Shown here in pieces: positions 1 to 64,000 of a stretch of 64,000 bases of DNA. The stretch covers positions 1-64,000 of the forward strand of contig CALWLL010000008.1 of the NCBI GenBank assembly GCA_944381555.1, given 5' to 3'. Source of the DNA: an uncultured Agathobacter sp. (GTDB lineage: Bacteria; Bacillota; Clostridia; Lachnospirales; Lachnospiraceae). The notes under the pieces were generated by a model that was not told where the DNA came from, did no database searches, and saw nothing but the letters and a program-made list of their open reading frames with translations. The translations under genes were made by a program, and so were the position numbers. Within the stretch, counting starts at the first letter, position 1; each line of letters begins with the position of its first letter.

Positions 1-51
1 GATCTGCTCCGCTAACGGTGGTCTACCACCAATGGTTAAGAGACAGCAATA

Positions 52-138
52 CTATGCTTCACTACAGGAGGCAGCATAAGGTCGAACATTCTTGAGAAAA
101 AAGTGTAAACCAATATTGACAATATCATTTTGATCCAT
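52..138 (-). CDS. Possible small ORF, 28 aa, unknown
   Basis: A 28-codon frame starts with ATG at 138 behind a good Shine-Dalgarno (AGGAGG ending about 7 bases upstream) and stops with TAG at 52-54. I recognise no family. It lies next to a broken integrase, so it may be the 5' end of a gene truncated when a mobile element decayed rather than a working peptide gene. The strong ribosome site is the only real support. Confidence 0.25.
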   Translation of the reverse strand: MDQNDIVNIGLHFFLKNVRPYAASCSEA

Positions 139-208
139 AGGCAATCCTCCTGTACAATTACTAGAAATATTTCTTACTTAGTAACTTGCACGGTTTTTGG
201 CTACGAAA

Positions 209-238
209 AAAGCGAAGAACATTTCTGCTCTCCGCTTT
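209..238 (-). terminator. Terminator-like hairpin
   Basis: AAAGCG at 209-214 pairs with CGCTTT at 233-238; read on the minus strand the stem is followed by a T-rich run. It lies in the 139-338 stretch, which otherwise holds only the hairpin at 292-333 and no credible gene. Confidence 0.4.
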
Positions 239-291
239 GGTATTTAATTATTTAATATAATACTTTTATTCTTATGCTCCTAGATGTACCA

Positions 292-333
292 CAACCAAAA
301 CGGCAATTTTTTCATTTTTTGCCCTTTTGGTTG
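292..333 (-). terminator. Long inverted repeat just after integrase remnant
   Basis: CAACCAAAA plus GGCAA on the left arm (from 292) pairs with TTGCC plus TTTTGGTTG on the right arm (to 333), with one mismatch and an A/T-rich loop. It begins 6 bases past the stop of the integrase fragment. It may act as a terminator for that gene or be an end structure of the decayed element. Confidence 0.5.
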
Positions 334-338
334 TATTT

Positions 339-835
339 TTAAATATACTGCATCACACCAAAATCCAATTTATTCATTTCATAAGTCATTTTCGTGCTCT
401 TCTGTCCTTTGTCTTTTCCGGTACTTGGAATAATATATCCTTGCTGCATACAATCCTTAATACATCCGGGTGCAATCTTTCTTATCGGCATAGCATATAA
501 GCCACTACAATACTCATAAGCACATATAATTGTGCGAATGGAACTATTCCCTTTCAGTGTAGAAAAATAATACTCTGACCAAACTCGATATAAATCATCA
601 AACGTTTTTACTGTATTGCTAATGTCATAGGGCGTTCTGGAATAATCCAGCAATGCTCCCTCTGCTTCCTCTCGTGTAGGGAAACTACCAATCACCTTAT
701 AAACTGCTTGGGTTTTTCCATTCTTGTCAATCTTGGTTCCAACAGAACTTTTGCTCTGAACGGATTTTTCTTATTACTTGTCTTTTCAACTGTACCTCTA
801 CCATTTTCTGTTCTTACCGCTTTTTTCTTTGCCAT
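339..835 (-). pseudogene. Truncated, frameshifted tyrosine recombinase (integrase)
   Basis: Remnant of a phage/conjugative-element integrase. Translation from ATG at 835 gives a basic N-terminus (MAKKKAVRTENGRGTVEK). The frame must shift by one base near 745-765 to continue as the Arm-type DNA-binding region (VIGSFPTREEAEGALLDY) and the start of the SAM-like core-binding region (YCSGLYAMPIRKIAP). The protein stops after about 165 residues in total, against roughly 380-420 for an intact enzyme. The whole catalytic domain with its R-H-R-Y residues is absent. It therefore cannot be active. It marks an old integration event beside the GGGtGRT locus. No att repeats are identifiable inside the window. 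Confidence 0.75.
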
Positions 836-888
836 AGTCTGTCTTCCTTTCTTTGTAGCTTAGAAATGTGTAGGTAAGCATAAAAAAC

Positions 889-927
889 GAGGACAAACCA
901 CGCCATGCTATAGCTTGATTTGTCCCC
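889..927 (-). terminator. Rho-independent terminator of the GGGtGRT gene
   Basis: GAGGACAAA (889-897) pairs with TTTGTCCCC (919-927, with one G-T pair). On the minus strand the stem is followed by TTTTTT. It lies 27 bases after the stop codon at 954. Confidence 0.75.
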
Positions 928-953
928 AAAATTCAACGTTTTTTAAGACTTTT

Positions 954-1964
954 TTAGAACTTTCCCGCTTCAGCAGCTTCCTCAATACTTACAGCCACTG
1001 CTACCGTCATACCAACCATTGGGTTGTTACCTGCACCGATTAAGCCCATCATTTCTACGTGAGCCGGTACAGAGGAAGAACCTGCAAACTGAGCATCTGA
1101 ATGCATACGTCCCATAGTATCTGTCATACCATAAGAAGCAGGACCAGCTGCCATGTTATCCGGGTGAAGTGTACGTCCTGTACCGCCGCCGGATGCTACA
1201 GAGAAGTATTTCTTGCCTAATTCTGTACATTCTTTCTTATATGTTCCTGCTACCGGATGCTGGAAACGTGTTGGGTTTGTTGAGTTACCTGTGATAGATA
1301 CACCAACATTTTCATGATGCATGATAGCAACACCTTCCTGAACATCATCAGAACCGTAACATTTAACAGTTGCACGAAGACCTGTTGAGTATGGTTTTTC
1401 GTAAACAACGTTTAATTTTGCTTCATGATAATCGTATTTTGTTTCAACGTATGTAAATCCGTTAATACGTGCGATAATCTGAGCAGCGTCTTTTCCAAGA
1501 CCGTTTAAGATAACACGAAGTGGTTTTTTACGGACTTTGTTTGCTTTTTCAGCAATACCGATTGCACCTTCAGCAGCCGCAAATGATTCGTGACCTGCTA
1601 AGAAGCAGAAGCATTCGGTTTCTTCTTCCAATAACATTTTACCAAGGTTACCATGTCCAAGACCTACTTTACGGTGGTCAGCAACAGAACCAGGGATACA
1701 GAATGCCTGAATGCCTTCGCCGATTGCAGCAGCCGCATCCGCAGCACGTCTGCAATCTTTTTTGATTGCGATTGCAGCGCCTACAATGTAAGCCCAGCAA
1801 GCGTTTTCAAAACAGATTGGCTGGATTGCTTTTACCTGATTGTAAACATCAAGTCCAGCGTCTTTTGTGATTTTTTCAGCTTCTTCGATGGAGCTGATCC
1901 CATAACTATTTAACACAGCGTTAATCTGTGGAATTCTTCTTTCATATGACTCAAATAATGCCAT
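954..1964 (-). CDS. GGGtGRT-family protein, function unknown
   Basis: 336 residues, started at ATG 1964 behind AAGGAG. It carries the GGGTGRT motif (about residue 259-265) that gives the family its name, followed by a Gly/Met-rich C-terminus (AGPASYGMTDTMGRM, MGLIGAGNNPMVGMT). Several cysteines and a hydrophobic, alanine-rich N-terminal third are visible, but no signal peptide or clear membrane span. Proteins of this type are known as conserved, uncharacterised clostridial proteins. The gene directly follows a NifU-like Fe-S scaffold gene (29-base gap), so the two are probably co-transcribed and work together. A role in handling a metal cofactor is inference only. Confidence 0.75.
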   Translation of the reverse strand: MALFESYERRIPQINAVLNSYGISSIEEAEKITKDAGLDVYNQVKAIQPICFENACWAYIVGAAIAIKKDCRRAADAAAAIGEGIQAFCIPGSVADHRKVGLGHGNLGKMLLEEETECFCFLAGHESFAAAEGAIGIAEKANKVRKKPLRVILNGLGKDAAQIIARINGFTYVETKYDYHEAKLNVVYEKPYSTGLRATVKCYGSDDVQEGVAIMHHENVGVSITGNSTNPTRFQHPVAGTYKKECTELGKKYFSVASGGGTGRTLHPDNMAAGPASYGMTDTMGRMHSDAQFAGSSSVPAHVEMMGLIGAGNNPMVGMTVAVAVSIEEAAEAGKF

Positions 1965-1993
1965 GATCCTTTTCTCCTTTCTTATGCCAGTAT

Positions 1994-2686
1994 CTATTCA
2001 TGACGTGGGTCGATAATCTTAACAGCATCTGCTACACGGCCATACTGTCCTTTTGCTTTTTCCCAAGCTGTGTTAGGATCATCGCCTTTTTTAATGAAGT
2101 CTGTCATTTTTCCAAGAGATACGAACTGGTATCCGATCACTTCGTCGTTTTCGTCAAGTGCGATACCTGTTACATAGCCTTCCGCCATTTCAAGGTAACG
2201 AACACCTTTCGCCTTCGTTGCGTACATAGTACCAACCTGCGAACGAAGACCTTTTCCTAAGTCTTCAAGACCTGCACCGATTGCGAGACCATCATCAGAG
2301 AAAGCACTCTGTGTACGTCCGTAAACAATCTGTAAGAATAATTCTCTCATAGCTGTGTTGATTGCATCACAAACTAAGTCTGTATTTAAAGCCTCAAGAA
2401 TTGTTTTGCCCTGAAGAATTTCAGCCGCCATAGCTGCTGAGTGTGTCATGCCGGAACATCCAATTGTTTCTACTAAAGCTTCTTCAATGATACCATTCTT
2501 TACATTGAGGGAAAGCTTGCAGGCACCCTGCTGTGGTGCACACCAGCCAATACCGTGTGTAAAGCCTGAAATATCTTCAATTTTTTTGGAATGAACCCAT
2601 TTTCCTTCTTCTGGAATAGGAGCTGGTTCATGGTTTGCGCCCTTCGCTACCGGACACATGTTTTCAACTTCCTTAGTGTAAATCAT
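1994..2686 (-). CDS. NifU-like iron-sulfur cluster scaffold protein
   Basis: 230 residues from ATG 2686, chosen because GAAAGGAGTC lies just upstream; a longer frame exists upstream but has no ribosome site. The middle of the protein (GCSGMTHSAAMAAEIL, then GKTILEAL and a Cys at DLVCDAI) matches the IscU/NifU N-domain pattern. Further cysteines occur at MCPVAKG and WCAPQQGAC. The C-terminal third (YLEMAEGYVTGIALDENDEV) is outside the usual scaffold fold. It is first in a two-gene unit with the GGGtGRT gene. Fe-S scaffold chemistry is the family expectation; the true client is unknown. No cysteine desulfurase gene is adjacent, unlike a standard isc/suf/nif cluster. Confidence 0.7.
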   Translation of the reverse strand: MIYTKEVENMCPVAKGANHEPAPIPEEGKWVHSKKIEDISGFTHGIGWCAPQQGACKLSLNVKNGIIEEALVETIGCSGMTHSAAMAAEILQGKTILEALNTDLVCDAINTAMRELFLQIVYGRTQSAFSDDGLAIGAGLEDLGKGLRSQVGTMYATKAKGVRYLEMAEGYVTGIALDENDEVIGYQFVSLGKMTDFIKKGDDPNTAWEKAKGQYGRVADAVKIIDPRHE

Positions 2687-2834
2687 TATAAGACTCCTTT
2701 CGCATACGCATTTGTATAATTGCAATTACTTTGTTAGTAATTTCACATACCCTTGACATTTTCGCATATTTCTTTCAATAAGTCTAGTCCAAACTTATTT
2801 AATTTATCGAAAAATCATTTTGTTTGTCGACGTG

Positions 2835-3509
2835 TTAATTCTTTTCTATAACTTCATCCTTATTTTTATAAATATGTTTTGCCGGAATAACGCCCCGGAC
2901 CATAGATATTGGATAAATACTGCTGTTTTTTCCAATTACAGTCCCCGGATTTAATACGGAATTACAGCCGACTTCCACATAATCCCCAAGCATTGCGCCA
3001 AATTTCTTAAGTCCTGTAGGAATCTCTTCCTTTGTATCATAACTGTCTTTTACAACAACCAATGTTTTGTCAGATTTTACATTAGAAGTAATGGAGCCTG
3101 CACCCATATGTGATTTGTAACCGAGTATGGAGTCTCCCACATAGTTATAATGCGGTACCTGTACGCTGTTAAAAAGAATTACGTTCTTAAGCTCTGTCGA
3201 GTTGCCTACCACAGCCCCTTTCCCCACGATAGCGCTGCCTCGGATAAATGCGCAGTGACGGATCTCTGCATCTTCATCAACGATAAGCGGCCCATTCAAA
3301 CATGCGGTTGGTGCAACCTTTGCTGATTTTGCCACCCAGATATCTTCCCCGCGCTGTTCAAAGATTTCCGGGTCAAGCGTTGCTCCCAGCTCCTTGATAT
3401 AACCGCAGATTCCCTGTAATGCCTCCCAGGGATAAGTAAACTGCGCAAGGTAATCCTTTGCAATCGTTTCCTCCAGCGTATAATTATTGATAAGTTTTGC
3501 GTTTTCCAT
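2835..3509 (-). CDS. Left-handed beta-helix transferase (GlmU C-domain-like)
   Basis: 224 residues made almost entirely of hexapeptide-repeat beta-helix from about residue 70 (LIVDEDAEIRHCAFIRGSA, VGKGAVVGNSTELKN, VGCNSVLNPGTVIGKNSSI). The N-terminus has the short alpha/beta region seen in the C-terminal halves of nucleotidyltransferase/acyltransferases. No nucleotidyltransferase domain is present, so names such as UDP-GlcNAc pyrophosphorylase would be misleading; sugar acyltransfer or a regulatory role is more likely. It lies 16 bases after topB and may be its operon partner, with a weak ribosome site. Confidence 0.6.
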   Translation of the reverse strand: MENAKLINNYTLEETIAKDYLAQFTYPWEALQGICGYIKELGATLDPEIFEQRGEDIWVAKSAKVAPTACLNGPLIVDEDAEIRHCAFIRGSAIVGKGAVVGNSTELKNVILFNSVQVPHYNYVGDSILGYKSHMGAGSITSNVKSDKTLVVVKDSYDTKEEIPTGLKKFGAMLGDYVEVGCNSVLNPGTVIGKNSSIYPISMVRGVIPAKHIYKNKDEVIEKN

Positions 3510-3525
3510 TTAACATTCTCGCTTT

Positions 3526-6500
3526 CTATTCATTATTCTCGTCAACAACATCATCTGTTACCGTTGCCGCATCTTCCGGGGCCTTGGGCAGTTCAATCAT
3601 CATCGAATCCGGATTGTCCAGATTTAGCCTGTTATCGGCCTCTTCTTCCTCACCCGGATTATCAAAATCAAACCTGATTGTGTCATCTTCAAATTTCAGG
3701 CACGTATCAAACACGCTTCCTGATTTGGAAGTAAATCCCTTTACTTTTCTTTTAGTTTTTCCTGTCGTAAGCAGTTCTAAAATAATTTCCTCCGGCAATT
3801 CTACCTTTGCAATGGTATGCCAAAACTTGTATCCGCACGAACACTCATACTGCCACTGCCCTTTTTTCATCAGGTTTTGACATTTTGGACATGGTACATT
3901 GCTGTCTTTTGGCTTTGGTTTTTCCGGAAAGTCAAATGTTATCTGACCATCTTCTGTTAGCTTTAACGGCGCGTCAAATTTCATACCTGTTTTGGCAACA
4001 AAACCCTCAATTACATCCGTTTTACCTGTAGTCAAAAGCTGCTTTACCTGTGCTTCCTTCAATTTGACACTTGCTACCTTCCCAATCATAAAACGACAGC
4101 TTTTTTCCGGGTCATCTTTGGAATAATTCGAACAGCCATATCCAAACGGTGTTACAATGATATCACCCTTACATAATGGGCATACAACACCTTTTACCTT
4201 TACCGGTTCTAAATCATGAAAGTCAAACTTAAGCCCGGTCACTTTACCTTCTTCATTTTTGTTAAGTGCAATTCTTGCATCAAATTTCTTTCCGTTTTTG
4301 GATTTAAAACCACGAATAGTTCCTGTAACCCCATTGGTAAGAAGTTCCTTTACCTGTGCTTCACTTAAAGCTTTCTCTGCCATCTTTCCAATGGAAAAAC
4401 GACAACTGTCTTCCTTCGTGGCATCATAATTCGCACATCCAAACCCAAATAGTGTTGCCACGATCTCTCCACCACATAATGGACAGCTTACATCTTTGAT
4501 TTTTTTTGCTTCAACATTTTCAAAGTCAAAGCCTACAACCGGCTTGTCATTCTCATCCCTTGTAAGAAACAGACATGCATCAAACTTCTTTCCCGATTTG
4601 GATTTAAATCCCCGTAAGGTTTCTGTTCTCCCCTCTGTAAGGAGTTGTTTTACCTGCGCGGCACTTAATGTCTTACCTGCAATCGTTCCAATCGCAAAAC
4701 GGCAGCTGTTCTCATCCTCCGGATGATAATTCGCACATCCATAACCAAACGATTTTTTTACAAGCGCGCCTCCACAGGCGGGACAGCTTACATCCGGAAG
4801 GATTTCCGGCTCTACCTCTGCAAAATCGAAACCAATCAATACCTTGCCTTCTTCCTCTTTTTCCAATTTCAGAGCAGCATCAAATTTCTTTCCGGCTTTG
4901 GATTTAAAACCCCGGATTGTATCTGTCCGTCCATTTTCCAATAATGCCTTTACCTGTTCTTCTGTCGGTGTAATTCCTGCTATTTCGCCAATACGAAAAG
5001 CGCAGCCTGACTTATCCTGTTTATAATTTGAACAGCCGTACCCAAACGGGGTGGTTACCAGTTCTCCGCCACAAACCGGACATTTCGCTCCGATTTTTCT
5101 GCGTGCGCCAATCCCTCTTGCATTCTTTCCCGCAAATTCACTGATACGCTCTGCCAGTTCCATTCGCAGGTTCTGTTCTATCATCTTTAAAGTTTCTTTG
5201 CGGATAAAATCCTCTAATTTTTTTCGATAATCCCAAAAATCAACAGTTCCGTGGGTAATTCCATCCAACCCCTTCTCCCATGAAGCCGTCATCTTTGGGT
5301 TTAAAAGTGCCGGAACCGTTAAATTTACTACCTCAAAAACCATCTCTCCTAAGTTTTCGGGAGTAAGTACCTGTGTTTTCTTATTTAAATTTAAATATCC
5401 GATGCGAATGAGCTTTTTGATAATTTCTGCCCGTGTCGCAGAGGTTCCGATACCAGAGCCTTTTATCTGTTCGCGCAGTTCTTCATCCTCAATAAGCTGA
5501 CCTGCATTTTCCATAGCAAGTACCATGGAACCGGAAGTATAACGCTTCGGCGGTGAGGTTTTTCCGTAGCGGATACTATATCCTTCTACGGAAACTACAT
5601 CCCCTACGTTAAGTCTTTCTGCCAGTTCAAGAAGTACTTGCGGTTCCTTAGCACCGGATTCAAAATTCTTATTATCATCATTGTTCTCTGCTTCGTCCAC
5701 ATTCTCATTTCCACGCTTTTGGGGAATTCCTGCTACCTCTAAATATCCGGGTACCTGCAGCACTTTGGCTGATGCAAAAAATTCTTCTTTGTCCACGCCA
5801 ATGGTAAGTTTTACATTCTGATATTCAGCCGCAGGATAAAAAATGCTTAAAAATCTGCGGCATATCAGTTCAAACACACTTTTTTGCAGAGAATTTAAAG
5901 AACTTAATTCCGTCAACTGTCCCGTTGGAATAATCGCATAGTGGTCTGTTACCTTACTGTCATCTACATACTGTGTTTTTGCAATCGAGGCATACGACTT
6001 CTTTTTTAAAATTTCTTCTACATAAGAAACAACCGCATCATAGCCCTTTAACTTGCTTAAATTCTTGTAGATTTCCTTTGCAACCGCTGTTGATAATACT
6101 CTTGCATCTGTTCTCGGATATGTCGTCAGTTTCTTTTCATACAAATCCTGTGCAATCTGTAAGGTTTCATCAGGGCTGATTTTAAACCGTTTGGCACATT
6201 CTGCCTGAAGCTCTGCCAGGTTAAACAGCAATGGCGCACGTTTCTTGCTTATAGATTTCTCTAATGCTTTGACTCTTGCTTCCTTGCCCTGACATATCTG
6301 AATCAATTCGTCTGCGTCTTTTTCTTCTTTGAAACCATTTTCCTTATACAACAGTAGTGACTCATAGTATCTTGAGCCCTCTGTTGCCTTCCATTCTCCT
6401 TCTATTCCGGCGTCTGTAAACGTTCCAACCACACGGTAAAAAGGAGTCTCTTTAAAATTGCGGATTTCTCTTTCGCGTATTACAACCATTCCGAGTACGC

Positions 6501-7122
6501 AGGTCATTACACGACCTACTGCAATGGCGGTATAGGAATTTGTTCCCGCAGCATCATTTAAGAGATTTCCGTATTTAACAGACATCACGCGCGAGAAATT
6601 GATTCCCATAGCATAGTCCTCAATAGTACGCATAATACCGGAATACCCGAGATTTGCATACTCGCTCATTGGTTTTGCCTCGCGAATTCCACGAAGGATT
6701 TCTTCCTCTGTCTGGGAGTCAATCCACACGCGGAGTTCTTCCATACCTTCCCGCACACCGCCGAAATTACGAATGTTTTCCTCTATGGTCTGACCCTCTT
6801 TTCCCGCATCGCCTGCCCAGTATACGCGGTCGATATCTTCCCGCATTAGCATTCCATGGACGATGTTATATTGTTTTCTTACATCTTCTATAACATCATA
6901 TTTATAATCTTTAGGCAAAAAAGGTAAGTCTTCTAACTTCCACTTTTTGTATTTTATATCATAGGCTTCCGGATATACAAGTCCGACCAGATGACCTACA
7001 CACCAGGTAATAACATAATCCTGGTTTTCTATATATCCATCCTGTCTGCCGTTTACCTTAAGAACCGTGGCGAATTCTCTTGCAACAGACGGTTTTTCCG
7101 TAATAATTAGTGATTTTCCCAT
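3526..7122 (-). CDS. topB: DNA topoisomerase III (type IA) with five C-terminal repeats
   Basis: 1198 residues. Residues 1-140 form the TOPRIM domain (ITEKPSVA; GDAGKEGQTI). The central type IA domain carries the active-site tyrosine in TTYPRTDA, about Tyr335. The region GSGIGTSATRAEII is also typical. From about residue 680 the protein has five tandem modules of about 100 residues, each opening with paired cysteines (CPVCGG, CPACGG, CPLCGG, CPLCKG, CPKC) and, in the first four, FGYGC-type signatures followed by a LL-x-x-G-x-T / GFKSK-x-GKKFDA segment. The usual enzyme is about 700-750 residues, so the tail adds some 500. Role: ATP-independent decatenation of single-stranded DNA. Transcribed after the ATPase gene with a 10-base gap. 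Confidence 0.93.
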   Translation of the reverse strand: MGKSLIITEKPSVAREFATVLKVNGRQDGYIENQDYVITWCVGHLVGLVYPEAYDIKYKKWKLEDLPFLPKDYKYDVIEDVRKQYNIVHGMLMREDIDRVYWAGDAGKEGQTIEENIRNFGGVREGMEELRVWIDSQTEEEILRGIREAKPMSEYANLGYSGIMRTIEDYAMGINFSRVMSVKYGNLLNDAAGTNSYTAIAVGRVMTCVLGMVVIREREIRNFKETPFYRVVGTFTDAGIEGEWKATEGSRYYESLLLYKENGFKEEKDADELIQICQGKEARVKALEKSISKKRAPLLFNLAELQAECAKRFKISPDETLQIAQDLYEKKLTTYPRTDARVLSTAVAKEIYKNLSKLKGYDAVVSYVEEILKKKSYASIAKTQYVDDSKVTDHYAIIPTGQLTELSSLNSLQKSVFELICRRFLSIFYPAAEYQNVKLTIGVDKEEFFASAKVLQVPGYLEVAGIPQKRGNENVDEAENNDDNKNFESGAKEPQVLLELAERLNVGDVVSVEGYSIRYGKTSPPKRYTSGSMVLAMENAGQLIEDEELREQIKGSGIGTSATRAEIIKKLIRIGYLNLNKKTQVLTPENLGEMVFEVVNLTVPALLNPKMTASWEKGLDGITHGTVDFWDYRKKLEDFIRKETLKMIEQNLRMELAERISEFAGKNARGIGARRKIGAKCPVCGGELVTTPFGYGCSNYKQDKSGCAFRIGEIAGITPTEEQVKALLENGRTDTIRGFKSKAGKKFDAALKLEKEEEGKVLIGFDFAEVEPEILPDVSCPACGGALVKKSFGYGCANYHPEDENSCRFAIGTIAGKTLSAAQVKQLLTEGRTETLRGFKSKSGKKFDACLFLTRDENDKPVVGFDFENVEAKKIKDVSCPLCGGEIVATLFGFGCANYDATKEDSCRFSIGKMAEKALSEAQVKELLTNGVTGTIRGFKSKNGKKFDARIALNKNEEGKVTGLKFDFHDLEPVKVKGVVCPLCKGDIIVTPFGYGCSNYSKDDPEKSCRFMIGKVASVKLKEAQVKQLLTTGKTDVIEGFVAKTGMKFDAPLKLTEDGQITFDFPEKPKPKDSNVPCPKCQNLMKKGQWQYECSCGYKFWHTIAKVELPEEIILELLTTGKTKRKVKGFTSKSGSVFDTCLKFEDDTIRFDFDNPGEEEEADNRLNLDNPDSMMIELPKAPEDAATVTDDVVDENNE

Positions 7123-7132
7123 AAAACTCCCA

Positions 7133-8491
7133 TTATAATTCGTTCATATCAATCAATTCAAAACGACGGTCTTTTTCCGCCATTTCAATGACCTTAGCAT
7201 CAAAAGCTTTTGCAGAAAATAAGTAGATATGGTTTGAACTAATTCTGGCCTTTTTCATCGAATCAAACAGTTCCGTACACATTTCCATGGTAAGAAACGG
7301 TTTTTCCCAATTACAAAGTCCCACAATATTTTCTCTTGCACTGTTCTGTGCAATAATATCAATATTTCCGGTCTTTCCAATCCATGTGCCCATTTTGCTT
7401 ACTGCAATCGGAAGACGATGAATCTGATTTAATAGAGACAGATACTCCATACAGACATTCACAAAGTATCTGCTCAAATATTCATCTAAATTTCTTTCAA
7501 TGTATGTGTCATAAAACTCTTCCGGGCTCATGATATATAAGTCAGAAAGATGCGGGTATACAAAGCGGTAATAGAAATTAATATACGTATCTTTTATCCG
7601 GTACACCCCCTTCTTTGCGTTGTCCCATCCTCCTGTTTCAAATGAAACTACTTTTTCTATAATATCAAAGTGACTTAAGTTCTTCATATAAACACTGATT
7701 TTCGGTCTGGAATATCCCGTATATAAAAACAGGTCATTTAGCTTGTTTTCACCCTTAGCAATTGCCATCAATATCGTATTATATACCGAAAGCTCACGGA
7801 GTTCAGAAGATATCAGTTCTTCTGCGGCAGCAAACAATCTGCCATTTTCCGAAAGAATCAAATCACAAATGTTCTGTCTAAATGTTTTCTTTTCATCCCA
7901 TACCTTTAAGTACCCCGGTACCCCGCCTAATACGCCGTATACTTTAATGGAATCACTCACCGAAAAATTAGGAAAAAGACGTACTACCTCTAAAAAATTC
8001 AGATTTGGAATCTTGATTATTGCATCCATCTTCTTTTTTGTATTTTGAATTACATTTTCCATATCCTGTTCCGTCCATACGATAGAGGAGCTTGCAAGAA
8101 TAATCATAACCGGTCCCGGATAGAGACGTTTGTCTTTCAGATTTAAAATACTACCCATAAATCCCGGATCTCTTTTCGCAATATGCTCAAATTCATCTAT
8201 TACAACTACAAGCTTTGATGGATTTCCGCTCTTTATGCGGTTAAAATATTCATCATAAGAAAACTTCTGGAGACGCACATCATATTTTTTTGCAATTTCC
8301 TCTCCCATCATAGCAAGCTGTTCTTTCGCAGAAGCCTTACGCGCACGATAATAGAAGAACTTCTTCTCTTTTACAAAGTTTCTAAGCAGTTCTTCCTTCC
8401 CGCAGTTTCTGGAACCATATAACACAACTAGCTGATTGCCGCTTTCTGCGTATAAATCTTCTAATCTCTTAAGTACACTTGTTTTAAACAT
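7133..8491 (-). CDS. AAA/ATPase_2-DUF234 type ATPase
   Basis: 452 residues. Residues about 20-210 resemble the P-loop ATPase of the archaeal ATPase/DUF234 family: a Walker A-like GSRNCGKE, Walker B VVVIDEFEHI, then a winged-helix segment (YTGYSRPKISVYMKNL) and a C-terminal DUF234/PD-(D/E)xK-like region (IDIIAQNSARENIVGLCNWEK). The residue after the P-loop lysine is Glu, not Ser/Thr, so ATP hydrolysis may be impaired. Start set at ATG 8491 with GGAG upstream; a TTG at 8530 is excluded because the promoter -10 sits directly against it. Function unknown. The 10-base gap to topB suggests a shared transcript. Confidence 0.65.
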   Translation of the reverse strand: MFKTSVLKRLEDLYAESGNQLVVLYGSRNCGKEELLRNFVKEKKFFYYRARKASAKEQLAMMGEEIAKKYDVRLQKFSYDEYFNRIKSGNPSKLVVVIDEFEHIAKRDPGFMGSILNLKDKRLYPGPVMIILASSSIVWTEQDMENVIQNTKKKMDAIIKIPNLNFLEVVRLFPNFSVSDSIKVYGVLGGVPGYLKVWDEKKTFRQNICDLILSENGRLFAAAEELISSELRELSVYNTILMAIAKGENKLNDLFLYTGYSRPKISVYMKNLSHFDIIEKVVSFETGGWDNAKKGVYRIKDTYINFYYRFVYPHLSDLYIMSPEEFYDTYIERNLDEYLSRYFVNVCMEYLSLLNQIHRLPIAVSKMGTWIGKTGNIDIIAQNSARENIVGLCNWEKPFLTMEMCTELFDSMKKARISSNHIYLFSAKAFDAKVIEMAEKDRRFELIDMNEL

Positions 8492-8532
8492 CCTGTTCTC
8501 CATTCTGAAGGGATTTATCTTGACCGTCAAAA

Positions 8533-8561
8533 ATTATATCACTTTTTAACTTTTATCACAA
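8533..8561 (-). promoter_or_regulatory. SigA-type promoter for ATPase-topB
   Basis: TTGTGA (minus-strand reading, 8556-8561) and TATAAT (8533-8538) are separated by 17 bases. Transcription would begin near 8526, giving a leader of about 35 bases before ATG 8491. Confidence 0.75.
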
Positions 8562-8592
8562 TGCATTTTATCCGAAAGTCTTAAAAACAAGC

Positions 8593-8626
8593 AATAGGGA
8601 CCTTATCCATTGATAAAGTCCCTATT
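8593..8626 (-). terminator. Terminator of asd
   Basis: AATAGGGAC (8593-8601) pairs with GTCCCTATT (8618-8626), with further inner pairing TTATC/GATAA. On the minus strand it is followed by GCTTGTTTTT. It lies 21 bases past the asd stop. Confidence 0.8.
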
Positions 8627-8646
8627 CTTCCCACTATTTGTATAAT

Positions 8647-9738
8647 CTACTTTTTTTTAATGTATCCCTGTGCTTTTAAGAGTTCTGCACAAAGTACCGC
8701 GCCGCCGGCAGCACCACGAACCGTGTTGTGTGATAATCCAATGAATTTCCAGTCATATACATGGTCTTTTCGAATACGTCCAACAGATATACCCATACCA
8801 TTTTCATAGTCAACATCTAAACTGACCTGTGGTCTGTTATCTTCTTCTAAATACTGAATGAACTGCTTTGGAGCACTTGGAAGTCCAAGCTCCTGTGGAA
8901 CGCCCTTATAATTTCTTAGAGCTTGAATAAGCTGCTCTTTTTCAGGCTGTTTCTTAAACTTAACAAAAACGGCTGCTGTGTGTCCGTTTAATACCGGAAC
9001 ACGCAAACACTGGCAGGTAATTACCGGTCCATCTGCCGGTACAATCTCTCCCTTTTCTTCATCAATGTGTCCCCAGATACGAAGCGGTTCCTTTTCGGAT
9101 TTTTCTTCTTCTCCTCCAATATATGGAATCAGGTTTTCTACCATTTCCGGCCAATCCTTAAACGTTTTTCCTGCACCGGAGATTGCCTGATAAGTAGTCG
9201 CAACCACTTCATATGGCTCAAATTCCTTCCATGCTGTAAGAACTGGAGCATAACTTTGGATAGAGCAGTTTGGTTTTACTGCTACGAATCCTCTTGTTGT
9301 TCCAAGTCTCTTCTTCTGGAATTCAATAACATTCATGTGTTCCGGATTGATTTCCGGCACTACCATCGGTACGTCCGGCGTCCATCTGTGTGCGCTGTTA
9401 TTTGAAACGACCGGTGTTTCTGTCTTCGCATAATCTTCTTCAATTTTCTTAATTTCCTCTTTTGTCATATCCACTGCGGAAAATACGAAGTCAACTTCGG
9501 CAGCAACCTTCTCAACTTCATTTACATTCATAACCACAATGTTTTTTACCGCTTCCGGCATTGGTGTTGTCATTTTCCAGCGATCACCAACTGCTTCTTC
9601 GTAGGTTTTTCCTGCACTTCTTGGGCTTGCAGCGATTGTAGTAACCTCAAACCAAGGATGATTCTCCAATAAAGAGATAAATCTCTGTCCTACCATTCCT
9701 GTTCCGCCTAAAATTCCAACCTTCAATTTTTCACTCAT
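8647..9738 (-). CDS. asd: Aspartate-semialdehyde dehydrogenase
   Basis: 363 residues from ATG 9738 (AGAGGA upstream). It reduces aspartyl phosphate to aspartate semialdehyde in the lysine, methionine and threonine pathways. The N-terminus has the NADP-binding GGTGMVGQRF and the catalytic cysteine lies in KPNCSIQSY; a later His (GHIDEEKG, NGHTAAVFVKF region) fits the active site. The sequence pattern is that of the archaeal/yeast-like subfamily rather than the E. coli one. It has its own terminator downstream and a 132-base gap to argH upstream, so it is probably a single-gene unit. Confidence 0.92.
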   Translation of the reverse strand: MSEKLKVGILGGTGMVGQRFISLLENHPWFEVTTIAASPRSAGKTYEEAVGDRWKMTTPMPEAVKNIVVMNVNEVEKVAAEVDFVFSAVDMTKEEIKKIEEDYAKTETPVVSNNSAHRWTPDVPMVVPEINPEHMNVIEFQKKRLGTTRGFVAVKPNCSIQSYAPVLTAWKEFEPYEVVATTYQAISGAGKTFKDWPEMVENLIPYIGGEEEKSEKEPLRIWGHIDEEKGEIVPADGPVITCQCLRVPVLNGHTAAVFVKFKKQPEKEQLIQALRNYKGVPQELGLPSAPKQFIQYLEEDNRPQVSLDVDYENGMGISVGRIRKDHVYDWKFIGLSHNTVRGAAGGAVLCAELLKAQGYIKKK

Positions 9739-9870
9739 AAATTCCTCTTTCTGCCTTTTTAATAATATTATATTTCCGGAAATTGTCCGTCTTGCGCGAA
9801 CAACTGTCCTCATAGGAAACATATTACTTGATGTTGCATGAAAATACAATGAACATTTTATTAGAAATTC

Positions 9871-11271
9871 CTACTTTTTTTTGCCGATTTTTGTGCAATT
9901 TGCAAGATAGTCTTCCTCTATTGCAATAACTTTATCCATTGCGCTCTTAGAAGGCGCACCAATCGTAAGTCTTGTATTCACACAGGTTTCCATGGAAACC
10001 GCCTCATATACATCAGCCTCAAAAACCGGGCTGATTGCTTTTAACTCTTCTAAGGACATATCATCAATCGCAATATTCTTGTCGATGCAGTACAATACTA
10101 CCTGACCGACAATTCCATGTGCATCACGGAACGGCACGCCCCGTTTTACCAGATAGTCAGCCGCATCCGTAGCATTCGTAAAACCATTATTCGCACTCTT
10201 TTTCATATTTTCCTTATTAAAATGCATCGTCTTTAGCATTCCGTTAAATAATGCGATACATCCCTTCGCCGTATCCATTGCGTCAAAGGATAATTCTTTA
10301 TCCTCCTGCATATCTTTATTATATGCAAGCGGAATCCCTTTCATGGTAGTTAAAATAGAAACCAACGCTCCATACACACGTCCTGTTTTTCCACGAACTA
10401 ACTCTGCAATATCCGGATTCTTTTTCTGCGGCATAATACTGCTTCCCGTACTATAAGTATCATCAATTTCCACAAACCGGTACTCATTGGAATTCCAGAT
10501 GATAACCTCCTCTGAAAAACGGCTCAGATGCATCATAATCGTAGATAACGCAGATAAAAATTCTATTAAGTAATCTCTATCCGATACCCCATCCATGCTG
10601 TTTAAGGTTGGTCCGTAGAAACCAAGAAGCTCCGCTGTCATCTCCCTGTCCAATGGATACGTTGTTCCTGCTAATGCGCCGGACCCTAATGGACAGTAAT
10701 TCATTCTCTCATAAATATCCGAAAGGCGCTGTCTGTCACGCTTAAACATCTCAAAATATGCACCCATGTGGTGTGCCAGTGTAATTGGCTGTGCCTTCTG
10801 AAGATGGGTAAATCCCGGCATAACCGTCTCGGTATTTTCCTTCATAATATGCAGGAGAGTTTCTAATAATTCTTTTAACTCTCCATCTACCGCTTCTACC
10901 TGTTTTCTGGTATACAGGCGCATATCAAGCGCAACCTGGTCATTACGGCTTCTGCCGGTGTGAAGTTTTTTGCCGGTATCCCCAAGCCTTTTTATCAGGT
11001 TTGCCTCCACAAAGCTGTGAATATCCTCGTATTCCTCTGTAATCTCTAAAGTACCATTCTCAACTTCCCTTTTAATATCCTCTAATGTTGCAATAATATC
11101 ATCCCGCTCTTTTTCGGTCAGGATTCCAACCGCTGCAAGCATGGTAACATGTGCAATACTGCCCTCGATATCCTCTTCATAAAATTTCCGGTCAAACGTA
11201 ATAGACGCATTAAAGTTGTATACCAATTTATCTGTTTCTTTGGTAAAACGTCCGCCCCATAACTGTGCCAT
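9871..11271 (-). CDS. argH: Argininosuccinate lyase
   Basis: 466 residues from ATG 11271; the ribosome site GAGGA lies inside the last codons of queH. It splits argininosuccinate to arginine and fumarate, the last step of arginine synthesis. Family signatures are clear: MAQLWGGRF at the N-terminus, HTGRSRNDQVALD, and the catalytic loop GSSIMPQKKNPDIAEL. The start is 4 bases after the queH stop, so the two are translationally linked. No other arg biosynthesis gene is nearby, although argR is in the window. Confidence 0.95.
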   Translation of the reverse strand: MAQLWGGRFTKETDKLVYNFNASITFDRKFYEEDIEGSIAHVTMLAAVGILTEKERDDIIATLEDIKREVENGTLEITEEYEDIHSFVEANLIKRLGDTGKKLHTGRSRNDQVALDMRLYTRKQVEAVDGELKELLETLLHIMKENTETVMPGFTHLQKAQPITLAHHMGAYFEMFKRDRQRLSDIYERMNYCPLGSGALAGTTYPLDREMTAELLGFYGPTLNSMDGVSDRDYLIEFLSALSTIMMHLSRFSEEVIIWNSNEYRFVEIDDTYSTGSSIMPQKKNPDIAELVRGKTGRVYGALVSILTTMKGIPLAYNKDMQEDKELSFDAMDTAKGCIALFNGMLKTMHFNKENMKKSANNGFTNATDAADYLVKRGVPFRDAHGIVGQVVLYCIDKNIAIDDMSLEELKAISPVFEADVYEAVSMETCVNTRLTIGAPSKSAMDKVIAIEEDYLANCTKIGKKK

Positions 11272-11275
11272 AAAA

Positions 11276-11929
11276 TTATTCCTCACTTTCTCTCTGACGG
11301 GCAGCAATCTCATCATCCCGCTGCTTTTTTGAAAAAACGCATCCACAGTAATACTGACGATACATATCATATTCCTTTGCTATCTCTGTAGAGCGTTTAT
11401 ATCCATTTTGTTTCTTGAAATCGGAATACAGATACGAAACGCCGTATTCCTGCTCTAATCCCGCACCGATTTCATTTAGTTTTCCGGCATTTTTTAACGG
11501 ACTGATGGAAAGCGTGGTGGTAAAGAAATCAAACCCTTTCTCTTTTGCATATTTACAAGCCTCTCTTAACCGCAGCTCATAACAGGCAAAACAACGTTCC
11601 TTTCCTTCCTTTAAATCCTCCATTCCTCTCGCCATCTCATAGAATCTTTCGGTATCATAAGAGCCTTCCACAAAGGAAATCGGATGCTTTGCCGGAAATT
11701 TTTCAATAAACCGTTCCTGCTCCTGCGCTCTCATATAATACTCTTCTGGCGGATAGATATTGGGATTATAATAAAATACCGTTATCGAAAAATACTCTGA
11801 CAAAAGTTCAAGACAATAAGAACTGCATGGTGCGCAGCAGCTATGCAGCAATAACCTTGGAACCTTGTTTTTGCTGCAATTTTCTTTTATCATTTCGAGC
11901 ATTTTCACATGATAGTTTTGATTATTCAT
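11276..11929 (-). CDS. queH: Epoxyqueuosine reductase QueH
   Basis: 217 residues. It performs the last step of queuosine synthesis in tRNA, reducing epoxyqueuosine with Fe-S clusters, and replaces the unrelated QueG. Diagnostic cysteine pairs are present: HSCCAPCSSYC near the N-terminus, ERCFACYELR in the middle and YYCGCVFS near the C-terminus. The start ATG 11929 has GAGGA upstream. It is first of a two-gene unit with argH, a pairing with no obvious metabolic logic. Confidence 0.9.
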   Translation of the reverse strand: MNNQNYHVKMLEMIKENCSKNKVPRLLLHSCCAPCSSYCLELLSEYFSITVFYYNPNIYPPEEYYMRAQEQERFIEKFPAKHPISFVEGSYDTERFYEMARGMEDLKEGKERCFACYELRLREACKYAKEKGFDFFTTTLSISPLKNAGKLNEIGAGLEQEYGVSYLYSDFKKQNGYKRSTEIAKEYDMYRQYYCGCVFSKKQRDDEIAARQRESEE

Positions 11930-11999
11930 GACTTATCCTCATTTGTCAACGATTATTCGGATGATTGAAAAACTTTCCGTAAAGGGCGGCACGCAAAAA

Positions 12000-12740
12000 T
12001 CAGGAATTTTCTATTTCTAATTCTTCAACAATATGTATTAAATCCTTTATAGGTTCTCCAGCCCGAAGCTTTTCTTTCAGCTTCATCCCGACCTTCATAT
12101 ATGATATTTGTTCCGGAATGATTCCGTCAGCGACACCCGGATATTGTGCTTTCAAATTATCTATAAGTATCTTAACCGTATGCTTACTTAAAATATCTGC
12201 ATAATGTTCTCTGCAATAGTTTTCTGTTTTCTCTACCAGCATCTTGTAAAAAGTTTGATCATCCGGGTCTGCGGTTCCCCCGAAAACTTCATTATCATAA
12301 ACCAGAACCCGATAAGCATTTTTCTTCAATAAGCAATTATCCCTAAATCTGACGAGTGGTAATAGCATTCCGTTCTCGCTGGCAAGACGTTTTCTGCTTT
12401 CCAACACCAAATTGGTATTAAGACCATCTCGTATCAACGGAATTAAGGACTCTGAGAATTCTACAAGAAGCGGTTCTGAAATTAAATTTGATTTTATTTC
12501 ATCAACCTCTACCGGATTCCCGCTCTCAACAACCCTTTCCGTAGTTCCAAACAATGTGTCTGCATTAATTCCCAATACTGTACATATTCCCTTAATCAAT
12601 GAGACATCCGGCAGTCCATTTCCTCTCTCCCACTTGCTGACAGCCTGTGGCGTTACTCCAAGCCTGGATGCAAACTCCTCCTGCGTCATCTTTTCCTTTT
12701 GCCTATACTGACAAATTATTTCACCTATGTCGTAGTTCAT
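12000..12740 (-). CDS. Xre-type HTH protein fused to an FlhA/FHIPEP C-terminal-like domain
   Basis: 246 residues. Residues 5-65 are a standard HTH_3 domain (MTQEEFASRLGVTPQAVSKWERG). After a short linker, residues about 90-243 follow the order of motifs in the cytoplasmic domain of the flagellar/type III export protein FlhA: ESLIPLI, ESRKRLASENG, LPLVRFRDN (126-135), LKKNAYRVLV, EVFGGTADPD, then KHTVKILIDNLKAQYP, IIPEQIS and IKDLIHIVEEL. FlhA membrane segments are absent and no flagellar or secretion gene is nearby. So it is a soluble DNA-binding protein that has borrowed the domain. What the domain senses is unknown. Start ATG 12740 behind GGAGGG. Confidence 0.75.
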   Translation of the reverse strand: MNYDIGEIICQYRQKEKMTQEEFASRLGVTPQAVSKWERGNGLPDVSLIKGICTVLGINADTLFGTTERVVESGNPVEVDEIKSNLISEPLLVEFSESLIPLIRDGLNTNLVLESRKRLASENGMLLPLVRFRDNCLLKKNAYRVLVYDNEVFGGTADPDDQTFYKMLVEKTENYCREHYADILSKHTVKILIDNLKAQYPGVADGIIPEQISYMKVGMKLKEKLRAGEPIKDLIHIVEELEIENS

Positions 12741-12840
12741 ATATCATGCCCTCCATTTCATTTTATATCACTATCGTACCAGTATAAGCATTACAGGTAA
12801 AACAACCTCCTGTTGACCTAAACTAAACATAAAACCGCAT

Positions 12841-12874
12841 AACGGGTAAGAAACCATCTGCTTCTTACCCGTTT
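12841..12874. terminator. Strong hairpin terminator
   Basis: AACGGGTAAGAA (12841-12852) pairs perfectly with TTCTTACCCGTT, followed by a T-run on the plus strand and preceded by an A-run. It is 14 bases past the stop of the membrane protein gene at 12888 (minus strand), where the T-run is weaker. Probably bidirectional. Confidence 0.75.
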
Positions 12875-12887
12875 TTTTCTGTTTTTC

Positions 12888-13376
12888 TTAATTTTCTTCT
12901 TTCACAGTTTCTTTTGGCTTTCCCACTTCCTGTTTTTCTACTGCCGGATTCCCTTCTACCTTCTTAAACGCAAAATGAAGTGTAATCGTAGTTACTACAT
13001 ATGCTGCCGCACAAATGATCGTCAATGGTACCCTGTCAATTACAACACCTGCTACAATCTGTGCAACTAAAAGAATTGCATGAATCCACAGCTCTGATCT
13101 ATGTAATAATACTGCCATTGTAACTTCAAGAATCATAAGTATACACACAGGGACAACAAATTCGCTCCAGCAGATAACCGGTACAAAAATTAGTACCAGA
13201 ATAGACACGCAGAAAAAGAACAAGGAGAGAATCAAATGGTACTTTCCTGCAAGTTCCGCTAACTTCTTTAAGAAGTCAATCTTACTTAATTTTTCTTTTA
13301 CTTTTACCAAAGCCGGTTTTACCTTCGCCAATAATTCTTTTGCTTTATTCAAAACCTTTTTTAATTTTTCTTTCAT
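12888..13376 (-). CDS. Small membrane protein with basic amphipathic N-terminus, unknown
   Basis: 162 residues from ATG 13376 (GAGGTGA upstream). The first 45 residues are lysine-rich with a regular heptad-like pattern (KLKKVLNKAKELLAKVKPALVKVKEKL), likely an amphipathic helix on the inner membrane face. Four hydrophobic spans follow at roughly 49-69, 72-90, 98-114 and 118-136, then a charged Lys/Glu tail. No family recognised. Single-gene unit between a terminator and the tRNA-Thr promoter region. The 13377-13530 interval shows only A/T-rich sequence with a small ACCG/CCGGT inverted repeat. Confidence 0.6.
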   Translation of the reverse strand: MKEKLKKVLNKAKELLAKVKPALVKVKEKLSKIDFLKKLAELAGKYHLILSLFFFCVSILVLIFVPVICWSEFVVPVCILMILEVTMAVLLHRSELWIHAILLVAQIVAGVVIDRVPLTIICAAAYVVTTITLHFAFKKVEGNPAVEKQEVGKPKETVKEEN

Positions 13377-13530
13377 CAATTGTCACCTCAAAATCCGTTT
13401 TACCTTTGCAATTATACCAACTAATTTTTAAAAGAACAACAAAATAATAGAATTTACCGAAAATTTTCCGGTTTCTCTCTTTTCCAATATCCCGTAAAAC
13501 CGGCTACAACTGGCTAAAGAAAAAAATAAG

Positions 13531-13559
13531 TTGATTTTATATATTTTTTTTGGTATTAT
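13531..13559 (+). promoter_or_regulatory. Promoter of tRNA-Thr
   Basis: TTGATT (13531-13536) and TATTAT (13554-13559) with a 17-base spacer, about 50 bases before the tRNA. Confidence 0.65.
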
Positions 13560-13611
13560 AGTTTAGTCGCATGACACAACTATAGGAAAATCCGGTTTTT
13601 ATCCGGCATTT

Positions 13612-13683
13612 GCCGATATGGCTCAGTAGGTAGAGCGACGCACTCGTAATGCGTAGGTCACCGGTTCGAATCCGGTTATCGGC
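13612..13683 (+). tRNA. tRNA-Thr(CGT)
   Basis: A 72-base cloverleaf: acceptor GCCGATA/TATCGGC, D stem GCTC/GAGC, anticodon stem ACGCA/TGCGT with loop CTCGTAA (anticodon CGT, reads ACG), and T stem ACCGG/CCGGT with TTCGAAT loop. All stems pair fully. CCA is not encoded. A terminator hairpin follows directly, so it is transcribed alone. Confidence 0.95.
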
Positions 13684-13690
13684 TTTTTAA

Positions 13691-13728
13691 AAGCTGCAAA
13701 CCTTTATTCAGGGTTTGTGGCTTTTTTA
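13691..13728 (+). terminator. Terminator of tRNA-Thr
   Basis: AAGC..CAAACC pairs with GGTTTG..GCTT, followed by TTTTTT. It begins 8 bases after the tRNA. Confidence 0.75.
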
Positions 13729-13746
13729 TTTTTTCTAATATTTATA

Positions 13747-13802
13747 TTGACTTTCCCCGCAAACAGTATACAATTAAGTTTGCTGTTTATTTTTAGTAAA
13801 CA
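13747..13802 (+). promoter_or_regulatory. Promoter and candidate operator for the cupin regulator-potABCD unit
   Basis: TTGACT (13747-13752) and TACAAT (13769-13774), 16-base spacer. Just downstream, over the likely start point, is a perfect inverted repeat TGTTTA (13784-13789) / TAAACA (13797-13802) with a 7-base spacer. Its position suits repression by the HTH protein encoded 68 bases downstream; that binding is inferred. Confidence 0.55.
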
Positions 13803-13869
13803 AAAAATCAACTCTTAAGGTTGTCGCATTAAAAATAAACTTTAAATCAATTATTAGGAGGCAAATAAG

Positions 13870-14409
13870 ATGGATATTGGTAACCGTATGAAAGAGCTTC
13901 GAATCCAATATGGTCTCACACAGCAGGAACTTGCTGACCGTGCAGAGCTTACCAAAGGATTTATCTCACAGCTTGAACGTAATCAAAACACCCCATCTGT
14001 CAGTACACTGCTTGACATTATTCAGTGTCTCGGAACCACACCCGCAGAATTTTTTGCAGACGAAGAGCCCGAACAGATTGTTTTCAGAGAATCCGATTAT
14101 TTTGAAAAATCAGACGAGGGACACAATTCCCTCATAGAGTGGGTAGTACCGAATGCCCAGAAAAACTCTATGGAGCCGGTCCGCTTAACACTTCATCCGG
14201 GCGGAACCTCCGAAATCCTCCTTCCTCATGCAGGCGAGGAATTCGGTTATGTAATCAAAGGAACCATACGCATCAATTACGGAGGTAAAACGCAGACGGT
14301 CCGGGCAGGTGAATCCTTCTACTTCAAAGCTGGCAAACGCCACTATATAGAAAACAAATCCGGCAGAGATGCCGTTTTAATCTGGGTTTCCAACCCGCCA
14401 AGTTTTTAA
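13870..14409 (+). CDS. HTH-cupin transcriptional regulator
   Basis: 179 residues. Residues 1-65 are an Xre/HTH_3 domain (GLTQQELADRAELTKGFISQLE) and residues about 105-178 a cupin_2 barrel (HPGGTSEILLPHAGEEFGYVIKG, then AGESFYFKAGKRHYIEN). This is the architecture of PuuR-like regulators of polyamine genes. It starts behind a perfect AGGAGG and ends 18 bases before potA, so it is first gene of the potABCD operon. Likely role: sense a polyamine or related ligand in the cupin and control this operon, inferred from position. Confidence 0.88.
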   Translation: MDIGNRMKELRIQYGLTQQELADRAELTKGFISQLERNQNTPSVSTLLDIIQCLGTTPAEFFADEEPEQIVFRESDYFEKSDEGHNSLIEWVVPNAQKNSMEPVRLTLHPGGTSEILLPHAGEEFGYVIKGTIRINYGGKTQTVRAGESFYFKAGKRHYIENKSGRDAVLIWVSNPPSF

Positions 14410-14427
14410 TTGCGAAAGGGATACGAC

Positions 14428-15501
14428 ATGAAAAAGAAATTAATTAACTTTGTGGATATTTCCAAATCTTATGATAAACAGTTAGTTTTAGATGAATTTA
14501 ACCTATATGTTCTGGAAAACGAATTTGTCACATTACTTGGCCCTTCCGGCTGCGGAAAAACCACTACGCTTCGTCTTTTAGGCGGTTTTGAAACACCGGA
14601 CAAGGGACAGATTTATTTCGATTCACAGGATATTACATATCTTCCTGCAAATGAAAGAAGACTAAACACCGTCTTCCAGAAATATTCTCTTTTTCCACAT
14701 ATGTCGATTGCAGAAAACATTGCTTTTGGCTTAAAAATCAGTAAAAAGAGTAAAGCATACATCGATGATAAAATCAAATATGCTTTAAAACTGGTCAATT
14801 TAGATGGGTTTGAAAACCGCTCTATTGATTCACTAAGCGGCGGCCAGCAACAGCGTATCGCTATTGCCCGCGCGATTGTAAATGAACCAAAGGTTCTTCT
14901 TCTTGATGAACCGCTTGGCGCATTAGACCTTAAAATGCGTCAAAGTATGCAGTACGAATTGATTCGTTTAAAAGAAGAACTTGGTATTACCTTCGTATAT
15001 GTTACACACGATCAGGAAGAAGCACTTACCATTTCTGATACCATTGTTGTAATGAATCAGGGTTATATCCAGCAGATTGGTACGCCGGAGATGATTTATA
15101 ACGAGCCGGAAAATGCATTCGTTGCTGACTTTATCGGTGAAAGCAACATTATTGATGCAACCTTTATTCAGGATGAAGTCGTTGAAATTCTTGGTGTAAA
15201 AATGCCATGTGTCGACAAGGGATTTGGACAAAATACTCCTGTTGACGTTGTCATCCGGCCGGAAGACGTAGAACTTGTAGAGCCATCCGAAGGTTCCTTT
15301 GAGGGCGACGTGACTTCTCTTATCTTCAAAGGTGTTCACTATGAATTAGACGTTATGGCAAACGGCTATGAATGGCTTGTACACACCACAAAGTTGGTTC
15401 CGGTTGGTACCCATGTCGGTATTAAGGTAACACCATTTAACATTCAGATTATGAAAAAACCGGAAAGTGCAGATGAGGAGGCAGTAGAAATCGATGAATA
15501 G
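14428..15501 (+). CDS. potA: Spermidine/putrescine ABC transporter ATP-binding protein
   Basis: 357 residues from ATG 14428 (AAAGGG upstream; a TTG at 14410 is less likely). It powers polyamine import. ABC signatures in order: Walker [11 protein letters not shown]-loop FQKYSLFPH, signature LSGGQQQR, Walker [13 protein letters not shown]-loop VTHDQEEA. The C-terminal part (about 240-357) is a TOBE-type domain ([14 protein letters not shown]). It overlaps potB by 8 bases. Complete operon potA-B-C-D follows. Confidence 0.95.
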
Positions 15502-16321
15502 AATTAAGCAACAGTTTCTTGCCGGTCCATATCTTGTATGGATCATTGGCTTTATCCTTCTTCCGCTTGCCATGATTCTGTACTATGCATTTTTTAACGA
15601 AGACGGGACCTTTACATTAGACAATATTGCATCTATTGCAGATCCAGTTAATTTAAAGGCAATGGGACTTTCCTTAGAATTAGGCGTAATCTGTACGCTT
15701 ATCTGTCTGCTTCTTGCCTACCCTCTTGCTATGATTCTTAATAATCTTCACATTAAGAACCAGAGCTTTGTCGTGTTTGTATTCATGCTTCCGATGTGGA
15801 TGAACTTTATGCTGCGTATTCTTGCATGGAAGCTGCTCCTGAATAAAAACGGTGTGTTAAATACCATCCTCTTATCTTTGGGAATGGAAAGAATCACGAT
15901 CCTGAACACGCCTGCTGCTGTTGTATTTGGTATGGTATATGACTATCTTCCATTTATGATTCTTCCAATCTATAACGCTATGGCAAGAATCAAGAAGGAC
16001 TACATAGAGGCAGCCCATGATTTAGGCGCGAACAATTTTACAGTCTTTTTCAAAATTATTGTTCCATTAACGGTATCCGGCATAATAAGCGGTATTGTAA
16101 TGGTATTCGTTCCTGCACTTACCTCTTTTGCAATATCAGAACTTCTTGGCGGCGGCAAGGTTCTTCTGATTGGCAATATTATTGAAGAAAGCTTTATGCA
16201 GGGTATGCAATGGAATATCGGAAGCGGCTTATCTTTTGTACTGATGGTATTTGTAATGATAAGCATGGCAATTACCAATGCCTTTGACAAAGACGGGGAA
16301 GGAGGAACGGCTGTATGGTAA
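15494..16321 (+). CDS. potB: Spermidine/putrescine ABC permease PotB
   Basis: 275 residues with six membrane spans. First span [18 protein letters not shown]. The EAA loop that docks on PotA is visible as [20 protein letters not shown]. Paired with PotC to form the channel. The start overlaps the potA stop and the stop overlaps the potC start, so translation is coupled through the operon. Confidence 0.93.
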
Positions 16322-17166
16322 AACAAAACTCTCCGGGTTCTTGCAGAAACCGCAATGCTCTTTTAAGCAGGCGCACAACGAACCTATTATCAAAGACCTA
16401 TATGGCTTTCATTTTCCTCTTTTTATATCTGCCGATTTTTGTGTTAATCGTACTCTCCTTCAACGATTCCAAAACGCGCGTGGAATGGGGCGGATTTACA
16501 TTAAAATGGTATGTGGAATGTTTCCAGAGCGAAACCATTATGTCAGCATTTGCTACAACTTTGCAAATCACTTTGATTTCTGCTGTTATTTCCACAATCA
16601 TTGGAACTATGGCAGCAATGGGAATCAGCAAAATGAAACGCAAAAGCCGTACCTTCTACTTAGGTGCAACAAATATTCCATTATTAAATGCAGATATCGT
16701 TACCGGTATCTCCATGATGCTTTTATTTGTGAAGTTCATTGATTTAGGCTTTGTTACCGTCTTGATTGCACATATTACTTTTAGTATTCCATATGTAATT
16801 TTAAATGTTCTTCCTAAATTAAAAGCTGCAAACCACTCCACCTACGAAGCTGCGTTAGATTTAGGCGCCACACCGCTCTACGCTTTTTACAAAGTAACAT
16901 GGCCGGAAATCCGCTCCGGTGTTTTCTCCGGATTTTTAATGGCAGTAACCATGTCGTTAGATGATTTCAGTATTACCTACTTTACAAAAGGGGCCGGTGT
17001 AAATACACTTTCAACCATGCTTTATACAGAGCTTCGTAAAGGGATTAAGCCGGAGTTATATGCTCTGTCTACTATTTTATTCTTTACTGTATTGATTCTT
17101 CTTCTTGCTGTTAATTATCATCCTTCTAAGAAGACTCCTTCCAGAGCAAAAGAAGATTTTGTGTAA
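16315..17166 (+). CDS. potC: Spermidine/putrescine ABC permease PotC
   Basis: 283 residues, six membrane spans, with the EAA loop EAALDLGATPLYAFYKVTWP and the family segment SLDDFSITYFTKGAG. Start ATG 16315 has GGAGGA upstream and overlaps potB. The N-terminus is about 20-25 residues longer than usual PotC (basic, before MAFIFLFLYLP); an internal start cannot be excluded. Confidence 0.93.
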   Translation: MVKQNSPGSCRNRNALLSRRTTNLLSKTYMAFIFLFLYLPIFVLIVLSFNDSKTRVEWGGFTLKWYVECFQSETIMSAFATTLQITLISAVISTIIGTMAAMGISKMKRKSRTFYLGATNIPLLNADIVTGISMMLLFVKFIDLGFVTVLIAHITFSIPYVILNVLPKLKAANHSTYEAALDLGATPLYAFYKVTWPEIRSGVFSGFLMAVTMSLDDFSITYFTKGAGVNTLSTMLYTELRKGIKPELYALSTILFFTVLILLLAVNYHPSKKTPSRAKEDFV

Positions 17167-17210
17167 AAAGCAGCACAGAAATTGAGATTCGTGTAAAAAA
17201 GGAGATTAAA

Positions 17211-18290
17211 ATGAAGAAAAAAATAATTGCGTCTGGTCTTATTTCTGCACTTGCCATTGCTTGTCTAAGTGCGTGCAATCAAGGCGGCCAAACACAGGAA
17301 CAGCAGTCCCGGGGTAATACCTTAACGGTATTGAATTATGGAAAATACATTGATGAAGACGCATTAAGGCAATTTGAAAACGAAACCGGTATTGATGTAA
17401 AATACGAGGAATACGAAAGCCCGGAAGAGATGTATACGAAATATAAAGCCGGAGCAATTGACTATGACGTCATCTGCACTTCTGAATATATCATCCAGAA
17501 GCTGATTAGCGAGGGTGAAGTATTAGAACAGGACTATGCAGCTCTTGAAAACTATGGCAATCTCGATAAAGATATCCTTGATTTGGCCAAATCCTATGAC
17601 CCGAATAATACCTATACCGTTCCATACTTCTACGGCACCTTAGGAATATGTTATGACACAACAAAGGTTACGGAAGAAGAAGCCTCTTCATGGGATTGTT
17701 TATGGGATAAATCTCATGCTAATGAAATCATTATGATGAATTCCGTAAGAGACAGCTTTGTTCCGGCGCTTAAAAAACTAGAATACAGTCTCAATACAAC
17801 AGATGAAGCGAAATTACAGGAAGCATTAGCGCTTTTGGATGAACAGTTTCCTATCGTATATGCCTACTTTGTGGATGAAATCGGTGATGAAATGATTTCC
17901 GGCAATGCGCATGTGGCTCTTGTTTACTCAGGCGAGGCAGCATACGCAATGGATTATAATGAGGATCTGGCATATTGCGTGCCAAAAGAAGGCTCTAACC
18001 TGTGGATAGATTCCTGGTTTATTCCGAAAACCTGTAAGAATGAAGAGGCCGCCCTGAAGTTTATTGATTTCCTTTGCCGTGAAGATATCGGCATGGCAAA
18101 TTTCGACTATGTCTATTATGCCTCTCCCCTTACGCCTGTGGTAGAAGCCCTGGATGAAGAAATCCGCAGTAATGAAGCTATTATTCCATCTAAAGAATCA
18201 TTAGAAAAGTGTGAAGTATTTACTGCTATAAGCGATGAAGCAGCCGCTTACTTAAATCATCTCTGGCAGGTATTGAAATCCCAGCTATAA
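17211..18290 (+). CDS. potD: Spermidine/putrescine-binding lipoprotein PotD
   Basis: 359 residues with a lipoprotein signal peptide: KKK, hydrophobic stretch, then LSAC with the lipid-attached Cys at residue 22. The mature part is a periplasmic-binding-type fold (LNYGKYIDEDALRQFENETG; VPYFYGTLGICYDTTKV). It captures polyamine outside the cell and delivers it to PotBC. Start ATG 17211, 44 bases after potC, behind AAGGAGA. A terminator follows the gene. Confidence 0.93.
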   Translation: MKKKIIASGLISALAIACLSACNQGGQTQEQQSRGNTLTVLNYGKYIDEDALRQFENETGIDVKYEEYESPEEMYTKYKAGAIDYDVICTSEYIIQKLISEGEVLEQDYAALENYGNLDKDILDLAKSYDPNNTYTVPYFYGTLGICYDTTKVTEEEASSWDCLWDKSHANEIIMMNSVRDSFVPALKKLEYSLNTTDEAKLQEALALLDEQFPIVYAYFVDEIGDEMISGNAHVALVYSGEAAYAMDYNEDLAYCVPKEGSNLWIDSWFIPKTCKNEEAALKFIDFLCREDIGMANFDYVYYASPLTPVVEALDEEIRSNEAIIPSKESLEKCEVFTAISDEAAAYLNHLWQVLKSQL

Positions 18291-18302
18291 TATGTTACAT
18301 TA

Positions 18303-18329
18303 ATCCACGAAGCAACTGCTTCGTGGATT
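18303..18329 (+). terminator. Terminator of the pot operon
   Basis: ATCCACGAAGC (from 18303) pairs with GCTTCGTGGAT (to 18329) around a short loop, followed by TCTTTTA; 12 bases after potD. Confidence 0.85.
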
Positions 18330-18389
18330 CTTTTATGCTTTTGCAATTACCTTTGCAATCAGTATATTTTCCTGATATGAAGGAGTTAT

Positions 18390-19277
18390 ATGAAATATCA
18401 GGAATTCATTGAAAATGTAAAAGATTATATCAGTAGCCAATTAAATAACGGCCAAAAGGTTGTTATTAATCCGGTTACAAAGAACAACGGAATTATTTAC
18501 GATGGTCTGTTTATTGTTGACCCTATCCTGAACGTGTCACCCACCATCTACCTAAACTCTTACTATCACCGCTATTTAAGCGGTGTCTCTATGGAGGATA
18601 TCTATGACGATATTCTTAATGCCTATCGGACCAATCTTCCAAAGCAGGACTTTGACGTGTCAGTTTTCACTGATTTTTCAAAGGCAGAATCCCGTATTGT
18701 TATGAAACTGATTAACCAAAAAAGAAACGAAGCGCTATTACAGGATGTTCCGCATATTTCCTATCTGGATTTGGCAATCGTCTTTGTATGTTCCGTTACA
18801 GAGTTTCTGCATGAATATGCCACGATTCTGATTCATAATCAACACCTTTCCTTATGGGACATCAGTCAGGAGAAGCTCTATCAAATCGCCATGAACAATA
18901 CTCCAAAGCTGCTGCCTTATGAATTTGAAAGCATGGAACATATTCTAAAAGAAATGACCAATCAAAAATTTCCTTGGTTGGACGAAATCCAGATGTATGT
19001 TCTTACCAACCGTCTTAAAATTCACGGCGCCTGCTGTCTTGTATATCCCGGTCTGTTAGAGATGCTATCGGAAAAATTAGACAGTGATTTGGTGATTATT
19101 CCCAGCAGCATACACGAGGTACTTATTATTCCGGAAAGAACAACCCGCAATAAATACTCCTTTTGTGAATTTGAAGATATGATTCATGAGGTAAATGATA
19201 CCCAATTGTCGGATGATGAAATCTTAGGCGATCATGCCTATCTGTATAAACGGGATACCGGCATCCTTCAATTCTAA
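18390..19277 (+). CDS. DUF5688-like conserved protein, unknown function
   Basis: 295 residues from ATG 18390 (AAGGAG upstream). The opening KYQEFIENVKDYI and the later LYPG-like segment (ACCLVYPGLLEMLSEKL) followed by VIIPSSIHEVLIIPE match a family of uncharacterised proteins common in Lachnospiraceae, where several copies per genome are usual. No signal peptide, membrane span or catalytic motif is obvious. Single-gene unit convergent with glgA. Confidence 0.65.
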   Translation: MKYQEFIENVKDYISSQLNNGQKVVINPVTKNNGIIYDGLFIVDPILNVSPTIYLNSYYHRYLSGVSMEDIYDDILNAYRTNLPKQDFDVSVFTDFSKAESRIVMKLINQKRNEALLQDVPHISYLDLAIVFVCSVTEFLHEYATILIHNQHLSLWDISQEKLYQIAMNNTPKLLPYEFESMEHILKEMTNQKFPWLDEIQMYVLTNRLKIHGACCLVYPGLLEMLSEKLDSDLVIIPSSIHEVLIIPERTTRNKYSFCEFEDMIHEVNDTQLSDDEILGDHAYLYKRDTGILQF

Positions 19278-19292
19278 AGTCCTGCAAATGCC

Positions 19293-19333
19293 AACATGGC
19301 AGGAAATGAAACATTTTCATCTCCTGCCATGTT
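19293..19333. terminator. Bidirectional hairpin between convergent genes
   Basis: AACATGGCAGGA pairs with TCCTGCCATGTT, with inner pairing ATGAAA/TTTTCAT, making a stem of about 18 base pairs. It lies between the DUF5688-like gene and glgA, which face each other. T-runs are weak on both sides. Confidence 0.65.
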
Positions 19334-19354
19334 CTATCTATCATAATATGTTAC

Positions 19355-20803
19355 TTATTTCTCAATGAGCGTATCATATAATTTTTCGTATTTTATTGCA
19401 GAAGCATTCCATGAAAAATCCTGTTCCATTGCACGCTTCATAATTGCTTCCCATTGTTTCTTTTGTTCTTTAAACACACGATATGCATACCGTATCACAT
19501 ACAGCATATCATGCGCGTTATATGCCTCAAAGGAAAAGCCTGTTCCTTTGTTTTCAAACTCATTATAAGGCTCAACTGTATCCTTTAAGCCGCCGGTCTC
19601 CCGAACAATTGGAATAGTACCGTAACGCATTGCTATCATCTGGCTTAGTCCGCATGGCTCAAATAACGATGGCATAAGGAATGCATCGCAGGAAGCATAT
19701 ATCTGATGCGCCTTTTCCTCAGAATAACCAATATAAGCGCTCAGCTTATCCGGGTATTTTTTTTGGAAATATTGAAGCATCTCTTCAAAACGGTACTCGC
19801 CTGTCCCTAATACTACAAACTGCACTCTCATAGTGGTAAGCATCTCCTCCAGCACATATGCCAGGAGGTCAAAGCCTTTTTGTTCTGTGAGCCTTGATAC
19901 CATACCAATCAAAAAAACATCTTCTTTCACTGGAAGCCCTACTGACTGCTGAAGCGCACGTTTGTTTTCTTTTTTTCCTTTTACAGCATCTTTGACGGAA
20001 AAGTGTTCTGCCATTGCAGCATCGGTCATTGGATTAAAATCATCCGTATCAATTCCATTTACAATGCCATATAAGCTGTCCCTGCGGGCAGACATAAGAC
20101 CGTCTAACCCTTCGCCGCCTTCCGGTGTCGTAATATCTGCTGCATAGCTTGGACTGACTGTTGCGATGATATCTGCATATACACATCCGCCTTTGAGATA
20201 GTTTGCTTCACCATATGATTCTAATTTATCTGCGGTGAATATGCCTGCCGGAAGCCCTGTAATATCCATGATATCGCGAACATTCCAACGCCCCTGAAAC
20301 TTCATATTGTGAATGGAAAATATCGTCTTTATGCCAATATAGTAATTATCCTGATAAAACTCCGTTTTCAGGAAAACCGGAACAAGTCCCGTCTGCCAAT
20401 CATTGCAGTGAATCACATCCGGACAAAAATCAATATATGGCAGCGCCATCAAAACTGCTTTTGAGAAAAACGCAAACTTCTCAACATCCTCATAGATATT
20501 GTTATAAGGACTGTTTCCTGCAAAATAAAACTCATTATCTACAAAATAATATGTAACACCCTTGTATTCGGATTTCAAAATTCCTGCATACTGCTTTCTC
20601 CAGTTCAAATTCACATAGAAGTGACATACAAAATGCAATTCCGGCAGAAAGCACTGATCCATACACGCATATTTTGGAAGAATCACACGAACATCATATT
20701 CTTCCCTTTTGATATATCTAGGCAAAGAACCTGCCACATCTGCAAGTCCGCCTGTCTTAATATATGGAACAGCCTCAGATGATACCATAAGTATTTTCTT
20801 CAT
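19355..20803 (-). CDS. glgA: Glycogen synthase (ADP-glucose)
   Basis: 482 residues. It extends alpha-1,4-glucan from ADP-glucose. Signatures: N-terminal SSEAVPYIKTGGLADV (ADP-glucose lysine region), PDVIHCNDWQTGL, SIHNMKFQG, and the GT-B C-terminal motif LMPSLFEPCGLSQ followed by TGGLKDTV. Length fits the bacterial family. Its partners glgC and glgD are about 18 kb away, so the pathway is split over two loci here. Confidence 0.95.
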   Translation of the reverse strand: MKKILMVSSEAVPYIKTGGLADVAGSLPRYIKREEYDVRVILPKYACMDQCFLPELHFVCHFYVNLNWRKQYAGILKSEYKGVTYYFVDNEFYFAGNSPYNNIYEDVEKFAFFSKAVLMALPYIDFCPDVIHCNDWQTGLVPVFLKTEFYQDNYYIGIKTIFSIHNMKFQGRWNVRDIMDITGLPAGIFTADKLESYGEANYLKGGCVYADIIATVSPSYAADITTPEGGEGLDGLMSARRDSLYGIVNGIDTDDFNPMTDAAMAEHFSVKDAVKGKKENKRALQQSVGLPVKEDVFLIGMVSRLTEQKGFDLLAYVLEEMLTTMRVQFVVLGTGEYRFEEMLQYFQKKYPDKLSAYIGYSEEKAHQIYASCDAFLMPSLFEPCGLSQMIAMRYGTIPIVRETGGLKDTVEPYNEFENKGTGFSFEAYNAHDMLYVIRYAYRVFKEQKKQWEAIMKRAMEQDFSWNASAIKYEKLYDTLIEK

Positions 20804-20871
20804 AAACCTTCCCCCAAATAGTATTTATCATACTATTATTATACTCCTTATTTTCTTGGAAGGCTAGTGGT

Positions 20872-21660
20872 TTAATCCTTTATTTGCAGACGAATACGGT
20901 CGGTAACTAAAGCAATAAACTCCGAGTTGGTCGGCTTGCCCTTATAGTTACTGACCGTATATCCAAACATTTCATCTATCGTATCCATTTTTCCTCTGCT
21001 CCATGCCACCTCTATCGCATGGCGGATTGCGCGTTCAACACGGCTTGCCGTTGTATGATATTTCTTCGCAATTCCCGGGTATAATACTTTGGTTACAGAA
21101 TTAAGCATATCCATGTCCTGTACAGACATAATAATTGCATCTCTTAAATACTGATAGCCTTTAATATGGGCAGGAACACCGATTTCATGAATGATGGTAG
21201 TTATTTGAGATTCCAAATCTTTTTCCGAGCTTTCCTTAACCTTTTCATATGCATTCACCACCTTCATATCTGACGCGCTTCTGACATTCCGGATACTTTT
21301 TATGCGGCTTAATACCATCTCATTATTAAATGGTTTCATTATGTAATAATCTGCGCCGTGAGAAAAGGCAGCTTCCGTAATCTGTTCGTGTCCCACAGCA
21401 CTAATCATTACAAACGAAGGAGCTTTTTGTATATTTCCGTCATTATTTACACGCTCCATAACTCCTATACCATCTAATTTCGGCATTACCATATCTAAAA
21501 GTACAACATCCGGTTCTTTATCTTTTATCAGCTTGTACGCTGCTTCACCATCTTTTGCGGTTCCCACTACACTCAAATCCTTATCGCTAGATACAATATT
21601 CTCCAGCAATCGTAACATTCTTTCGTTATCGTCTGCAATTGCGACATTTAACTTGCTCAT
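20872..21660 (-). CDS. spo0A: Sporulation master regulator Spo0A
   Basis: 262 residues behind AGGAGG. Receiver domain residues 1-120: acidic pair D10-D11, phosphorylation site Asp56 in [13 protein letters not shown], and Lys in YYIMKPFN. The C-terminal Spo0A DNA-binding domain (about 150-262) includes [19 protein letters not shown] and [14 protein letters not shown]. When phosphorylated it turns on the sporulation programme by binding 0A boxes. Two 0A-box-like sites lie 70-90 bases upstream. Unusually, spoIVB is not adjacent but almost 6 kb away. Confidence 0.97.
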
Positions 21661-21732
21661 TCTTGCCTCCTATATTTTTCACACACACCAAAAGCCGACC
21701 CGTATACTATATCGGAAGAACAGAAACGTAAT

Positions 21733-21752
21733 TTGTCGATTTTTGTCGACAA
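21733..21752. promoter_or_regulatory. Two 0A-box-like sites upstream of spo0A
   Basis: TTGTCGAT (21733-21740) and TTGTCGAC (21743-21750, part of the palindrome TTGTCGACAA) each match 7 of 8 bases of the B. subtilis 0A box TTGTCGAA, spaced exactly 10 bases apart, on the same helix face. They are 73-92 bases before the spo0A start, a suitable position for autoregulation. Confidence 0.5.
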
Positions 21753-21761
21753 TGTAAAATA

Positions 21762-23438
21762 TTACTCCCCGACATATAACAGTTCACCTACTAGGATTCC
21801 CTTTATCGTATCGCCAGGCTTTGCAAACAGCAACTGCTCATTTTCATGGAATAAAGCCTTGTATACCTCGCCATCATCTGTTCCCATATATACATATGTA
21901 TTTCCAGATACATCTACATACTGCATAACAGAAATTACAAATTCAACCTCTTTCTTCTCTACGTCTGTACCATCTTCTGAGCCAGTCATGTTATCTGCAT
22001 TTAAACCAAGTTTTTCTGCATATTTGCTGGCACATTCTTCTCTTGAATCAGCAACGACTACTTTCCCATAATCCTCTACGTTTACCATGTAGTACATTTT
22101 TACCAGACCTGACTGGTCTTTTAGTACTCCAATATATGCAAGAGAATTATCTACATTGACAAGCGTTGGGAAGGAAGCATCATAGCCATACTGCTGCACC
22201 TCACCCTCTGCCGCGTTCATGGCAGACTGTTCATTTGCACCTGATACAGCAAAATACTTGTATTCCCCAGTTCTCTCATTTACCATAATAAACCCAAGAT
22301 TTGAATTATCCGCAGCCATCGATGTGACACCGGTATAGACGTAAATATCTCCGTCTTTTGCAATATACCCATAATCTGTTCCGGCATCAATCTCCTCATC
22401 TTCCTCGTCATCTGAAACCATATCAACCGTTGTAGTCTGCATACATCCGGTATTTGCGCCAAAAGACGTTCCATTCCAATAACCGTTGATGTTCTTATAT
22501 GCTACATTGTACAGTTCACAGATTAAGTCTCCCGGCACAACATAATCTACCCACAGCGGAATATCCTCTAATGCATAGTATTCGCTTTCTCCGCTAACCG
22601 GATCTGTAATAACAGCACCAATTACGACTTCACCGCCAAAGACACCAATTGTTTTGTCAAATACACTGGTTACATAGTAAGGATTTCCTTCTTCATCTAC
22701 TTCAAAATGCATATTATCCATAATCAGAGTCGGAAACTGGGAATGGAGATGACGGTATAAATCCTTGTCAAAATAAGCAGACGGTACATACTGCATTCCC
22801 TCTTCTAATTCAATATAATCTGCCGTCATGGTTGTCGGTGATACCGATACATATCCTGTTACACCACCCTCTTTATTGCTTAACCACTTAAAAAATCCCA
22901 CATATTCCAACGGAGCAACCTTTACTGCATCTCCGTTGATATTTAGCTGGATATATTCGTCCGAAACATTAAAGGTAGAGAAATTATCAATTGCACCGAT
23001 TTCCCTGTCACCCAACTGTCTTGCAGAAGCCGTATCCATCAGCGCAATACTTTCCGCATCTGTTTCTGAGATGATTGCATCTTCGGATTCTACCTGCTCC
23101 ACCGTGATAATCGCTGCATATGCCTTGGAATTAAAAATCTCTGCTCCCGTCAACAGACAGATTAAAAACAGCAGGACTACCGCAAACGGTGCAAGAAGCG
23201 GTCCGTACATTAACCTTTCATCTTTTTGGATTTCTTTTGCCTCATATGCACTGTAAACAAACAACAGATTCATGCCTGTGTAAATAAGCAGCAATACAAA
23301 TATCTTTATCCAGCACTCTATGGATTTTAAGTTCCATGGCGATGGCCAGAAATAATTCAAAATCAGCGCGATAACCGTACTGATGACAAATGCAGTTATT
23401 ACATACTGCCATTTTGTTTTCATTTTATATTTTTGCAT
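21762..23438 (-). CDS. Large membrane-anchored extracellular protein, unknown
   Basis: 558 residues from ATG 23438 (GGAGGAG upstream). Three hydrophobic spans lie in the first 115 residues (YVITAFVISTVIALIL; IKIFVLLLIYTGMNLLFVY; LLAPFAVVLLFLICLLTG). About 440 residues follow, predicted outside the cell, rich in Asp, Glu, Thr and Tyr. It contains repeated short segments of the type YYALEDIP, YKYFAVSG and VYMGTDDGEVYKALF that suggest beta-sheet modules. No enzyme motif is seen. The gene is divergent from the aromatic-acid-exporter-like gene and directly upstream of the spo0A control region. Confidence 0.55.
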   Translation of the reverse strand: MQKYKMKTKWQYVITAFVISTVIALILNYFWPSPWNLKSIECWIKIFVLLLIYTGMNLLFVYSAYEAKEIQKDERLMYGPLLAPFAVVLLFLICLLTGAEIFNSKAYAAIITVEQVESEDAIISETDAESIALMDTASARQLGDREIGAIDNFSTFNVSDEYIQLNINGDAVKVAPLEYVGFFKWLSNKEGGVTGYVSVSPTTMTADYIELEEGMQYVPSAYFDKDLYRHLHSQFPTLIMDNMHFEVDEEGNPYYVTSVFDKTIGVFGGEVVIGAVITDPVSGESEYYALEDIPLWVDYVVPGDLICELYNVAYKNINGYWNGTSFGANTGCMQTTTVDMVSDDEEDEEIDAGTDYGYIAKDGDIYVYTGVTSMAADNSNLGFIMVNERTGEYKYFAVSGANEQSAMNAAEGEVQQYGYDASFPTLVNVDNSLAYIGVLKDQSGLVKMYYMVNVEDYGKVVVADSREECASKYAEKLGLNADNMTGSEDGTDVEKKEVEFVISVMQYVDVSGNTYVYMGTDDGEVYKALFHENEQLLFAKPGDTIKGILVGELLYVGE

Positions 23439-23573
23439 AATCAAAACTCCTCCTCTTTGGACTTTCGTTCCTTCCTGCGGTAAAATCATACCCATTATAA
23501 GTCTTTTGCATGATAAAAGCTATATAAAATAACAAAAAAAGCATTTTATTTCTAAAAAAACGCACAAAAAACA

Positions 23574-23601
23574 TTGCCTTTTTTTAGTAAAGTGTTATAA
23601 T
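23574..23601 (+). promoter_or_regulatory. Promoter for the exporter-like gene
   Basis: TTGCCT (23574-23579) and TATAAT (23596-23601), 16-base spacer; 54 bases before ATG 23655. Confidence 0.6.
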
Positions 23602-23654
23602 TTAGCACGTTGTTTATACTATTTTATAATTCTCGTAACACATTGGAGGTTACT

Positions 23655-24242
23655 ATGAGCAGTCAGATGCAGAGTGAAAAACAAAAGAAACTCGGAGAAC
23701 AGGAGCGTGAATTTCATTTTCATGTAGGTATGCGGAATTTTAAAACCGCATTGGCCGCTACCCTTTGTGCGCTTTTATATTTTCTATTTAACAGAAACCC
23801 TACTTTTGCATGTATCGGCGCAATCTTTGGTATGGGCCGTGATTTGGAAAATTCTAAAGAAAGCGGCGGAAACCGTCTGTTCGGAACAATCATCGGCGGC
23901 GTTGTGGGTATGGCGCTGTTCCACATCTATATCCAGATATATCCCGAGGGCGGCATACATGGACCGTTGTTCATTTTCCTGTTCTTAGGCGTCATTTATC
24001 TGGTACTGGTTTGTCAGGTCCTATTTTTGCCGGGCGCTATTCAGCCGGGCGGTGTTGTGTTATGTATTATTCTTTTTAATACCCCTGTCGATTCCTACAT
24101 CCAGTACTCCTTAAACCGTATTTTGGATACAGCTATCGGTGTCATTATTGCAATCGGGATTAACCTTATTCTTTCGCGTGAGAATATCCAATATATAAAA
24201 ACACTTATCAGCTATTTTAATTATCTCAAAAAAACCAATTAA
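23655..24242 (+). CDS. Aromatic acid exporter (ArAE/FUSC-like) small membrane protein
   Basis: 195 residues from ATG 23655 (GGAGG upstream). A soluble charged N-terminus (about 25 residues) is followed by a four-to-five-span membrane region with the family segments RNFKTALAATLCALLYFLF, NPTFACIGAIFGM and GNRLFGTIIGGVVGMAL. Full-length exporters of this superfamily are longer and carry a cytosolic domain; this one has only the membrane part. Likely an exporter or a pore subunit; substrate unknown. Followed 80 bases later by the DUF1538 gene. Confidence 0.6.
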   Translation: MSSQMQSEKQKKLGEQEREFHFHVGMRNFKTALAATLCALLYFLFNRNPTFACIGAIFGMGRDLENSKESGGNRLFGTIIGGVVGMALFHIYIQIYPEGGIHGPLFIFLFLGVIYLVLVCQVLFLPGAIQPGGVVLCIILFNTPVDSYIQYSLNRILDTAIGVIIAIGINLILSRENIQYIKTLISYFNYLKKTN

Positions 24243-24322
24243 TCTTTTTAAACTTTTTATTTGTTCTTTATTCAATTTATGCTATATTATAAAGAAGAAG
24301 AAATAGAAAGGTGTTGGAATAA

Positions 24323-25861
24323 TTGTTTTTTAATCATTCAAAATTTAGAGAAAAATTATCTGAAACTCTGAAAGCAGTTTTCCCGATTTTGGCGATTGTA
24401 TTGCTGCTGTGTTTTACGATTGCACCAATTCCGCCAAGTATTTTGCTGACCTTCCTTGTGGGAGCGTTTTTGCTGACTGTGGGAATGCTGCTTTTTAATG
24501 TTGGTGTAGAGCTTTCAATGACTCCTATCGGCGAAAAAGTCGGTTCTATCATTACCAAATCCAAAAAAGTATGGGTTATGGTTCTTATCAGTTTTATCAT
24601 GGGATTCTTCATTACAATCTCAGAACCGGATTTGCAGGTGCTTGCACAACAGGTTCCATCCATTCCTAATCTCACGCTTATTCTAGCTGTTGCGCTCGGA
24701 GTTGGAATTTTCCTTGTTATTGCAGTATTACGTATGCTTTTTTCTCGTCCATTATCTCAGCTTTTGGTATTCTTTTATATCATTGTTTTTGGTTTAGCTC
24801 TATTTGTACCAAAGGACTTCCTTGCAATTGCATTTGACTCAGGTGGCGTTACAACCGGTCCCATGACTGTGCCGTTTATTATGGCATTCGGTGTCGGTAT
24901 TGCTTTTATCCGAAGTGATAAACATGCAGAAGACGATACCTTCGGTCTTGTCGCTCTTTGCTCAATCGGTCCCATCCTTGCAGTACTGATTCTCGGATTG
25001 ATTTATCATCCTGATTCAACTGAAGCGGTATCCGAAGCAATTCCAATCATTGATAATACCGTTGATTTATGGAATCTGTTCGCAGTAGAACTCCCTACAT
25101 ATATGGAAGAAATTGCAATATCGCTTTTCCCGATCATATTCTTCTTTGGGCTCTTCGAGCTTATTTACAAGGATATCAATAAAAGAACTTTGATTCGTAT
25201 CGGTATCGGTTTAGCCGAAACATATCTTGGACTTGTACTTTTCCTTACAGGTGTAAACGTCGGTTTTATGCCTGCCGGCAACTACTTAGGCCAGACTATG
25301 GCAGCGCTTCCGTATGCGTGGATTATCATTCCGATTGGTATGATTATCGGTTACTTCATTGTAAGAGCGGAGCCTTCTGTATTTGTACTTACAAAACAGG
25401 TTGAAGAAATGACCTCTGGCGCCATCTCTTCAAAAGCTATGGGACTTAGCTTATCCATTGGTGTATCAGCTTCCGTTGGGCTTGCTATGATTCGTGTACT
25501 CACAGGTATCTCAATTCTATGGTTCTTAGTACCCGGATATTTCATCGCATTGGTATTAACCTTTTTTGTACCAAAGATTTTTACTGCAATCGCCTTTGAC
25601 TCCGGCGGCGTTGCTTCCGGTCCTATGACTGCTACTTTCCTGCTCCCATTTGCAATGGGTGCCTGCGAAGCGCTGGGAGGAAATATTATTACAGATGCTT
25701 TTGGTATTGTATCAATGGTTGCTATGACTCCACTAATTACCATTCAGGTAATGGGTGCTTTGTTCAAGATAAAAGAAAACAAACTTCACAAAGAGGCTGC
25801 TGTTCAAATCAAACGTACTCCACTGGATTCCATTGGAGATATGGATATCATTGAACTCTAA
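24323..25861 (+). CDS. DUF1538 membrane protein with internal duplication
   Basis: 512 residues, with 10 or more membrane spans in two homologous halves. Each half ends in the same signature: AIAFDSGGVTTGPMT at about residues 168-182 and AIAFDSGGVASGPMT at about 423-437, some 255 residues apart. This is the pattern of the DUF1538 family. Conserved Asp and Ser/Gly in the repeats suggest an ion or solute path through two pseudo-symmetric bundles, a transporter-like design. It must start at TTG 24323, as no ATG or GTG occurs before the first span; the ribosome site GAAAGG is a little far. Directly followed by a tandem PII-like gene. Confidence 0.8.
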   Translation: MFFNHSKFREKLSETLKAVFPILAIVLLLCFTIAPIPPSILLTFLVGAFLLTVGMLLFNVGVELSMTPIGEKVGSIITKSKKVWVMVLISFIMGFFITISEPDLQVLAQQVPSIPNLTLILAVALGVGIFLVIAVLRMLFSRPLSQLLVFFYIIVFGLALFVPKDFLAIAFDSGGVTTGPMTVPFIMAFGVGIAFIRSDKHAEDDTFGLVALCSIGPILAVLILGLIYHPDSTEAVSEAIPIIDNTVDLWNLFAVELPTYMEEIAISLFPIIFFFGLFELIYKDINKRTLIRIGIGLAETYLGLVLFLTGVNVGFMPAGNYLGQTMAALPYAWIIIPIGMIIGYFIVRAEPSVFVLTKQVEEMTSGAISSKAMGLSLSIGVSASVGLAMIRVLTGISILWFLVPGYFIALVLTFFVPKIFTAIAFDSGGVASGPMTATFLLPFAMGACEALGGNIITDAFGIVSMVAMTPLITIQVMGALFKIKENKLHKEAAVQIKRTPLDSIGDMDIIEL

Positions 25862-25879
25862 GCCGGAAATGAGGTTCAT

Positions 25880-26557
25880 ATGGGAAATATATATTTAATG
25901 ACCACTATCGTAGATAGAAAAATTGTTAAAAAGTATTTAGACTTATATCATGAGCATAGTTTACATGTTATGTTCCTAACGCTCGGATATGGTACTGCTT
26001 CTAATGAAATCCTTGATTATCTGGGATTAGATTCAATCGAAAAAGCTGTTATTTATTCCGTTGTTGAAGAAAACACCTGGACTACCATCAAAAATCAGTT
26101 GCAGAAAAAACTTAGAATTGATGCTCCGGGCGGCGGAATTGCTTATACAATTCCACTTAGCAGCATTGGCGGAAAGAAAACATTACAATTCCTTTTGGAA
26201 AATCCTAATTTTGAAAAAAAGGAGGAATCTACCTTGAAAAACACAACTCATGACTTAATCGTGGTTATTGCCGAGCAGGGATATACCAACTTAATCATGG
26301 ATGCAGCCAGAGAGGCCGGTGCATATGGCGGCACCGTTGTCCATGCCAAAGGAACCGGCATGGAAGCCGCAGACATATTCATGGGCATTTCCCTTTCCGA
26401 AGAAAAAGAAATCGTCTATATTGTGGCGAAAACAGAAGAAAAGAATGCCATTATGAAATCCATTATGACAAAAGCCGGTCATGATTCAAAAGCAAAATCT
26501 GTCTGCTTCTCTCTTCCTGTAACAGATACCGCAGGTTTGAGACTGCTTGAAGACTAA
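25880..26557 (+). CDS. Tandem PII-like nitrogen-regulator-type protein
   Basis: 225 residues containing two PII-like (ferredoxin-fold) units: residues 1-108 (YLMTTIVDRKIVKKYLDLY; APGGGIAYTIPLSS) and 122-225 (DLIVVIAEQGYTNLIMDAAREAG; GGTVVHAKGTG; KEIVYIVAKTEEKNAIM). The second unit keeps the GTV-H-KG segment near the nucleotide site of canonical PII; the first is more diverged. It starts 18 bases after the DUF1538 stop and shares its terminator, so it is very probably a regulator of that membrane protein, as GlnK is of AmtB. The ligand is unknown. Confidence 0.75.
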   Translation: MGNIYLMTTIVDRKIVKKYLDLYHEHSLHVMFLTLGYGTASNEILDYLGLDSIEKAVIYSVVEENTWTTIKNQLQKKLRIDAPGGGIAYTIPLSSIGGKKTLQFLLENPNFEKKEESTLKNTTHDLIVVIAEQGYTNLIMDAAREAGAYGGTVVHAKGTGMEAADIFMGISLSEEKEIVYIVAKTEEKNAIMKSIMTKAGHDSKAKSVCFSLPVTDTAGLRLLED

Positions 26558-26587
26558 TAACCTGTTTTATTCATTCTTAAACGCTAT

Positions 26588-26620
26588 AAAAGGTCTCTCT
26601 TTTTTAAGGGAGACCTTTTT
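26588..26620 (+). terminator. Terminator after the PII-like gene
   Basis: AAAAGGTCTC pairs with GAGACCTTTT, ending in a T-run; 30 bases after the stop codon and just before the TrmH gene ribosome site. Confidence 0.8.
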
Positions 26621-26633
26621 AAGGAGAAACTCT

Positions 26634-27440
26634 ATGTCCAATATTATAGAAATTACGGATTTATCCATTCCCGAACTGGATATCTATGCCAGACTCTCTG
26701 AAAGTCAATTACGTCATTATTATGAGCCTGATTTAGGTATTTTTATTTCAGAAAGCCCAAAAGTGATTCTACGCGCCTTAGAAGCGGGATACACTCCCCT
26801 CTCTATTCTTGTAGAACGTAGTGAACTAAAAGGAGATGTTTACGAAATCATTAAAAAATGCGGCAGTATTCCTGTCTATACAGCAAAACATGAGGTATTA
26901 ACGCAATTAACCGGATTTCATCTGACGCGGGGACTTCTCTGTGCAATGCGCCGCAAAGCCTTACCTTCTGCTGAAGAAATCCTTTTAGGCACACGCCGTA
27001 TTGCTGTATTGGAAGATGTCGTAAATCCAACAAATGTCGGCGCAATCTTTCGCTCTGCGGCGGCCTTAAATATGGATGCTGTACTGCTTACTCCCGCCTG
27101 CTCTGACCCTCTATATCGTCGTGCCATTCGTGTAAGCATGGGAACCGTATTCCAAATTCCCTGGACATTTATAGAGCAAAATACACTGATGGATAAGCTT
27201 CATGCTCTTGGATATAAAACTGTTGCATTTGCACTTCGAAACGATTCTGTCTCCATAGATGATGCGCGTCTGATGGCAGAAGAAAAGCTGGCGGTTATTC
27301 TTGGCACGGAAGGAGACGGACTTAAGGATTCTACGATTGAAAATTCCGACTACACCGTTAAAATTCCTATGTCACACGGCGTAGATTCTTTAAATGTTGC
27401 CGCTGCAAGCGCTGTTGCATTCTGGCAGCTAGGACGGTAG
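26634..27440 (+). CDS. TrmH/SpoU-family RNA 2'-O-methyltransferase
   Basis: 268 residues from ATG 26634 (AAGGAG upstream). N-terminal substrate-binding region (about 1-100) and C-terminal SPOUT knot with the three motifs VNPTNVGAIFRSA, VILGTEGDGL and IPMSHGVDSLNVAAASAVA. It would methylate a ribose in rRNA or tRNA; the exact base cannot be read from sequence. Long frames upstream of this start overlap the terminator and are not coding. Last gene of the plus-strand block. Confidence 0.85.
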   Translation: MSNIIEITDLSIPELDIYARLSESQLRHYYEPDLGIFISESPKVILRALEAGYTPLSILVERSELKGDVYEIIKKCGSIPVYTAKHEVLTQLTGFHLTRGLLCAMRRKALPSAEEILLGTRRIAVLEDVVNPTNVGAIFRSAAALNMDAVLLTPACSDPLYRRAIRVSMGTVFQIPWTFIEQNTLMDKLHALGYKTVAFALRNDSVSIDDARLMAEEKLAVILGTEGDGLKDSTIENSDYTVKIPMSHGVDSLNVAAASAVAFWQLGR

Positions 27441-27513
27441 ATTTATACTTGCATGGCAGATTATATTTCTTTGCAATCATTGTTCAAAGATGAATATTGC
27501 CTGTTCCATAACA

Positions 27514-28710
27514 CTACTCCGCCTCCTCGAGCATCGTTTCTATAAATATTCCATATCCGCTTTTGGGATCATTTATGAGTACATGGGTTACCGCACCAAC
27601 TAGTTTTCCGTTTTGGATAATTGGTGACCCGCTCATGCCCTGCACAATCCCCCCGGTCAGCTCTAACAGGTCTGGATCTGTTACCTCTATATAAAGACCC
27701 TTGTTAGAATTTAAAGCAAGATAATCGACGTATGTTATTTTAATATCATAGACCTCCCTTTTACCTGATATTTCCGATACAATCTGTGCAGGCCCTACTT
27801 CAATTTCCTGCTTATATGCCACTTCATACAATTCTCCCCATTCAAAATAATCCGTTAAGTCATCCGTATCAAATTCTCCATATACACCCGAATCCTTATT
27901 GCTCGTTACATCCCCTAAATGGTATATGTTTCCATAGCTTATAACGCCTTTTAATTCCCCTGCGTCTCCCACTTTTCCTTTTTCTATTCCGATGACTTCA
28001 GATGCATACAAATCTCCTCCATCTACTTCCAATAACTGTCCGTTTTCGCCGTTTGCCATGCCATGTCCCAGCGTTCCAAATTCTCCTGTCTGCGATACAT
28101 AGGTAAGCGTTCCGATTCCCGCCAGATCATCTTTGACCCAGATTCCAAGCATATACTCTCCTGTTTTCGCTTTTACTGGTTTTACTGAAACAGTCATAAT
28201 CTCTCCGTTTCGTGATATTGTAAGTTTTAAGGACTTACCGCCGGACTGTTTTACACACTCGGCAACATCCTCCTTACAGACCAGATCCACTCCATTGATA
28301 GCCAGAATATAATCTCCTGTTTTCACGGATTCTTTTGCAGGATTTACCAGCTCGCCATTTTCATTTTCGATTTCACAGGTGTCAATTACAAATACGCCCT
28401 CACATTCTGTATAGATTCCCACAATTTTTCCGGATACATAAACCTTTTGTTCTTCTACTACATTGACGGTCACTTCTTTTACCGGAATGACACCAAACAT
28501 ACTGCATAACTTCTTTTCACTTTCCTCTGTTTTGGTTTCCAGCGAGCTTATGACAAACGGAAAATCAACTTTTAGTCTGGCCTCTTCTCCCTCCCGTACA
28601 TAAATGTTGTCGGGAACCTCACTTACAATCAATTCTATTCCTAATAAAAGCACTGACGCCATGTACATGGCTGTCGCCGTCCTGATAAATTTATAAAAAA
28701 AGTTTCGCAT
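27514..28710 (-). CDS. spoIVB: SpoIVB sporulation serine protease
   Basis: 398 residues from ATG 28710 (GGGGTGA upstream). One N-terminal membrane span, a PDZ domain (about 110-195: AKESVKTGDYILAINGVDL) and the S55 peptidase domain with the His in TLGHGMA and the serine in GGIVQGMSGSPIIQNGK. In the family it is made in the forespore and cleaves SpoIVFA to trigger sigma-K processing. Last gene of the recN operon, as in B. subtilis, but not followed by spo0A. Confidence 0.93.
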   Translation of the reverse strand: MRNFFYKFIRTATAMYMASVLLLGIELIVSEVPDNIYVREGEEARLKVDFPFVISSLETKTEESEKKLCSMFGVIPVKEVTVNVVEEQKVYVSGKIVGIYTECEGVFVIDTCEIENENGELVNPAKESVKTGDYILAINGVDLVCKEDVAECVKQSGGKSLKLTISRNGEIMTVSVKPVKAKTGEYMLGIWVKDDLAGIGTLTYVSQTGEFGTLGHGMANGENGQLLEVDGGDLYASEVIGIEKGKVGDAGELKGVISYGNIYHLGDVTSNKDSGVYGEFDTDDLTDYFEWGELYEVAYKQEIEVGPAQIVSEISGKREVYDIKITYVDYLALNSNKGLYIEVTDPDLLELTGGIVQGMSGSPIIQNGKLVGAVTHVLINDPKSGYGIFIETMLEEAE

Positions 28711-28750
28711 AATATCACCCCTTTGCATCGGTAATAGTATGCGAAACCAA

Positions 28751-30424
28751 TTATTTTTTCATGTAAGCCAATTCTTTCATTTCCTGTGCATTTTTAACTA
28801 CAGCATCCGTAATCTCCACACCGCCTAACATTCTTGCCAGTTCACGGATGCTTTCCTCTTGATTTAATTTTATAATATTGGAACGTGTTTCGTTATGATT
28901 GACTGTTTTTTCAATCAGATAATGTGCATCTGCCATAGCTGCAATCTGAGGAAGATGCGTAATACAGATAATCTGATGATTGCGGCCTAAGACATTCATC
29001 TTCTCTGCAACCATCTGTGCGGTACGTCCGCTGATTCCACTGTCAATTTCGTCAAAAATCAAAGATTCCACTTCATCTGCATCAGCCATAACCGTCTTGA
29101 TTGCCAGCATAATTCGAGATAACTCACCGCCGGAAGCTATTTTGCCAAGCGGCTTTTGCGGTTCTCCAGGATTTGTAGAAAGCATAAATTCCGGCTCATC
29201 ATAACCATTTGCACTATATGCAGCCGGTTTGCCAAACTCCATCGTAAACACCACATCTAAGAAATTCAAATCCTGTAATGCCTGCTTAATTGCCTGACAA
29301 AGTGCAGTGGCATTTCTTTTACGGATAGCGGAAATCTCTTCACACAGCCGCTTTACCTCTTTCTCTTTTGATTTTAGTTTTGCTGATAATTTCTCTAAAT
29401 ATGCATCATAATCATTTAATACACTAATGCGGTTACATTTATCCTCATATACACATAAAATCGTTTCAATGGAATTTCCATATTTTGATTTCAGGTGATT
29501 AATAGTATCCAATCGCCTTTGTATCTGATAAAAGCTCTCTTCATCAAAATCTGTATCGGATATATAAGCAGATAATTCATGATTAAAATCATGGATCAGA
29601 TTTTCTATTTCTGTTAGCTGTCCTTCTAATTCTGCGACCTTTTTATCATATACGGAAACCGATGAAAGCTCTCTAAGTGCGCGTCCAATCAGCTCTGATG
29701 CACTTTCTCCTTCCCCATCCGCTGCTTCGTGGGCACGGCTTATGCTTTCCATAATTTTTCTGCCGTTGGAAAATCGTCTGAACGCTTCCTCTAGTTCCTC
29801 ATCCTCGCCGGCCTTAAGATTTGCTTCCTCAATTTCTTTTACTTCAAATTCCAGAAAAGAGAGTTCTCTTTTTCTTTCTTCTATATCAAGGCTTGAATGC
29901 TCCCATTCGTCCTTTACTTCCCTATATTCTTTGTATACAACTGCCAGTTCCTGCTTACGGACGCCTAACTCTTCCTTTGCATATGCATCCAGAATTTCCA
30001 AATGTTTTTTCTTAGATAACAAGGACTGGTGTTCATGCTGCCCATGAATATCAATAAGAAGCGACGCAATTTCTTTTAAGGCAGATGCAGATACAGCCTC
30101 CCCGTTGATGCGTGCAACTGCTTTTCCTGAGGTGATTTTACGGCTTAAAATCACAACGTCATCTTCTGCCTCAATATCGAGTTCCTGCAATTTTTTTCTT
30201 ACCTTCTCATCCTCGGCCGAGAAAATAAGCTCTACCAAAGCAGGGGCGTCATTATCTTTTAGCATTTCTTTTGGAACTTTCTGTCCCAATGCCAGATTGA
30301 TGGAGCCGATAATGATGGATTTTCCGGCGCCTGTCTCACCCGTTAAGATATTAAGCCCCTTGGAAAACTCCACATCTGCCTCCTCAATCAAGGCAAGATT
30401 CTTCACATGTAGATTTTGTAACAT
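28751..30424 (-). CDS. recN: DNA repair protein RecN
   Basis: 557 residues. SMC-like ATPase of double-strand-break repair. Walker A GETGAGKSIII near residue 30, coiled coil about 150-370, signature SGGELSRIMLAI, Walker B ESLIFDEIDSGISG, and the HLPQIAAMAD segment. Operon position between argR and spoIVB is the usual one. Confidence 0.95.
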   Translation of the reverse strand: MLQNLHVKNLALIEEADVEFSKGLNILTGETGAGKSIIIGSINLALGQKVPKEMLKDNDAPALVELIFSAEDEKVRKKLQELDIEAEDDVVILSRKITSGKAVARINGEAVSASALKEIASLLIDIHGQHEHQSLLSKKKHLEILDAYAKEELGVRKQELAVVYKEYREVKDEWEHSSLDIEERKRELSFLEFEVKEIEEANLKAGEDEELEEAFRRFSNGRKIMESISRAHEAADGEGESASELIGRALRELSSVSVYDKKVAELEGQLTEIENLIHDFNHELSAYISDTDFDEESFYQIQRRLDTINHLKSKYGNSIETILCVYEDKCNRISVLNDYDAYLEKLSAKLKSKEKEVKRLCEEISAIRKRNATALCQAIKQALQDLNFLDVVFTMEFGKPAAYSANGYDEPEFMLSTNPGEPQKPLGKIASGGELSRIMLAIKTVMADADEVESLIFDEIDSGISGRTAQMVAEKMNVLGRNHQIICITHLPQIAAMADAHYLIEKTVNHNETRSNIIKLNQEESIRELARMLGGVEITDAVVKNAQEMKELAYMKK

Positions 30425-30459
30425 ATTAACTCCTTCTATTCTCCCCGCCGCGCATATGT

Positions 30460-30912
30460 TTACTGTTCTACGATTTTACGAAGTTTCTTCATAATTGCAA
30501 CAGTATCTTCTGTAGTCCGTATCGCACACATAATCGTATCATCTCCGGCAATGGAGCCTACGATTTCATGAATATGCATTGCGTCGATAGATGCACATAC
30601 AGCGCCTGCCATACCGGAAACCGTTTTGATCACAAGAATATTCTGTGCCATATCCATCGACACATACCCATCTCTAAGTACCCGTACAAATTTTTCAGCC
30701 ATATCATCAGGCGTATCATTTAATGCCGCATACTTCTGTTTCCCGCCGGATGTAGCTATCTTGGTCAGCTTCATTTCACGGATATCTCTTGAAACGGTAG
30801 CCTGTGTAACAGCAAAGCCTTCTTTCACAAGATACGCCAGAAGTTCATCCTGCGTTTCAATGGCATTCTTTTTGATTAATTCTAAAATCTTAGTCTGTCT
30901 CTTTGTTTTCAT
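30460..30912 (-). CDS. argR: Arginine repressor ArgR
   Basis: 150 residues. N-terminal winged helix with FAVTQATVSRDIREMKL and C-terminal arginine-binding hexamer domain ending GSIAGDDTIMCAIRTTEDT. Controls arginine genes and catabolism; argH is in this window but 20 kb away. Located between nadK and recN as in most Firmicutes. Confidence 0.95.
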   Translation of the reverse strand: MKTKRQTKILELIKKNAIETQDELLAYLVKEGFAVTQATVSRDIREMKLTKIATSGGKQKYAALNDTPDDMAEKFVRVLRDGYVSMDMAQNILVIKTVSGMAGAVCASIDAMHIHEIVGSIAGDDTIMCAIRTTEDTVAIMKKLRKIVEQ

Positions 30913-30930
30913 ACTATCTCCTGAAAGGTA

Positions 30931-31776
30931 CTATTTCATCTTCTTTCGCATTGTCTCCAAAAAGCTCTGTTTGTTTACTTTGCAAATCTTAATGGTATGG
31001 TTTGCACGCTCGATTACAAACCGTTCCCCTGCCTGTAATTTTGTTTCCCTGTCTCCATCACAGGTTACATAAGCCACCTCGTCTTCCACGCCGCGACGCG
31101 CGACCATCTCTATTTCAATGACATCATCCTCTTTTAAAATAATCCCTCTGGAATTTAAGCTGTGTGCATTGATCGGCGTAAGCGCCAGAATATTCGCACC
31201 CGGTTCTATAATTGGTCCACCTGCCGAAAGATTGTAGCCTGTTGATCCTGTCGGTGTTGATACAATAACGCCATCTCCATCATAGGTAACCAGAAATTCT
31301 CCGTTTACATATACGTTCAATCGCAACAGCGTCAAAACGCCCATACGATGAATAACAATATCGTTTAAAGCCGTTCTTCCTTTGTCCGAATTTTTGCGGT
31401 ACCCCTTTATCATAAGACGTTTTTCAATGGTACAGTTATCCTCCATCAATTGGTCAATCGCCTGATAAACATTATCCAATTCCAGTTCGCACAGATACCC
31501 CAATGTCCCCAGATTTACGCCAATAAGCGGAATATCTGTTTTGCGTGTCTTTCGAACAGCACGAATCAGCGTTCCGTCACCACCTAAAACCATAATGCAG
31601 TCCGTATCTGCCGGTATATTTTCGTAATGCAGTTTTTCAAATTCTACCGGACCATCATCCGATTCCGACAAATTAATCGCACTGCCCCCATGCGAACAGA
31701 TATAGTCTATAATTCCCTTTGCAATCTTAAGTCCGGGATCTTTACATGGATTTGCTACAATAACAAATTTTTTCAT
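30931..31776 (-). CDS. nadK: NAD kinase
   Basis: 281 residues. Makes NADP from NAD and ATP. Motifs: MVLGGDGTLIRAVR near residue 60, NDIVIHR, DGVIVSTPTGSTGYNLSAGGP. One base separates it from tlyA upstream; 18 bases to argR downstream. Confidence 0.95.
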   Translation of the reverse strand: MKKFVIVANPCKDPGLKIAKGIIDYICSHGGSAINLSESDDGPVEFEKLHYENIPADTDCIMVLGGDGTLIRAVRKTRKTDIPLIGVNLGTLGYLCELELDNVYQAIDQLMEDNCTIEKRLMIKGYRKNSDKGRTALNDIVIHRMGVLTLLRLNVYVNGEFLVTYDGDGVIVSTPTGSTGYNLSAGGPIIEPGANILALTPINAHSLNSRGIILKEDDVIEIEMVARRGVEDEVAYVTCDGDRETKLQAGERFVIERANHTIKICKVNKQSFLETMRKKMK

Positions 31777-31777
31777 A

Positions 31778-32581
31778 CTATTTATCCAGGCTACTATGGG
31801 CAGCTTCCACTACCGCATGAATATCCACAGATTCCTCCTTTTTCGGATTGTCGTCTTTCTCGATATACACCAGATACTCTATGTTCCCTTCCGGTCCCTT
31901 AATCGGGGAATATTCCAAATTATGAATGGAAAATCCATTCTCCATTGCAAAACCAATTACTTTTTTAATTACTTCTTCGTGAACAGCCTTGTCACGGACA
32001 ACGCCCTTTTTACCGACTTTTTCTCTTCCTGCTTCAAACTGGGGCTTAATCAGACATACCATCTGCCCATGTTCCTTTAACAATTCTCTTACAGGACCTA
32101 AAACCTTCGTAAGTGAGATAAAGGATACATCTACAGATGCAAAATCCAGCGCATCATCAATATCCTGCGGAGTCACATATCGGATATTGGTTTTTTCCAT
32201 ACACACAACGCGCTCATCCTGACGCAGCTTCCATGCAAACTGTCCATATCCCACGTCTACGGCATAGACCTTACTTGCGCCGTTTTGAAGCATACAATCT
32301 GTAAAACCACCCGTAGAAGCACCAATATCCATACATACCCTGCCATCTAGTGCAATCCCAAAATGCGTCATGGCCTTTTCTAATTTTAGACCGCCCCGGC
32401 TGACATATTTTAAGGTATTGCCACGAACTTCAATGACACAGTCGTCCGGGAACATGGTTCCTGCTTTGTCCTCACGATTGCTGTTTACGAATACGTTTCC
32501 TTCCATAATCATAGTTCTGGCTTTTTCTCTCGATGGCGCCAGTCCCCGGTTTACCAATAAAATATCTAAGCGTTCTTTCAT
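31778..32581 (-). CDS. tlyA: TlyA-family rRNA (cytidine-2'-O)-methyltransferase
   Basis: 267 residues. S4 RNA-binding domain at residues 1-60 (RLDILLVNRGLAPSREKA) and an FtsJ-type methyltransferase domain with DIGASTGGFTDCMLQNGA and YAVDVGYGQ. Predicted to methylate ribose in 16S/23S rRNA; the name hemolysin used for relatives is historical. Overlaps the dxs stop by 4 bases. Confidence 0.9.
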   Translation of the reverse strand: MKERLDILLVNRGLAPSREKARTMIMEGNVFVNSNREDKAGTMFPDDCVIEVRGNTLKYVSRGGLKLEKAMTHFGIALDGRVCMDIGASTGGFTDCMLQNGASKVYAVDVGYGQFAWKLRQDERVVCMEKTNIRYVTPQDIDDALDFASVDVSFISLTKVLGPVRELLKEHGQMVCLIKPQFEAGREKVGKKGVVRDKAVHEEVIKKVIGFAMENGFSIHNLEYSPIKGPEGNIEYLVYIEKDDNPKKEESVDIHAVVEAAHSSLDK

Positions 32582-34449
32582 AATCTCCTCTGTTTTAAAA
32601 GCTCCAATACTTTTTTATATATCGTATCTTCATCAATTCCAATATCCTTTTTCAAAATACTTACATTGCCATGCTCTACATAAGCGTCCGGGATAGAAAC
32701 AATGTGGACTTTTATGGATAAATCATTTTCACATACAAATGACGATATATGTTCACCAAATCCACCGCTTAACACATTCTCTTCCAATGTAACTAAGATA
32801 TCATGGTCTTTTGCAAGCGAAGCTATCATCTCCTTATCAAGCGGGGCTGCAAAACGTGCATTCACTAAGGTTGCCTCTATCCCTTGTTCTGCTAAGCGGG
32901 TTACTACCTTTTGTGCTGTTTCCACCATGCTGCCCAGTGCAAAAAACGCAATTTCTGCACCTGATTTAATAACCTCGCTCTTTCCCAAAACAATCGGACT
33001 TCTGAATTCCTTTAAATCTTCATATGCCGTTCCCCTCGGATAACGGACTGCAATGGGACCATCAAAGGACATTGCAAATTTAAACATATCTGCCAGTTCA
33101 TATTTATTCTTTGGAGCCAGAACGGTCATATTTGGAATGGATGACAAATATGAAATATCGAAAATACCCTGATGTGTCTCTCCATCGCTGCCTACTAAGC
33201 CCGCCCTGTCTACTGCGAAAACAACCGGCAGATTCTGAATACATACATCATGCAGAATCTGGTCATACGCTCTTTGCAGGAATGAAGAATATACTGCAAA
33301 TACAGGCTTAAGACCTGCTTTGGCAAGCCCTGCCGCAAAAGTTACCGCATGCTGTTCTGCGATTCCAACATCATAAAAACGCTTTGTATATTTTTTGGAA
33401 AATCTGCTAAGACCTGTTCCATCTGCCATTGCCGCTGTAATTGCCACCAGCTTAGGCTCTTTGTCCGCTAATTTACACATTGCGGCTGAAAAAATATCTG
33501 TATAGCTTGGTTTTTCTTTTTTCTTAAGTGGTAAGCCTGTTTCAATATCAAATGGCTCCGCTCCGTGAAAACGGGAAGGATTCTTCTCTGCCGGGAGATA
33601 TCCGGCTCCCTTCTTGGTCATAACATGAACAAGCACCGGTCCGTCTACTCTTTTGGCTTCATTGAATATGCGTACCATTTCCCTGATATTGCTTCCATCT
33701 ACAGGCCCAAGATAGATGATTCCCATCTCTTCAAAGAACATACCCGGAACAAATAACTGCTTAATACTGCTCTTTGCATTACGAATGCTTTTTACCATCT
33801 TATCCCCTACAACCGGAACTCTATGCAAAGAGTTCATAACGCCGTTTTTTAAATCACGGTATGCATCCGCTGTACGGAAGTTAGACAGATACATATTCAT
33901 ACCTCCGACATTTTTGGAAATAGACATATTATTATCATTTAACACAATAATAAAATTCTTTTCAAGCAAAGAGGCATTATTTAATGCTTCATATGCCATA
34001 CCGCCTGTTAAAGCTCCGTCACCAATTACAGAAACAACGTGATAATCCTCTCCTGTAATTTCTCTGGCAGCAGCCATTCCTAAGCCCGCCGAAATAGATG
34101 TGGAGCTGTGCCCTGTGTTAAAGCAGTCGCTGTCACTTTCATTGCTCTTTGGGAATCCGCTCAACCCGCCATACTGGCGCAAAGTTACAAAGCCCTCTTT
34201 TCTGCCTGTTAAAATTTTGTGGGTATAAGACTGGTGTCCGACGTCCCATATAATCTTATCCTCCGGCAGAGAAAATGCCAGATGAAGCGCCATTGTAAGC
34301 TCTACAACACCTAGGTTTGACGCAAGATGACCACCGGTCACCGAAATGTTCTCTAACAGAAAACGGCGTATTTCACAGCGTAATTCATCCAATTCGATTT
34401 CTGTTAAATTCTTAATATCATTTTCTTTTTTTATACGATCAAGTATCAT
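32578..34449 (-). CDS. dxs: 1-deoxy-D-xylulose-5-phosphate synthase
   Basis: 623 residues. First step of the non-mevalonate isoprenoid pathway, joining pyruvate and glyceraldehyde 3-phosphate. Thiamine pyrophosphate motif GDGALTGGMAYEALNN; N-terminal HLASNLGVVEL and DVGHQSYTHKILTGR; C-terminal transketolase domains with DRAGLVGSDGETHQG. Works with ispA next to it. Confidence 0.96.
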   Translation of the reverse strand: MILDRIKKENDIKNLTEIELDELRCEIRRFLLENISVTGGHLASNLGVVELTMALHLAFSLPEDKIIWDVGHQSYTHKILTGRKEGFVTLRQYGGLSGFPKSNESDSDCFNTGHSSTSISAGLGMAAAREITGEDYHVVSVIGDGALTGGMAYEALNNASLLEKNFIIVLNDNNMSISKNVGGMNMYLSNFRTADAYRDLKNGVMNSLHRVPVVGDKMVKSIRNAKSSIKQLFVPGMFFEEMGIIYLGPVDGSNIREMVRIFNEAKRVDGPVLVHVMTKKGAGYLPAEKNPSRFHGAEPFDIETGLPLKKKEKPSYTDIFSAAMCKLADKEPKLVAITAAMADGTGLSRFSKKYTKRFYDVGIAEQHAVTFAAGLAKAGLKPVFAVYSSFLQRAYDQILHDVCIQNLPVVFAVDRAGLVGSDGETHQGIFDISYLSSIPNMTVLAPKNKYELADMFKFAMSFDGPIAVRYPRGTAYEDLKEFRSPIVLGKSEVIKSGAEIAFFALGSMVETAQKVVTRLAEQGIEATLVNARFAAPLDKEMIASLAKDHDILVTLEENVLSGGFGEHISSFVCENDLSIKVHIVSIPDAYVEHGNVSILKKDIGIDEDTIYKKVLELLKQRRL

Positions 34450-34469
34450 TATAATACCTCGAGTAATTC

Positions 34470-35384
34470 TTATTTTTCCCTGTGAATCAAATATAAAACC
34501 ACCTCACGAAGAAAATCACTCTGCACAGAAAGTCCGTCCATAAGTTCTACGGCTTCTTTGGAAAGCTTTGCAACTTCTTTCTGTGCATTTTCCAAACCTA
34601 CAAGCGTAACATACGTTACCTTGTTATTCTTCTCATCACTGCCGATTGGTTTTCCCAATACCTCCATCGTTCCAGTAATATCCAGAATATCATCCTGAAT
34701 CTGGAAAGCTATCCCAACCTTACGTCCTATCTGTTCTAATGATTTTACATCCTGCTCTAAAGCGCCGCCTAAAATCGCACCAATCATTAAAGACGCTTCT
34801 ATTAACGCCGCTGTTTTCAATAAGTGGATATACTCTAATCTCTCGATTGAAACACAGGAAGCCTCCATATTCTCTGTTTCAATATCTACAACCTGACCGC
34901 CAATCATACCATATGCACCGGCTTTCCGGCTTAAAATCTGCATTGCTTTAACAATTTTTGCATTTAAAGGAGCCTTATTAAAAGCAAATGCCGCTGTCTC
35001 AAACGCATAATTTAACAATGCATCCCCGGCAAGGATACCCATTGCTTCCCCATATACTGCATGAGTGGTTTTCTTGCCGCGACGGTACTCATCATTATCC
35101 ATTGCCGGAAGGTCGTCATGGACAAGAGAATATGTATGTATCATTTCTATTGCAGACATAAAAGATTCGATGACATCTCTTTCATTTTCTGTTTCATATA
35201 CAGAGGAAAACATACGATATGTTTCCTCCATTAAAATCGGGCGGAGACGCTTTCCACCTGCCAATAAGCTGTAATTCATTGCCGCATATATCGTTTTTTG
35301 CATACCTTCTTCTTTTGGTAAAAAAGAACACATTACCTTATTAAACTGTTTAGCACGCTTTGACAGCTCTTCTCTTATATCCAT
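34470..35384 (-). CDS. ispA: Polyprenyl (farnesyl/geranylgeranyl) diphosphate synthase
   Basis: 304 residues. Two Asp-rich motifs, LVHDDLPAMDND and FQIQDDILDI, bind magnesium and the allylic diphosphate; LLAGGKRLRPIL is the isopentenyl-diphosphate region. The product length is not certain from sequence. Its start codon overlaps the xseB stop by one base. Confidence 0.93.
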   Translation of the reverse strand: MDIREELSKRAKQFNKVMCSFLPKEEGMQKTIYAAMNYSLLAGGKRLRPILMEETYRMFSSVYETENERDVIESFMSAIEMIHTYSLVHDDLPAMDNDEYRRGKKTTHAVYGEAMGILAGDALLNYAFETAAFAFNKAPLNAKIVKAMQILSRKAGAYGMIGGQVVDIETENMEASCVSIERLEYIHLLKTAALIEASLMIGAILGGALEQDVKSLEQIGRKVGIAFQIQDDILDITGTMEVLGKPIGSDEKNNKVTYVTLVGLENAQKEVAKLSKEAVELMDGLSVQSDFLREVVLYLIHREK

Positions 35385-35596
35385 TAGAATTCCTCCAGAC
35401 TCCCATCCTCGTTCATAATAAGCATTGCCTTCTCCATATCATCTAACATGGCATTGGCGGCTTTAATTTCTTCCAGACCATTCTTATACAATTCGAAAGA
35501 CATATCGAGAGAAACATCTCCCGCTTCCATCTTATCAATAATCTCTTCTATATGCTCAAAACGTTCTTCTAACGTAATTGTTTTGTTTTCATTCAT
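35384..35596 (-). CDS. xseB: Exodeoxyribonuclease VII small subunit
   Basis: 70 residues, typical length. Family pattern: LEERFEHIEEIIDKMEAGDVSLD then YKNGLEEIKAANAMLD. Overlaps xseA by 8 bases, consistent with coupled synthesis of the two subunits. Confidence 0.93.
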   Translation of the reverse strand: MNENKTITLEERFEHIEEIIDKMEAGDVSLDMSFELYKNGLEEIKAANAMLDDMEKAMLIMNEDGSLEEF

Positions 35597-36797
35597 GTTT
35601 ATTGACCTCCGTTACAACAGCCTTAACATTACCGTCTGTTACATGAATCAGAATCTCATCCTTTGGTTTTATCATCGAAACACTTTTTAGTGACTGATGA
35701 TTACTGTTTTCCACATAGGCATAACCGCTGCCCAGCTTCTTTGCCGGAGAGTATCCATCCAGCGTATTTGCAAGAAGCATCAGGCAATGTTTCTTCTCTG
35801 TAAAACAGTTCTTCATGCGTATGGCCAATTTCTCTTCAAATTCCATCAGCCTTCTTCTGTTTTCATTCAGACGATTCTTAGGACTTACCATCTGCAGTTT
35901 TGTTTTCTTATGCGCCAGACGCTCTCGTGCAGTATCGATACTGCGTCTTATACAGCGGTCCATCTGCATTTTATATTCCAGAAATCTCTGCTTTGTCAAT
36001 GCGTAGTCAAATACCGCCAGCTCTGCCGCTGCCGAAGGAGTCGGCGCACGCAGATCCGATACAAAATCTGCAATCGTCCAGTCTGTTTCATGACCAACCG
36101 CCGAGATGACAGGGACACTGCAATGAAAGATGGCACGCGCCACTATTTCCTCATTAAATGCCCATAAATCCTCAATGGAGCCGCCTCCGCGACCTACGAT
36201 AATGACGTCAACCCCAAGCTTTTCCAACGCCAAAATGCCCCGCACAATACTTTCCTTTGCACCATCCCCCTGCACCAGAGCCGGATATAAGATCAACTGC
36301 ACATAAGGATTGCGTCTTGTGGCAATATTACGGATATCCTGAATCGCAGCGCCCGTCGGGGCGGTCACGATTCCTACCTTTTTTACATATTTGGGAATCG
36401 GACGTTTATATTCCGGAGCAAACATTCCCATTTCTTCCAGAGATTTCTTTAATGCCTCAAATTGAAGATATAAATTGCCTTCTCCGTCTAATTCAATATT
36501 TCTGGCATAAATCTGATATTTTCCATCGCGCTCATATATTTCCACAGAACCCGTGACGATTACTTTGTCACCTTCCTTCATTTGAAAATTGAGACCGCTT
36601 TTGCGGTAGCCTGCAAACATAATGGCGCTAATTGTACCGGCTGCATCCTTTAAAGTAAAATAAATATGTCCGCTGGAATGATATTTGCAATTCGATACTT
36701 CACCCTTAATGTTAAGCTGGCGAAGCAGAAAATCCTCTGCAAACATATTCTTAATATAATTATTTACCTGACTTACGGAATAAATGTTTTTTGTCAT
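35589..36797 (-). CDS. xseA: Exodeoxyribonuclease VII large subunit
   Basis: 402 residues. N-terminal OB fold (residues 1-100: [24 protein letters not shown]) and nuclease domain with [33 protein letters not shown] and [18 protein letters not shown]. Degrades single-stranded DNA with XseB. Overlaps the nusB stop by 4 bases. Confidence 0.95.
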
Positions 36798-37189
36798 AGA
36801 AACTTAACCAGAACCCCATTTACAAAGGATGAAGAGTTATCTGTCCCATATTTTTTTGCAAGTTCTATCGCTTCATTGATAGATACTTTGCTGTCAATAT
36901 TATCCTCATATTTCATTTCATATACCGCGAGACGAATAATGGATAAATCTACTTTTGCCATACGCGACGTCTTCCAGCCCGTTGTTACCTCATTGATAGC
37001 TGCATCTATCTCTGGAAGCTTTGCAAATATTTCATTGCATTTATTGTTAATATATGCAGAATCTTTTTCATTTAAATTCTCTAATTCTTCCCCAAATAAA
37101 ACCAGTTGTTCCGGCATCTCTGCTTCATCATGAAATTCTACACGAAAAAGCATCATAAAAACATTTTCTCTTAACTGTCTTCTTGTCAT
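36794..37189 (-). CDS. nusB: Transcription antitermination factor NusB
   Basis: 131 residues from ATG 37189 ([22 protein letters not shown] upstream). A frame that runs 36 codons further upstream passes through GC-rich hairpins and is not a natural NusB N-terminus. The C-terminal pattern ([34 protein letters not shown] as spread over about 85-120) is diagnostic. NusB binds boxA RNA with NusE to stop early termination in rRNA operons. Confidence 0.93.
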
Positions 37190-37214
37190 AAAATAGATTC
37201 CTCTCAGAATGTGT

Positions 37215-37350
37215 TTAAAATAAAACGTGCGCCCGACGCACACTTTCGCGCCGAGCGGTATCGCAAAGCGATTCCTTCCTTTCCGCAAGATGCGCATCCA
37301 CCGCGAAGCGTTTTTATATCATAGGAACGTCATTTTCCTTCGCGCGTTAA
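37215..37350. repeat. GC-rich multi-hairpin element upstream of nusB
   Basis: About 130 bases far richer in G+C than their surroundings. It holds perfect hairpins GTGCG/CGCAC (37227-37231/37237-37241) and ATCGC/GCGAT (37260-37264/37268-37272) and the palindrome GATGCGCATC (37289-37298), plus CGCGAAGCG and CGCGCG segments. It fills most of the nusB leader. It looks like an interspersed repeat or a structured leader RNA. No second copy occurs in this window. Confidence 0.5.
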
Positions 37351-37381
37351 TGTATCACGGCCTTTTCTATGATAGAAAAAA

Positions 37382-37402
37382 GGATGCCGCACTTCGACAT
37401 CC
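37382..37402 (-). terminator. Terminator of the Asp23-family gene
   Basis: GGATG (37382-37386) pairs with CATCC (37398-37402) with partial inner pairing; TTTTTTC follows on the minus strand. It is about 35 bases after the stop at 37438. Confidence 0.55.
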
Positions 37403-37437
37403 CCTATTATACTACAAATATGAAGTTTTAAAAAGTA

Positions 37438-37812
37438 CTAATTATCCCCCATATCCACACTTGCAACACGAATGTTTACAACTGCTACTGTAAGACCCGT
37501 CATATTCTCAATAGATGTTTTCACTCTTTCCTGTACCTTTGCAGAAACTTCAGGAATTGCATATCCATACGCGATATTAAGCGCCACATCAACCTTGATT
37601 TCTTCATCTAAAATTTCTACGAATATGCCTTTAGAAAGATTCTTCATTCCAAGCTTGCTTACAATCTCATTGGTAATATTGCCTGCCATTGAGCTGACAC
37701 CTTCTACTTCCGTAGCTGCGAGTCCTGCGATAATCGCAACAACCTCTTCGGAAACCCTCACTTCACCACTCTCATCTGCTTTTATCTGAAATGTCTTATT
37801 TGCTTCTGCCAT
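37438..37812 (-). CDS. Asp23/Gls24-family envelope-stress protein
   Basis: 124 residues behind AGGAGGT. The whole length is the Asp23 domain (VRVSEEVVAIIAGLAATEVEGV; IAYGYAIPEVSAKVQERVKTSIENMTGL). Such proteins are abundant, membrane-associated and often upstream of nusB in clostridia. Separate promoter upstream and terminator downstream, so not part of the nusB operon proper. Confidence 0.9.
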   Translation of the reverse strand: MAEANKTFQIKADESGEVRVSEEVVAIIAGLAATEVEGVSSMAGNITNEIVSKLGMKNLSKGIFVEILDEEIKVDVALNIAYGYAIPEVSAKVQERVKTSIENMTGLTVAVVNIRVASVDMGDN

Positions 37813-37855
37813 AATACTTTACCTCCTAAGTAATATTCTTTGGATATTATAACAG

Positions 37856-37885
37856 ATTATACCTTGTTTGGAAACAAAATATCAA
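37856..37885 (-). promoter_or_regulatory. Promoter of the Asp23-family gene
   Basis: Minus-strand TTGATA (37880-37885) and TATAAT (37856-37861), 18-base spacer; a second TATAAT lies 10 bases further downstream. Confidence 0.6.
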
Positions 37886-37887
37886 AA

Positions 37888-37916
37888 AAAGAGTCCGAAA
37901 AAAATTCGGACTCTTT
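37888..37916 (-). terminator. Terminator of glgC-glgD
   Basis: GAGTCCGAA (37891-37899) pairs with TTCGGACTC (37905-37913), followed on the minus strand by TTTTTTT. Eight bases past the glgD stop. Confidence 0.88.
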
Positions 37917-37923
37917 CAAATCA

Positions 37924-39072
37924 CTAGACTATTTGTTTTTTAGACACATATACCTGGAAGGAATCGGTTCCCATTAAAGATTTGCCCTCTGTAATCATAA
38001 CATTCTTGTCAGTAATTACATATTCCACGCAGGCGTTTTCCCCGATAACTGTATCTTGCATAAGAACACAGTTCTTAACTTTAGCGCCTTTTTTCACTTT
38101 AACGCCACGGAATAGAATACTGTTTTCTACTTCTCCTTCAATTACACAGCCATCAGCCGCCATAATATTAGACACCTTTGCGCCCTTGATGTATCTGGTT
38201 GGATTATCATCACGAATCTTTGTATAAATCTGTCCCGGTCCGAAAAGCCCTTCTAGGTTTTCTTCTTGAAGAAGCTTCATATTCTCGTCAAAATAACTCT
38301 TCATATCGTGAATATACGCAACATATCCATCGAAGCAGTATCCCTGAACGTCTAACATATCAATCTGCGGAGCAATAACATCTCTTTCAAATGAAGTAAA
38401 TCCGAGAACAAATGCTTCGTCAATCAGACGAATGAGAAGTTCTCTCTCTATTACATAAATATTCATAGAGAAGTTTACTTCGCCGTCTCTCCTTGAGTTC
38501 ACAAAGAGCTGTTTTACACGGTTTCCATCTAAATCAAAGCTGTAGTATAAGTCCTGACTGGATTCTAATGGTTTTTTGAATTTGTCAGGAATCTCCTGTT
38601 TACGGTATACTGCGGTAATATCAGCGCCGCTTTTTCTATGGGCATCTAACAACGCATGGAAATCAATGTTTGCCGCAAAGTTTGTATCCGCCATTACAAC
38701 ATACTTTTCTTTCTGCGATACAAGGAATGTTTTGATGCTCTCTAGCGCTTCAACACGGCCATTATATACTTTTACATTTTTCTGTGCAAAAGGCGGGATA
38801 ATATTTAATCCACCCTTCTTGCGCGCAAGATCCCATTCACGGCCGGACCCGAGATGATCCATAAGAGACTGGTAGTTTTCGCGTGCTATTAAAGAAATAT
38901 TATCAATACCAGCGCGGGCCATTCCTGAAATAAGAAAGTCGCAAAGGCGATAACGGCTTGCAAACGGAATCGAAGCCATAAGCCGTTCTGTTACAAGTTC
39001 CGGCACTAATCCGTCATAGCTATTAGGAAAAATAATGCCCAACGCTTCATTATTTGTAATTGATTTTAGCAT
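37924..39072 (-). CDS. glgD: Glucose-1-phosphate adenylyltransferase subunit GlgD
   Basis: 382 residues. Nucleotidyltransferase domain followed by a C-terminal beta-helix ([19 protein letters not shown]). Compared with GlgC the N-terminal GGXGXRL loop is replaced by [14 protein letters not shown], so it probably lacks catalysis and modulates GlgC, as described for Firmicute GlgCD pairs. Its start overlaps the glgC stop by 7 bases. Confidence 0.93.
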
Positions 39073-40277
39073 TGTTCTTCTCCCTCCTTAACATCTTTAT
39101 ACACCATAGCTTTTGGTCCAATCTTGGCATTTGCTCCAATCGTAACATTCGATCCTACATGGGCAACATTACCGATGCCTCCTTCTGCCGGTATTTCGCC
39201 CACTATGGCATTTTCACCCACTACTACATTTTCAGCAATGATACAGTGTTTTACAACTGCACCTGTCTTAATGGTTGTGCCGCCCATAACTACTGCATCT
39301 TCTACAACCGCACCTTCTTCAACCGTTGCACCTGCGAAGAGAATAGAATGCTTTACGATACCTTTAACGTCACAGCCATCTGTAATCATAGAATCTTCCA
39401 CAACTGCACAAGGAGCAATCCTGTGTCCCGTCATTCCGCTGTTGCGGCTATAAATCTTCCAGTCTTCATCAAAGAGGTCAATCCCGCTGTTTTCCGGATC
39501 AAGCACTTCCATATTAGCTTCCCAGAGAGAGCCGATGGTTCCGACATCTTTCCAGTATCCATCGAAATGATATGCATACATCTTGCGGTTATCCCGCAGA
39601 AGATTTGGAATAATATTCTTTCCGAAATCATTCTCAGAATTTGGATCTGCTTCGTCTTCAATGAGGTATTTTTTCAAAATGTCCCAGTTAAAAATGTAAA
39701 TACCCATTGACGCAAGATTTGATTTCGGATTCTTTGGTTTTTCCTGAAACTCCGTAATCCTGTCATTTTCATCTGTAACCATAAGACCAAAACGGGAAGC
39801 ATCATCCCAAGGAACCTCCATGACCGCCACCGAAAACTCAGCTTCCTTTTCTTTATGGAAGCGTAAGAAATCACTATAATCCTGTTTACAAATCTGGTCA
39901 CCGGAAAGAATGATAACATATTCCGGGTCATAACGTTCAATAAATGAGATATGCTGATAAATGGCATTTGCTGTTCCCTTGAACCAATCAGAACCCGATG
40001 CTTTCTGATACGGCGGAAGCACATGCACACCCCCGTATAGACGGTCAAGGTCCCAAGGCTGGCCATTTCCAATATATTCATTCAGTACTACAGGCTGATA
40101 CTGCGTTAAAATGCCTACGGTATCAATACCCGAGTTTACACAGTTCGAAAGCGGAAAGTCTATGATACGATACTTTCCACCAAAAGGAACTGCCGGCTTT
40201 GCAAGGTTCTGAGTCAATGCATATAATCTGGAGCCTTGTCCCCCAGCAAGAAGCATTGCAACCATCTCTTTTGCCAT
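39066..40277 (-). CDS. glgC: Glucose-1-phosphate adenylyltransferase GlgC
   Basis: 403 residues. Makes ADP-glucose for glycogen. Catalytic loop [47 protein letters not shown] and the C-terminal hexapeptide beta-helix ([17 protein letters not shown]). The full active-site loop distinguishes it from the adjoining GlgD. First gene of the two-gene operon. Confidence 0.96.
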
Positions 40278-40336
40278 AATTATTTCCCCCTTTATGTATT
40301 CGTTGTCCTTGATTGGATATTATTTATATATATATT

Positions 40337-40365
40337 ATCATAAATAAGTAAATATTACTAGTTAA
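40337..40365 (-). promoter_or_regulatory. Candidate glgC promoter
   Basis: Minus-strand TTAACT (40360-40365) and TATGAT (40337-40342), 17-base spacer, about 60 bases before the start codon. The surrounding 40278-40450 is very A/T-rich and holds nothing else recognisable. Confidence 0.4.
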
Positions 40366-40452
40366 AAGTTAAATTTTAACTGTTTTTTATCCATTTTTTA
40401 CAATAAATTACATAATTTTCCAATTTTTGAGCAACAAGGGTGTAAGGTATCA

Positions 40453-40489
40453 AAAAACGCTGCTGCGAATTTATTCGCAACAGCGTTTT
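40453..40489 (-). terminator. Terminator of the adhE-phosphotransferase unit
   Basis: AAAACGCTG..TGCGAAT pairs with ATTCGCA..CAGCGTTTT in a long stem with one mismatch; TTTTTTG follows on the minus strand, 13 bases after the stop. Confidence 0.88.
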
Positions 40490-40501
40490 CTCTCCTATAT
40501 C

Positions 40502-41260
40502 TTATTCGAAGTCCATAACATCAACCCATCTCATAAGAAATTCTTTTTCTAATTCATTTTCTTTACTAAGCTGGGATGCTGCTACAATCGGAAGCCATTT
40601 CTGTACATACTGTCTTGCAGTATCACTCTTCTTACAGTACATATTCATGTATAAATCTGCTCTTTCCTGATTTTTAAGTGCAAACCACAGATATGTCATT
40701 GCAGCATCTGCACTGGCATTACCCTGTGTTACATGTGCCCAGTCGATAACAGTTAACTTGCCGTCCTCACCAACTACTACGTTTGTTGGGTTATAGTCGC
40801 CATGACAAAGTTTTGTATGCTTTGGCATACTTTCAAGTCTGGCAAGAAGTTCATATCTTGTTGTAGCATCAATAATCTTTAAGCTGTTAATCTGACGAGC
40901 TAATTTATCTTTTAACTTATTAACAAGTGGTGACTTTTTGCTGTGGATTTCTAACTGTAAATCCACAAACTGTTCCATGTAGGATTCGAGTTTTTCCGGA
41001 TGCTTATCCATGAGTTCTTCTAATGTTGTACCTTCTACATAGTCGATTACAAGAGCCCATTTTCCATCGATTTCCACAACTTCTTTTACAGCTGGAACAG
41101 GAAGTCCTGTTTCTTCCGCTCTCGCGTTGTTTACCGCTTCATTGAACACGTCGGATTTTGCATGCGTTACTTCATGAAGTTTCACAATGCTGTCCCCTGA
41201 TTTGTAAACCTCTTTGTTTGGACGTTTGATAATAAGATTTTCTTTGCTTAAGTTATACAT
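40502..41260 (-). CDS. Aminoglycoside/choline-kinase-type phosphotransferase
   Basis: 252 residues. Protein-kinase-like small-molecule kinase fold: catalytic CHGDYNPTNVVVG and the metal-binding VIDWAHVTQGNAS are intact; the N-terminal NLIIKRPNKEVYKSGDSIVKLH may hold the ATP-lysine. The substrate cannot be told; annotation as antibiotic resistance would be unsafe. It follows adhE with a 15-base gap and shares its terminator, so it is expressed with fermentation genes. Confidence 0.75.
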   Translation of the reverse strand: MYNLSKENLIIKRPNKEVYKSGDSIVKLHEVTHAKSDVFNEAVNNARAEETGLPVPAVKEVVEIDGKWALVIDYVEGTTLEELMDKHPEKLESYMEQFVDLQLEIHSKKSPLVNKLKDKLARQINSLKIIDATTRYELLARLESMPKHTKLCHGDYNPTNVVVGEDGKLTVIDWAHVTQGNASADAAMTYLWFALKNQERADLYMNMYCKKSDTARQYVQKWLPIVAASQLSKENELEKEFLMRWVDVMDFE

Positions 41261-41275
41261 ATCAGTTCCCCCTTC

Positions 41276-43867
41276 TTATTTACCGTAGTATGCTCTTAAG
41301 TACATTTCTTTGATTTCTGACATAAGTGGATATCTTGGATTTGCACCGGTACACTGGTCGTCAAATGCCTGTTCTACCATGTCATCTAATGTATCGAGGA
41401 AGTACTGCTCATCTACACCATAATCTTTGATGGTTTTCTTGATGCCAACTCCCTCTTTTAAATTTTCTATCTTTTCGATGAATTTTTCAAGAGTTTCTTT
41501 ATCATCTTTTCCAAAAATTCCTAAGAAGTTTGCACATTCAACATAACGTTCTAAGGTATGTGGATACTGATACTGTGAGAATGTTCCCATCTTAGTAGGT
41601 ACATCTGTTGCATTAAATCTCATAACTTCTGTAATAAGAAGTGCGTTTGCAACACCATGTGGCAGGTGATGGAAAGCACCTAATTTATGTGCCATTGAGT
41701 GACATACGCCAAGGAATGCATTTGCAAACGCCATACCTGCGAGTGTAGAAGCATCTGCCATTTTTTCTCTTGCGATTGGGTCATTTGCACCATTTTCATA
41801 TGCAGATGGTAAATATGCAAAGATGTTTTTCATCGCCTTTAATGCAAGACCATCTGTATAATCCGTTGCCATAATAGACGCATATGCTTCTAATGCATGT
41901 GTTAATGCGTCAATACCGGATGCACTTGTAAGACCCTTTGGCTGTGTCATCATATTGTCAGCATCGATAATTGCCATGTTTGGAAGCAATTCGTAATCTG
42001 CAAGCGGATATTTTACACCTGTTTTTTCATCTGTGATTACAGCAAACGGGGTTACTTCCGAACCTGTACCTGAAGATGTTGGAATTGCTACAAAGTAAGC
42101 TTTTTCGCCCATCTTAGGGAATGTATATACACGTTTGCGGATGTCCATAAAGCGCATTGCCATATCAAGGAAGTCTGCTTCCGGATGTTCGTACATTACC
42201 CACATAATCTTACCTGCATCCATTGCGGAACCACCGCCGAGAGCAATGATTACGTCCGGCTCAAAGCTTCTCATGCATTCTGCTCCCGCTTTTGCACACG
42301 CAAGAGTTGGATCCGGAGCAACTTCATAGAAACATGTATGCTGAATCTGTAATTCATCTAATTTTTCTTCAATTGCTTTTACATATCCGTTTTTGTACAA
42401 AAAGCTATCGGTTACGATAAATGCTTTTTTCTTACCAAGTACTTTACCAAGTTCATCTAAGGCTACCGGCATACAGCCTTTTTTGAAATATACCTTCTGA
42501 GGTGTTCTAAACCAGAGCATATTTTCTCTCCTTTCAGCTACTGTCTTAATGTTGATTAAGTGTTTTACACCAACGTTTTCTGAAACGGAGTTTCCGCCCC
42601 AGGAACCGCAGCCTAAGGTTAAGGAAGGTGCTAATTTAAAGTTATAAAGGTCGCCGATTCCGCCATGTGCAGAAGGTGTGTTTACAAGAATCCTGCAAGT
42701 CTTCATTGCAGCCGCATGTTTTGCTAATTTTTCTGTCTGTGACGGATGTGCATAAATGGATGCAGTATGTCCATAACCTCCATCTGCTACTAACTGTGCT
42801 GCTTTTTCCAATGCTTCATCAAAGGTTTTCGCTTTATACATTGCTAATACCGGTGATAATTTTTCATGAGCGAATTCTTCTGATAAATCAACAGATTCTA
42901 CTTCACCAATCAGGATCTTTGTTTCTTCCGGTACTGTTACGCCTGCAAGCTGGGCAATCTTATATGCTGACTGACCTACAATTTTAGCGTTTAATGAACC
43001 ATTGATAATAATTGTTTTTCTGACTTTGTCTAATTCGTCTTTCTTTAAGAAGTAACATCCCCGACGTGCAAATTCTGCTTTTACTTCTTTGTATACTTTG
43101 TCCATAACGGTTACAGACTGTTCTGACGCACAAATCATACCATTATCAAATGTTTTGGAATGGATAATGGAACTAACCGCCATCTTAATATCAGCAGAAT
43201 CGTCAATGATAACCGGAGTATTGCCTGCACCTACACCAAGTGCCGGTTTTCCTGAAGAATATGCTGCCCTAACCATACCAGGACCACCTGTTGCAAGGAT
43301 GATGTCAGCTTCTTTCATAACTTCGTTTGTAAGCTCTAAGGATGGCTCATCAATCCAGCCGATGATCCCTTCCGGCGCTCCGGCTTTTACGGCTGCCTCC
43401 AATACGATTTTAGCAGCTTCAATTGTTGAGTTCTTTGCGCGAGGATGCGGGCTGATAATGATTGCATTTCTTGTCTTTAGGGCAAGAAGTGTTTTAAAAA
43501 TAGCCGTAGATGTCGGGTTTGTGGTTGGAATAACCGCAGCAATCAAACCGATTGGTTCCGCAATCTTTTTAATTCCGAAAGCCTTATCCTCCTCGATAAC
43601 ACCACAAGTTTTTGTATCTTTATATGCATTGTAAATATATTCTGCGGCATAGTGGTTTTTGATAACCTTATCTTCTACGATTCCCATGCCGGTCTCTGCA
43701 ACAGCAGCTTTTGCCAGTGGAATACGCTGTGAATTTGCTGCCATAGCTGCTTCAAAAAAGATTTTGTCAACCTGTTCCTGTGTATAGGTTGCAAATACTC
43801 TCTGTGCTTCTTTCATTGCATTCATTTTAGCAAGCAGAGCTTCAACAGAATTGATTGTGTTTGACAT
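41276..43867 (-). CDS. adhE: Bifunctional acetaldehyde-CoA/alcohol dehydrogenase
   Basis: 863 residues from ATG 43867 (GGAGG upstream). The N-terminal half (about 1-440) is CoA-acylating aldehyde dehydrogenase with the catalytic cysteine in NGMICASEQS. The C-terminal half is an iron-dependent alcohol dehydrogenase (GGGSAMDAGKIMW; the metal-binding HALEAYAS and CHSMAHKLGAFHHLPHG). Together they turn acetyl-CoA to ethanol with two NADH, regenerating NAD in fermentation. The promoter overlaps a Rex-site candidate, fitting control by NADH/NAD ratio. Confidence 0.97.
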   Translation of the reverse strand: MSNTINSVEALLAKMNAMKEAQRVFATYTQEQVDKIFFEAAMAANSQRIPLAKAAVAETGMGIVEDKVIKNHYAAEYIYNAYKDTKTCGVIEEDKAFGIKKIAEPIGLIAAVIPTTNPTSTAIFKTLLALKTRNAIIISPHPRAKNSTIEAAKIVLEAAVKAGAPEGIIGWIDEPSLELTNEVMKEADIILATGGPGMVRAAYSSGKPALGVGAGNTPVIIDDSADIKMAVSSIIHSKTFDNGMICASEQSVTVMDKVYKEVKAEFARRGCYFLKKDELDKVRKTIIINGSLNAKIVGQSAYKIAQLAGVTVPEETKILIGEVESVDLSEEFAHEKLSPVLAMYKAKTFDEALEKAAQLVADGGYGHTASIYAHPSQTEKLAKHAAAMKTCRILVNTPSAHGGIGDLYNFKLAPSLTLGCGSWGGNSVSENVGVKHLINIKTVAERRENMLWFRTPQKVYFKKGCMPVALDELGKVLGKKKAFIVTDSFLYKNGYVKAIEEKLDELQIQHTCFYEVAPDPTLACAKAGAECMRSFEPDVIIALGGGSAMDAGKIMWVMYEHPEADFLDMAMRFMDIRKRVYTFPKMGEKAYFVAIPTSSGTGSEVTPFAVITDEKTGVKYPLADYELLPNMAIIDADNMMTQPKGLTSASGIDALTHALEAYASIMATDYTDGLALKAMKNIFAYLPSAYENGANDPIAREKMADASTLAGMAFANAFLGVCHSMAHKLGAFHHLPHGVANALLITEVMRFNATDVPTKMGTFSQYQYPHTLERYVECANFLGIFGKDDKETLEKFIEKIENLKEGVGIKKTIKDYGVDEQYFLDTLDDMVEQAFDDQCTGANPRYPLMSEIKEMYLRAYYGK

Positions 43868-43887
43868 TTTTCTACCTCCAGAAAAGT

Positions 43888-43940
43888 TTGTTAATATTTT
43901 AACCAAATTGAAGTTTAATGGATTGTTAAAAAAATGTCAA
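43888..43940 (-). promoter_or_regulatory. adhE promoter with Rex operator candidate
   Basis: Minus-strand TTGACA (43935-43940) and TAAACT (43912-43917), 17-base spacer. Over the expected start point, 43888-43906 reads TTGTTAATATTTTAACCAA, matching the Rex consensus TTGTTAA-N4-TTAACAA except for one base. A half-site TTGTTAA (43923-43929) lies in the spacer. Rex would block transcription when NADH is low. Confidence 0.65.
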
Positions 43941-43945
43941 TACAA

Positions 43946-43975
43946 AAAACGCAGGAAAATAATTTCCTACGTTTT
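43946..43975 (-). terminator. Terminator of metA
   Basis: AAAACG..AGGAAA pairs with TTTCCT..CGTTTT with one mismatch; TTTTTT follows on the minus strand. It lies between metA and the adhE promoter. Confidence 0.8.
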
Positions 43976-44028
43976 CACTAATTCTTTGTTAATTGCTTCA
44001 CGTTTTTTGTCGATTTTTACAAGTCGTC

Positions 44029-44967
44029 TTATTTTTTATCCTTGTAAATCTGTTCTGTATGTATAAAATCATACGGAGTTGTCTGATAAACATAGTAATT
44101 CAGATAATTAAAGTATAATAAATTGCCATGAGAACGCCATTGCAGCAATGGTTTTTGCGTGCAGTCATTATTCGGATAATAATTCACGGGTACCTCAATC
44201 GGAAGTCCCTTGTTCTTGTCTCTTAAATATTCGTTTTGCAAAGTGATTCTGTCATACTCCGGGTGTCCCATTACATAAATCTGTTTTCCATCATCCGAAA
44301 TTACCAGAAATACCCCCGCCTCATCTGACTCTGCCAGAATCTTTAAATCTGCGTGCTTTTCAATATCTTCTTTGCGTACTTCGGTGTGTCTGGAATGAGG
44401 CGCATAGAAAATATCGTCAAAGCCCCGGACCAATGGTACTCTCCGGTTCATAACATGGTGCGGATAAATTCCAAACATCTTCTTCCCTAACGGATGCTTC
44501 TGAATGCCATAATGGTAATAAAGCGCAGCCTGCGCACCCCAGCAAAGATGTAAGGTGGAAGTCACATGGGACTTACTCCATTCCATGATCTCGCACATTT
44601 CTTCCCAGTAATCCACCTCTTCAAATCTCATCTGCTCTACCGGCGCCCCCGTGATAATCAGACCGTCAAAGTTCTGGTTCTTTACTTCATCAAATGTCTG
44701 ATAAAACTTGTTCAGATGGCTCATAGAAGTATGCGTCGATTCATGGCTTGATACCATAAGAAACGATACATCCACCTGAATCGGCGTATTCGAAAGCGAA
44801 CGTAAAATCTGAAGCTCTGTCTCTTCCTTTAACGGCATCAGGTTTAAGATTGCAATGCTGATTGGACGAATATCCTGATGCATTGCGCGGTGTTCGTCCA
44901 TGACAAATATGTTTTCCTGTTCTAAAATTTCTTTTGCTGGTAAATCACTTTGAATCTTTATTGGCAT
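44029..44967 (-). CDS. metA: Homoserine O-acetyltransferase MetA
   Basis: 312 residues. Activates homoserine for methionine synthesis. Catalytic Cys142 lies in [11 protein letters not shown] and the His in PEYD/HPEY region ([11 protein letters not shown]). Position 111 is Glu (GAPVEQ), which in the family selects acetyl-CoA rather than succinyl-CoA, so the acetyl form is predicted. It follows ligA with a 26-base gap and no SAM riboswitch or T-box is visible, so it seems read from an upstream promoter. Confidence 0.93.
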
Positions 44968-44993
44968 ATTATTTATTCCTTTTATTATTATTT

Positions 44994-46961
44994 CTATTTT
45001 CCAAACATCTCTATAAAAGTATCTTCTGAAATAATCGAAACCCCTAAATCTTTCGCTTTCTTATTTTTCGATGATGTTGATTCCACATCATTATTCACAA
45101 GATAATTTGTCCTGCCGGATACGGAGCCTGCTACTTTTCCGCCCTGTGCTTCTACATAAGCCTTAAATTCATCCCTGTTCTTAAACTGATGGACGTCGCC
45201 TGTGATTACGAAGGTAAGACCGCTGCAGGTGCCATTCCCGGAATTTATCTTTTTAACCTTCTGCACACTTATTACTTGCAGAAGATGTTCTAAAGCACTT
45301 CGATTCCTTTCATTTGCATACCATTGTAATATAGAATTGGATTTTTCGCCACCAATTCCTTCCACATCTTCAAATCCGGTATTTTTCTTCATACGCTCGA
45401 GAAACCCGTCAAAACCTACGGTATTTACAATTTTTTTTGCAGCATCTGTTCCAATCATCGGAATACAGAGCGCATACATAAAGTTTACCGGATGAACCGT
45501 GCGGCTTTTTTCAATAGCTTTGCCGATGTTTTCACATGACTTCTCGCCAAAACCTTCTAAGCGGCTGATTGCAGGAAAATGTTCTGATAAGCTGTAAATA
45601 TCCGCAAATTCACGGATAAAGCCCTCATTAATAAACCGGAGCATGGTCTGAACGGATAATCCGTCAATATCCATCCCGTTTTTGCTGACAAAACGGCTGA
45701 ACTTTTTCACATTCTTCGCCGTACACTCCGGATTCGTACAATGAAGCGTTTTCGTTCCGCCCACACTAATGTGAATCCGCGTTGCCGCCTTACATACCGG
45801 ACACTTATCCGGAATCTCAACCTCTCCTACTGCATCCTTAACTGCAATACATTTTGGAATGATTTTATTTGCCTTAATCACAGAAAGCGTACATTCTTTC
45901 CCAATGCCAAGACGCTCTATCTCACTTAAGTTGCAGAGAGAAGCTCGGGAAACTGTGGTTCCTTCTATCTGAACCGGTTCAAATACAGCTACCGGGGATA
46001 TAGTAGATACTGCACAGGACCATTCGATATATTTCAAACGACTGTCTACCGCCTCATCCTGCCACTTAAAAGCATATCCGGCTCTAGCTGCATGATGTCC
46101 CGTAATGCTTCCTGTAGAAGCATATTCGGTATCATCATAACATATTACAAGACCATCCACCGGAAGATCCATCTTGCCATTCTCCACAAGCTTTGTCCAT
46201 TTTTCTATCATGGAAGCTATCGTTTTTGCATCTCCAGACTCCCGGTCGACTACGGTAAATTTCATCTTCTCTAAAAAGTCCATTCGCTCGCCCCAGGAAA
46301 CCATTGGTTCATCTATGTGAACAAGTGTGAAGGCATGAAAATGTACCTTCCGGCTTTTGACCTCTTCAACGTCGTCCAAATTAAGTGTACCGGACGCAAG
46401 ATTGCGCGGATTCGCGTATTTTTCATCTTCATCCTCAATCATATCGTTAATCGAAGCAAAATCTGTATAGGAAATAACTGCCTCTCCACGAACCACCAGA
46501 TGACCTTTGTATGGGATTTCCAACGGAAACCCTTTGATTGCATTCTTTAAATGCGTAATGTTGGTTCCCTGTGTCCCATTTCCTCTCGTAAGGATTTTTA
46601 CAAGCCTGCCATTATCATAGGTTAATACCAATGTTAGTCCATCCAGCTTCCAGGATAACCAAATCAGAAGATTTCCTGCCCATTTTTCCAGTTCTTCCAC
46701 CCTTTTGGTTTTTGCAAGAGAAAGCGCCGGATACTCATGCATTTCCTTATTTCCGCCCGTGCTTTCAAAACCCGTATTCTGCGTCGGGCTATCTGGCAGA
46801 ATATATTCTGTTTCCTTTTCTAATGCACTCAGTTCATCAAACAAAGAATCCCATTCATAGTTGGACATAATTTCATCCTGTCCATTGTAATAGGCTTTAG
46901 ATGCCCTGTTCAGTTGTGCTACCAATTCTTCAATCCGGTTGATTTTATTTGTATCCGCCAT
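44994..46961 (-). CDS. Divergent NAD-dependent DNA ligase (LigA-like)
   Basis: 655 residues from ATG 46961 (AGGAG upstream). Domain order of LigA: adenylation (lysine in SWKLDGL), OB fold, zinc finger (CPVC..C..C), helix-hairpin-helix, and C-terminal BRCT ([12 protein letters not shown]). Compared with standard LigA, the active-site motif lacks the usual Glu (E-x-K-x-D-G is SWKLDG), GDG-x-x-GE is GNGTQGT, and the LSL loop is YPALSLAKT. It is therefore probably a second, specialised ligase; the housekeeping copy should lie elsewhere. Operon: rluF-ligA-like-metA. Confidence 0.85.
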
Positions 46962-46976
46962 TTCCTGCACTCCTGT

Positions 46977-47732
46977 TTATTCTCTTTTTCCCTTCCTGTT
47001 AGCTGTCGGTTCGTTGGAAGATGTCCGAATCATTTTTAACAGCTTCTCATATTCTTCTTCCGTTACTTTCCGGTATTCTCCCGGCTTCAAATCTCCTAAT
47101 CGAATATTCATAATACGAATGCGTTCCAGTTTCTCTACACGATATCCGAAATACTCGGACATTCGCCGAATCTGGCGGTTTAAGCCCTGCGTCAGCACAA
47201 TTCTTATCTTACGGTTCCCGATTTTTTCAACCTTACATTTGCGTGTTGTTGTGTCTAATTCCACTAACGGCACTCCGCCCGCCATACCTCTTACAAAACT
47301 CTCGGATACCGGTTTGTTGAGTGTAACAATATATTCCTTTTCGTGCATATTTCCCGCACGCATAATTTTATTTACAATTTCTCCATTATTGGTAAGAAGT
47401 AAAAGCCCTTCGGAATCCTTATCCAAACGTCCGATTGGATATACCCGTTTCGGATAATTCAGAAAATCAACTACATTATTCTTTTCCATTTTTTCTGTTG
47501 TACATACAACTCCGACCGGTTTATTTAATACGAGAAGAATCATCTCCTCCTCCTTTTGTACCGGTCTGCCGTTCACACACACCACATCCTCCGGCAAAAC
47601 GCGGTCACCAGCAACAGCCGTCCGGTCATTGATGGTGATTTCTCCATTTTCGATTCTCCGGTCTGCTTCCCGTCTGGAGCAAATCCCTGCCTCACTTAAA
47701 AATTTGTTGATTCTAACACCATTGCTATCCAT
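46977..47732 (-). CDS. rluF: 23S rRNA pseudouridine synthase, RluF type
   Basis: 251 residues from ATG 47732 (AAGGA upstream; a TTG two codons earlier is less likely). S4 domain RINKFLSEAGICSRREADR, catalytic aspartate in PIGRLDKDSEGLLLLTN, and C-terminal GLNRQIRRMSEYFGY. The pattern VVDFLNYPKRVYPIGRLDKD and RAGNMHEKEYIV closely follows E. coli RluF, which modifies U2604, rather than RluB. Ends 15 bases before the ligase start. Confidence 0.82.
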   Translation of the reverse strand: MDSNGVRINKFLSEAGICSRREADRRIENGEITINDRTAVAGDRVLPEDVVCVNGRPVQKEEEMILLVLNKPVGVVCTTEKMEKNNVVDFLNYPKRVYPIGRLDKDSEGLLLLTNNGEIVNKIMRAGNMHEKEYIVTLNKPVSESFVRGMAGGVPLVELDTTTRKCKVEKIGNRKIRIVLTQGLNRQIRRMSEYFGYRVEKLERIRIMNIRLGDLKPGEYRKVTEEEYEKLLKMIRTSSNEPTANRKGKRE

Positions 47733-47796
47733 AACCAATCCTTTTAACTCAATAACGGAGACTAATAAGTCTCCGTCATGTACTTCTATTCTGTTG

Positions 47797-48876
47797 CTAT
47801 TCTAATAAACTTGATTTAATATACCCGGTTTTTCCATCGAACTTAACCTTGGTCCAATCTCCTTCAACACCCAGCTTTTCCAGAGTGTCCCCCTGATTCA
47901 CTTCCCCCAGCGTATCACTTTCCGTAGACGCCATACTTCTTACGCGCACATTATCTGTCTTAACCTTCACATAAACAACTGTAGGTTCCTGTGAGTCCTG
48001 ACTGTCCGTTGTTGTGTTCCCTTCTGTTGACGGCACCTGTGTATCACTACCCGTCCCACTGTTTATTTCTGTGCCTTCAGTTCCCTCTGTGGTCTCTGTG
48101 GCCTCTGTGCTTTCGCTCTCCTCCATTTCATCTTCGTGCGCATAATATACCGTATCCTCCCACTCCTGTCTCATAGCCGGGATTGTACGTTTCGTAAGCG
48201 TATAAATTGCCTCGTTTTCTTTAATCAGATTCTGAAAGGCATTATCTACTTCGTTATATAATTCCAGATAGTCATCCTGCATGGTGTATTTCATAAATGC
48301 AGTGTTTACATCACTGCTGACAGCGCTTTCTTTATACTTTCTGTTAAAATCAGAGTACAGATTATTTATGTACAGTTCTCCTTCATCATTTGTCTGCACA
48401 TAAAACAACATCATGCTCGGAGCCGTCACTTCCTGTTCTAAGAATTTAATATCAAAGCACGCAGCTACAATAAAGGAATCCTTAGAAAGACCATGCTTTG
48501 TGTAACACTTAATATTCTGATATTCCTCAAAGTACTGGCTCATTACGGTAATATAACTCTTTTCCATGTCAGACACAGGGTCTGCCACCATATCTATTGT
48601 CTCAAAGTCAGCATTTACATATGCTTCAAAATAAGTCGAAATAAGTTCATTTACTTCTTCATATGCATCAACTTCAAATTCTTTGTCGGGAACATAATCC
48701 TCTCCTGACACTGGTCTGCTGTTGATTTCTGCCATACGGTCTGCAATATAATCTTCTCCCGTAAAGAAGTATAATATAAGAACCATAGCCACAAATAAAC
48801 CAGAAGCAGCAAAATATTTTTTATATTTTTCAAAAAAAGGAAGCAGCTTTTTTGCTTTCTCGAATATATCCTTCAT
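47797..48876 (-). CDS. Membrane-anchored protein with C-terminal SH3 domain
   Basis: 359 residues from ATG 48876 (GGAGG upstream). One N-terminal membrane span (AASGLFVAMVLILYFF) after a short basic cytosolic segment. A 200-residue domain of unknown type is exposed outside, then a Ser/Thr/Glu-rich linker (about 255-300) and a bacterial SH3 domain at the C-terminus (TDNVRVRSMASTESDTLGEV; GYIKSSLL) that usually binds peptidoglycan. Single gene between rluF and a tRNA; a cell-wall-linked role is inferred. Confidence 0.7.
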   Translation of the reverse strand: MKDIFEKAKKLLPFFEKYKKYFAASGLFVAMVLILYFFTGEDYIADRMAEINSRPVSGEDYVPDKEFEVDAYEEVNELISTYFEAYVNADFETIDMVADPVSDMEKSYITVMSQYFEEYQNIKCYTKHGLSKDSFIVAACFDIKFLEQEVTAPSMMLFYVQTNDEGELYINNLYSDFNRKYKESAVSSDVNTAFMKYTMQDDYLELYNEVDNAFQNLIKENEAIYTLTKRTIPAMRQEWEDTVYYAHEDEMEESESTEATETTEGTEGTEINSGTGSDTQVPSTEGNTTTDSQDSQEPTVVYVKVKTDNVRVRSMASTESDTLGEVNQGDTLEKLGVEGDWTKVKFDGKTGYIKSSLLE

Positions 48877-48904
48877 ATAATCCTCCATGACATATAACAC
48901 CAAA

Positions 48905-48976
48905 TGCGCCCGGCGGGAATCGAACCCGCATCTTAGGAGTCGGAGTCCTACGTTCTATCCATTATACTACGGCCGC
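48905..48976 (-). tRNA. tRNA-Arg(CCG)
   Basis: Read on the minus strand: acceptor GCGGCCG/CGGGCGC plus discriminator A; anticodon stem TAGGA/TCCTA with loop CTCCGAC (anticodon CCG); T stem GCGGG/CCCGC with TTCGATT. Anticodon and T arms are perfect, but the acceptor has a G4-G69 mismatch and the D stem an A-A mismatch. CCA not encoded. It may be a weak or decaying gene. Confidence 0.85.
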
Positions 48977-49162
48977 AGAATACTGTATTTCCGCCATAAA
49001 AAACGGATTTATGGGATTCAGAAAGGTTTCATTTTTGAAAACCGTCCCATTCTTTCCCATACTTTTCTTCAAAATGTCCAACTTTCGTCAGCTTTTTTAA
49101 AATACCACAAAATCATAATTCATGTCAATGACTGATATGCTGTAATAATATTCCTGCTTATG

Positions 49163-49918
49163 CTACTCTCCCATATAATCTAAGATAAGTTTTAAATCCT
49201 GAAATGGAATCTGCCCGGGTGCGCTGGCATTTTTTCCTGCGCCAAATGTAACGCACGAACCAAATATTTCACCGGAAATACGGGAAATGAATCCCATTTT
49301 ACCCATAGACATGGTAATGAGAGGCTGCTCTTTATATCTCCTGTGAAAATGATTTGTTTCTTCCAAAAGCCTAAGCACATCCTTTGCATCCTTTGGCATT
49401 ACTGCCAGCTTTACAATATCCGCATGACTATGCTTCATCTGCTCCAATAACATAAATAAGACATCTGACGAGGGCGTTTCATAAAAGTCATGATGAGAGG
49501 TCACAACCTTTGCCCCCATCCTCTGCAAAGTGCGGATTTCCTTCTCAATGTCATCTGATTGAAAGTATTCCACATCGATCAAATCTACAATGCCTGATTC
49601 TGCGGCAACCAGATGCAAATCATAGACTTTATCATAACTTAACGAACAGGTTCCCCCCTGTTCTTTGGAACGAAACGTAAATAACAGAATGGTATCCTTT
49701 ATGAAAGGTTCTAATTCTATGAACACTTCTCTGACTGCATTTAAACTTTCAACTCCGGAATATGCATCCACCCGCCATTCCACTATGTCTGCGCCCTCTT
49801 CTGCCAATCGCTTTACTTCCGCAACAATAGCAGCCTTTTCTGTTTCCATGACAGGAACACAGATAAGCGGTTTTCCCTCTCCGAATACCCTGTTTTTTAT
49901 CTGAAGTATATCCTTCAT
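49163..49918 (-). CDS. aroD: Type I 3-dehydroquinate dehydratase
   Basis: 251 residues. Third step of the shikimate pathway, by a Schiff-base mechanism. EWRVDAYSG (substrate-binding Arg), VTSHHDFYETPS (catalytic His) and DIVKLAVMP (Schiff-base Lys) are intact; the end FGAGKNASAPGQIPF is typical. Divergent from the DAHP synthase gene, so the two shikimate genes share a 140-base control region. Confidence 0.95.
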   Translation of the reverse strand: MKDILQIKNRVFGEGKPLICVPVMETEKAAIVAEVKRLAEEGADIVEWRVDAYSGVESLNAVREVFIELEPFIKDTILLFTFRSKEQGGTCSLSYDKVYDLHLVAAESGIVDLIDVEYFQSDDIEKEIRTLQRMGAKVVTSHHDFYETPSSDVLFMLLEQMKHSHADIVKLAVMPKDAKDVLRLLEETNHFHRRYKEQPLITMSMGKMGFISRISGEIFGSCVTFGAGKNASAPGQIPFQDLKLILDYMGE

Positions 49919-49998
49919 ATCCAGACACCTCTAAAGATTATATTTCTTATAGTTTAACAAAGAATTATACTGTTTGCAACGAAATAGCCATGACAAAA

Positions 49999-50027
49999 TT
50001 GACAAGTATCAAAAAAAATATTAAGAT
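49999..50027 (+). promoter_or_regulatory. Promoter of DAHP synthase gene
   Basis: TTGACA (49999-50004) and TAAGAT (50022-50027) with 17-base spacer; 33 bases before ATG. No T-box or leader peptide is evident in the 140-base gap. Confidence 0.75.
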
Positions 50028-50059
50028 ATTCCAGTATATTGTAATTTAAGGAGTTTCGT

Positions 50060-51088
50060 ATGAGTTTTTCATTTTTAAATCAATTGCCAAGCCCGGAAGT
50101 CATTAAACGGGAATACCCATTATCAAAAGAATTAACAGAATTAAAAGCGCGTCGCGACAAAATGATTTGCGATGTCATTTCCGGCAGGGATGACCGTTTT
50201 CTTCTAATCATCGGACCTTGTTCTGCGGATAAAGAAGATTCTGTATGCGACTATGTCAGCCGCCTTACAAAAATTCAGGAAGATGTGCAGGACCGCATCA
50301 TTATCATTCCGCGTATATATACAAACAAACCTCGTACTACCGGAGAAGGTTATAAGGGAATCGCTTCCCAGCCTGATCCTGAAAAAGCACCTGACATGGT
50401 AGAGGGCTTGATCGCAATGAGAAAAATGCATATCCGTGCAATTGCCGAAAGCGGACTAACCTGTGCCGACGAAATGCTGTATCCCGAAAACTGGGGATAT
50501 GTTGAAGACCTGCTCTCTTACGTTGCCATCGGAGCCCGCTCTGTTGAAGATCAACAGCATCGCCTTACCGTCAGTGGTTTCGATGTTGCATCCGGTATGA
50601 AAAATCCAACCAGCGGCGACTTCTCTGTTATGCTCAACTCCGTATATGCAGCACAGCACTCACACCACTTTGTATATCGCGGATATGAGGTTGAGACATC
50701 CGGCAATCCGTATGCACATGTTGTTCTTCGCGGCGCTACAAGCAAACATGGCAACAGCATTGCTAACTACCATTTTGAGGATTTAATGAGACTTGCAGAA
50801 ATGTATGACAAGATGGATGTTATAAATCCGGCTGCTATTATTGATACAAACCATTCTAACTCAGATAAAAAATATAAAGAACAAATACGTATCGCTAAAG
50901 AAATTCTTCACAGCCGTAGGCACTCGCCGGAAATTCATAACCTTGTAAAAGGCCTTATGATTGAAAGCTATATTGAAGAAGGCTCTCAGGCTATCGGCGT
51001 TGGAATCTACGGAAAATCCATTACCGACCCGTGTCTTGGCTGGGAGGACTCGAAAAAACTTATTTATGATATTGCAGAGTTCTGCTAA
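50060..51088 (+). CDS. aroF: 3-deoxy-7-phosphoheptulonate synthase (class I)
   Basis: 342 residues. Joins phosphoenolpyruvate and erythrose 4-phosphate, first step to aromatic amino acids. Class I signatures: IGPCSADKEDSV, RIYTNKPRTTGEGYKG, RGATSKHGNSIANYH, DTNHSNSDKKY and GLMIESYIEEGSQ. The N-terminal extension is of the AroF/G/H type, so feedback control by an aromatic amino acid is likely, but which one cannot be told; the symbol is provisional. Confidence 0.93.
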   Translation: MSFSFLNQLPSPEVIKREYPLSKELTELKARRDKMICDVISGRDDRFLLIIGPCSADKEDSVCDYVSRLTKIQEDVQDRIIIIPRIYTNKPRTTGEGYKGIASQPDPEKAPDMVEGLIAMRKMHIRAIAESGLTCADEMLYPENWGYVEDLLSYVAIGARSVEDQQHRLTVSGFDVASGMKNPTSGDFSVMLNSVYAAQHSHHFVYRGYEVETSGNPYAHVVLRGATSKHGNSIANYHFEDLMRLAEMYDKMDVINPAAIIDTNHSNSDKKYKEQIRIAKEILHSRRHSPEIHNLVKGLMIESYIEEGSQAIGVGIYGKSITDPCLGWEDSKKLIYDIAEFC

Positions 51089-51092
51089 CACC

Positions 51093-51141
51093 ATAGTGCC
51101 AAGTGGTATAGATAAAGTATTCCTATATCACTTGGTACTAT
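51093..51141 (+). terminator. Terminator of DAHP synthase gene
   Basis: ATAGTGCCAAGTG..TATA pairs with TATA..CACTTGGTACTAT in a long stem, then TTTTATT. It starts 5 bases past the stop and ends just before convergent spoIIM. Confidence 0.75.
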
Positions 51142-51149
51142 TTTATTAC

Positions 51150-51692
51150 CTACATAAAACTCAACCGAATAATCCAAGGCACAAAATGCACACCCATCAC
51201 ACATTCTATCACACAGCCTGTTATAAAAAACAAAATCATCAAGACATACGAAGCCGTTCCCTGCACAAGACTTTGGTGATGGTTGTAACTTCGAAGCCTC
51301 CGTTCTTTGTTTACCATTAAATACGCGCCTGCATAAAACAGCCCATGAGGCAGTATACTCGCCAATCCAACTACGATTCCCACGAAACCGATAGTCAAAA
51401 TGCAGCTCATTGTAAAAAATCCTAAACAGAACAGTAAAATTCCCAACACAACCAGAGGTATGTACTCTCTTACAGGAGTAAGTCTAAGTAAAAGCAAGCA
51501 TATAAACTGTTTTGTCCTATCATAGATCATATTCCAGATGATGTCTTTAAATCCTATCTTTGAATAAGCATATTCCTTAAACACTTCCAGACTTAGAATA
51601 ATATCCTGATCTGCTAAATTCTCAATACAGATATCTGCGGCGAACATTCCGCAAATGAATAATATAAGAAATGTCAAAAAAATTTTCTTCAT
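51150..51692 (-). CDS. spoIIM: Stage II sporulation protein M-like membrane protein
   Basis: 180 residues from ATG 51692 (ribosome site weak; GTG at 51719 possible). Five membrane spans; family features are the FICGMFAADICIENL start, a PHGLFYAGAYLMV segment after LASILPHG, and the short C-terminal span. SpoIIM works with SpoIID and SpoIIP in septal wall degradation at engulfment. The neighbouring Nudix gene is the same neighbour as in B. subtilis (nudF-spoIIM). Confidence 0.75.
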   Translation of the reverse strand: MKKIFLTFLILFICGMFAADICIENLADQDIILSLEVFKEYAYSKIGFKDIIWNMIYDRTKQFICLLLLRLTPVREYIPLVVLGILLFCLGFFTMSCILTIGFVGIVVGLASILPHGLFYAGAYLMVNKERRLRSYNHHQSLVQGTASYVLMILFFITGCVIECVMGVHFVPWIIRLSFM

Positions 51693-51736
51693 ACTACAGA
51701 AAGAGTCCTTTCTAAACACTCTTTCTATAATATGTC

Positions 51737-52279
51737 CTACTTTTTGATTTTATTACTGTAAGCCATAATTGCCGCTACTGTTTTTCCATCCTGAATAATT
51801 CCCTGATAAATCATATCGCACAATGTTTCCAGTTCAAACGCTTCTACGCGAATATCTTCCGCATCATCCAAATGCTGTCTGCCAGGAACCAGTTCTTCCG
51901 CCAGATATACATCTACCATCTCATTGCAAAATGCAACCGTAGTACGAAGAGACAATAAAAAACTAATCTTGTTACTCTTATACCCGGTTTCTTCTTCTAA
52001 CTCTCTTGCAGCACAAATGGCAGTATCCTCCTCCAAGCTGTCACGACAGCCCGCAGGAATTTCTAAAGTATCTCTTTCTAATGCATTCCGGTATTGACGA
52101 ACCATTAGGATTTTCCCATCCGGAAGCACCGGAAGCACACAGGCTGCACCCATTCTATGTGCCACAAAATCCCACTCCTCGGTTTTCCCTTCCCCTACAT
52201 CCATAGTATCTTTATAAATATCAAGAATTGACCCCTTATATACTAATTCTCTTTTTAATCGTTTTATCCGATCTGCCAT
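51737..52279 (-). CDS. nudF: Nudix hydrolase (ADP-ribose pyrophosphatase type)
   Basis: 180 residues from ATG 52279 (GGGAGGA upstream). Nudix box with the core RELEEETGY (preceded by IPAGCRDSLEED) and the family segments LPVLPDGKILMVRQYRNAL and IRVEAFELETL. Splits ADP-ribose to AMP and ribose 5-phosphate. Directly upstream of spoIIM with a 44-base gap holding a small AAAGAGT/ACTCTTT inverted repeat. Confidence 0.88.
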   Translation of the reverse strand: MADRIKRLKRELVYKGSILDIYKDTMDVGEGKTEEWDFVAHRMGAACVLPVLPDGKILMVRQYRNALERDTLEIPAGCRDSLEEDTAICAARELEEETGYKSNKISFLLSLRTTVAFCNEMVDVYLAEELVPGRQHLDDAEDIRVEAFELETLCDMIYQGIIQDGKTVAAIMAYSNKIKK

Positions 52280-52411
52280 AGTTCCTCCCTGCTTTTTCGA
52301 TTTTCCAATTAAATTCTTCACATAATATCCCAAAAAGAAACTGCACACAGATTGCTTAGTGCGAAATACCAGAATTTTTTTGTATGTTTTTCTCCTTTTG
52401 CTTCTTATTTT

Positions 52412-54795
52412 TTATTGTACAAAAGATACAAACTCAATTCTGATAACTGCATTTTCTCCCTGCATAAAGGAATTGTGTGCGTCTCTTACTTCGTAACCGT
52501 AATCATTAAACCATGCGGTTTCATTTAAAGAGAATTTATTATACTCATATTTCGTAATATGTATTTCCTTCGTTTCTCCAGGCGAATTATTATCATATAC
52601 TTCTAAAATGTATTCCGAAGGATTTTCAATATCACGGTATAAAGCAGTCGCTGTAATGGCATGGCTTGCCCCGCATATAGTTAAAGCAACGCCGTCCTTT
52701 AAATCTGCTATCATTTGGTTAAAACTGTCTTCTATGGCGTCTTCTGTAAATATCTTTGGATTTAAATTATACTCACGGACATTTACCTCTTCCCAGCCCT
52801 GTGTTGCCCAATAGTTATACAGGAATTTTAACAAATTATAAGCATCCAATGCCTCCTTATCTAGTTCCTCCGGATTTACATCAAAACTAAAGATCACACG
52901 CTCCACGGAATTATAGGTTTCTTGGTCAACGCTCCAGTAATAACCGTTTTCCCAAGATTTTTCTATTATAATCAAAATCCCACTTTCCTCTATTTGTTTG
53001 CGGATATCTTCCTGAAAGATGAGTTTTTCTTCATTATCTACGTCCCTTTGATAGATTTCTTCCGACGGGGCTTCTCTTATATAATCATAAAGCGAATATA
53101 GATTATATTGATATAATTCTTGGTCTGTATTTGCATAATTATTATCACTGGAAAAAAATGCGTTTTCAGAAATGTCTGCCGCATCTGCTTCAAGCATTAT
53201 GGAGAACAATGATTCCGGAACTGCGTCATGTTTTTCTACTTTTTTCGCCGTTAAAGGCAATTGGTCCGCATAATATAGCTGTGCAAACGCAGCCATACCA
53301 TAACATATCCCACCTCCATTTTCTCCGTTATACCGGATGGACAGATTCGGAAACCGAAAACCGTTTTTATCTGCTTCAAAACCTGTATCTGCAATCAGAA
53401 GTCTGTCATTTTCTCCATCCCCATCTGAATCCACCATGTTATAATTCAGCCCTGCTTGAATAGTGTCATATAATTCTGTAAGGGCATTATCATTGTTTGC
53501 ATAGATAAAAGCTCCTCCCGTTCCATTTGCAATTTTCATTAAGTATTCATTATCCACCTCATTGCCGAGTCCGATGATAATAATGGATACATTTTTATCA
53601 TTGGCATCCTTTATGGCATTGTCTTCATCATAAAATGACCAATCCCATAATCCGCCCTCGGTCGTTGCTCCATCTGTCAGCAGAAGAATAAATTTTCTGT
53701 GGGAATTATCTGTTTCACTAAAGTTATTTAATGCGTCGCGGATAGATTTTGCGATATATGTACCATTAAAGGTTTCTTCTGTTGTTTTTATGCTGTCAAG
53801 TGCAGTAATTAAATCTTCTTTTTCGTTATCAAATCCGCTCAAAAGTTCTGTGTAAGTTGCTGTGAATTTTGCAAGACCGAACTGAATCTCACTAAAATCA
53901 CTCATTTCTATCAGTTCTTTGCACATATCAACGCGCTTAAAATCCACATCATTGCCTTCCGAACCCTCACACATTTCCGGAGGATACATGGAACCGGAAT
54001 TATCCAAAAGAATCATTACCTGACTGGTAATATTGCTCTCAATAATTTCCTGATTGGCTACAAAATATTTTGAAAAATGTTCTAACTCTACAGAAATTGT
54101 ATTATTCTCAGCATCGACAATACCTCCGACCTTATCAAAGGTTCCATCTTCCTAAAGCTGATACACAGCTAAATCTTCTTCCGCCTGTCCTGTCTCATCA
54201 AGTTGTTTCTGATTATAAGAAAAAACGACGGTTGCCTCATTGAAGTTCATGTCTTCCATGTAAAACTCATATAATTTTGACACGACGCCCGGAAGATTGG
54301 TAATATTGCAAACATCCAGCGTATCCATGTAAATGGAAGAAATATTGGCATTCCCTTTAACGGTTAAAGTACACTCCTCTTTTGTGTATTCTTTTGTAAA
54401 AGTTCTTTCTTTATCAAGGTTTTTCCGTCTGTTTTTTTCTCTAACGGGTTTAATTCCATAAATAGTTCGATTCCATCCTTTAGGCCGTCCTTGTCTGTAT
54501 CGGAATTTAACGGGTCTGTTTTACTGCCGTAGACTTCAGAAAAATCATCTATATTATCTTCGTCCGTATCTACAAGCAAAATGTTGGTTCCAAGTTCCTT
54601 TTCTTCTTTATTAAGCAGTCCGTCACCGTCCGTATCATCTTCATCATGATAGACGGGGTTATTCTGGATAATCGGAATGTCTCTTGGGTCTGTATATACC
54701 TTCTCTTCCTTTTTCTGAAAAAACACAAACACCCCGACACTCATAAGAATAACAATTGCAATCGCTGGAATTATCCATTTAATTTTTTTCTTCAT
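52412..54795 (-). pseudogene. VWA-domain surface protein, broken by frameshift and stop
   Basis: From ATG 54795 (AAGGAG upstream) it encodes one membrane span, then calcium-binding thrombospondin-type repeats (DTDGDGLLNKEE, DTDEDNIDDFSE, DTDKDGLKDGIE). One base appears lost between about 54390 and 54450: the sensible frame resumes as FTKEYTKEECTLTVKGN. A TAG at 54152-54154 interrupts it again, and the rest continues in that frame into the VWA domain (MIDAS motif LLDNSGSMY) and a 300-residue tail to 52412. Restored length would be about 795 residues. Left as it is, only a 5' fragment is translated properly. An inverted repeat TTTTAGC/GCTAAAA (54874-54890) sits upstream. Confidence 0.8.
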
Positions 54796-54971
54796 AACAA
54801 TCTCCTTTATATATAATTTACTACATTGACATACCCTTTTTTTCAACAACTTTGACCAGAATATTTTAAAACATTTTAGCAATGCTAAAATTAACAAGCC
54901 AAATCCAATCTGACACCAATCAAACCATATACAACAGTATGATATAAGCTATTTTAGTACATAAAGAAAAT

Positions 54972-55013
54972 AAGGAAAGTACCGAAAATTCTATATTCTC
55001 AATACTTTCCTTA
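54972..55013 (-). terminator. Terminator of rny
   Basis: AAGGAAAGTA pairs with TACTTTCCTT over a 20-base loop; followed on the minus strand by ATTTTCTTT. 22 bases past the stop. Confidence 0.65.
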
Positions 55014-55034
55014 CTTTTTTAATCTTTGTAATAA

Positions 55035-56588
55035 TTATTTAGCATAATCAATTACACGCGATTCACGGATAACGTTTACCTTAATCTGACCCGGATATTC
55101 CAATTCAGATTCAATCTGCTTAGAAATATTTCGTGCCATAAGTACCATATCAGCATCGCTGATTTGCTCAGGAACTACCATAATACGAATCTCTCTGCCC
55201 GCTTGAATAGCAAAAGATTTTTCTACACCCTTATAACCATTTGTAATATTCTCTAACTGTTGTAATCTGTTAGAGTACGTCTCCAATGTCTCTCTTCTTG
55301 CGCCTGGTCTTGCCGCACTGATTGTATCAGCAGCCTGTACTAAGCACGCAATCAAAGAGGTTGGTTCTACATCACCATGATGTGATTCTACTGCATTAAT
55401 CACAAGTGATGATTCTTTATATTTCTTACACAGCTCAACGCCCAACTGAATATGGGAGCCTTCCATATCATGGTCGACTGCCTTACCAATATCATGTAAT
55501 AAACCTGCACGTTTTGCAAGTCTGGCGTCTTCGCCGATTTCAGCCGCAAGTAAGCCTGAAAGCTGTGAAACCTCGATAGAATGTTTTAGAGCATTCTGTC
55601 CATAGCTTGTTCTAAATTTCATCTTTCCAAGTAAACGAACAAGTTCTGGATGAATTCCGTGAATTCCAACTTCAAGAACTGCCGCTTCACCTTCTTCACG
55701 AATCATGGTTTCAACTTCTCTCTGAGCTTTTTCTACCATTTCTTCAATTCTGGCCGGATGAATACGTCCGTCTACAATCAATTTTTCTAAAGCTATTCTA
55801 GCTACTTCTCTACGAATTGGGTCAAAGCTTGATAATATAACCGCTTCCGGTGTGTCGTCGATAATTAAATCAACACCTGTCATGGTTTCAAGAGTTCGGA
55901 TATTACGTCCTTCTCTACCAATGATACGGCCTTTCATTTCATCATTAGGAAGCTGGACTACTGAAATTGTAGTTTCTGCTACATGATCTGCTGCACACTT
56001 CTGAATAGCAGTTACAACATAATCTTTAGCTTTCTTTGCAGCCTCTTCCTTTGCTTCGTTCTCTAACTCCTTAATTAATTTTGCAGTATCAAGTTTAACA
56101 TCTTCTTCAATGGTCTTTAAGAGATATTCTTTTGCTTGTTCGGAGGTTAATCCAGAGATTCTTTCAAGTTCCTGTATACGCTGTTCATTAAGCGTAGCAA
56201 TTTCTGCTTTCTGCTTAGTCAACTCTTCTTCTTTTACAGCAAAGCTAGCCTCACGTTTTTCCATAGCTTCAATCTTCTTGTCCAGATTCTCTTCCTTTTG
56301 GACAATACGACGTTCATTGCGCTGAATCTCGTTTCTTCGTTCCCTAATCTCTTTGTCCAGCTCATTCTTGGTACGAATGGTCTCTTCTTTGAGTTCAAGC
56401 ATAGATTCACGCTTTTTCGTCTCGGCTGCCTTTACCGCATCGTCAATAATTTCCCTAGCGCGCTCTTCAGCGTTACCAATTTTGGATTTTGCAGAATTTT
56501 TATGGAACTGTTCTGCCGCCTTCCAGACAATTGCCGCTGTAACAATAATCGCTGCTAAACAAATTACTGCAACAAGAATTGGATTCAT
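55035..56588 (-). CDS. rny: Ribonuclease Y
   Basis: 517 residues. N-terminal membrane anchor (residues 5-24), long coiled coil to about 200 with many Glu/Lys/Arg, KH RNA-binding domain ([22 protein letters not shown] as seen near 230-252), and an HD domain with [12 protein letters not shown] and SHHGDVEP. Endonuclease that starts mRNA decay at the membrane. Classic neighbour of recA/recX in Firmicutes. Confidence 0.96.
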
Positions 56589-56668
56589 ACAGGAGCACCT
56601 CCTTTATTTAGTTTTCATTGTACATATAAAAAAAACATATTATATATGTCCTAGTTTACAACATCTAG

Positions 56669-56697
56669 ATTTTATACTTTTTTAAGACATATGTCAA
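56669..56697 (-). promoter_or_regulatory. Promoter of rny
   Basis: Minus-strand TTGACA (56692-56697) and TAAAAT (56669-56674) with 17-base spacer. About 20 bases downstream an A/T-only hairpin ACATAT/ATATGT (56635-56649) is followed by eight T on the minus strand. Confidence 0.75.
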
Positions 56698-56795
56698 GCA
56701 ATATAACGTCTTTATATTGAATTGTGGAAACAAAAAAATACAATATCTTGTGCTTGCATTTTAATACTAAAGAGCAAAAAGAGTACAAAAAAGAA

Positions 56796-56819
56796 GAACT
56801 GCCGCTAACACGGCAGTTC
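56796..56819 (-). terminator. Terminator overlapping the end of recX
   Basis: GAACTGCCG (56796-56804) pairs with CGGCAGTTC (56811-56819) followed by TTCTTTTTT on the minus strand. The stem includes the last recX codons. Confidence 0.88.
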
Positions 56820-57440
56820 CTGATACTGCTTCATTTCTTTTAAAATGTCATAACTGTAAAAACCTCGCCTCAGAAGATACTGGTATATTCTGCGAAACTC
56901 ACCTTCGTCACAGGATTTACTGTCATAATGCTTTTTCTCTAAAAGTCTGCGAATATGTTCCGATTCATCTGCATCATAGGTATTCTCCACAACACGATCA
57001 ATGATATCTTTCGACACACCTTTGACCATAAGTTTCTGCTTAACCATCTGACGGCTGAACTTCTCTTTGGAATATCTGGTATACGCTTCTGCATATCTGG
57101 AATCATCTAAATAATGATAACGCTTCACATATGCAACCGCCTCGTCAATGCAGTATTCCGGGTATTCTGAAAACATTAGTTTCTCACGAAGCTGCTGCTC
57201 CGTACGGTCCATTTTTTCAAGCAGGTACAATGCCCTTTTTCTGGCACGCTTTCCTACAATATCATTCAAAATATGCTGATACTGTTTTTCCGTAATATAC
57301 ATACCGCTTTCTAATTTAAGGTCACGAATTTCATGGCCATATACAAGACATACAACTCCTGTATCAAATCCAATGCGGTATTTTCCTTTTTCAAGTTTCT
57401 CTATCCCATTGATAGAAACTAACGTATTATTCTTCATCAT
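56805..57440 (-). CDS. recX: RecA regulator RecX
   Basis: 211 residues from ATG 57440, overlapping the recA end by 14 bases. Three tandem helical modules: [54 protein letters not shown]. It limits or modulates RecA filaments. Longer frames reaching back into recA are not meaningful. The recA-recX overlap points to coupled translation. Confidence 0.88.
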
Positions 57441-58464
57441 CTGCCTGTGCAGCTTCCGCAGCATCTTCCGGATGATCAAAATAATGCTCGCGAACCATTC
57501 CTTCAATCATATTACAAAATTCCGGATTATCCCTTAAATAATTCTTTGCATTTTCACGTCCCTGACCTATCTTGTCACCCTCATAAGCATACCATGCACC
57601 GGATTTATTGATGATGCCTACATTTGCCGCAAGGTCGAGAATGTCACCCTCTTTAGAAATACCCTGACCAAACATAATGTCAAATTCCGCCTCTTTGAAT
57701 GGAGGAGCTACTTTGTTCTTTACAACTTTTACTCTTGTGTGGTTACCAATCACCTCTCCTGCCTGTTTTAATGCTTCCACTCTCCTTACATCAAGACGAA
57801 TGGACGCATAGAATTTCAATGCACGCCCGCCTGTTGTTGTCTCAGGATTGCCAAACATGATACCCACCTTCTCACGAAGCTGGTTGATAAAGATTACGAT
57901 GCAGTTCGATTTGCTGATAACACCAGTGAGCTTACGAAGCGCCTGACTCATAAGTCTTGCCTGAAGGCCCACATGAGCATCTCCCATGTCACCATCAATC
58001 TCTGCCTTCGGAACAAGGGCTGCAACGGAATCGACAATAACAATATCCACCGCACCGGAACGAACCATAGTTTCCGTAATCTCAAGAGCCTGCTCCCCGC
58101 AGTCCGGCTGTGAAATATACAGATTATCAATGTCTACCCCGATATTCTTCGCATAGGCCGGATCTAACGCGTGCTCTGCATCAATAAAGCCTGCAATTCC
58201 TCCGCGCTTCTGAACTTCAGCTACGCAATGAAGCGCAACTGTTGTCTTACCGGAAGATTCCGGTCCGTAAATCTCTATAATGCGCCCTTTTGGAAGTCCG
58301 CCTAATCCCAATGCAATATCAAGACTTAAAGAGCCTGTAGGCACTGTCTCAACGTTCATGTTCGCAGCATTTTCCCCAAGCTTCATGACGGAACCCTTGC
58401 CATACTGCTTCTCAATCTGTGCAATCGCTGCATCCAATGCTTTTAATTTATCTTCTTTCGCCAT
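57427..58464 (-). CDS. recA: Recombinase A
   Basis: 345 residues. Walker [14 protein letters not shown], the L2-type region [20 protein letters not shown], and an acidic C-terminus. Homologous recombination and SOS activation. It has its own strong promoter and a LexA-like site, and is followed by the overlapping recX. Confidence 0.98.
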
Positions 58465-58493
58465 AATAATAAATCTCCTTTAACACGCCTGTT

Positions 58494-58562
58494 CGCTCAT
58501 ATGTTCCGAACAGACGTTTGTTTTCTTGTTCTAATAGTAGTATACTTTTTCCATCTTGTCAA
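58494..58562 (-). promoter_or_regulatory. recA promoter and LexA-like site
   Basis: Minus-strand TTGACA (58557-58562) and TACTAT (58534-58539) with 17-base spacer. At 58494-58507 the plus strand reads CGCTCATATGTTCC, close to the Gram-positive LexA box CGAACATATGTTCG, with the left arm weakened. It lies about 20 bases past the likely transcription start. Confidence 0.55.
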
Positions 58563-58603
58563 CACCAAAAACATAAATTATATAACATTTATAAAACAAA
58601 AAA

Positions 58604-58625
58604 GACAGCCGCCCAAGCGGCCGTC
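58604..58625 (-). terminator. Terminator of prfC
   Basis: GAC.GCCGC pairs with GCGGC.GTC around CCAA, followed on the minus strand by TTTTTTG; 9 bases after the stop. Confidence 0.88.
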
Positions 58626-58634
58626 CTAATTATA

Positions 58635-60227
58635 CTAATTTCTTCCGAACTCTGTCAATACGAGCCCTTTATTTCTGTCTAATGTCATGCCAATGCTCCA
58701 TGCATTCACAAACAGAAGAAGCGGATTTCCTTTCATATCGATAACCTTCTTCATATCAGAAGTCCCTGACAATGCATCCACATCTATCTCATCCTTATTT
58801 TCAATCCAGCGGATATGTTCGTACGGCAGATTCTCTAACCGGATTTCCACATTATACTCATTTTCCAGACGGAATTTCAGTACATCAAACTGAAGCACAC
58901 CTACGACTCCGACGATAATTTCCTCCATTCCGCCCTTGTATTCCTGAAAAATCTGTATCGCGCCTTCCTGCGCGATCTGCGTTACGCCCTTTACAAACTG
59001 CTTGCGTTTCATGGAATCCATAAGCCGCACCCGCGCAAAATGTTCCGGTGCGAAGGTTGGAATTCCTTCAAAAGCAAATTTATCCTTTGCAGTAGTTAAA
59101 GTATCGCCAATGGAGAAAATACCCGGATCAAAAATACCGATAATATCGCCTGCATATGCTTCTTCTACCATTTTGCGTTCATCTGCCATCATCTGCTGCG
59201 GCTGTGACAATTTTATACTCTTCTTTCCCTGCACATGGTATACCTCCATTCCGGCATTAAATTTTCCGGAACAAATACGCATGAACGCAATACGGTCACG
59301 ATGGTTTTTATTCATATTTGCCTGAATCTTAAACACAAATGCAGAGAAATCCTCACCAAACGGATCAATAACTCCAGCATCTGATTTCCTGGCCAATGGG
59401 GCAGAGGTCATCTGCAAGAAATGCTGTAAAAAGGTTTCCACACCAAAGTTCGTTAAAGCAGAACCAAAGAATACAGGAGATAATTCACCATTTGATACCT
59501 GCTCTAAATCAAACTCTGCACTGGCGCCATCTAACAATTCAATTTCATCCGTTAACTGATGATAGAAGGCTTCTCCAATGACATCCTTTAAGGCTGGGTC
59601 ATCAATCGAAATTAGTTTTTCCGTCCCTTCCTTCGTTCCTTTTAAGGTGTCCGCAAAAAGCCTTACCTGCCTGCTGTTACGGTCATATACTCCCTTAAAA
59701 TCCTTACCGGATCCAATCGGCCAGTTGACCGGACATGTTTCAATACCAAGCTCTGTTTCGATTTCCCCCAACAGGTCAAACGTATCATTGGCGTCACGGT
59801 CCATTTTATTTATAAAGGTAAAAATAGGAATATGACGCATTACACAAACCTTGAACAATTTTCGTGTCTGTGCCTCAACCCCCTTGCTTGCATCAATTAC
59901 CATCACCGCAGAGTCTGCCGCCATAAGCGTACGGTAAGTATCTTCTGAGAAATCCTGATGTCCGGGAGTGTCCAGAATATTGATACAATACCCATCGTAA
60001 TTGAACTGTAATACAGAAGATGTAACGGAAATACCTCTCTGCTTTTCAATTTCCATCCAGTCTGATACTGCATGACGTGCAGTTGCTTTTCCTTTTACCG
60101 AACCGGCGAGATTAATTGCTCCGCCATACAGAAGAAACTTTTCTGTTAAAGTTGTCTTTCCCGCGTCAGGATGAGAAATAATCGCAAAGGTACGTCTTTT
60201 CTCTATTTCTTTTCTTAAGTTGCTCAC
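58635..60227 (-). CDS. prfC: Peptide chain release factor 3
   Basis: 530 residues. Translational GTPase that recycles RF1/RF2. G1 ISHPDAGKTTLTEK, switch RGISVTSSV, DTPGHQDFSEDTYR, NKMDRDA. The SVKGKATARHAVSDWMEIEKQR part before the switch and the total length separate it from EF-G and TetM-type proteins. Single gene with own promoter and terminator. Confidence 0.95.
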   Translation of the reverse strand: MSNLRKEIEKRRTFAIISHPDAGKTTLTEKFLLYGGAINLAGSVKGKATARHAVSDWMEIEKQRGISVTSSVLQFNYDGYCINILDTPGHQDFSEDTYRTLMAADSAVMVIDASKGVEAQTRKLFKVCVMRHIPIFTFINKMDRDANDTFDLLGEIETELGIETCPVNWPIGSGKDFKGVYDRNSRQVRLFADTLKGTKEGTEKLISIDDPALKDVIGEAFYHQLTDEIELLDGASAEFDLEQVSNGELSPVFFGSALTNFGVETFLQHFLQMTSAPLARKSDAGVIDPFGEDFSAFVFKIQANMNKNHRDRIAFMRICSGKFNAGMEVYHVQGKKSIKLSQPQQMMADERKMVEEAYAGDIIGIFDPGIFSIGDTLTTAKDKFAFEGIPTFAPEHFARVRLMDSMKRKQFVKGVTQIAQEGAIQIFQEYKGGMEEIIVGVVGVLQFDVLKFRLENEYNVEIRLENLPYEHIRWIENKDEIDVDALSGTSDMKKVIDMKGNPLLLFVNAWSIGMTLDRNKGLVLTEFGRN

Positions 60228-60285
60228 TTAATATTCCTCCAATATATCGAATCAAATATACACTATTCAAAAAGCACCGTTCGAT

Positions 60286-60314
60286 AGTATACCTTAGTTT
60301 TTTCTTATTTTCAA
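60286..60314 (-). promoter_or_regulatory. Promoter of prfC
   Basis: Minus-strand TTGAAA (60309-60314) and TATACT (60286-60291) with 17-base spacer; about 60 bases before the start. No terminator is evident between spoIIIAH and this promoter. Confidence 0.75.
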
Positions 60315-60324
60315 TGCAATTCTA

Positions 60325-60951
60325 TCATTTTTCGCCGGTATTGATTGGAGTAATGATAATTTTATCCGCATCCACTCCTGTTTTTCTCTTTACAACATCT
60401 TCTACCTGCGCACGTTTTGCATCCGTTACCTCGCCCATATCAAGAACTACATCACAGCAGTCCTCGCTAATGCTTACCACTGCATCTGCAAACCCCTTTG
60501 CTTCAAGGAGCATTTCTGCATCTGCTTCCTTTTCTGCCCATGATGTCATCTCAACCATTTTATCTACGGCCTGCTCTTTTGCATCTTCCGAAAGCTGTTC
60601 GTTGTTGATGATTTCAAGCAGGGCTTCCTGATTTTTGGCGCGAATCTGCTCACGATTAAGTTTAACCGCTGCGGCATAATTTGATGCATCAATAATTGTT
60701 CCCGTAAGCAGTGATTCTCCGGGATTTAATTCATCCTCCGTACCGGATACAATTTCCGTATTCCCCTCTGCCCAGACCAGATTCTCCCAATCACTGGAAT
60801 CCTCGCCGTCTGCCACCCCGTCTGCATTTGCTTCCTTATCAGAAGGCTTATCGCTAATGCCTGATTTGTCATAGCTTATGTACCCTGCAATTGCAATCAA
60901 TACTGCAAGTGTTGCAATTACGACCTGATTTTTATGAATTTTTCTTTTCAC
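60325..60951 (-). CDS. spoIIIAH: Stage III sporulation protein AH
   Basis: 208 residues. One N-terminal membrane span (QVVIATLAVLIAIAGYI), acidic linker, then the YscJ/FliF-like ring domain (LLEIINNEQLSEDAKEQAVDKM; VISEDCCDVVLDMGEVTDAK). Its partner across the septum is SpoIIQ in the forespore. Start overlaps the spoIIIAG stop by 4 bases; last gene of the operon. Confidence 0.93.
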   Translation of the reverse strand: MKRKIHKNQVVIATLAVLIAIAGYISYDKSGISDKPSDKEANADGVADGEDSSDWENLVWAEGNTEIVSGTEDELNPGESLLTGTIIDASNYAAAVKLNREQIRAKNQEALLEIINNEQLSEDAKEQAVDKMVEMTSWAEKEADAEMLLEAKGFADAVVSISEDCCDVVLDMGEVTDAKRAQVEDVVKRKTGVDADKIIITPINTGEK

Positions 60952-61358
60952 TTGTCTTCCTCCTGCATTGCTCTCTTTACGATACTTATCTTATGCGCGT
61001 CTATGGAAAATAATGCCTTAATTGCATTGGAAATTCGCGTTTCCACCACTGCATCTCCTGCTCCCTCTGCGACGACTACAACCCCGCTTACCTTTCCCGT
61101 TTCTGAATCCGTTCCAAACAGGCTGTTTTCCGTTGTTTCCAGTGTTATCATCACCTCCACCTCTCCAACGCCTTCCATTGCAGACAGTACTCTTGTAAGC
61201 TGTGCTTCCAAATCGCTCTCCGTTTCCCGTTCCGTAAGCTTGGTTTCTTCCGCATTTTCCATATCGCTCGTTGGAATCGCAAGCACCAATACCAATAGCC
61301 CCAGTAAAATAAAAACTATGTATTTATTCCCCTTCTCCTTCAAAAAAGAAATGTTCAA
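60948..61358 (-). CDS. spoIIIAG: Stage III sporulation protein AG
   Basis: 136 residues if started at TTG 61358, chosen because a perfect AGGAGG (61365-61370) lies 6 bases upstream; an in-frame TTG at 61373 has none. N-terminal membrane span (YIVFILLGLLVLVLAIP) and ring-forming domain (LTRVLSAMEGVGEVEVMITLETTE; ISNAIKALFSIDAHKISIVK). Forms the large ring of the mother cell-forespore channel. Overlaps spoIIIAF. Confidence 0.9.
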   Translation of the reverse strand: MNISFLKEKGNKYIVFILLGLLVLVLAIPTSDMENAEETKLTERETESDLEAQLTRVLSAMEGVGEVEVMITLETTENSLFGTDSETGKVSGVVVVAEGAGDAVVETRISNAIKALFSIDAHKISIVKRAMQEEDK

Positions 61359-61581
61359 ACGATACCTCCTCAATCCTTTTATTCAATTCATCAAATACCT
61401 CATAAATCAATGCCGGCTCATTCATCGTCAAAAATTCCAGCACTGGCTCAAGAAGGAGCACAACCATAAAAATGCCGATAAAAAACTGAATATACACCTT
61501 ATATTCTTCTTTGGGCACCAGATAGGACATGACCATGAGAATCAGCATGAACACATAATAATTTTTTAAAAAATCCAACAT
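61324..61581 (-). CDS. spoIIIAF: Stage III sporulation protein AF, short form
   Basis: 85 residues with two membrane spans (YYVFMLILMVMSYLVP; VYIQFFIGIFMVVLLLEPVLEFL), matching the N-terminal part of SpoIIIAF. The B. subtilis protein is about 206 residues, so the whole soluble tail is absent. The end overlaps the spoIIIAG start region by 35 bases. The operon order supports the call. Confidence 0.82.
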   Translation of the reverse strand: MLDFLKNYYVFMLILMVMSYLVPKEEYKVYIQFFIGIFMVVLLLEPVLEFLTMNEPALIYEVFDELNKRIEEVSFEHFFFEGEGE

Positions 61582-61589
61582 AACAATCC

Positions 61590-62675
61590 CTACATTGCAA
61601 AACTTGTTGCGGCACTGACAATAGAGAATAAAATAAAAAATAACATCATCGTATATAGAATCATCTTAAGATACAGCCCACAGCCTCTTGCCACCCCCGA
61701 TACACATTCCGTAATCCGTTTATCCGCTATGGGCTGTAGTAAAATGGATAACATGTGATACATCACACAAAAACAGCCGATTTGCAGCACCGGAATAATT
61801 GTCAGGAAAACCATAATAATCAGTGCAACCGCTCCTACGCTGTTTTTAATCAGCATCCCACAGCTTAATATTACCTCTCCCGCAGAACCAATCGCATTTC
61901 CAATTCCGGGGATAGACGACAAACCCGAAAGAATCGTATTTCCAGCTAGTCTGTCCTTAACAGGCGTAATCATAGACTGCACTACGCCAAGACCGATTAC
62001 TGCACCAAACGCTGTCTTTAGCACCACTTGGATTCCGCTTTCCATAAACTGTGCCAGTTTCGATAATTTATCCTCATCGAACAGATGGTTCAAAAACAGC
62101 ACTAACACAAAAACGTGTACCAGCGGACTCAGCAGCACCTTCATGAGCACCTCCACCAGATAAACCAGAACAAACGCCACCTCATAAAGCATTGCCCCTG
62201 ATACCCCATGCCCGGAAAAAACCATTGTAACCGCATAAGTAGGAATGAGTGCATTCAAAAAGGCCAGCAGGGCGTTAATCCCATCCAAGGCAATATCCCG
62301 GACCAAAAAAAAGGACTGCATCAGCAACACCATTAGAACTGCATAAATCATAAGAAATCCGACATCTGAAATATATTTATTTTTGGTTATAAGAAATTTG
62401 TGAACCAGAGAGAATAATATCGAGAAAACCAGCATTTTCAAAAACATAGGCCTTGCCACTGACAGTTCATAGAAAAATGTATCAAATACGAATGTACATA
62501 TCTTCTCTGCATTTAATGCCTCAAAACCTTCTGTTGCCACAGAATAAACCAGTTCTTCAAAGGTAACCTCTGTCCGTATATGTCCATTGAAAAACTCCTC
62601 CATCTGCTCAAAATCCAATGCCTGCGTAATATCCTTCAAATATGTATCAACATCACTTGTCAAATAGGCTCTCAT
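61590..62675 (-). CDS. spoIIIAE: Stage III sporulation protein AE
   Basis: 361 residues with eight or so membrane spans in the C-terminal three quarters. Family segments: LSGLSSIPGIGNAIGSAGEVIL and LQIGCFCVMYHMLSILLQPIADKRI. An N-terminal soluble region of about 80 residues precedes the spans; the signal peptide of some relatives is missing. Start ATG overlaps the spoIIIAD stop (ATGA). Confidence 0.93.
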   Translation of the reverse strand: MRAYLTSDVDTYLKDITQALDFEQMEEFFNGHIRTEVTFEELVYSVATEGFEALNAEKICTFVFDTFFYELSVARPMFLKMLVFSILFSLVHKFLITKNKYISDVGFLMIYAVLMVLLMQSFFLVRDIALDGINALLAFLNALIPTYAVTMVFSGHGVSGAMLYEVAFVLVYLVEVLMKVLLSPLVHVFVLVLFLNHLFDEDKLSKLAQFMESGIQVVLKTAFGAVIGLGVVQSMITPVKDRLAGNTILSGLSSIPGIGNAIGSAGEVILSCGMLIKNSVGAVALIIMVFLTIIPVLQIGCFCVMYHMLSILLQPIADKRITECVSGVARGCGLYLKMILYTMMLFFILFSIVSAATSFAM

Positions 62676-63049
62676 ACAAACTGCTCCAATGTTTCAACCA
62701 GAAATACCAGTCCCGGAATGCTAAGTGCTACAATAGACAATTTCGCAAATAACTCTATCATTCCAGATATGGACTGATGTCCCGCATCCTTGCATATAGA
62801 CGAGGCAAATTCTGCAACATATGCAATTCCAAGCATTTTCAGAAGCTGCAAATAATAGGTTTCTTCAATTGCCACCATTTCTATCATTTCTGATAAAAAC
62901 TCAATTACTACAGAAATCTGAGATAATACATAAAAGAAAATCACAATTCCTGCGGTAATACCAATCACTACGGAAAGCTCCTGGCGTTCCCTTTTTATTG
63001 TTGTTGCAAGAATTGCTGCCGCTATCCCAATTAAACCAATTTTAAAAAT
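62672..63049 (-). CDS. spoIIIAD: Stage III sporulation protein AD, ATT start
   Basis: 125 residues when read from ATT 63049, encoding the conserved first span (IFKIGLIGIAAAILATTIKRE) before VVIGITAGIVIFFYVLS. No ATG, GTG or TTG occurs in frame between the spoIIIAC stop and this span. AAGGGGG lies 8 bases upstream of the ATT. The alternative GTG 62968 would give only 98 residues and delete the first membrane span; B. subtilis SpoIIIAD has 133. Membrane component of the SpoIIIA channel. Confidence 0.8.
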   Translation of the reverse strand: MFKIGLIGIAAAILATTIKRERQELSVVIGITAGIVIFFYVLSQISVVIEFLSEMIEMVAIEETYYLQLLKMLGIAYVAEFASSICKDAGHQSISGMIELFAKLSIVALSIPGLVFLVETLEQFV

Positions 63050-63062
63050 ATGCCCGTCCCCC

Positions 63063-63257
63063 TTATATCATAAACAGCGCTTCCATCGTTTCAAACAACT
63101 CTCCAATGTAGGGCACAATCCAAAAAAGCACAATAATCAACCCTGCCAGACTTAACAAAAAAGCCTGCTCCTCGCGTCCGCTATGCTTTAGCACCTGCCC
63201 TAAAATAGTCACGATAATACCCACCGCTGCTATTTTAAAAATAATTGATACACCCAT
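63063..63257 (-). CDS. spoIIIAC: Stage III sporulation protein AC
   Basis: 64 residues, standard length, with two membrane spans (IIFKIAAVGIIVTILGQVL; QAFLLSLAGLIIVLFWIVPYI) joined by a loop KHSGREEQ. Small partner of SpoIIIAD. 22 bases after spoIIIAB. Confidence 0.92.
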   Translation of the reverse strand: MGVSIIFKIAAVGIIVTILGQVLKHSGREEQAFLLSLAGLIIVLFWIVPYIGELFETMEALFMI

Positions 63258-63279
63258 TTAAGTTCCTCTCGCAAACATC

Positions 63280-63795
63280 TCATATCAAAATTATCATAAG
63301 CATAATCCCACCAAGCATCCCCACTGGAATCCACACCTTTCTCTCCTGTGCGTCCTTTTCTTTGCTTTTGTCTCTTTGCATCTCTAACTGTTTTATACTT
63401 TTCCTCAGAAAACACAGGTTCTCACTTCTTTTTCTTCCAAAAAAACCGTTCCCCGCTGCCAAAATCATTCCAAAGGTTTCTTCCTCATAATTCCAATCCG
63501 CCTTCTTCTCCCAAAAGACCTCCTCCCATACCACCTGCCCGTCCGGATATACATTCCTGCGCAGTCTTTTTGCAATTTCCTTTAAAGTATCTTCTAAAAC
63601 CGCATCACGGCTTTTATATCCTTCAAAGTATTCAATAATGCGAACCTTTTCTTCCTCCATTGCAAAAATGGATTTCTGAAGAAACATAATCAGTTCCTCC
63701 AAACGTCCATGCCGTTTCTTCTGCTCAAGAACCCAACTGTACAGAAAGCTTGCAATTCCCCCAAGTACACAAATCATTCCAATTACTTTTCCCAT
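63280..63795 (-). CDS. spoIIIAB: Stage III sporulation protein AB
   Basis: 171 residues. A membrane span at each end (GMICVLGGIASFLYSWVL; VGMLGGIMLMIILI) with a cytosolic helical domain between (RLEELIMFLQKSIFAMEEE), resembling type II/IV secretion GspF/PilC parts. Overlaps the end of spoIIIAA by 13 bases. Confidence 0.92.
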   Translation of the reverse strand: MGKVIGMICVLGGIASFLYSWVLEQKKRHGRLEELIMFLQKSIFAMEEEKVRIIEYFEGYKSRDAVLEDTLKEIAKRLRRNVYPDGQVVWEEVFWEKKADWNYEEETFGMILAAGNGFFGRKRSENLCFLRKSIKQLEMQRDKSKEKDAQERKVWIPVGMLGGIMLMIILI

Positions 63796-64000
63796 AGCAG
63801 ATTTCCTTGTCCGTCATAAATACGAAATGTCCTTGCGCCATTTGGCAGACGGACCAGTTCCACAAAACGCTCTACCGCACCATTTTGAATACAGTTTTTA
63901 ACCAATTGGTTTTGAAATAACTCATTTAAATTTCCGGCATGCATGGTTCCAAGCACTTTTACTCCCGAGCAGCGCATCTGCTCTAGCATATGAAATTCTT
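63783..64000 (-). CDS. spoIIIAA: Stage III sporulation protein AA, C-terminal part (cut by window edge)
   Basis: The last 72 or so residues of the ATPase; the frame is open to the window edge, and the N-terminal part with the Walker motifs lies outside. The visible sequence (GVKVLGTMHAGNLNEL; FVELVRLPNGARTFRIYD) matches the end of the family, which powers the SpoIIIA channel. First gene of the operon; the promoter, expected to be sigma-E type, is outside the window. Confidence 0.88.
   Translation of the reverse strand, partial: EFHMLEQMRCSGVKVLGTMHAGNLNELFQNQLVKNCIQNGAVERFVELVRLPNGARTFRIYDGQGNLLWEK

Follow-up and report, generated by a model that had tools for sequence, protein, structure and literature searches.

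An open reading frame of 246 amino acids in the genome of an uncultured Agathobacter sp. joins an Xre-type helix-turn-helix (HTH) domain to two parts of the cytoplasmic domain of FlhA, the flagellar export-gate protein, and its relatives form a group of their own that, in the genomes sampled, occurs in flagellated bacteria. The gene lies in a 64,000-nucleotide stretch of that genome, which we call the window. We favour, tentatively, the reading that the protein is an autoregulated, flagellum-linked accessory regulator that senses the export gate through contacts of the type made by FlhA subdomains D1 and D3.

The coding sequence (12000..12740, minus strand) was defined by the ORF call together with Pfam and NCBIfam matches. 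An Xre/Cro-CI type HTH spans residues ~6-65 (12546..12725, minus strand), where Pfam HTH_3 matches residues 11-62 at 8e-14 (51.9 bits against a gathering score of 23) and HTH_19 matches residues 6-64. FHIPEP covers residues ~78-241 in two stretches at 9.9e-18 (64.4 bits; gathering score, 29.1). The NCBIfam FlhA model also matches (1.1e-18), and because its 66.9 bits lie far under the equivalog cut-off of 772.1, we regard the protein as carrying a fragment of FlhA and not as an FlhA. The match starts at profile position 320, skips ~410-454 and ends at ~531 of 657, and thus corresponds to D1 plus D3 without D2 and D4. By profile match and alignment, the first part (12252..12509, minus strand; profile 320-408) is D1 with its R...G...P..R.RD motif kept. 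At the junction of the two matches (12246..12251, minus strand), ~45 residues of D2 that include the chaperone dimple are missing, and the second part (12015..12245, minus strand; profile 455-531) holds the end of D1 followed by D3, just after which the chain ends with D4 absent. The N-terminal membrane domain of FlhA is absent as well, and the HTH stands where it would be.

A PDB sequence search with the C-terminal half returned 14 distinct sequences to E 1, all of them FlhA, with 3mix as the best at 4.8e-12. A profile built from 17 relatives reached this Bacillus subtilis FlhA at 3.1e-30 in one continuous stretch, and also reached injectisome homologues more weakly, while FHIPEP and HTH_3 were both matched in 18/18 members of our alignment A1. 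Homology of the C-terminal half to the FlhA cytoplasmic domain is therefore secure at the sequence level, and the presence of 29 relatives across many genomes rules out an artefact. An earlier note on this DNA had described an Xre HTH joined to the cytoplasmic part of FlhA in place of its membrane part, which was right. It had also assigned residues 90-243 to the FlhA cytoplasmic domain; this stands for D1 and D3 and fails for the whole C-domain, as D2 and D4 are missing. The unrelated fold that would have contradicted this assignment was not found by the sequence profile.

Alignment of 29 fusions with 54 FlhA sequences shows what the FlhA-derived half kept and lost. The D2 stretch is reduced to 8-19 residues in 27/29 fusions, with 14 in the window protein, against 54-55 residues in 54/54 FlhA. 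Two fusions (L151 of genome G173 and L166 of genome G669) retain 48-49 residues of a degenerate D2, including the Trp of the motif that D2 has in FlhA, and in the alignment look like steps toward D2 loss. Only 4-46 residues follow D3 in the fusions as against 136-140 in FlhA, which places D4 among the lost parts. The equivalents of R391, G399, P403 and D409 are each kept in 28/29 fusions and the D3 proline P529 in 29/29 (labels that the papers cited here do not mention follow what we take to be Salmonella FlhA numbering). In 27/29 fusions the alignment has gaps at Asp456 and Phe459, the Thr490 position holds Thr in 1/29, and the Tyr of the GYxLI motif, present in 54/54 FlhA, is replaced by Glu in the window protein (among the 29 fusions, E in 12, V in 4, S in 4, A in 4, T in 2 and M in 1). 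For the single unsaturated pair out of three tested, dN/dS was 0.19 overall and 0.22 in the FlhA part, which indicates purifying selection in that pair.

In Salmonella FlhA, chaperone-substrate complexes dock in a dimple between D1 and D2 that includes Asp456, Phe459 and Thr490 (PMC8166844, PMC9431611). As these residues are either deleted with D2 or replaced, the window protein is unlikely to act as a chaperone dock in the known way. We rejected a chaperone reader as the main reading on this alignment, and the earlier suggestion of a regulator that reads a chaperone signal is weakened accordingly.

At least 32 of the sampled genomes carry the fusion in whole or broken copies, the broken or partial ones being in G174, G045, G409 and G611. 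It was found in 12/62 genomes of the window's genus. Among the matches listed for 397 genomes of the family (to ~E 5e-28), at least 16 genomes, own genome included, have a recognisable fusion; among the same 397, G409 holds a 142-aa fragment. The 392 genomes of the order, which we take to be Lachnospirales, added four more, namely G710, G746 and G669 of another family, plus G611, which has a fragment. At the phylum level (348 genomes, E 1e-28 or better), our own fusion is the only one among the matches listed, and the remaining matches sit in open frames as long as FlhA (677-750 aa). A contig scan of named relatives also found two loci whose match is confined to the HTH side. In the phylogenetic tree, 29 fusions lie on one side of a branch and 54 FlhA on the other with support of 100/100, in a midpoint-rooted drawing with long branches flagged and a bootstrap that had yet to settle. 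The fusions evolve fast and group together, separate from FlhA. The FlhA set consists of 54 of 68 loci, the remaining 14 having been dropped when the motif filter did not find them. L010/L153 (G174), which has stops, was left out of both A1 and the tree. L046 (G210), which has Ns, was left out of A1 and is present in the tree as L145; L008 (G045), with an internal deletion, was left out of a second alignment, A2; and the fragments of G409 and G611 are not in the tree.

The region upstream of the fusion carries an operator-like box, AACAGGAGGTTGTTTTAC, with the dyad AAC-N5-GTT (12797..12814, minus strand), which is common to most relatives' own promoters. A putative -35 element, TTTACC (12796..12801, minus strand), placed by aligning 23 promoters, overlaps the box, and the predicted -10 element, TACGAT (12773..12778, minus strand), is preceded by TG and separated by a 17 bp spacer, as judged from the promoter alignment and the sequence. 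In most fusion copies, the box AAC-N5-GTTGTTTTAC likewise lies over the gene's own -35 element. At least 12 of the 16 consensus positions were matched in 23/28 upstream stretches versus 20/5600 shuffled ones, the consensus having been drawn from the same upstream sequences that were scored. Using the right half-box as the sole anchor, which removes most of this consensus bias, 23/28 stretches matched with two or fewer mismatches, 14 of them exactly, and the three bases of the left half AAC were present in 21, 20 and 19 of the 23. The -10 element keeps a fixed spacing of 17 bp from a TTTACA-like -35, with its first T and A in 21/23 and its final T in 21/23. Five of the 28 promoters fail the anchored count, including that of L149, whose exact box lies too close to the edge; L146 was left out of the upstream set, its stretch being too short. 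A generic promoter scan did not list the fusion's promoter.

Conservation of the box across these promoters makes it a candidate operator, to which the fusion may bind to regulate its own gene. We estimate that the dyad centre lies ~43 bases before the expected transcription start. A repressor at that position blocks the -35 element, and some activators also sit there. Since both kinds of regulator use such a position, the sign of autoregulation is a matter we infer, repression being more likely than activation. A further exact copy of the box occurs at L162:3362 (minus strand; G409:C68); all that this stretch holds of a fusion is the 142-aa frame covering part of the FlhA-like half, which is a decayed or incomplete copy.

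Searches for further targets of the box returned little beyond the fusions themselves. Our own genome has one exact box, at the fusion's own promoter. Summed over 23 genomes, there is no genome-wide excess, with 152 matches at one or no mismatch versus 174 for the reversed control, and among the matches listed over these genomes, 11 of 14 exact boxes are at fusions with the other three inside ORFs. In 20 further stretches chosen from these matches, 20 of 21 box matches, the three exact ones included, lie inside ORFs drawn by script. The one match between ORFs (G222:C73) directly precedes a lipoprotein-like ORF within a repeated stretch, where CCGTTGTTTTA recurs (L199:5739, plus strand; G222:C73:95238). 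Across 26 flagellar-operon and flagellin stretches, of which those of our own genome reach the FlgB-like start of the operon, we found no inter-ORF box at two or fewer mismatches and no exact CAAC-N5-GTTG. With no box in these stretches and no excess in the 23 genomes, no flagellar target is in sight, and a flagellar regulon sharing the same box was rejected. The box is not a general Xre operator either: 21 non-fusion Xre loci gave three matches at two or fewer mismatches, one of them ~700 bases upstream of the HTH gene and none directly before it.

Because no flagellar targets were found, two other readings stay alive. The first is a modulator acting at the protein level, whose D1+D3 half would attach to FlhA or FlhA partners so as to adjust or block either export or the assembly of the ring, and whose HTH would do no more than limit its own expression. 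A genome whose only exact box is at the fusion's own promoter fits this account, as do the retention of D1 and D3 with loss of D2 and D4, and a distribution limited to flagellates in the sample. It is harder to reconcile with the GYxLI Tyr, which all 54 FlhA sequences have and which is not among the common fusion residues, and co-assembly of fast-evolving fusions with a well-conserved FlhA is not obvious. We consider such a modulator unlikely.

The second reading turns on how closely the fusion is tied to flagella. Our own genome has a full FlhA (G000:C56) plus flagellins. A full FlhA is found in 12/12 carriers of the genus, but this count says little because 57/62 genus genomes have an FlhA match anyway. 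Outside the genus, flagellin was found in 20/20 carriers (21/21 including our own genome), against a background of 110/200 in a family sample of 200 genomes. Within that sample, 9/9 carriers are flagellin-positive, including those with the broken copies (G045 and G174); the hypergeometric p of 0.004, or 0.007 without our own genome, is only a guide, as the genomes are related. Of 11 carriers checked singly, nine have a full or nearly full FlhA, and in the assemblies of G333 and G174 a full FlhA was not found though flagellin is present. With flagellar genes in every carrier tested, the complete change of use of the fold that the earlier note had raised is weakened. In the second reading, D1+D3 would serve an Xre repressor of other genes as a module for oligomerisation or ligand binding, and the flagellar link would be one of ancestry only. 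The high divergence of the fusions, the search results for flagellar targets and conserved flagellar neighbours, neither of which turned up, and the presence of queH and an HTH-cupin regulator nearby in the window all agree with this; the flagellin counts outside the genus speak against it, and we judge it rather improbable.

The gene neighbourhood gives no sign of a conserved next-door partner. Over 32 stretches around fusions there is no conserved flagellar neighbour, and besides the fusion only one gene cluster occurs in more than four of them (11 stretches; ABC-ATPase-like as we read it). Local synteny is common to four genus members. Comparison of the window with the ORFs of four flagellar stretches from our own genome, which is not a full annotation, returned just a match of a CheY-like ORF at 21.3-21.6 kb and one short match at 37 kb besides the fusion. 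A type II toxin-antitoxin pair was rejected, as no next-door partner is conserved over 29 loci. The window site has a 163-aa gene (12888-13379, minus strand) for which Pfam gave no match and which is, across much of the genus, a divergently oriented neighbour of queH. This gene and queH are near each other in 19/29 other genus loci (30 loci in all), none with the fusion; these 19, in which both genes were found, are the comparable loci. The gap between the two varies to ~1.2 kb, often with another ORF, and measures 135 bases in G211 versus 962 in the window genome. Since the neighbours lie together without the fusion in 19/19 comparable loci, the fusion was gained or lost at this site as a single gene that has its own promoter.

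We also compared the protein with collections of mobile and defence genes. The FlhA-like part has a 3.1e-8 match to a PHROGs family of unknown function, whose 579 positions suggest an FlhA-like protein. PADLOC matches, to 17 families, are all in the HTH only. Most of the plasmid records listed (8 of 10) and both phage records (2 of 2) have FlhA length with D2, and two are annotated flhA; these look like ordinary FlhA, and phage or plasmid cargo was rejected. Two phage-deposited records, MT835480.1 and MT835847.1, hold an FlhA-like stretch and may be bacterial contigs. A mobile or defence-type single gene spread horizontally, for example one tied to flagella-binding phages, is improbable: the patchy presence in the genus, the mostly unconserved context, the lone insert at the window site, the broken or partial copies in four genomes and the PHROGs match would suit it, whereas the PADLOC matches confined to the HTH and the plasmid and phage records of FlhA length do not.

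Under the favoured reading, the fusion would be a single-gene accessory transcription regulator in flagellated bacteria of the window's order. Its HTH would bind the dyad overlapping its own -35 region and so set its own level, and may act on further targets. Through contact with FlhA itself or with the partners of D1 and D3, the D1+D3 half would sense what state the flagellar export gate is in, and this binding would alter the occupancy of DNA by the HTH. In FlhA, the linker of one subunit stabilises the ring by binding D1 and D3 of the next (PMC8166844), which makes D1 and D3 natural contact surfaces. Carried further, and with more doubt, the fusion may be a plug-in mimic of the export gate that moves horizontally or is repeatedly lost: a soluble one-protein checkpoint, made of a piece of FlhA and a DNA-binding domain through stepwise loss of D2, that couples transcription to gate state in some flagellates.

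Known systems resemble parts of this arrangement. The fusion has D1, D3 and common motifs that are homologous to those of FlhA (SctV/FHIPEP), but differs in having no membrane part, D2 dimple or D4, in the HTH placed in front and in its fast evolution. It is similar to Xre/Cro-CI (HTH_3) regulators in its N-terminal HTH and in the dyad box overlapping its own promoter, and unlike them in that its C-terminal half is derived from FlhA. FlgM acts on sigma-28 (FliA) and, unlike the fusion, does not combine FlhA homology with an HTH. FlgM of Helicobacter pylori is thought to be relieved when it contacts the cytoplasmic domain of FlhA (PMC3930126), a precedent for this domain acting on transcription by contact. 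The same paper describes FlgS/FlgR of Helicobacter and Campylobacter, in which gene control depends on the export apparatus, FlhA included. The fusion would work like FlgS/FlgR in tying gene control to the export apparatus; that system is two-component, RpoN-based and made of separate proteins, whereas the fusion would combine a gate-derived and a DNA-binding part in one soluble protein.

In the literature searched, which was mostly without subscription journals, we found no description of FHIPEP combined with a helix-turn-helix and no report of FHIPEP in Lachnospiraceae, and within the same literature, flagellar control involving FlhA in such bacteria looks thinly covered. If the favoured reading holds, a regulator derived from the export gate itself would report gate state in a single protein, and the fusion would offer a natural minimal D1+D3 module for probing the function of these subdomains without the chaperone site, along with a promoter box ready for reporter assays. 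Elsewhere in the window, we noted a 465-aa protein with ATPase_2 and DUF234 matches (7133-8530, minus strand), and the HTH-cupin regulator followed by ORFs that, read by eye, we take to resemble an ABC ATPase and two permeases (13870-17166, plus strand).
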